Origin: a virus
Reading direction: 5' to 3' (one strand)
IMG/VR virus record: IMGVR_UViG_3300044641_003260
Location: 1-23,091 of that record
Length of the DNA: 23,091 bases
Part shown: positions 1-23,091 of the stretch, piece by piece
How the letters are laid out: each line of letters begins with the position of its first letter
Numbering within the stretch: position 1 is the stretch's first letter
Position numbers and translations under genes: made by a program
The notes under the pieces: model-generated
Database searches by the model: none
Seen by the model: the letters and a program-made list of their open reading frames with translations, nothing else
What the model was told of the DNA's origin: nothing

Positions 1-394
1 CAATTGAGTTGTAAGCCATTAAATTACCAAATGGGTCTGTTATTGGTGTTGAGCTTGTTATTTCAAATACTGTTGGCGTATCATTTGGATAGTTCAACTC
101 TATCCAAATTGGATTGTTGGAGTTATCTCTAATATTAGTTACTTTTTCTCTGTATGTTAATCTTGTTTCTGTTCTAATTTCAATAGTCTGGTTATCTACA
201 TACTTAACAGATATTGCTCTATTGTCTCCACCCCTACTTGTGGCAGAGTTGGTTATTATTCCTTTTGCAAAACAAGGTATAGTTCTTTGGTATATCCAAG
301 ACTTTTTAATTGCTCCAGTATTTGGATCTTGATAGTCTTCTTGAGCATAAACATCTATTTTCATGCTAAGAATAGAGTCTACGATTCTGTTCAT
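1..394 (-). CDS. Head-tail neck/head-closure-like protein, 3' part off the window
   Basis: This reading frame is open from an ATG at 392-394 to the left window edge, giving 131 residues with no stop; the C-terminus lies outside. It begins MNRIVDSILSMKIDVYAQED and contains WIYQRTIPCFAKGI and IWIELNYPNDTPTVFEIT. The start overlaps the stop of the upstream connector gene by one base (TAATG), typical of translational coupling. I recognise no named family with certainty. Position immediately after a gp6/gp15-like connector, small size and predicted beta-rich content fit a head-closure or neck protein. Role is inferred mainly from gene order. The overlapping plus-strand frame here is a shadow. Confidence 0.7.
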   Translation of the reverse strand, partial: MNRIVDSILSMKIDVYAQEDYQDPNTGAIKKSWIYQRTIPCFAKGIITNSATSRGGDNRAISVKYVDNQTIEIRTETRLTYREKVTNIRDNSNNPIWIELNYPNDTPTVFEITSSTPITDPFGNLMAYNSI

Positions 395-1374
395 TATATC
401 AAAACCATTGTGCTTAGGACATACCCTGACAAAAGCTGATCAGCGTAATTGTTTCCAGTTCCGCTAAATGTTGCAGTATCATATTCAAACTGCCAGTCAA
501 ATGTCTGTATACTCTTTAAGTACTTGTTTCTCCAGTCTTTATCCTTAGAGAAAAAATCTTTCATTAGCTCTATTGTTGCTAATTGAACTTCATGTGGGAC
601 CTCATCCCAACCATATCTTCCTTCGATTCTGTAAGCTCCTCCATTTACAAAAGAGCCATTACCGTAATCATTAATGCTTGGAGGTATCATTCCGTTTGCT
701 GTATATACTACATTGTCTAGTAATCCAGACTTGTTTACCTTTATGCCAAAACCACTGGAAGATATTTCTACTGGGACATTCCAGTTATCGATATTATTTA
801 ATCTATCTATAAGAAGTATATCGTTTAGGTGTATTGAGTGTATCTCATTTATCTTGTATGGAAGCGGAAGCACTTCTGATCCTGTAGCGTAAATTATATT
901 TACATCGTCATACAAATAAAACTCTTGTCCAGTATAACTTTCAATAAGTTTTCTAGCATATCTTTCTGCTGCTGCTAAATCTGCAAATGTTTTGTAATTA
1001 GGATCCGACTGATCAAAGCCAAATCCCAGAGAATCTGCAGCTTCTGTTAAATCAACATATGGCTTTACTACATCAAGCAAATGCTCTTTTGTTACACTTT
1101 CTTCATCTACTTCATATTCCCAAACTAGCCTCAATGTCCTTGGTCTATCTGTTAAAGATATTGGAGGGTATACCAGATATACTCCTCTATCTGTTTCTGC
1201 CTCTTCGGCAGTTTGGGTTAGAAGTAAAGTGTTTGGATTTATAGAAGGCTCTACTGATGGATCATTTGTTACATCATAAAATTTAACAGTGGGCAAAGAG
1301 TCTGCTTGGGCTATCCCGCCCTTCCAAAATACTCTTTGCTTTACTGGTGAGTTTGTTCCTACTATAATTTCCAT
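394..1374 (-). CDS. Head-tail connector (adaptor-like) protein
   Basis: A 326-aa protein. The N-terminal ~120 residues look like a beta domain. Residues about 120-155 (AAERYARKLIESYTGQEFY) and 255-300 (RYGWDEVPHEVQLATIELMK, then DFFSKDKDWRNKYL) match the helical pattern of phage head-tail connectors, in which a trimmed tandem of helices follows 'W..VP..V..A...L'. Such adaptors sit between portal and tail and are encoded just after the major capsid protein, as here. The start at ATG 1372-1374 lies 15 nt after the stop of the 131-aa gene and has no clear Shine-Dalgarno, so translation may depend on coupling. It ends in a one-base overlap with the next gene. Family is confident at the functional level, not at the subfamily level. 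Confidence 0.75.
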   Translation of the reverse strand: MEIIVGTNSPVKQRVFWKGGIAQADSLPTVKFYDVTNDPSVEPSINPNTLLLTQTAEEAETDRGVYLVYPPISLTDRPRTLRLVWEYEVDEESVTKEHLLDVVKPYVDLTEAADSLGFGFDQSDPNYKTFADLAAAERYARKLIESYTGQEFYLYDDVNIIYATGSEVLPLPYKINEIHSIHLNDILLIDRLNNIDNWNVPVEISSSGFGIKVNKSGLLDNVVYTANGMIPPSINDYGNGSFVNGGAYRIEGRYGWDEVPHEVQLATIELMKDFFSKDKDWRNKYLKSIQTFDWQFEYDTATFSGTGNNYADQLLSGYVLSTMVLI

Positions 1375-1389
1375 TTGTTGCGTTTAAGC

Positions 1390-1785
1390 TTAGCCGTAAT
1401 ATTCCTGAACTTCCTTTGGTGTGGCTAAACGAAAACCCTCCTCTTTATCAAAAATTTGTTGAGCTGAATCTTTGTGCATTGCTACAAACGGATGGATCTG
1501 AGTAAATGTGTGCCCCATAATATCATATCTATGGTTTGCTCTTGTCATCATAACCAATACTGTATCCTCTGTGCGATCTGCCTTTGGATCAAATACTGGA
1601 AGTACCTCGACCTCTTCTTTTGCATCTTCTACATCTTTAAGTGTTTTTTCATATACTGCATATGTAACACCTTCTTCTGCTAGTGCTGCAATTATATCCT
1701 GCTTGTTCTTAAGTCCGTCTGTTTCAACTGCAAACTCTTCTGCAATTGACTTTAGATCCGCGACCTTTAATGTGTCAAAAGACAT
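1390..1785 (-). CDS. Small virion-module protein with SAP/Rho-N-like helical domain
   Basis: A 131-aa protein. Residues 4-40 (LKVADLKSIAEEF, then LKNKQDIIAALAEEG) have the helix-extended-helix pattern of SAP or Rho-N domains, which often bind nucleic acid. An acidic linker (DVEDAKEEVEVLP) follows, then a compact C-terminal part with HRYDIMGHTFTQIHPFVAMH. Genes with a Rho-N/HeH-like N-terminus directly after the capsid gene are common in phages of high-level similarity to actinophages; their function is not settled. The start is backed by AAAGGAG about 8 nt upstream and by a dedicated promoter after the capsid terminator, so this gene is the first of a separately transcribed connector unit. 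Confidence 0.75.
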   Translation of the reverse strand: MSFDTLKVADLKSIAEEFAVETDGLKNKQDIIAALAEEGVTYAVYEKTLKDVEDAKEEVEVLPVFDPKADRTEDTVLVMMTRANHRYDIMGHTFTQIHPFVAMHKDSAQQIFDKEEGFRLATPKEVQEYYG

Positions 1786-1812
1786 TTAATACTCCTTTTT
1801 CTAGGTAAAACC

Positions 1813-1841
1813 ATTATAGCATTGTATAATTAAAATGAAAA
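1813..1841 (-). promoter_or_regulatory. Promoter for connector genes
   Basis: On the minus strand an extended -10, TGCTATAAT, has its TATAAT at 1818-1813. TTTTCA at 1841-1836 (4 of 6 matches to TTGACA) is exactly 17 nt upstream. The predicted start, near 1806, leaves a short leader carrying AAAGGAG before the ATG at 1785. It overlaps the U-tract of the capsid terminator, so the two form a stop-restart junction. Confidence 0.65.
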
Positions 1842-1863
1842 GCCCCCAAATTTAATTGGGGGC
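1834..1863 (-). terminator. Rho-independent terminator after the major capsid gene
   Basis: On the minus strand, GCCCCCAA at 1863-1856 pairs with TTGGGGGC at 1849-1842 around a short AT loop, followed by TTTTCATT. The GC-rich stem of at least eight pairs plus the T-tract directly after the capsid stop at 1885 is a textbook intrinsic terminator. It separates high-level capsid expression from the connector genes. Confidence 0.85.
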
Positions 1864-1884
1864 CTCTCTGTGATTAATTCCTAA

Positions 1885-2934
1885 TTAGGAAGCAACCTTA
1901 ACGTTCTTTACAACGACCCAAGCGTCTGCCTGCTCGATTTGAACGCCAACACGAGTATACATTGTGTACTCGATTGAGTCCTTACGTGGCCAGAAGAATC
2001 GGTAAACAGTTACGTCACGCTTAACACCAACAACAACGTTGTTAGGGAATGTTAAGTGAACATCTCCGTGTGATCCTGCAGCCTGTGCGTAATCGCCAGC
2101 CTGTGTCTCTGGAAGAAGTGGAACTTCAACGATTGGAATACCAAATGCGTATGGAGCTACATATCCTGCTGGACCTCCAAGAACTGGAACATCACCACGG
2201 ATGATGCCTGAAGCAATGTCCTGTGGAGTAACGTTCTGAATGTTCTGTGAGTTTGAGTATAGGTAATCCTGGATCAAGTTTGATCCTGCAAGGAAGCGTA
2301 GGTCTGTACGACGTTGCTTGTACTTGCGTGGAAGTGCCTTAAGTGCTGAGTTAAATACAGCACGAGAAAGTCCTGCACCTGCTGCGTCTACGACGTGTGC
2401 ATTTGCCTTGGCCTTCTTTACAACACCGTCAAATGCTTTGTAAAGAGCATCTGATGAAAGTGCTGTGTTACCGTTAAGTAGAACGTCTTCAATATCGTTA
2501 CCAGCCTGAGTTGCCATCATACGTGCGATGTGGTCTTCTAGATCTGGACCTTCGATATTGTCTTCTAGTGACTCTGTTGAGAGCTCCCAGTCAAGACGTA
2601 GCTTCTTTGTTGTGAGAGAGATCTTTGAGAATGTGACTGCTGCGTTTGTGCCAGTGTTGTCACCTTCTGTTGCGAGCTTCATAAGCTTCTCGCCTACTCC
2701 GACTCTATCAATTTCTGTTGTGTCAGACTTCATTCTAACTGTACGTGCGACTTTTCCGATTACGGTTGCGTCGAACATATAGTCTAGGAAACGAGCTGAT
2801 TGCTCTGGGTTAAGAAGACCACCGTTGCCATTTTCAGACGCAGTGTGAATGCCTTCTCCACCAGTTGTTGATGCGAAAGTACCTGTAGCTGTTGTACCAG
2901 CTGCGATTGCTTTCTCTAATGTTTCATTACTCAT
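1885..2934 (-). CDS. Major capsid protein, HK97 fold
   Basis: A 349-aa protein with the hallmarks of the HK97-like capsid family. After a flexible N-terminus rich in Gly/Thr it has LLNPEQSARFLDYMFDATV (about residues 40-58), then VARTVRMKSDTTEIDRVGVG, KKLRLDWELSTESLEDNIEG and a helix IARMMATQAGNDIEDVLLNG, the N-arm/E-loop/spine-helix order of these proteins. The C-terminal half has the P/A domain elements and ends with VTVYRFFWPRKDSIEYTMYTRVGVQI. It follows the protease-scaffold gene by 15 nt, with AGGTGA upstream of the ATG, and is followed by a strong terminator. It forms the icosahedral shell. Codon choice is visibly higher in C-ending codons than in neighbouring genes, as expected for the most abundant product. 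Confidence 0.93.
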   Translation of the reverse strand: MSNETLEKAIAAGTTATGTFASTTGGEGIHTASENGNGGLLNPEQSARFLDYMFDATVIGKVARTVRMKSDTTEIDRVGVGEKLMKLATEGDNTGTNAAVTFSKISLTTKKLRLDWELSTESLEDNIEGPDLEDHIARMMATQAGNDIEDVLLNGNTALSSDALYKAFDGVVKKAKANAHVVDAAGAGLSRAVFNSALKALPRKYKQRRTDLRFLAGSNLIQDYLYSNSQNIQNVTPQDIASGIIRGDVPVLGGPAGYVAPYAFGIPIVEVPLLPETQAGDYAQAAGSHGDVHLTFPNNVVVGVKRDVTVYRFFWPRKDSIEYTMYTRVGVQIEQADAWVVVKNVKVAS

Positions 2935-2949
2935 ATTATTTCACCTACC

Positions 2950-4314
2950 CTAGTTAAATATTTCGTTTACGGAACCGAGGAAAGAACCGTTCCATTTTGA
3001 TTTGTTTGTTGCTACTACCGCAGACCCGCCAAGGTCTGAGGACTTCTTGATTGCTGTATCGCCTTCTACGGCATCTACACGCTTTTGAACACCATCAATG
3101 GTGCCCTTTATTTCTGTTACAGCTGCACTAAGTGCGCTGTGCTTTTCTGCTAATTCTGTAATTTGAGCATTTAAGCCCTTGCTAAAAGTCTCTACAGTTT
3201 CTTTGATTTCAGAAACCTGTAATGCATTTGCCTCTGTAGCCTTGCTAAGAGTATCTGCAAAGAATCCCTTTAGGTCTACTAACATTTTTGCAAAATCAGG
3301 CTCTTGTACTTCAACTGCAGCTGACGCATCTGCGTCTACTGACTTAAAGACATCTACAGAAGCAGAGTCTGCATCTTCTGCTTGAGCAGCTGGTGCATCT
3401 TCGACGGCCTCGACGTTAGTCTCAACCATGGTCTCTTCAACGATTGCTTCGACAGCTGGTGCTTCTGCAACTGGTGTTGCTTCTACAACTACTGAATCTT
3501 CAGCTTTTACGTTTAGTTTTTCCACTTCATTACCTCCTTGTACGTTTGCCTGTTTTGCGATTGTTTGTGTTGCAGGCAACGGAACTCTTGACTTCTTAAA
3601 TGAAGCAAGAACTTTATCTATCTCTTTTGATTTGTTTATGTCTGAGCTTTCAACCCATCCAATTAGCGTAGCCTCTTTACCAGTAACTGGAGATGAGTAT
3701 GTCTTGTCTGTTGAGATGAAAACAGAGTCGCTATCTTCGCAATAAAAAATATTTTCTGTGACAACATCTGCTGCCATTCCTTTAAAAATAAGTTGACCAT
3801 TCATTTTTTCTATTGAAATAATATTGCACATTTCATTTGCTGGTGAGTCTACAATTGAAAGTTCTACAAGGTCGTAGTCTTTAATAAATCGTACAGACTC
3901 TCCTGTTACTTTATTTATTTCGTTGTCTGAGTCTTTAATCTTGCCGCCAATTGAAAATCCAGAAAGTGTTCCATCGAGAACTTTCTCCCATGTATCTTGT
4001 GCGCCTTTTGAGATGTATGAAGTTACGTAAACTCCGTTGTAAAATTCTTTTGATTTTTGATCGTAGTAAGTCTCTGGCTTAAATGAAACAACCTTACCTA
4101 CTGCAAGTGGCTGATGCATTTCTCTGAGGTTTCCTCTAAATGCTTCGAATGCTTTTAGGCTTGCCTCTGCTGTTACTACGTCACCAGTTTGGTCTACGTT
4201 ATCTAGAGTTGCAAATCCAGACACGGTTCTATTCTCCCTGTTTACTTTTGTAAAAGGAACAGATAAATGAAGGTTTTGGCCGTCAGAAGACCACTGACTT
4301 TTTTCGATGTTCAT
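2950..4314 (-). CDS. Prohead protease (HK97/U35-like) fused to a scaffold-like C-terminal region
   Basis: A 454-aa protein in two parts. Residues about 15-175 are a herpesvirus-assemblin/HK97-type serine protease: VSGFATLDNVDQTGDVV, then REMHQP with likely catalytic His67, GTLSGFSIGG with likely catalytic Ser121, and YDLVELSIVDSPANEM completing the active site. From about residue 250 it turns acidic and Ala/Val/Glu-rich, then into a long predicted coiled coil (SKATEANALQVSEIKETVET, ITELAEKHSALSAAVTEIKG). That region looks like an internal scaffold later digested by the protease. Total length is about twice that of a stand-alone protease, and no separate scaffold gene lies between it and the capsid gene. 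The ATG at 4314 has no Shine-Dalgarno but sits 7 nt after a -10 box. Confidence 0.9.
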   Translation of the reverse strand: MNIEKSQWSSDGQNLHLSVPFTKVNRENRTVSGFATLDNVDQTGDVVTAEASLKAFEAFRGNLREMHQPLAVGKVVSFKPETYYDQKSKEFYNGVYVTSYISKGAQDTWEKVLDGTLSGFSIGGKIKDSDNEINKVTGESVRFIKDYDLVELSIVDSPANEMCNIISIEKMNGQLIFKGMAADVVTENIFYCEDSDSVFISTDKTYSSPVTGKEATLIGWVESSDINKSKEIDKVLASFKKSRVPLPATQTIAKQANVQGGNEVEKLNVKAEDSVVVEATPVAEAPAVEAIVEETMVETNVEAVEDAPAAQAEDADSASVDVFKSVDADASAAVEVQEPDFAKMLVDLKGFFADTLSKATEANALQVSEIKETVETFSKGLNAQITELAEKHSALSAAVTEIKGTIDGVQKRVDAVEGDTAIKKSSDLGGSAVVATNKSKWNGSFLGSVNEIFN

Positions 4315-4321
4315 ATGCTTA

Positions 4322-4350
4322 ATTTTATACTTATCTATCTAAAAAGGCAA
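4322..4350 (-). promoter_or_regulatory. Promoter for the protease-capsid unit, near-leaderless
   Basis: In the gap after the portal gene the minus strand has TTGCCT at 4350-4345, a 17-nt spacer and TAAAAT at 4327-4322. Seven bases later comes the protease ATG. The start of transcription would fall on or within a base or two of the ATG, and no ribosome-binding site is present. Confidence 0.5.
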
Positions 4351-4367
4351 ATCGTAGTTGATTGGAT

Positions 4368-5951
4368 TTAGTCGACTCTGCTTCCGTCGCCTTTTGCATT
4401 TCTTCCTTCTCCGACTTTATCGGAAGAGGCTGCGGATCTTTCTGAATCCCTGGCTCTAGTTTTACCAGCGGTTGCTTTTTGATCGGCTGCCTGCTGTGGC
4501 TTTAAATCTACCATTTCGTCTCCGCCATCTACTGGAATCATACCCTTTCTAATTCTAACTTCATTAGGGGTAATTACCTGCATTCTAAGATATCTTTCAT
4601 CTATCTGAGATTGTGTATCTTCATCAGTCAATGTAAGCTCTTCAAATTTAATTTTTAGAGCGTCAGTCTTTTCTTCAATTATTGCATTAATTCTTTTTTC
4701 TAGTCTCATTTGTGCTGGACGGCAAACCTGCTCTTTAAATGTTTTGTCTGCGTCTCTTGCAACTGCTAAATTTACTCCCTCTGGAGTTCCAATTTTATTA
4801 ATTGGCACACGGTGAGCCAAGAGAATTTCATCTCTGTTAGACTGTCTATAAATATTAAATGATGATTCTTGAGCGCCAGCCTCAACTGGTTCCATTTTAA
4901 ATTCAACTTTATTGTCTGGAGTATCCGCTGGAAGTGGGATATAAAGTGATCTATGGTTTTTGCCCTTGAGTCCAACCTGGAAAAATTCTAGCAGCTTTCT
5001 TTCTGACTCTGGAGAAAGCTTTGCACCTTTTACTGTAATAATATATCTTGGTACCGCTTTATTCTCAAAGTAATCTAGGTTATATCTTCCAGCAAATTCA
5101 TTACCAGCCAGTGACATTTGTGCAGCAACAATATCTGGAATTCCATAATAGTTGTTCATTGGAGTGTACTTTTTTAGGTGAATAATTTCATTTGGTCTAT
5201 CTTCAACGTCACCAATTGGATTAGGAGTTTCTATGTCTCCAAAGTTTCTAAAGAATACAGCCTTGCCATAAAGCAACTGCATGAAACCATCACGAAGTCT
5301 TCTTACTCTCATTGTCTTTGCTGGGATATGTCCGATATATCCGATATCTCCTGCTGTTGTTCTACCAATTTCAATATAGCCGTTTCCTGTAGCTTCCAAA
5401 TCGGTATAAACCTTTATTAAAGTTTCAGTAAATGTATCTTCATCATTAGTGGTATCAAGCCACTCTTGAAGATCTTGCTTTAGTTTATTTAGCTTTCTTC
5501 TAGCTCTATCTAATTGCTTGGTATCTGTTATCGCATCTATAGCATCATTAGTTTTTCTTGTCTCAGTGAATGAATATCCAAGTCCCACGATGTTTGCAAC
5601 CTTTGCATTTATCGCAGCATAGTTATATGTTGATACTTCATAAATCTGAGATAAATACTCTAGATTATATATTGGCTGAACAAGGTCAAACATAGCATAT
5701 CCAGTTACCGCTTGCTGAAGAAGGTTCTGTTGTGTTGCCGCACCATCTTTACCAGTAAATGATTTTGCAAAATCTCTGTTTACTTTTCTTTTAAAATTAG
5801 TTCCCAAGCCTCTTATTTTTTTTAGCTCATCTATACCTACTGCAAATGGGTCTACGTGTTCTTTTTCTTTTTTAAATGAAAAAAGATCTGAGCTGTTTTT
5901 TACAGAAACTTCGTATGTATCTTCTGGGCCGTCTTCTAAAAATTGTGTCAT
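4368..5951 (-). CDS. Portal protein (PBSX/HK97-like family)
   Basis: A 527-aa portal. Diagnostic segments are the N-terminal VQPIYNLEYLSQIYEVSTYN with YAAINAKVANIVGLGY, the wing segment DLEATGNGYIEIGRTTAGDI, NEIIHLKKYTPMNNYYGIPD, and the stem/crown region NRDEILLAHRVPINKIGTPE followed by the clip-proximal helices CRPAQMRLEKRINAIIEEK. The C-terminal ~40 residues are polar and disordered (RARDSERSAASSDKVGEG). Portal rings sit at the capsid vertex where DNA enters and leaves. The ATG overlaps the stop of the upstream 112-aa gene (ATGA) and is preceded by GAGGGGGA. Length and order are normal for the family. Confidence 0.93.
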   Translation of the reverse strand: MTQFLEDGPEDTYEVSVKNSSDLFSFKKEKEHVDPFAVGIDELKKIRGLGTNFKRKVNRDFAKSFTGKDGAATQQNLLQQAVTGYAMFDLVQPIYNLEYLSQIYEVSTYNYAAINAKVANIVGLGYSFTETRKTNDAIDAITDTKQLDRARRKLNKLKQDLQEWLDTTNDEDTFTETLIKVYTDLEATGNGYIEIGRTTAGDIGYIGHIPAKTMRVRRLRDGFMQLLYGKAVFFRNFGDIETPNPIGDVEDRPNEIIHLKKYTPMNNYYGIPDIVAAQMSLAGNEFAGRYNLDYFENKAVPRYIITVKGAKLSPESERKLLEFFQVGLKGKNHRSLYIPLPADTPDNKVEFKMEPVEAGAQESSFNIYRQSNRDEILLAHRVPINKIGTPEGVNLAVARDADKTFKEQVCRPAQMRLEKRINAIIEEKTDALKIKFEELTLTDEDTQSQIDERYLRMQVITPNEVRIRKGMIPVDGGDEMVDLKPQQAADQKATAGKTRARDSERSAASSDKVGEGRNAKGDGSRVD

Positions 5952-6286
5952 GTTACTGATCCCCCTCGCAGAACTGAATCTTTGTATTCTCCGATATCAA
6001 GGGTGTCTGGTGTTAGACCCCACTTAAGTCTTTGATTTTGGTATTCAAACTCTTCGTCGTCAATTTTTCTTCTTCCAGACAAAAACTTAGGCTGTCCCTC
6101 ATAAATTCCATAGTGTCTTACTGCATCTGCTAGCAGTGCCATCCTAGCACGGTTTCCCTTTTTAGAAGTTATTGAAAGAAAGTTACCGTCATCGTCGCCA
6201 ATCCATCGTCCGTCTGGCATTTCCCATACGTATATTCCGAGAGTTGTTTCCTCGATTATTTGGCTTTTTTGATTTAAGATGTCCAT
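5948..6286 (-). CDS. Small uncharacterised protein coupled to the portal gene
   Basis: A 112-aa soluble protein of unknown function. Visible features are GIYVWEMPDGRWIGDDDGNF near the start, a basic helical stretch (KKGNRARMALLADAVRHYGI) and a charged C-terminus with FLSGRRKIDDEEFEYQNQRL. There are no membrane segments or cysteines. It shares a four-base ATGA overlap with the portal gene, so it is probably co-translated and could assist portal or packaging, but I do not recognise a family. The ATG at 6286 lacks a Shine-Dalgarno; a candidate promoter ends about 9 nt upstream. Confidence 0.75.
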   Translation of the reverse strand: MDILNQKSQIIEETTLGIYVWEMPDGRWIGDDDGNFLSITSKKGNRARMALLADAVRHYGIYEGQPKFLSGRRKIDDEEFEYQNQRLKWGLTPDTLDIGEYKDSVLRGGSVT

Positions 6287-6295
6287 ATGTTAAAT

Positions 6296-6324
6296 AGTTT
6301 ACCATTATTCTTAGTAAAAGTCCA
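6296..6324 (-). promoter_or_regulatory. Candidate promoter for the portal unit
   Basis: The minus strand has TGGACT at 6324-6319 (4 of 6 to the -35 consensus), 17 nt, then TAAACT at 6301-6296 preceded by TGG (extended -10). The ATG at 6286 is 9 nt after it and has no Shine-Dalgarno. This would give a leader of only a few bases. The -10 is imperfect, so confidence is modest. Confidence 0.4.
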
Positions 6325-6351
6325 TCCAAATGTATGGTGTTAGGACATTTT
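6317..6351 (-). terminator. Weak hairpin after the LamG-like gene
   Basis: On the minus strand an A-run plus GTCC (6351-6343 region) can pair with GGAC plus TTTT (6324-6317), with a further ACCA/TGGA pairing inside. The short GC core makes it a weak candidate terminator between the fibre genes and the head genes. It overlaps the -35 of the candidate portal promoter. Confidence 0.3.
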
Positions 6352-6359
6352 TTTTAAAA

Positions 6360-8174
6360 TTATACGCTTTGATCGTCAAATGATCTAATGAAGTAGGCAG
6401 TTTCGTCCAAGCCAGTGCTGCTTTCAGATATTACGATAGCTGGATTTTCGACCACAACTGAGGTATCTGAGCAATAAAGCCTATAATTATCCAATGCCTC
6501 TGAAGATGTAAAGGCTTGCTCATAAAAAGCTATATTGGTATATGTATTTGCAGAACCATATTCTGTGTCTAATTGATTTTGATTAAACTTAATATTGCTG
6601 GCTGGGTCATCTAATACTACAAGAATGTGATGAGATATATCATTTAGCAAGAATGTCGACTTATTTGTTTCTGATGTTCTATCTATTCCATTTACGTATA
6701 TCTTATCGATCCCGCTTTTTGTTAATGTGCCATCTGCTGACCATTTAATATAGGATGAGTCTGATGAAAACAAAACATTTTGTGAGCCTGTTGGAGTAAA
6801 GAACATTTCAATAGTCGTTGGCTCTATTGGCAAATCTACGGAAAATCCGTGTCCATTATTCATTGATAGTCCATTATACTTATTCTGCATTCTTACTGGA
6901 TAATTATATTGACCTACTGAATAGTCATAATCTGAATATATTCTAGCTCCAGAATTGTCTGCATACAAATCTTTATTCGAATACATATCAATCTCTAGTT
7001 TATCAAAATAGGGTAGATCAAATGAAGAGTCGTCTGTACTCATTGTAACTCTTATATCAAATATCGGGCTGTTAAGATTTTCATTTTTATTGTAGTAGGG
7101 TAGTGGTGAATTATTTTGGCACACCGCCCAATCTTGATCTGGTACCTTTATTTCAATCAAAATATTGTCTACGTCTTGTCCGTATATAATTCTTGATGAG
7201 TTTATACTTTCTGGATTTGGGACGTATAGTCTTTCTTCGAAGGTAAATAATTTTGCTTCTGATGTTTCAGTTTTAGCAAACTCTATCCTGCCTTCTTCTG
7301 CATTATAATATGCGTCTTCAGATGCAAGCTGGTCCAGAGATTTTATCCCTGGGTATCTATAAGAAACATCTGGTCTAACTGAAGATAAATTTAATGAGAA
7401 CAATATTCCATTTTTTGTATATACTATTTGTGAATACTTTGTTTCTTTATATCCCTGCCTGTAATGATTTAATACTTTTGAGTCATCGAGCTCATATCCA
7501 TAGACTGCTGCACAGTCTACTATAAATTTTTTATTTGTATTGGATGGACCTATAGCTAAGTTTAGGCTTTCATTTGTAAACTTAAACCCTGGGGTAACAA
7601 ACTTATCTGATACTATTTCTCCATTTACGTATAAAGAAATTTTGTCTTTTGAAAACACTCCTACGGCATGAATGACTTTATTTTTTGTAATTTTGTGCCA
7701 TACGCTTTCTGACTCATTGCATTTAAAAATAACATTTTCATTGCTATAAAATAGGCCTATTGAATTTAAGGCATCCCCTAATATTAGGTATTCTTCTGAG
7801 TCAGATCTATCTGGACTAAACCATATTTCAAATGAAAATGCTCCGTCTGGGTTTTTATTGTTTGCAACTCCTAATGCTTTTAAGCTTATCTGTGTATCTT
7901 CATTAATTTCAGTTCCTCTTACGCCCGCGCCTATGATAGGCAAAACTTCCATGTCGGAAGTATTAATTGCATACCCTTCCATGCCATTACCAGAGTAATC
8001 AATTATTGGAAGACCGCTAACAGCCGCATACGAAACACCATTATCCTTCAAATCCTGATAAGTTGCATATAGTGTTGTTAAGTTACTGTATACTCCAGCT
8101 TCTCCAGAACGAACTTCATCTAGCAAGTAAAACGCAAGTGGGTTATCGTTTAAGACATTGTATTTATATGACAT
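6360..8174 (-). CDS. LamG/concanavalin-like virion protein (receptor-binding or minor tail protein)
   Basis: A 604-aa protein starting MSYKYNVLNDNPLAFYLLDE, a common opening for phage LamG-type proteins ('dnp.gYYrLdE'). Residues about 100-240 form a first concanavalin-like lectin domain: GAFSFEIWFSPDRS, VGVFSKDKISLYVNGEIV, then CAAVYGYELDDSKVLNHYRQ. A beta-rich middle follows (250-430). A second, more divergent LamG-like domain covers about 445-585 with FSVDLPIEPTTIEMFFTPTG, IYVNGIDRTSE and AFYEQAFTSSEALDNYRLYC. Such domains bind carbohydrate or decorate virions. It starts 3 nt after the collagen-like gene, with AGAGG about 9 nt upstream, so the two are probably one transcript. Exact virion position is not known. 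Confidence 0.7.
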   Translation of the reverse strand: MSYKYNVLNDNPLAFYLLDEVRSGEAGVYSNLTTLYATYQDLKDNGVSYAAVSGLPIIDYSGNGMEGYAINTSDMEVLPIIGAGVRGTEINEDTQISLKALGVANNKNPDGAFSFEIWFSPDRSDSEEYLILGDALNSIGLFYSNENVIFKCNESESVWHKITKNKVIHAVGVFSKDKISLYVNGEIVSDKFVTPGFKFTNESLNLAIGPSNTNKKFIVDCAAVYGYELDDSKVLNHYRQGYKETKYSQIVYTKNGILFSLNLSSVRPDVSYRYPGIKSLDQLASEDAYYNAEEGRIEFAKTETSEAKLFTFEERLYVPNPESINSSRIIYGQDVDNILIEIKVPDQDWAVCQNNSPLPYYNKNENLNSPIFDIRVTMSTDDSSFDLPYFDKLEIDMYSNKDLYADNSGARIYSDYDYSVGQYNYPVRMQNKYNGLSMNNGHGFSVDLPIEPTTIEMFFTPTGSQNVLFSSDSSYIKWSADGTLTKSGIDKIYVNGIDRTSETNKSTFLLNDISHHILVVLDDPASNIKFNQNQLDTEYGSANTYTNIAFYEQAFTSSEALDNYRLYCSDTSVVVENPAIVISESSTGLDETAYFIRSFDDQSV

Positions 8175-8177
8175 GTC

Positions 8178-9290
8178 TTAAACCTCTTCTAGTGCTTTAA
8201 CTCTCGCTGTAAGCTCTTGTACTGCTTTAATGAGTGGTGATATAAACTGATCGTATCTCAATCCTTGCATCGAATCTTCTTCTGACATGTCAATCTTTAC
8301 CCAGCCTGCAAAATCTTCTACTCCAGATTCATCTAAGGCTTCTTTTACTTGCTGAGCTATAAGTCCATAATGAATTCTTGTTCCAGGAACTGAAACTATA
8401 TCTCCATCAACTACTTCTTTGCCGCCCTCAATAAATTTATATTTTACTGGATTTAAATTGTTTATAAAATCTAGTCCTAGGTCGGAAGAAAGAATGCTTG
8501 TTTTTAGTCTTTCATCAGAAGTATTTATTGTTCCAGTGTTAGAGTATATTGTTTTCCAAAATCTATTTGATGTTACTCCAGCACCTGCATCTATAGGCTG
8601 ACCTATTGAAAATAAGTTGTTTGCTAATGGATACCAGTTTGAATTTACTCCGTAACCAGATGTTGTAGGAATATTTAAAGATATTGTTGTTGGAATTGGA
8701 TCAATGGTTGCACTTGATCCAGGAATTCCTTGTGGACCCTGTGGTCCTGTTAATCCTGTGTTACCTCTTGGAATTGTAAATGCAAATACTGCGTTAGTTG
8801 ATGTTCCAGTATTTGTAACAGATGCATTTGTTCCAGCTGCGCCAGTTGTTGTTGTTCCAATTGCTAGCGTAGTTGGTCCAGGAATTCCTTGTGGGCCTTG
8901 TGGCCCTTCTGGTCCCTGTGGCAAAACAAGGTTAAGGGTTTGAGATGGGCTAGTTCCAGTTATTGTAGCAGCTGCAGATACACCTTCTTCGACTGTTCCA
9001 ATGGAAAGAATATTAGATGGTCCTGGGCCTCCAATTATTCCATCTACTCCTCTAGGTAATGTTAGGTTTAGTATTGCTGCTTCTGGGGTTCCAACATTTA
9101 CTACTGATGCTGGAGTTGATGCGCTAACAGTTGTTACAGAGCCTATTGATAAGGTGCCTGAAGGCCCCTGTGGGCCTGGATGATCATCCAAGTAGGCATC
9201 TACGTCGGCAGCAAGATAGCCCAAGTCTCTAGGAACATCTGGAGTATCTGTGTATTGCGGATATCTAAACCCTTTACCTGTTGTGCTCAT
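8178..9290 (-). CDS. Collagen-like tail fibre with S74 intramolecular chaperone
   Basis: A 370-aa fibre. After an N-terminal region (1-37) come Gly-X-Y stretches at about 39-45, 126-139 (GPEGPQGPQGIPGP) and 179-192, separated by three copies of a roughly 38-residue beta module of the form LSIGTVxxG..A..tGT...LNLxLPRG. Residues about 195-257 lead to a C-terminal S74 peptidase/chaperone domain: TSDERLK gives Ser258 and the Lys of the dyad, followed by LNPVKYKFIEGG, YGLIAQQVKEAL and a terminal coiled coil (FISPLIKAVQELTARVKALE). In the family this domain trimerises the fibre and then cuts itself off before the Ser. Its prolines in GPQ/GIP triplets are potential substrates of the upstream oxygenases. 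The mRNA appears leaderless. Confidence 0.88.
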   Translation of the reverse strand: MSTTGKGFRYPQYTDTPDVPRDLGYLAADVDAYLDDHPGPQGPSGTLSIGSVTTVSASTPASVVNVGTPEAAILNLTLPRGVDGIIGGPGPSNILSIGTVEEGVSAAATITGTSPSQTLNLVLPQGPEGPQGPQGIPGPTTLAIGTTTTGAAGTNASVTNTGTSTNAVFAFTIPRGNTGLTGPQGPQGIPGSSATIDPIPTTISLNIPTTSGYGVNSNWYPLANNLFSIGQPIDAGAGVTSNRFWKTIYSNTGTINTSDERLKTSILSSDLGLDFINNLNPVKYKFIEGGKEVVDGDIVSVPGTRIHYGLIAQQVKEALDESGVEDFAGWVKIDMSEEDSMQGLRYDQFISPLIKAVQELTARVKALEEV

Positions 9291-9296
9291 TTTTTT

Positions 9297-9305
9297 ATTA
9301 TACCA
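9297..9305 (-). promoter_or_regulatory. Extended -10 promoter giving a leaderless fibre mRNA
   Basis: The minus strand reads TGGTATAAT followed by six A residues and then the ATG of the collagen-like gene. TATAAT occupies 9302-9297. The six-base gap places the transcription start on the ATG itself. No Shine-Dalgarno is present and no good -35 is seen, consistent with an extended -10 promoter. Confidence 0.6.
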
Positions 9306-9310
9306 CCAAT

Positions 9311-9961
9311 TTACTTAATATATACGTGAGATGGACTCATATATCTAGTGCCAGAAATGATAGGTTTTACCTCATGTAAATATGGAAGCTGTGAAGGGAA
9401 CATTATCATGCTACCAGCTTTTGGCTTTATAGTAATATTTTGATTTGGGAAATGAATTTCTCCACCTTCGTAATCATCATTTATATATGCAACAAGAGAA
9501 AACGCAAGCGATGTATCGCCATCTTGTCCATCAAAATGAGGGCCCATCCACTGTCCTTGATTCCATTTTTTAATAGGAACTTGATCTAGCTGTAAGTTAT
9601 AATTATTTTTATCTAGACCATGACCACTCAGATATCTATCTGAGCACATTTCAAATGCCATCAAAAAGCTGTTGCTAATATACAATGTTTTTTTATCTGT
9701 AGCATCTGAGCCAGTACTTTGTTTTAAATTAGATGGAACTATATTTTTTGTTGCTCCATAAATAATAGACTCATCATTACTTGCAACCCAATTGTTCCAC
9801 TTAGAAATTCTGTCATAAGACAGTTCATCAGAGTCTACTTCTTCAATGAATTGAACAAGGTACTCTGGAAAACTTAGAGCATTTTCCCAGTACCAAATAT
9901 TAGGATCTAAAACTTGTAAGTCAAACATTATGAATTGTTTAAATTCTACATTGTTTTGCAT
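9311..9961 (-). CDS. 2OG-Fe(II) oxygenase, prolyl 4-hydroxylase type (copy 5)
   Basis: A 216-aa member of the 2-oxoglutarate/Fe(II) dioxygenase superfamily (double-stranded beta helix). Iron ligands are His142 and Asp144 in GPHFDGQDGD and His196 in PYLHEVKP; Arg206 in ISGTRYMSP is the 2-oxoglutarate anchor. Between them is YINDDYEGGEIHFPNQ and KPKAGSMIMFPS, the signature shared by P4H-like enzymes. The reaction would be hydroxylation of a peptidyl side chain, probably proline, consuming 2-oxoglutarate and oxygen. No signal peptide is present, so it acts in the host cytoplasm. It starts in a TAATG overlap with the preceding oxygenase and is the last of the run; the collagen-like fibre follows after a fresh promoter. 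Substrate is inferred. Confidence 0.88.
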   Translation of the reverse strand: MQNNVEFKQFIMFDLQVLDPNIWYWENALSFPEYLVQFIEEVDSDELSYDRISKWNNWVASNDESIIYGATKNIVPSNLKQSTGSDATDKKTLYISNSFLMAFEMCSDRYLSGHGLDKNNYNLQLDQVPIKKWNQGQWMGPHFDGQDGDTSLAFSLVAYINDDYEGGEIHFPNQNITIKPKAGSMIMFPSQLPYLHEVKPIISGTRYMSPSHVYIK

Positions 9962-10710
9962 TACTCTACATCCTTGGCTGGGTACTTTTCTCCCTGAGCA
10001 GTTATTCTTAATCCTTTTTCTCTAATTGCTTCCCATTCTGAGGCTTCCACCTTTTGGTATGCTCTTACTTCAGCAAGCTCTTCTGCCCACTTATCTCTTA
10101 CTTCTTGTGGATAGTCAGACTCTTCTCTGTCATCCCAGAATGATCCAAGGGTGTACCTGATAGCTTTCTTTACTGTAGTAACTTCATGCATATTTTCAAA
10201 ACCGCCAGCGAATGTAACAAGCGTTCCAGTTTTAGGAGCAATTGATAGACCGTGCTTAAAATTTAAAATTCCGTCTTCAAAATCGTCATTTAAATAAAGA
10301 AATGTTGCGTATCTGCTTCTAGTAAATGCTCCAGAAACTCCGTCATTAGATGTATTGTCAGAATGCATATTTGCAAACGCTCCTGGTGCCCATCTCTGGG
10401 AATGCCAGCTTATCTGAGACATTTGCTCTGGATTTTTACCAGCCATTTCTGCTGTAGCATCTATAACTCTTTGTCGAAGAACTTGAAAAAAATCTCCTGG
10501 TAATCCACAAGCAATTGTGTCTGGATCATCTAGATCTGGAGTGCCTGAAGAATATGATTCATAAAATGAAATAGGCATCCACTTTAATTGTTCTTTTTCC
10601 ATTTTGATTGCTAGAACATCGATAACAGATTTACACTCTTCTGGTGTCAAAAAGTTTTCATACTCCACAATATCTGGCTTGTGCCTAGTTATAATCATAT
10701 TTCTTTCCAT
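9961..10710 (-). CDS. 2OG-Fe(II) oxygenase, prolyl 4-hydroxylase type (copy 4)
   Basis: A 249-aa dioxygenase. It begins with the P4H-like entry VEYENFLTPEECKSVIDVL. Iron ligands are His116 and Asp118 (ANMHSDNTS) and His175 (NMHEVTTV); Arg185 (KKAIRYTLGSFW) is the expected 2-oxoglutarate contact. The conserved loop is FLYLNDDFEDGILNF, a variant of the YINDDYEGG seen in the other copies. A charged helical tail (about 195-249) is longer than in copy 5. All catalytic residues are present. AGGTGA precedes the ATG by about 8 nt, and only one base separates it from the upstream oxygenase stop. It is the most divergent copy around the iron site. Confidence 0.88.
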   Translation of the reverse strand: MERNMIITRHKPDIVEYENFLTPEECKSVIDVLAIKMEKEQLKWMPISFYESYSSGTPDLDDPDTIACGLPGDFFQVLRQRVIDATAEMAGKNPEQMSQISWHSQRWAPGAFANMHSDNTSNDGVSGAFTRSRYATFLYLNDDFEDGILNFKHGLSIAPKTGTLVTFAGGFENMHEVTTVKKAIRYTLGSFWDDREESDYPQEVRDKWAEELAEVRAYQKVEASEWEAIREKGLRITAQGEKYPAKDVE

Positions 10711-10711
10711 A

Positions 10712-11530
10712 TTAATTCACCTGACCCTTTTTAATAGCTATGTATTCTTCGTAAGGAAGTATTTCTCCGTCATTAAAATAAATCATATTTCTTTTATCTT
10801 CATACTCGATTCTTTCTTTTTCCATCTTAGCCCAAGCGTAGGCCCCATATCTTCTTTGATTAGCAAGCCACTCTTCTGTTCCGTTGTGTGGAGTCATTAT
10901 AAAGTTTCTAACAAAAAATTTCTCATTAGTGTTAATTGTTTTTACTCCATGGTAATAAGGCTCAGTTGATGGGAATACAAGTATATCTCCTGCCTTTGGC
11001 TTATGGTTAATAAGCTTGCCGTCAATATAAAACTCAATATCTCCTCCGTCATAATCATCATTAATGTACATTGTACATGTTATGAAAAATTTATCACCTG
11101 GCATATCTTTTTGAGAAGTTATATGGTCTGTATGATATTGCATTGTCATTTTATTAAGCAGCGTGTCAATTTTTGCATTATATTTAGAGTATGAGCAACC
11201 ACTAAAATGCCATCCCTCTGGTAGCTCAATTCCGTGTCTCTCCACATAATCTAAAACTACTTTGGTGTATGCCGCTTCTACTTCTTCAACAAACTTCTTT
11301 TCTTTAATATACATCTCTTCAGACAAGATATCTTGAGAAACTTCTCCCATATCTTTTTTCTGTGTATAGGTACCAAAATGTGCCCACTGGTCCCATGTTC
11401 TTAAAAAATATTTTCCATCTGACGTTTTTTCAGACTGGTTCATAATTTCATACAGTTCATTTGGGTTATCTAAAACATTTCTGTATACATCAATTTTTGG
11501 ATAAAGTTCTATGTGATTTAATTCGCTCAT
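10712..11530 (-). CDS. 2OG-Fe(II) oxygenase, prolyl 4-hydroxylase type (copy 3)
   Basis: I place the start at ATG 11530, where AGGAGA lies about 9 nt upstream and the ATG overlaps the previous stop (ATGA); a longer frame from a TTG at 11566 lacks such a site. The 272-aa product has iron ligands His133 and Asp135 (MQYHTDHITS) and His194 (PYYHGVKTI), with Lys204 (NEKFFVRNF) in the 2-oxoglutarate position. The loop is MYINDDYDGGDIEFY followed by KPKAGDILVFPS. A C-terminal extension of about 60 residues is charged and Tyr-rich (ANQRRYGAYAWAKMEKERIE). All core residues are intact, so an active enzyme is expected. Lys instead of Arg at the anchor is typical of true P4Hs. Confidence 0.88.
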   Translation of the reverse strand: MSELNHIELYPKIDVYRNVLDNPNELYEIMNQSEKTSDGKYFLRTWDQWAHFGTYTQKKDMGEVSQDILSEEMYIKEKKFVEEVEAAYTKVVLDYVERHGIELPEGWHFSGCSYSKYNAKIDTLLNKMTMQYHTDHITSQKDMPGDKFFITCTMYINDDYDGGDIEFYIDGKLINHKPKAGDILVFPSTEPYYHGVKTINTNEKFFVRNFIMTPHNGTEEWLANQRRYGAYAWAKMEKERIEYEDKRNMIYFNDGEILPYEEYIAIKKGQVN

Positions 11531-12201
11531 GGCTGTTTTTCTCCTGTATGTTTTTTTATCGTCCAAAAAAATGGCGATGTAAATCTATTTCCCGACTTTA
11601 CTGGACGTACTCCGTGGGTGTAGTTCATGTCACCTGGGAAAAAATATGCTGCTCCAGCAACTGGCTGAAACTCAATTCCGTGTTGCGGAAAATATAATTC
11701 TCCGCCTTCGTAGTCGTCATTAAAATAAAATAGTCCTGCTAAATCGTACCAAGGGAAGTCATTTGCTCTACCTTTTTCAGGACCAGAATGAAATTCTTTG
11801 TCTGCATGAGGTTCTTGTCTTGTTCCAACTGGCCATCTGACAATTGCTGGGCCAGTTTCTTTTGCATCAACATTAAAGAATGCATCAACTTCAACTTTTA
11901 ATCTTTCAATCATGCTATAAATTAGCTCCAATATGCTTGGATCTGAAGCCATTAAAGAGTTGTATGTGCAGACTCTGTTTTCCCAAACTGTATGATCATA
12001 GAGAACCAGACCATCTTCGTCTCTATGAGTTTCTGTTACATCCCATATTTTATTATTTAATGCGAAGTCCATAAGTCTCTTGCGCTCATCTATGCTAAGG
12101 AAGTCTCTAATTTCTACAATATTACTAGAAGAATTTCCAAAAAATCCAGATGGGGTAATAGACTTAGGCTGATTGCCATTCCAATTATTTTCTAGTTTCA
12201 T
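11527..12201 (-). CDS. 2OG-Fe(II) oxygenase, prolyl 4-hydroxylase type (copy 2)
   Basis: A 224-aa dioxygenase. An entry helix (VEIRDFLSIDERKRLMDFAL) is followed by the catalytic core: His132 and Asp134 in EPHADKEFH, then FYFNDDYEGGELYFPQHG, distal His196 in NYTHGVRP and Arg206 in SGNRFTSPFFW. The core is complete. AAAGGAGA precedes the ATG, which overlaps the end of the DUF6065-like gene by four bases (ATGA). An extended -10 lies just upstream, so this gene may also be transcribed on its own. It is a soluble enzyme and is probably a peptidyl hydroxylase; the substrate is not visible from sequence. Confidence 0.88.
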   Translation of the reverse strand: MKLENNWNGNQPKSITPSGFFGNSSSNIVEIRDFLSIDERKRLMDFALNNKIWDVTETHRDEDGLVLYDHTVWENRVCTYNSLMASDPSILELIYSMIERLKVEVDAFFNVDAKETGPAIVRWPVGTRQEPHADKEFHSGPEKGRANDFPWYDLAGLFYFNDDYEGGELYFPQHGIEFQPVAGAAYFFPGDMNYTHGVRPVKSGNRFTSPFFWTIKKHTGEKQP

Positions 12202-12920
12202 TTAGTTTCTCCTTTATTCATTATATCATTATTTACTTTTAGCCTTATTGCTTTTACTTGATGAGAACCTATTTTCCTCTTTAAATGGTCTACTGCGTCT
12301 CTATAAAAATTAGACCAGTTAGCAGTCCTATTTAAATCATATATTACCTTAGAGTATTCATTAGAGTCAAATGCGGGCTCTGGAAGATCAGATAGTGGCT
12401 TCATTGTTATTTCTGAATTATTTATTGCCAATAAGTCTATTGGTATGACTGCAATAATTGGAGTGCCAGCCTTTATTGTGATAACCTCATTTGCTTTTGT
12501 TATCATCCAAGCTACTGGCAGCTCTCCTCCAAAAAATGAGGTACTAATTAATGTTGTAAACGGCACAGCCCCATCAATAAAAAGGTTTGGAACGGGCATT
12601 GAAAGAAGAGTCAGATTTTCATCTGTTTTAAACATTATCCCAGTATTAAAACTTATTGTTCCGTTTGCTCTTCCAGGGTATGCATATTTTTCTCCAGATA
12701 AAATTTTAACATGTTCTGGCGTACTATCTGAAATTCCATCCCAAATAAAAGATATGTCTTCTGGAAATGATATTCCCCAGCCTAACTGATTCGTTAAACT
12801 AACTGGAAAACATTTGTATGCGTGGGCATCAAACGTATTATCCATCCAGTCTCTTTTAGCTGTTAAGCTGCTAAGGGTACCAAGACCTTGTCTTATAACA
12901 TATGCCTCTATATTATGCAT
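12198..12920 (-). CDS. DUF6065-like protein embedded in the oxygenase run
   Basis: I choose ATG 12920 (240 aa, MHNIEAYVIRQG) over an upstream TTG at 12953, because the short form fits how DUF6065 proteins begin. The diagnostic part is residues about 15-65: KRDWMDNTFDAHAYKCFPVS, then NQLGWGISFPEDISFIWDG, closely following the family pattern of RDWMD...AY.C.P...N..GW.I. A central beta-rich part (GTISFNTGIMFKTDENLTLL) and a basic helical C-terminus (FYRDAVDHLKRKIGSH) complete it. No catalytic site is known to me for this family. Its start overlaps the preceding oxygenase stop by eight bases, and its end overlaps the next oxygenase, so it is co-expressed with and probably functionally tied to them. 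Recognition is from memory of the motif. Confidence 0.72.
   Translation of the reverse strand: MHNIEAYVIRQGLGTLSSLTAKRDWMDNTFDAHAYKCFPVSLTNQLGWGISFPEDISFIWDGISDSTPEHVKILSGEKYAYPGRANGTISFNTGIMFKTDENLTLLSMPVPNLFIDGAVPFTTLISTSFFGGELPVAWMITKANEVITIKAGTPIIAVIPIDLLAINNSEITMKPLSDLPEPAFDSNEYSKVIYDLNRTANWSNFYRDAVDHLKRKIGSHQVKAIRLKVNNDIMNKGETK
12220..12228 (-). promoter_or_regulatory. Internal extended -10 element
   Basis: TGATATAAT on the minus strand, with TATAAT at 12225-12220, lies inside the 3' end of the DUF6065-like gene. Transcription would begin near 12213, just before AAAGGAGA and the ATG of oxygenase copy 2. No -35 match is seen 17 nt upstream. It may be fortuitous in AT-rich coding sequence. 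Confidence 0.4.
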
Positions 12921-13626
12921 TTTGATTTTTGCCAGATTGTAGGTCTTGCTCAACCCACTTAGATCTCATTTCTATAAACTCTTGTCTATGTGCGTGATCG
13001 TTATAGTCTAACATTGTTACAATTGAAAATTTCATACCAGATTTAACTGGCATTGCTCTATGAGAAAACAAATAGGTAGAAGGAAAGATATAAAGATCTC
13101 CAGCTTTTGGCTTAATGTCTAAATTAATTTTAGGGAAATATAAATTGCCGCCTTCATAATCGTCGTTAATGTAGCCAACTAAAGATACTGTAGCGCTATA
13201 AGAAAATCCATGGTCTGCATGCTCTTGAAAATGCTGGCCTTCTCCGTATCTAATGCAATTCATTACTTCCCAATAATTCATCTTAACGTTATGCATATTG
13301 CAGTAATCTACTACTGGCCCAGATTGAGTTTCCTTTAAATCTGACCAAAGACTAGATACAAGGGTTTCTGTTTTAGACCTAGGATTTTTAATTTCGCCAA
13401 TTTTAATATCTTCACAATCTCTATAAGACGGAATTTTTTCGCTATATCCTACATAACCAAAGGTCCACTCGTACCTGGAATCTTTATCCTCTATAGCAGA
13501 TTTTCCAATTTCATTTAATCTATTAATAACGTCAATTTCTTTTTTTATAGCATCTCTATAGACCCAAACGCCTGGGAAAAGCTGCTCTTTAGAAGAAAAT
13601 GAATATTCATTGTTTAAATTTGTCAT
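12913..13626 (-). CDS. 2OG-Fe(II) oxygenase, prolyl 4-hydroxylase type (copy 1)
   Basis: The start is taken at ATG 13626 (237 aa, MTNLNNEYSF), exactly six bases after an extended -10 box; a longer frame would start upstream of the predicted transcription start. The catalytic core is complete: His136 and Asp138 in FQEHADHGF, then GYINDDYEGGNLYFPK and KPKAGDLYIFPS, distal His189 in FSHRAMPV and Lys199 in KSGMKFSIVTML. The N-terminal part (LFPGVWVYRDAIKKEIDVIN) is the usual substrate-side lid. This is the first gene of the oxygenase run, sitting directly after the FFAPP-tailed double-FN3 protein. Peptidyl-proline hydroxylation is the likeliest reaction from family resemblance; the actual substrate is inferred. 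Confidence 0.88.
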   Translation of the reverse strand: MTNLNNEYSFSSKEQLFPGVWVYRDAIKKEIDVINRLNEIGKSAIEDKDSRYEWTFGYVGYSEKIPSYRDCEDIKIGEIKNPRSKTETLVSSLWSDLKETQSGPVVDYCNMHNVKMNYWEVMNCIRYGEGQHFQEHADHGFSYSATVSLVGYINDDYEGGNLYFPKINLDIKPKAGDLYIFPSTYLFSHRAMPVKSGMKFSIVTMLDYNDHAHRQEFIEMRSKWVEQDLQSGKNQNA

Positions 13627-13632
13627 GTATAC

Positions 13633-13661
13633 ATTGTAGCATTTATGTCTATACAGCACAA
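13633..13661 (-). promoter_or_regulatory. Leaderless promoter of the oxygenase run (copy A of a duplicated promoter)
   Basis: On the minus strand TTGTGC at 13661-13656, a 17-nt spacer ending in TGC, and TACAAT at 13638-13633 are followed by six bases and ATG. No Shine-Dalgarno exists, so the message should be leaderless. TTGCTATTGTG, the spacing, the extended -10 and the trailing ATGACA are shared with the promoter at 19713-19741. Confidence 0.65.
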
Positions 13662-13689
13662 TAGCAAGGGTTGCCCCTTGCTATTGTGC
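13656..13689 (-). terminator. Perfect 15-bp hairpin after the double-FN3 gene
   Basis: The arms 13656-13670 and 13675-13689 are exact inverted repeats of 15 bases (GCACAATAGCAAGGG and its complement) with a four-base loop. It lies 10 nt after the stop of the 282-aa gene. No T-run follows on either strand, so termination efficiency is uncertain; it may instead protect the 3' end of the mRNA or bind a regulator. Its promoter-proximal arm contains the -35 of the next promoter. Confidence 0.6.
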
Positions 13690-13698
13690 GTATTACTA

Positions 13699-14547
13699 TT
13701 AGTAGATTCTAATGAATCCTCCACCAAATGTCGGTGGTGCGAAGAAGACTGGTGGTGCGAAGAAGCTTGGTGGCGCAAAGAAGCTTGGTGGGAAAAACGG
13801 TGGTGCAAAGAAGCTTGGTGGCGCAAAGAAGCTTGGTGGTGCGAAGAAGCTTGGTGGGAAGAACGGTGGGAAGAACGGTGGTGCGAAGAAGCTTGGTGGG
13901 AAGAACGGTGGGAAGAACGGTGGTGCGAAGAAAGTAGGAGCCAAAGTAGTAACAGTATTAGTGTTATTTGAAGGACCTGATCTTCCATTAGCATTATCTG
14001 CATAAACATTGTAATACTGAGATGTTCCAGCAGTGTCTGCAACTGATACAGATAGAGCAGTTGTATTTGCAGTTGTTGCATCATTTCCAACAACGTAGTA
14101 ATTAGTTATTGCTGTACCACCATTTGAATCTGGTGCTTGCCACGAAACAGTATTTGCATTAACTCCAGCTACCGCTGAAGCATTTTTTGGAGCCCCTGGC
14201 TTTGTTGTTGCTGTTGCTGATGCTGTATTAGAATCTGCTGATGTTCCATAGAGATCAACTGATTTTACTGTGTAAGAGTAAGATGTTCCACCTACTAATC
14301 CAGTATTAGAGAATGTAGTAGTAGGAGCATTTACTGTTCCTACTTCTACTCCACTTCTAAATATCTTGTACTGTGTTGGAGCGTTTCCTGATGCAGGTGC
14401 TGTCCATGAAAGGTTGATCATACCATCGTTAAAATTCCGTTGGTTATTAACACCGTTTAAATGGTCTGCTGCGGTTAGCCCAGTTGGTGCATTTGGGCCA
14501 ATGAAGTTGTCTTGAGCTGATGCTCTTCTACCTATATTTTTTGACAT
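13699..14547 (-). CDS. Double fibronectin-III virion protein with FFAPP/FFPP proline-rich C-terminus
   Basis: A 282-aa modular protein. Residues about 17-112 form a first FN3 domain (NLSWTAPASGNAPTQYKIFR, SYSYTVKSVDLYGTSADSN); 117-203 form a second (NTVSWQAPDSNGGTAITNYY, YYNVYADNANGRSGPSNN). Residues 206-282 are a striking low-complexity tail of FFAPP, FFAPPS and FFPP units, ending TFGGGFIRIY at the stop. The same ending occurs in the 795-aa adhesin. FN3 domains are frequent on phage surfaces, where they bind polysaccharide. The tail is aromatic and proline-rich with no charge until the last residues; it could insert into a host envelope or assemble fibres, and its prolines are candidate hydroxylation sites. 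AGGAGA precedes the ATG. Function is inferred. Confidence 0.8.
   Translation of the reverse strand: MSKNIGRRASAQDNFIGPNAPTGLTAADHLNGVNNQRNFNDGMINLSWTAPASGNAPTQYKIFRSGVEVGTVNAPTTTFSNTGLVGGTSYSYTVKSVDLYGTSADSNTASATATTKPGAPKNASAVAGVNANTVSWQAPDSNGGTAITNYYVVGNDATTANTTALSVSVADTAGTSQYYNVYADNANGRSGPSNNTNTVTTLAPTFFAPPFFPPFFPPSFFAPPFFPPFFPPSFFAPPSFFAPPSFFAPPFFPPSFFAPPSFFAPPVFFAPPTFGGGFIRIY
13702..13932 (-). repeat. FFAPP/FFPP-coding tandem repeat
   Basis: Degenerate tandem array of 18-bp units (FFAPPS/FFAPPV), 15-bp units (FFAPP) and 12-bp units (FFPP) forming the C-terminus of the 282-aa protein. Mixed unit lengths keep the reading frame, which suggests repeated expansion and contraction under coding constraint. 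Confidence 0.9.
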
Positions 14548-14567
14548 TTTATTCTCCTATTTCCCAA

Positions 14568-16976
14568 TTACGCTTTCAAGTCTCCAGCAAGTAACCATGT
14601 ATCTGTTGCTACCTTGGTTATTGTTGCTGATGAATGTAATGCTCTTAGCTTTAGTCCTGGAGTTCTCAATATTGTAACTCCAGATGCTTCTGCAAATACT
14701 GCGTCTGCTCCAGCTGACTGGTAGAAGCTTATTGAAGTTCCTACTGGATAAGCTGTAGTTGCATTTGTAGGAACTGTAATTGTGTGTGCTCCAGAAACTG
14801 GAATTAACTGATCTCTTAGCGCTAATCCACCTGTTGATAGATTGTATGCTCCAGTAATTGTTGTTCCAATTACAGTCCGTGAAGGAACGCCTTCCTTTGT
14901 CTGAGTTCCATCTGTAAATGCTACTCCTGCTGCTGCAACTGTTACTGTTCCAGTAAATGTTGGAGAAGCTATTGGAGCCTTAGATGAAAGACTAGTTGTA
15001 ACTGTTGTTGCAAAGTTTGCATCATCACCAAGTGCTGCTGCAAGCTCATCAAGAGTATTTAGTGCTGCTGGGGCAGATGCAATTACTGCATTTACCTGAG
15101 CTGTTGCATCTGCAATTGCTTCTGATTTGGCTGTAGCAATTGCTGTTGCCTGTGCTGTGGATACTGGCTTTGAAGCATCTGATGTATTATCAACATTTGC
15201 AAGGCCTACTGAAGACTTTGTAAGTGCTGCTACTGCTGCTGCTACCTTAGAGTCTGCTGCTGTTCCTGCTGCTGTGATTGCATCTGCTTCTGCGGCATCT
15301 GCATATTCTTTTGTAGCAAGAAGTGCGGTGTCTGCAATTCCGTGAATATTTGTTGTGTCTGCTTCATGGCTTGAAAGTGCTGTTGCTGCTGCTGTAATTT
15401 GTGTTTGAACTGAAGATGTAACTCCGTTTAGGTATCCAATTTCAGTTGAATCAACTAAACCAATAGTTGTTGTTGCTGGAAGAACAACTGCTCCAGTTAA
15501 AGTTGGTGAATCAATTGGTGCTTTTGCATCTAATGCTTGAGTTAATCCAGCGACCTTTGACTGATCTATTTCTGCTGTAGCTGAGATTTTTGCATTTGTA
15601 ATAGTTACATCAGCAATTTTTTCATTTGTTACTGCAACGTTTGCAATTTTTGCAGAAGTTACTGCTGAATCTGCTATCTTTTCAGTTAATATACCTGAGC
15701 TTACAATCTTTTCAGAAGTTACTGAATTTGTTGCAATTTTTGATTCAGTAATTGCTGAATCTTCTATTTTATTTGTTGTTACTGAATTGTCTGCTAATTT
15801 AATTTCTGTAATTGCGCTATCTGCAATTTTTGCAGAAGTTACTGCAAGGTTTACAATTTTTGCTGTATCTACTGAAGTATCTGCAATTTTTACACCAGTA
15901 ACTGCATTATCCTTAAGCTCAAGTGTTCCAACAGAATCGCTAGGAACTGCCTCTAGCTTATCGTTAAGCTGTGTCTGTATTGCAGAATGTACTCCTGCTA
16001 AATGCTGGATTTCTGGGTTAGTCACTGCTCCAATTTTTGCTGAATCTGAATACAAGTGACCAATTTCTAGATCTTCTTTTGTATAGCTAGCGAAATCTAT
16101 TGTAGTGCCAGGCTCTGTTGTTACTCCCGCAAAAAGCTTCCAGATTCCATTATCTGAAGCATCACGGACAAGTCCTGCATGTTGGTATGTTCCATCATTA
16201 AATGCTGCAACGATACCTAGGTCAAGAACGTTTGACTGGTTTCCATCACCCATGTAAATCATTGGATCAGCATATGAAACATTTGTTGAGTCTACTGTTG
16301 TAGTAGTTCCAGTAACAGTTAAGTTACCGCTAATATTTACATCGTTTGCTGTAAGCAAAACATTTGAAGTAATGTTTGCTGCTTCCATGTCTGCAGCGCC
16401 AATTGATCCATCTGTTGCTATATTCATTGTTAATGAATTTAAAGGAAGCTGTGATTGTGGAACTTTAGTGTTGGCATCAAGTGAGGCAACTCCATTTACG
16501 GCTCCTCTATCTGCAAGAGGGATGTAGTCTCCTAGTGAGTTATTTACTCCACTAACTGCTGTATCTGTATAATCTTCTGCTGCAGCAAGTGCTGCGTTGG
16601 CCTTAGTTGTTGCATCTGTTGCGGCTGCAGAAATTGCTGCTGTTTGTGCATTTGATGCTTCTGATGTAGCAAAAGCTTTTGTTGAAATAACATCTGTATC
16701 TACAGTTATTGTTATTGTATTTGCGCCATCGTTATATGTCTTTGTAAGACCTGCACCCATTGAAAGAGCTTGATCTATGGCATCTTGTGATATTTCGCCA
16801 ATTGCTGCTGTGTCAGCAGCGGCGTATGAAAGGGCTGTCCATGTAGAAGAGCCATTTCCAAATTTAAATTTATTAGTGTTTGTTTCAACACCCATTTCAC
16901 CTGCAGCTAATACTGGATTTGCTGTGGTCCATTCTGAAGCTAAACCTCTACGTACTTGAATTCTTACTGTTGACAT
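14568..16976 (-). CDS. Long tail fibre with Mtd-like N-terminal domain and ten-residue repeats
   Basis: An 802-aa fibre. Residues 1-55 (STVRIQVRRGLASEWTTANP, VLAAGEMGVETNTNKFKFGN, GSSTWTALSY) match the N-terminal domain of the Bordetella phage major tropism determinant and many fibre baseplate-anchoring domains. Alanine-rich coiled-coil segments, LTVTGTTTTVDSTNVSYADP, and a run of about 12 decapeptides (VTSAKIADSA, ITESKIATNS, about residues 358-475) follow. Further repeats are SPTLTGAVVLPATTTIG and SPTFTGTVTVAAAGVAF. The C-terminal ~130 residues form a beta-rich tip (ISFYQSAGADAVFAEASGVT, IRT-like LRTPGLKLRALHSSATITKV). There is no C-type lectin fold like that of Mtd and no reverse transcriptase nearby. 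AAAGGGGTGG precedes the ATG. Confidence 0.85.
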   Translation of the reverse strand: MSTVRIQVRRGLASEWTTANPVLAAGEMGVETNTNKFKFGNGSSTWTALSYAAADTAAIGEISQDAIDQALSMGAGLTKTYNDGANTITITVDTDVISTKAFATSEASNAQTAAISAAATDATTKANAALAAAEDYTDTAVSGVNNSLGDYIPLADRGAVNGVASLDANTKVPQSQLPLNSLTMNIATDGSIGAADMEAANITSNVLLTANDVNISGNLTVTGTTTTVDSTNVSYADPMIYMGDGNQSNVLDLGIVAAFNDGTYQHAGLVRDASDNGIWKLFAGVTTEPGTTIDFASYTKEDLEIGHLYSDSAKIGAVTNPEIQHLAGVHSAIQTQLNDKLEAVPSDSVGTLELKDNAVTGVKIADTSVDTAKIVNLAVTSAKIADSAITEIKLADNSVTTNKIEDSAITESKIATNSVTSEKIVSSGILTEKIADSAVTSAKIANVAVTNEKIADVTITNAKISATAEIDQSKVAGLTQALDAKAPIDSPTLTGAVVLPATTTIGLVDSTEIGYLNGVTSSVQTQITAAATALSSHEADTTNIHGIADTALLATKEYADAAEADAITAAGTAADSKVAAAVAALTKSSVGLANVDNTSDASKPVSTAQATAIATAKSEAIADATAQVNAVIASAPAALNTLDELAAALGDDANFATTVTTSLSSKAPIASPTFTGTVTVAAAGVAFTDGTQTKEGVPSRTVIGTTITGAYNLSTGGLALRDQLIPVSGAHTITVPTNATTAYPVGTSISFYQSAGADAVFAEASGVTILRTPGLKLRALHSSATITKVATDTWLLAGDLKA
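15550..15902 (-). repeat. About 30-bp degenerate repeats coding decapeptides
   Basis: Each unit codes for a ten-residue pattern [VI]-[TD]-x-x-K-I-x-x-x-[AS], about 12 copies within the 802-aa fibre. Isoleucine and lysine recur in fixed register, as in trimeric fibre shafts. Confidence 0.8.
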
Positions 16977-17006
16977 TATGCCACCCCTTTAATTTGATAT
17001 ATTGAA

Positions 17007-17015
17007 ATTATAGCA
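17007..17015 (-). promoter_or_regulatory. Extended -10 promoter before the long fibre gene
   Basis: TGCTATAAT on the minus strand, with a perfect TATAAT at 17012-17007, lies in the 61-nt gap between the 120-aa gene and the 802-aa fibre. No convincing -35 is present. The leader would be about 24 nt and carry AAAGGGGTGG. The same TGCTATAAT occurs at the connector promoter. Confidence 0.6.
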
Positions 17016-17037
17016 TTAAAACGATTATATTTGAGTG

Positions 17038-17400
17038 TCATGCTACTAACGCTCCTGAATCAAAAGTCATTCCAAATTCAGTTGTTGAAGGATCTCCACC
17101 AGATACGAACTTGTTTGTTCCTGTTGGAGTAACTCCATTAGCCTGAATGATATATGTTGGCTGACCATTGTAATCAATAGCCAATCCTACATCCATAAAT
17201 GAAAGCATTTCTGCTTCATTTGGAATTTCTGAGTATAAAGCAATAGGCTGCCAAGTTCCGTCTACCTGAACCTTGAGCCTATTTGTTTGTGTATCAAACG
17301 ATATTGGGGCTGTCCCTAAAACTATATCTGTATCAAATGTCGCAGTACCTGCTACATTTAACCCATTCTTTACTCTAAAATTTTTATTTACTGTTGCCAT
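17038..17400 (-). CDS. Short fibre-associated protein with shared MATV-KNFR N-terminus
   Basis: A 120-aa protein. The first ~25 residues (MATVNKNFRVKNGLNVAGTA) match the start of the 448-aa neighbour (MATVVKNFRIKSGLIVEGTT), so the two share an attachment module. The rest contains a short beta segment common in phage fibre proteins (PISFDTQTNRLKVQVDGTW) and a Gly/Thr-rich C-terminus. It has no coiled coil or receptor-binding tip of its own and may be a capping or adaptor piece for the fibre. The leader has AGGGGA about 14 nt before the ATG, unusually far, so translation may be modest. Specific function is unknown. Confidence 0.72.
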   Translation of the reverse strand: MATVNKNFRVKNGLNVAGTATFDTDIVLGTAPISFDTQTNRLKVQVDGTWQPIALYSEIPNEAEMLSFMDVGLAIDYNGQPTYIIQANGVTPTGTNKFVSGGDPSTTEFGMTFDSGALVA

Positions 17401-17465
17401 TTAAGTTCACATATCCCCTAATTGTTTTGGTGGGGTTTTGAAAGGACCCCTTACCTTTTATTTAA

Positions 17466-18812
17466 TTATGCGTTAAATACTGTACCAGATACAGTAATTG
17501 TTGAATCGTTTACTGGATTTACTCTGATTCGGCAATGAGTTCCATCTACATCTGCTGTAATTGTTCCTCTTGAACCATTTGTTCCAACGATTGCATATTC
17601 TGTAACTGCTACGTTATCAGATGAATCTAGTGTTACTAGAATTTCTGAGATTTCATTATGTGTGCCATTGTCAATTTTAACCAAGAACTTACCTGATTTA
17701 AAGTTTGACTTATTGAATTGATATGCAGTTACTACAACTGAGCCAAGGGAAGTTGTTCTTGCTGCCACCTGCTTTGCAACATCATTAATATTAAGATCTG
17801 TAAATGGTGTTGTACCATCTAGAACATCATCTACTAATCCAGATGCAACTCCTGCTGCATCGTAGTTGATTGCAAGGCCATCTGCGTAGCTCTGTGCTGC
17901 AGTCTGTGCTGCTGCTGCTGCACCATACATATCGTATGCTGCTGCTGTTGCTGCAACTGCTGCTGTATTGAAGTCTGAGATATCTGCTGAATCAAGACCA
18001 GTTACAGAGATTGTTGACCCTGTAATGTCAATATTTGCTCCTGCAGTTAATGTATCTTGCTTTCCTGCTGCAATACCCTGAAGATCAGAGATAATATCTG
18101 GATTATCCTGAAGTGCTTCAGCCAACTCATTAAGAGTGTCAAGAACTGCTGGTGCACCATTAACAAGTGCTGCTACTGCATCATCTGCATGCTGTTCTGC
18201 TGCTGCTTGAGCTGCGTTAGCTTTTGTAGTTGCATCAGTTGCTGCTGCAGAGATTGCTGCAGACTGTGCTGCGTTAGCTTTTGTAGTTGCATCAGTTGCT
18301 GCTGCAGAGATTGCTGCAGACTGTGCTGCGTTAGCCTTAGATGTAGCATCTGCTGCTGCGGTTGCTTCTGCTGCTGCTTGGGCTGCGTTAGCCTTTGAAG
18401 TTGCATCTGCTGCTGCAGTTGAAACTGAAGCTGCGTCTCCTGATACTCTAAGTGCTGCTTCTGCGGCTACCTTAGTTGTTGCATCAGTTGCTGCTGCTGT
18501 AATTGCAGCTGACTGTGCATTTGAAGCTTTTGTGCTTGCATCAGTTGCTGCTGCAGAGATTGCTGCTGCTTCAGCTGCTGAAGCGGAACCGTATGAGTCA
18601 AATGTATTAGCATTTACTGTAAGGTTGCCTGAACCATCAACACTAAATACGCCTGCATCTACTGACTTTACAAGTGTAGCTCCACCAACGAGGTTGAGAA
18701 TATAGGCATCTCCGCCTGTTTCTGTAAGTATATTTTGACCACCAATTGTAGCTGTTGTACCTTCTACAATGAGGCCTGATTTAATTCTAAAGTTTTTTAC
18801 TACTGTTGCCAT
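17466..18812 (-). CDS. Alanine-rich coiled-coil tail fibre protein
   Basis: A 448-aa fibre. Residues 1-27 are the MATV-KNFR module shared with the downstream 120-aa protein. Residues about 75-215 are an extremely Ala-rich heptad-like region built of 19-residue units (AAISAAATDATTKANAAQ), predicted as a trimeric coiled coil. LDTLNELAEALQDNPDI and ISVTGLDSADISDFNTAAV, common fibre linkers, follow. Residues about 335-448 form a beta domain (SGKFLVKIDNGTHNEISEIL, AVTEYAIVGTNGSRGTITAD, VDGTHCRIRVNPVND) also seen at the end of the upstream 185-aa protein. AGAGGAGT lies about 10 nt before the ATG. It is a fibre by composition and context; the receptor is unknown. Confidence 0.82.
   Translation of the reverse strand: MATVVKNFRIKSGLIVEGTTATIGGQNILTETGGDAYILNLVGGATLVKSVDAGVFSVDGSGNLTVNANTFDSYGSASAAEAAAISAAATDASTKASNAQSAAITAAATDATTKVAAEAALRVSGDAASVSTAAADATSKANAAQAAAEATAAADATSKANAAQSAAISAAATDATTKANAAQSAAISAAATDATTKANAAQAAAEQHADDAVAALVNGAPAVLDTLNELAEALQDNPDIISDLQGIAAGKQDTLTAGANIDITGSTISVTGLDSADISDFNTAAVAATAAAYDMYGAAAAAQTAAQSYADGLAINYDAAGVASGLVDDVLDGTTPFTDLNINDVAKQVAARTTSLGSVVVTAYQFNKSNFKSGKFLVKIDNGTHNEISEILVTLDSSDNVAVTEYAIVGTNGSRGTITADVDGTHCRIRVNPVNDSTITVSGTVFNA
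18211..18336 (-). repeat. 57-bp tandem repeat in the Ala-rich fibre
   Basis: Two exact 57-bp copies begin at 18211 and 18268, with a third partial copy from 18325 and decayed copies on both sides. Each codes for 19 residues of AAISAAATDATTKANAAQ type. Exact identity of the two copies indicates recent duplication. Confidence 0.88.
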
Positions 18813-18841
18813 TTATATGACTCCTCTTACTGCTTTTTTTG

Positions 18842-19399
18842 TTATACCTTTAGTGCTGTTCTTGTAAATCTGACTGAAATTTCACCAGAAACAGGGGTGA
18901 CTCTTAGACTAATTATACCTGAATTTTCTTCAAAGGTGTAAGTAAATAAGTTGTTGTTTGTGTTCGATATGATGTTTGATTCTGATACTAGCATATCTGA
19001 TCCATCTTGTGTTGCCATAATCTCAGAGGCATAAACATCTGAACCTCTTGTGACTTGCAAACTGTACTTAACGGTTTTCCATGTATTTTTTGCAAATGAG
19101 TCTACGTTTGTTGCATTTTCAATTCCGTAAACAGAAAGATCGTTATTACCTTCTAGCCCAAGTAGCTCAATTACATTGTCTGTGCTATTGTCTAAATCTC
19201 CTAGGATAGAAACTATGTCATTAACTTTATATGTTAAAGAATCTGGATCTTGAGACCCATCTATTCCGACTTTTACTTGAAGAGCTTCGATTGCATCATT
19301 TGCATTTGCATGTTGCTCAGAATGGGACGGTGCTGATAATTGATCAGTGCCATTTGGATTAATTAATTCGTCTAGATTATTTGGAAAATTGGTGGCCAC
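18842..19399 (-). CDS. Fibre-associated structural protein
   Basis: A 185-aa protein starting at GTG 19399 with AAGGGGG upstream. Residues about 25-50 (HSEQHANANDAIEALQVKVG) are a sequence often found at the N-terminus of phage fibre and baseplate proteins. The C-terminal ~85 residues (YSLQVTRGSDVYASEIMATQ, MLVSESNIISNTNN, ISLRVTPVSGEISVRFTRTA) form a beta domain of the same pattern as the end of the 448-aa fibre. The gene thus looks like a short combination of an attachment segment and a terminal beta domain, without a shaft. It is probably virion-associated; the exact location is unknown. Confidence 0.75.
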   Translation of the reverse strand: MATNFPNNLDELINPNGTDQLSAPSHSEQHANANDAIEALQVKVGIDGSQDPDSLTYKVNDIVSILGDLDNSTDNVIELLGLEGNNDLSVYGIENATNVDSFAKNTWKTVKYSLQVTRGSDVYASEIMATQDGSDMLVSESNIISNTNNNLFTYTFEENSGIISLRVTPVSGEISVRFTRTALKV

Positions 19400-19435
19400 G
19401 GGCTACCCCCTTGTGTAAGTCTTGTTACTTAGTCA

Positions 19436-19441
19436 ATTATA
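19436..19441 (-). promoter_or_regulatory. Candidate -10 box before the 185-aa gene
   Basis: A perfect TATAAT on the minus strand in the 70-nt gap after the Cys-rich gene. It would give a leader of about 30 nt with AAGGGGG before the GTG start. No -35 match and no TGn extension are seen, so the assignment is moderate. Confidence 0.45.
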
Positions 19442-19469
19442 TCCTAGGAATATTTATAATTCGGAAAAT

Positions 19470-19706
19470 TTACCATTTATTAATAGGGCATGTAGCCGCT
19501 GCAAGTTTTGTTTTTAACTTCATGATGCAACCACATTTTTTACATTGTGTAGTCAAGTCTATGAATTCTGGGCAAACTTTACATATAGAATATCTTTCTT
19601 TTTGCTCTGAATCTGCAACAAATTCTGTTGAGGGATTTATTAGATCCCAGGGTCTTGTTTCTCCCAGGTTTTCTTTATACTTTTCCCATGCATTTTTTTC
19701 TGTCAT
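19470..19706 (-). CDS. Small Cys-rich zinc-ribbon-like protein (DUF6171-like)
   Basis: A 78-aa protein with an N-terminal KYKENLGETRPWDLINPSTE and a compact cysteine cluster, CKVCPEF then CKKCGCIMKLKTKL and CPINKW. The spacing C-x2-C ... C-x2-C-x-C ... C and the closing CP.NKW match a small phage and bacterial family I recall as DUF6171; the cysteines probably bind zinc. Its role is unknown. It sits between the two FFAPP-linked regions and has its own leaderless promoter, a near copy of the one that drives the oxygenases. The ATG at 19706 has no Shine-Dalgarno and follows the -10 by six bases. Confidence 0.75.
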   Translation of the reverse strand: MTEKNAWEKYKENLGETRPWDLINPSTEFVADSEQKERYSICKVCPEFIDLTTQCKKCGCIMKLKTKLAAATCPINKW

Positions 19707-19712
19707 GCATCT

Positions 19713-19741
19713 ATTTTATCATTTTTATACATATATCACAA
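19713..19741 (-). promoter_or_regulatory. Leaderless promoter of the Cys-rich gene (copy B of the duplicated promoter)
   Basis: TTGTGA at 19741-19736, a 17-nt spacer ending TGA, TAAAAT at 19718-19713, six bases, then ATG. It shares TTGCTATTGTG, the spacing and the ATGACA start with the promoter at 13633-13661. Both lie immediately after the FFAPP cassette of the preceding adhesin. Confidence 0.65.
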
Positions 19742-19766
19742 TAGCAACCTTTGACATATACTGCCA

Positions 19767-22154
19767 TTAGTAGATTCTAATGAATCCGCCACCAAATGTC
19801 GGAGGTGCGAAGAAGACTGGCGGTGCGAAGAATACTGGTGGTGCGAAGAAGACTGGCGGTGCGAAGAATACTGGTGGTGCGAAGAATACTGGTGGTGCGA
19901 AGAATACTGGCGGTGCGAAGAAGACTGGCGGTGCGAAGAAGACTGGTGGTGCGAAGGTGCTTCCGCATGGGTTTGGATTAGTGGTAACTCCAAAGTGTCT
20001 ATTATTAATTCCTGGCTCAGATGCATCGCAGGCTTGGTTTAAAGGTGTAACAGCATCTTGTGCAGAAGCAAATGACCCACTTACTAGATCTCCATTTGAA
20101 CAGCATGCGTAATATGTTGTTAGAGTAACTGGTGGTGTACATGATTGAGTTTGTGTTTCAATATAAGGGTTACAAGAACCTGCAAAATAATTTGTTCTTG
20201 TTCTAGTTTGTGTTCCTTCAGAAGAGCATGTACTCCATGCGCTCCATGCGCTTGGAGCTGAGCAAGTAATCAAATCACCACAGCATTGTTGCCCAACGCT
20301 TATTTGATAATCATTAGAATTTCCAAGTAAAGTTCTACCTAGCTCTGCACAAGTATAGGATGCTGCATTTGTTATTGTTCCAGGACATGCTGGCTTTGCT
20401 GGTGGATCTGGATCTGGATCTGGCGCTGCTTGATAAGTAAACTTATAAACAGTGATTGTAGGTTTTGGAGATGTATTAACAACAGTTCCAGCGGTTGGAG
20501 ACTGTGAAGAAACCATTCCTTCTTTTGTATAATCAGTAGTACCGACTGCTGTTCCTACTGAAATATCATAATTTGATGTGCTAGCAGGATTATATGTTCC
20601 AACTAAGTTTGGAATTGTATATGTTGTAGGTGGTGCTGGAACGCACACTGGAGTTCTTGAAACTCCTCCTTGCACTTGGTTATTAATTCCTGGCTCTGAT
20701 GCAGCACATGCCGCATTTAATCCAGCAAGGGCATCCTGGCTGTTGGCATAAGTTCCAGAAACTCCATCTCCATTATTACAACAAGCCCAATAAGTAACTG
20801 GTGAAGATGGTTCTTCTGCAGCAATAGTGGTTGATTGAACAGAGTTACTACTAAATGCCTTTGAGCTAGTTTCTAAAGATGTTGTAAGTATCTGAACTGA
20901 AGATGTTATTGATTTATTGTCATATGCAGTGGTATCTCCCAAGCTTAAACTTGATCCAGAACCAAACCCGATAGCTACTCCATCTGCATACCACTCATAC
21001 AAGTACATAGATATAGAAGATGAATTGCTCCAAGTTCCTGTTGTAGTTGTAAATTGTCTTCCAGTTCCAGAAACAACTGGGGCAACCTGATTTACTGGCA
21101 TAGGAACTGATGGGTAAGTAATAGAAAGTGGGGGGAAAGAGCTCCATGAGGTATTTGTAAATCTAGGAGCTGTTCCATTTACTGTAATTGTAAATGATCC
21201 GTATGTAGTTCCGCCTTCCCCTATTCTATCGATTACATAAGATGTTGCTGATGGGCTAGAGCCTGATAAATAAGAACTTGTATATAGCTCTCCGTTATTA
21301 TAAATAATCCATTCTGTAGGTTGAATTAAATTTAATGACCAAGAAAAAGTTCCGCCAGTTGATGAAGAGGTTAAGGATGCTGTTACTGAAGGCTTATTAG
21401 GTTTTATATCTTGAACCGATGCATTTTTTCCAAGACCGCTTAAACTAATTCCGCTTACATTAGATGAATTTAGTGGGTTAACAAGAATTCCGATACTTCC
21501 TCCTGCGCTTCCAGTATCAAACGTGTAAGTATCAACATCTCCAAGCAAGGCGACTTCTGTAAATGGCACCTCTGCTCCTTGATACTGTAAATAAAAATTA
21601 TTAGCTCCCTTTGGCTTTGTCCAATCTAGTTTTATTACACCATTTTCTACAACTGTTGCACTTAGTACAGAAAGCCTTTCTGGAGCAATTACTGGGCTTG
21701 GCAAAGTGTATACATCTTCTTCATTGTCTCCAGCATCATTTGTAGCAGTAACTTTGCATCTTACAACATACCCAACATACTTTAATGACTTTATAGAATT
21801 CCACTCGTCTTCGTCTAGAAACAAAGTACTTGATGTTTTGTCTACTATATTTGACCAATTGTATGCAGATGGAGTATAGGCAGATTTTTGCCACTGATAT
21901 TTAAAAGAAGTTGGAGAATTTTCCCATATTCCATTTGAAACAGAAACAGTTTCTTGTGCTGCATATAAAAATGAATCCCCCTGTAAAGAAAGAATTGGTA
22001 GTTCTGTATTTTTTGGTTTTAAATCAAGTAGGGACTTCCATTCAGATCCGTCCCAAATATATGCCGCTTTAGATTCATTCCATGTTAATCCATCATGAAT
22101 CTGTATTTTTTTTAAAGGATTCCAGCTGGAACCGTCAAAAATATTTAGCGGCAT
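19767..22154 (-). CDS. Large modular adhesin: Ig/FN3-like, PASTA-like, TSP1-like domains and FFAPPV repeat tail
   Basis: A 795-aa protein. Residues 1-45 have three W-containing repeats (FDGSSWNPLKKI, HDGLTWNESKAAYI, WDGSEWKSLL), a fibre-anchor pattern. About 50-150 is Ig-like; 155-255 FN3-like (GVIKLDWTKPKGANNFYLQY); beta repeats continue to 450. A Cys module at 455-504 (YWACCNNGDGVSGTYANSQD) is repeated at 681-730 (YYACCSNGDLVSGSFASAQD). Residues 511-573 resemble a PASTA domain (TIPNLVGTY, MVSSQSPTAGTVVN, TITVY). Residues 633-673 carry the thrombospondin-1 signature WSAWSTCSSEGTQTRTR with matching cysteines. Residues 734-795 are FAPPV, seven FFAPPV and FFAPPT, then FGGGFIRIY. No signal peptide or anchor is seen, so it is probably a virion surface protein. 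AAGGAGA precedes the ATG. Confidence 0.82.
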   Translation of the reverse strand: MPLNIFDGSSWNPLKKIQIHDGLTWNESKAAYIWDGSEWKSLLDLKPKNTELPILSLQGDSFLYAAQETVSVSNGIWENSPTSFKYQWQKSAYTPSAYNWSNIVDKTSSTLFLDEDEWNSIKSLKYVGYVVRCKVTATNDAGDNEEDVYTLPSPVIAPERLSVLSATVVENGVIKLDWTKPKGANNFYLQYQGAEVPFTEVALLGDVDTYTFDTGSAGGSIGILVNPLNSSNVSGISLSGLGKNASVQDIKPNKPSVTASLTSSSTGGTFSWSLNLIQPTEWIIYNNGELYTSSYLSGSSPSATSYVIDRIGEGGTTYGSFTITVNGTAPRFTNTSWSSFPPLSITYPSVPMPVNQVAPVVSGTGRQFTTTTGTWSNSSSISMYLYEWYADGVAIGFGSGSSLSLGDTTAYDNKSITSSVQILTTSLETSSKAFSSNSVQSTTIAAEEPSSPVTYWACCNNGDGVSGTYANSQDALAGLNAACAASEPGINNQVQGGVSRTPVCVPAPPTTYTIPNLVGTYNPASTSNYDISVGTAVGTTDYTKEGMVSSQSPTAGTVVNTSPKPTITVYKFTYQAAPDPDPDPPAKPACPGTITNAASYTCAELGRTLLGNSNDYQISVGQQCCGDLITCSAPSAWSAWSTCSSEGTQTRTRTNYFAGSCNPYIETQTQSCTPPVTLTTYYACCSNGDLVSGSFASAQDAVTPLNQACDASEPGINNRHFGVTTNPNPCGSTFAPPVFFAPPVFFAPPVFFAPPVFFAPPVFFAPPVFFAPPVFFAPPVFFAPPTFGGGFIRIY
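19804..19957 (-). repeat. 18-bp tandem repeat coding FFAPPV
   Basis: Eight nearly identical 18-bp units (plus strand GGTGCGAAGAANACTGGY) run from 19804 to 19947, then a partial unit. Variation is confined to a few positions, mostly synonymous. The regular period contrasts with the mixed units of the array at 13702-13932. Confidence 0.92.
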
Positions 22155-22163
22155 TTGGTCTCC

Positions 22164-23091
22164 TTAGTATTGAATGTAAATATCTCCAGCAGAGTTTCCG
22201 CTTGAAGGTGGTGTTAAACCTGTTCCATAAGTAATTTTGTTTATGTTTGATCCTGAAATACCATTTGTATATCCAGTAATAACTGTTCCGCCAAGTTCTA
22301 TTGGGGAACCATTTATAGTAATTGATTTATTTTCAAGCATTGTATTTGATATTATTGGTACAGCAGATGTTAGTATTTTACCGCTTGAGTCTAATCCAGC
22401 ATATCCGCTATTTTGGTTTCTTTCAGATTCTGGCTGATACCCACCAAGTGAGTTTTCTATTCCTTCTATTGCCAAGTCAGTGTAATCATTAGCAGAGGTT
22501 AAAGTAGAAGCCAAACCTGAAGTTAGGTTGATGGCTGTTGCATATCCAGATATTAATGCCCCTGCTGGTATTGTTACTGTACCAGTAAATGTAGGAGAAG
22601 CAATTGGTGCAAACCCTGCAATACTTGCCCCTGCTGGTATTGTTACTGTACCAGTAAATGTAGGAGAAGCAATTGGTGCCTTTAATCCAATTAAAGATGT
22701 TAAAGAAGAAGCTGCAGTTTGATCTTGTGCAATATAATCTGAAATCTCTTTAAGAGTATCAAATGCAGTTGGTGCAGAAGCAATAACTCCTTCAATAGCA
22801 GAGACTAAATCTGAAGATCTTGCTATTGTTTGTGGTATAACAGATTCTAATACCTTGCTATTTGAGTCCAAACCAGCAATTCCACCAGAAGAATTTCTAT
22901 CTGAAACTGGAATGTAATTTGTTAATTCTGAAATTGGGGCATAATTTGTTAAGCTAGTATTAACTTCTGTTCTTAAATCATCGACTGCTGTTAATGCAGA
23001 TACAAGCACAGCTGTTCTAGCATTGTTTGTGGCTGAAATTGCTCTAGCATTAGTAAAATATAAATTGCTTCCTTCTGGAACGTCTGAAGTA
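22164..23091 (-). CDS. Tail fibre protein, 5' part off the window
   Basis: The frame is open through the right window edge, giving at least 308 residues; a GTG at 23009 is not the true start, because the in-frame sequence upstream reads DVPEGSNLYFTNARAISA, a well-known phage fibre motif. The rest has GYVPLADRN-like linkers (YIPVSDRNSSGGIAGLDSNS), APTAFDTLKEISDYI, two near-identical blocks ASPTFTGTVTIPAGA and a Gly/Ser-rich C-terminus (GTGLTPPSSGNSAGDIYIQY). It is a repetitive fibre shaft. Its stop overlaps the ribosome-binding region of the 795-aa adhesin (TAAGGAGA), so both are probably co-transcribed. Confidence 0.85.
   Translation of the reverse strand, partial: TSDVPEGSNLYFTNARAISATNNARTAVLVSALTAVDDLRTEVNTSLTNYAPISELTNYIPVSDRNSSGGIAGLDSNSKVLESVIPQTIARSSDLVSAIEGVIASAPTAFDTLKEISDYIAQDQTAASSLTSLIGLKAPIASPTFTGTVTIPAGASIAGFAPIASPTFTGTVTIPAGALISGYATAINLTSGLASTLTSANDYTDLAIEGIENSLGGYQPESERNQNSGYAGLDSSGKILTSAVPIISNTMLENKSITINGSPIELGGTVITGYTNGISGSNINKITYGTGLTPPSSGNSAGDIYIQY
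22557..22679 (-). repeat. Exact 54-bp direct repeat in fibre gene
   Basis: Positions 22557-22610 and 22626-22679 are identical over 54 bases, with a 69-bp offset. Each codes for the APIASPTFTGTVTIPAGA block. Identity including third codon positions shows recent duplication or gene conversion. Confidence 0.9.

Follow-up and report, generated by a model that had tools for sequence, protein, structure and literature searches.

A phage run of prolyl-4-hydroxylase-type oxygenases linked to FFxPP-repeat fibre proteins and its probable role in modifying attachment tips

Why should a phage encode five prolyl-4-hydroxylase (P4H)-type oxygenases between its fibre genes, and on which protein might they act? 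We followed up an earlier note on a viral stretch of 23,091 nt (the window), which had proposed that the different copies hydroxylate different motifs, GXY triplets and FFAPP, in the neighbouring fibres. Its description of the locus held: five intact oxygenase ORFs, all above the PF13640 cut-off (E 1.2e-7 to 2.5e-13), lie between the FFxPP-tailed protein FF1 on one side and a collagen-like S74 protein on the other, and the second FFAPP-type protein that it had reported at 19767 is FF2. All features are on the minus strand:

19767..22154, minus strand: FF2, second protein with a C-terminal FFxPP repeat (from residue 739; 8 units), proposed second substrate
13699..14547, minus strand: FF1, fn3 fibre protein (fn3 E 5.3e-9) with a C-terminal FFxPP repeat from residue 206 (13 FF(x)PP units), proposed substrate from co-occurrence
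13657..13688, minus strand: strong hairpin between FF1 and oxygenase E, from RNA folding and position (fold of 13632-13700, z -8.25; 0 of 200 shuffles equally good)
12913..13626, minus strand: oxygenase E, P4H-type 2OG-Fe(II) oxygenase (PF13640 E 2.5e-13; H136/D138/H189/K199; model pLDDT 92.4)
12198..12953, minus strand: DUF6065 protein, a constant partner of the oxygenases, with a predicted fold like that of dUTPases (PF19541 E 1.9e-28; model pLDDT 88.1)
11527..12201, minus strand: oxygenase D (PF13640 E 9.5e-8; H132/D134/H196/R206)
10712..11530, minus strand: oxygenase C (PF13640 E 1.2e-8; H133/D135/H194/K204)
9961..10710, minus strand: oxygenase B (PF13640 E 1.2e-7; H116/D118/H175/R185)
9311..9961, minus strand: oxygenase A (PF13640 E 3.3e-11; H142/D144/H196/R206)
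8178..9290, minus strand: collagen-like GXY protein with an S74 chaperone (PF13884 E 3.7e-14), a neighbour unsupported as substrate

PF13640 is a broad family, and its enzymes need not act on proline. As the earlier note had stated, the HxD...H iron site and the Arg/Lys 2OG anchor are intact in all five window oxygenases; both sites are kept in 598 of 606 related sequences. The motif YINDDYEGG, ascribed to most of the five, is exact in A and E, while B has YLNDDFEDG, C YINDDYDGG and D YFNDDYEGG. Pairwise identity is 24-34% in nine of the ten pairs, the B-C alignment covering 28 residues only. Recurrence of the A-E run in dozens of related contigs makes it unlikely that the run arose by chance. 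A-E form paralogue groups of old origin, each conserved separately, which makes a division of labour among them plausible. We modelled one of the five, E, and its model has a P4H-like double-stranded beta-helix fold, with TM values of about 0.5-0.6 against PHD2 and P4Hs in a fold search. All 50 matches listed are prolyl hydroxylases, one of them a bacterial P4H bound to EF-Tu.

Between oxygenases E and D lies the DUF6065 gene, which the earlier note had overlooked. The fold matches listed for its model are dUTPases and one related deaminase, leaving a further 2OG oxygenase unsupported as its identity; such dUTPase-like matches leave it possible that DUF6065 is an enzyme. DUF6065 had no match at E 1e-3 in 50,697 cultured-phage records and was not found in the open-licence PMC papers searched.

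Do the oxygenases track either kind of repeat across related phages? We compared 50 relatives with upstream coverage, leaving out regions with less than 8 kb upstream of the portal gene. A run of at least three oxygenases occurs together with FFxPP in 32 regions, run alone in one, FFxPP alone in none, and neither in 17; the sole run without FFxPP sits on a truncated contig. Three of the 17 "neither" regions (L092, L098 and L395) carry one or two A-like oxygenases without FFxPP, and in L092 and L098 the FF1 repeat is FGFTP and oxygenases B-E are absent. For collagen-like GXY the corresponding counts are 15, 18, 8 and 9 (P=1). In two sets of independent pairs, FFxPP is in step with the run in 3 of 3 and 5 of 5 (small tests, p 0.25 and 0.0625; L105 left out of the FFxPP trait), and GXY in none. 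The collagen-like GXY protein is therefore rejected as a substrate: GXY genes are about as frequent without the run as with it and, in the independent pairs, never change in step with it. Thus, the check suggested in the earlier note, whether the oxygenases track FFAPP or collagen genes, came out for the former and against the latter, and its division of copies between GXY and FFAPP targets is not supported, whereas the co-occurrence supports a link between the run and FFAPP-type fibre proteins.

Searches from individual cassette proteins gave a similar picture. With oxygenase D as bait, FFxPP is present in 62 of 80 loci, and in the other 18 the sequence begins no more than 1.5 kb from the first gene of the cassette. 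When a distant DUF6065 served as bait, the repeat was present in 61 of 80; FFxPP genes without an in-frame start codon are included here through a stop-to-stop scan (61/80, and 47/80 by the ORF caller). The aromatic/proline repeat was not found in DUF6065 records G098 and G100, the latter having little upstream sequence. Among the 138 FFxPP genes with downstream coverage, 111 have an oxygenase within 3 kb; the remaining 27 are mostly the second, FF2-type gene, judging from length. A PF13640 match is absent from 5 of 39 FFxPP records (5-20 kb). The loci behind these counts are not independent, many being near-copies; one annotation took in 80 of the 120 loci, and the 606-sequence, 138-gene and 183-cassette counts took in all 120.

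The repeat appears to be the constant part of otherwise variable proteins. FF1 and FF2 end in identical residues, FFAPPTFGGGFIRIY. The rest of the FF protein varies between lineages (fn3, in some cases with a Hint-like end; a different, short start; an S74 fusion), as does cassette gene order. Within the repeat Phe, Tyr and Trp are as constant as Pro, and proline is common to the repeat types seen. A further 22 records have FFxPP proteins of a different build, again with related enzymes and DUF6065; 21 of these records gave no match in a capsid protein search that matched all four positive controls; the exception (G105, locus L530) has a capsid protein 53% identical to the one searched for. 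From these comparisons the cassette is present in more than one phage type. The island was gained or lost 8-9 times on trees, and horizontal mobility of the cassette, by presumed transfer, is the best reading. In bacterial and archaeal genome contigs, the FFxPPxFFxPP DNA pattern occurs at no fewer than 119 loci (at least 119), with a cassette gene detected by HMM in 0/119 within the up to 8 kb examined. Among the matches listed for the 50,697 cultured-phage records, those of E (25-45% identity) and D (27-31%) are remote, cover parts of the proteins and come mostly from cyanophages. Streptomyces phages Sham and Jay2Jay have lamG, p112, portal, protease and capsid genes in common with these phages (lamG and p112 are our labels); the 31 and 41 kb examined in them contained no oxygenase HMM match and no aromatic/proline repeat.

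We consider it fairly probable that 9311-14547 and FF2 make up a cassette for fibre-tip modification, in which A-E hydroxylate the aromatic/proline repeat. FF1 and FF2 would be phage tail or fibre proteins ending in this repeat, which the five oxygenases would hydroxylate during infection using O2, Fe(II) and 2-oxoglutarate, with its prolines as the likeliest targets. The paralogue groups may differ in the sites that they prefer or in when they act relative to one another, and DUF6065 may assist the oxygenases in some way. Some related cassettes contain sulfotransferase, Asp/Asn-hydroxylase or GlcNAc-transferase genes; these would extend the cassette, which suggests that the new hydroxyls can be capped in related phages. 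The modified tip would serve adsorption or tip stability. A P4H-like enzyme set is encoded beside Phe-Pro-repeat fibre genes; it is therefore probable that these lake viruses of bacteria chemically alter the tips with which they attach, much like the modification of collagen in animals.

Could the enzymes have another target altogether? They might be auxiliary metabolic genes that consume 2-oxoglutarate or hydroxylate host molecules (e.g. EF-Tu, metabolites) and so steer host metabolism, the fibre island being an insertion hot spot. A metabolic role has been proposed for cyanophage 2OG oxygenases (in PMC3037559, and again in PMC10611076), and the EF-Tu-bound P4H among the fold matches of E fits it; however, the run co-varies with one fibre repeat and not with the adjoining collagen-like gene, and 2OG consumption hardly explains five retained paralogues, making this quite unlikely in our view. 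Alternatively, the FFxPP protein, oxygenases and DUF6065 may travel together as a host-range island with no enzyme-substrate relation, the oxygenases targeting a molecule on the host surface or a different protein of the virion. With 8-9 gains or losses of the island, neighbouring genes move jointly irrespective of what they do, but the repeat and the enzymes are common across lineages while the rest of the FF protein and the gene order differ, and we regard such passive co-travel as unlikely.

A third possibility keeps the repeat as substrate and changes the reaction, for instance to hydroxylation of Phe or flanking residues, or to crosslinking. The breadth of PF13640, the Asp/Asn-hydroxylase family gene in some cassettes and the constancy of the aromatic residues are all compatible with this; the uniformly prolyl-hydroxylase matches listed for E and the proline shared by the repeat types speak against it, and we judge it very unlikely. 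Proline hydroxylation of the repeat remains our preferred reading. A broader version, which we hold tentatively but think quite possible, is that a mobile cassette for adhesin maturation is common to more than one type of aquatic phage. In it, several non-redundant prolyl-hydroxylase paralogues, together with DUF6065, would hydroxylate FFxPP tips, a new class of aromatic/proline tip, and in some phages the new hydroxyls would be capped by sulfotransferases, Asp/Asn hydroxylases or GlcNAc transferases. The product would be a tunable attachment polymer built by enzymes, its chemistry comparable to that of collagen, plant extensins or mussel glue.

A phage fibre hydroxylation system was not found in the open-licence PMC papers searched, and the word "oxygenase" is absent from the main text of PMC10202952. 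If our reading is correct, phages use hydroxylases of their own to make attachment tips that are chemically modified, and their receptor-binding chemistry is invisible to gene annotation alone. It would also supply a concrete virion substrate for some of the 2OG-Fe(II) oxygenases that are abundant in phages and are discussed as metabolic genes in the available portions of the literature, and a source of small prolyl hydroxylases with new sequence preference.

Several known systems bear comparison. Chlorovirus PBCV-1 infects algae. Its viral prolyl 4-hydroxylase (Eriksson 1999, as cited in PMC7019647), vCPH (PDB 5c5t), is like oxygenase E virus-encoded with a P4H fold, and is among the fold matches of E; here, in contrast, a phage carries a run of five paralogues next to the gene for a repeat-tailed fibre protein. 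Phold reports that some phage 2OG oxygenases resemble human EGLN3 (PMC12774648), and A-E all match the phage family phrog_61; the portions of that literature available propose no virion substrate, whereas the run described here co-varies with a protein that has a repeat tail. As far as available accounts of it go, the Skp1 hydroxyproline-GlcNAc pathway of Dictyostelium and Toxoplasma is resembled by locus L140, where a P4H-type enzyme adjoins a PF11397 GlcNAc transferase; unlike in that pathway, the transferase cluster is present in 2 loci among 183 cassettes, and a Pfam scan of ten window proteins did not find it. Collagen prolyl 4-hydroxylase has an HxD...H site with Lys 10 residues on, as do window oxygenases C and E, and here too the partner is repetitive and proline-rich, except that the co-varying partner is the FFxPP repeat rather than GXY triplets.

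The window phage carries a cassette of oxygenase genes with intact active sites, paralogues retained side by side, that co-occurs specifically with genes for FFxPP-repeat proteins and does so in more than one phage type. The window, a single IMG/VR virus record of 23,091 bases with 38% GC, contains the following features:

8178-9290, minus strand: collagen-like S74 protein with GXY triplets
9311-13626, minus strand: five PF13640 2OG-Fe(II) oxygenases, A to E
12198-12953, minus strand: DUF6065 gene, between E and D
13699-14547, minus strand: FF1, protein with a C-terminal FFxPP repeat
19767-22154, minus strand: FF2, protein with a C-terminal FFxPP repeat

All window genes discussed lie on the minus strand, in the transcription order FF2, small genes, fibre protein, FF1, oxygenase E, DUF6065, D, C, B, A, collagen-like S74 protein, LamG protein, p112, portal, protease and capsid. 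Among the matches listed, capsid proteins of Streptomyces phages, including Sham and Jay2Jay (classed in Stanwilliamsviridae), are 58-63% identical to the window's, so the host is probably actinobacterial. The gap separating FF1 from oxygenase E contains a strong hairpin (13657-13688, minus strand, z -8.25), which may serve as an attenuator or a processing site; it is absent from the list of a terminator scan.

We compared the two proposed substrates against the presence of a run (three or more oxygenases). Stretches reaching up to 20 kb upstream of the capsid gene were taken from 40 records near the window, and PF13640 turned up in 36 of them; three of the four without it have less than 4.5 kb of upstream sequence. 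A second set consisted of 18 records around a relative without oxygenases, 17 of which yielded such stretches, and PF13640 was present in 3 of the 18. Of the 50 regions, the window included, that extend 8 kb or more beyond the portal gene on its upstream side, 32 had both a run and an FFxPP gene, 17 neither, one a run only and none an FFxPP gene only (Fisher P 1.8e-12). The sole exception, L105, is a contig that ends inside the cassette, and three of the 17 'neither' regions (L092, L098, L395) have one or two A-like oxygenases. The earlier note had suggested checking whether oxygenases track FFAPP or collagen genes: the run does so for the former, but shows no association with collagen-like GXY (both 15, run only 18, GXY only 8, neither 9; P 1.0). 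Since relatedness among regions matters, we used trees: the run changes 8 times on a portal tree, 3 of them forced by well-supported branches, and 9 times on a four-protein tree made by a quick method, 5 of them forced. In independent pairs on supported branches, FFxPP changes with the run in 3/3 in one test and 5/5 in another, counts too small to reach significance alone (p 0.25 and 0.0625); GXY changed in step with the run in none of these pairs.

Reverse searches were started from each part of the cassette. Starting from oxygenase D, an FFxPP gene was seen at 62 of 80 loci; the other 18 cannot show one because their stretches begin at most 1.5 kb from the first recognised cassette gene. The FFxPP repeat as bait returned at least 120 stretches. 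The 251 fetched loci held 163 distinct FFxPP genes, and an oxygenase lay within 3 kb of 111 of the 138 having at least 1.5 kb downstream; PF13640 was present in 34 of 39 FFxPP records searched whole. A distant-phage DUF6065 as bait gave an aromatic/Pro repeat in 61 of 80 loci. Fifteen of the remaining 19 begin at most 850 bases from the first oxygenase or DUF6065. Another two carry the repeat at a different place in their record, and in G098 and G100 it was not found. In bacterial and archaeal genomes, the FFxPP DNA pattern occurs at 119 or more loci; the stretches examined around these 119 (at most 8 kb) held no cassette gene.

As the earlier note had read them, all five window oxygenases are intact: each passes the PF13640 cut-off and retains its iron and 2OG residues. 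Sites are likewise intact in fetched relatives of 180-330 aa (A 118/123, B 96/96, C 101/102, D 123/123, E 160/162). Nine of the ten window pairs share 24-34% identity, and a tree of 141 oxygenases, built by a quick method and with several long branches, places E, B and C each on one side of a branch, while A and D take two changes each. By their sequences, A-E are old paralogues, and their being kept together suggests non-redundant roles. Oxygenase E, modelled with 33 homologues (pLDDT 92.4), has a predicted prolyl 4-hydroxylase (P4H) fold: all 50 Foldseek matches listed are prolyl hydroxylases (TM 0.5-0.6 by query length), including PHD2 with HIF peptides, Chlamydomonas P4H, P. putida P4H with EF-Tu and PBCV-1 vCPH. 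Its sequence profile matches prolyl 4-hydroxylases 3itq and 5hv0 at E 3e-8, with LH3 and PiuC weaker.

DUF6065, unnamed in the papers searched, accompanies the oxygenases constantly in the window (12198-12953) and relatives, and has a dUTPase-like predicted fold (pLDDT 88.1; dUTPases among the matches listed, Z 10-11, rmsd 2.6-6.5, 9-20% identity). It is distantly related to a second cassette protein of ~240 aa (hhalign probability 91.6, E 8e-7), which we did not see in the window.

A differently arranged module occurs in 22 records. The window capsid protein had no match in 21 of these (up to 210,302 bases, several being short fragments), in a search whose positive controls matched 4/4; the 22nd, G105, has a capsid protein 53% identical to the window's. 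Here D-, E- and A-like oxygenases and DUF6065 adjoin the FFxPP gene in changed order, and the FFxPP protein is often short, with a start that we take, by resemblance, to be PASTA-like; that of L199 had no Pfam matches. In one case, L140, the FFxPP protein is fused to an S74 chaperone (PF13884, E 6.5e-10). The phage types thus have the repeat and its accompanying enzymes in common, whereas the remaining fibre protein differs. L092 and L098 have FGFTP as their FF1 repeat; oxygenases B to E and the usual DUF6065 have given way there to other genes, two of them weakly DUF6065-like (L098, E 8.5e-4 and 0.027, under the cut-off). A motif scan found 13 distinct sequences of the short FFxPP gene. Nine of them (L140, L157, L552, L556, L558, L561, L564, L587, L596) can be read through only by a +1 frameshift ~20 codons in, whereas L152, L172, L199 and L566 are continuous. 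The place carries CGGAAC in 9/9 frameshifted sequences and GCACGGAAC in 7/9, a candidate programmed frameshift.

In the window, FF1 and FF2 end alike: their final 60 bases (13699-13758 and 19767-19826) agree at 57 positions, while the genes differ elsewhere; L104 shares ends likewise, with a different end sequence. Many FF1 relatives (L087, L094, L099, L100, L101 and others) have a Hint/intein-like domain directly after the repeat, a possible self-cleaving end (L099 PF01079 E 0.0016, L100 Intein_splicing E 0.0012, both under the cut-off). Together with the S74 fusion, this domain suggests that processing frees the repeat as a C-terminal end.

Some relatives have further modification genes inserted after FF1 and before oxygenase E, encoding a Sulfotransfer_2 protein (PF03567, E 3.6e-7 and 1.7e-7) and an Asp/Asn beta-hydroxylase (PF05118, E 2e-11 and 9.1e-11). 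Clustering placed these types in 25 and 23 loci, respectively, among 183 cassettes; profiles found them in 41 and 28 of the 328 loci that contain oxygenase D or DUF6065. Among 152 other viral loci there were 2 with such a gene, both FFxPP loci (L126, L177). Of six look-alike genes in distant cassettes, one matched PF03567 above the cut-off, two matched below it and three had no match. L140 also encodes a PF11397 GlcNAc transferase (E 4.8e-20), presumably of the family whose member puts GlcNAc on hydroxyproline of Skp1 in Dictyostelium. These genes fit hydroxyl groups as acceptors; a Pfam scan of ten window proteins found none of the three families. A distant cassette also holds a glutathione-peroxidase-like gene (L569:10838-11452, PF00255 E 7.1e-29), with look-alikes judged by eye in L553, L555, L582 and L601, perhaps guarding against oxidative side reactions.

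We propose that A-E would hydroxylate the FFxPP repeat, presumably on proline, and that the repeat tip may bind the host. Plain co-transfer of the cassette genes as an island seems unlikely, as it leaves unexplained why repeat and enzymes stay together. That the oxygenases instead alter the 2OG level has been proposed for cyanophages in PMC3037559, but this would not explain the co-variation of run with repeat, and we consider it rather unlikely here. A reaction other than proline hydroxylation on the repeat is a less likely alternative. The module may move between phages, and some relatives may add further groups. Searches of open-licence papers turned up no phage cassette in which several P4H paralogues go with a fibre protein that has an aromatic/proline tail; viral enzymes with a P4H fold are already known, as are 2OG oxygenases of phages.
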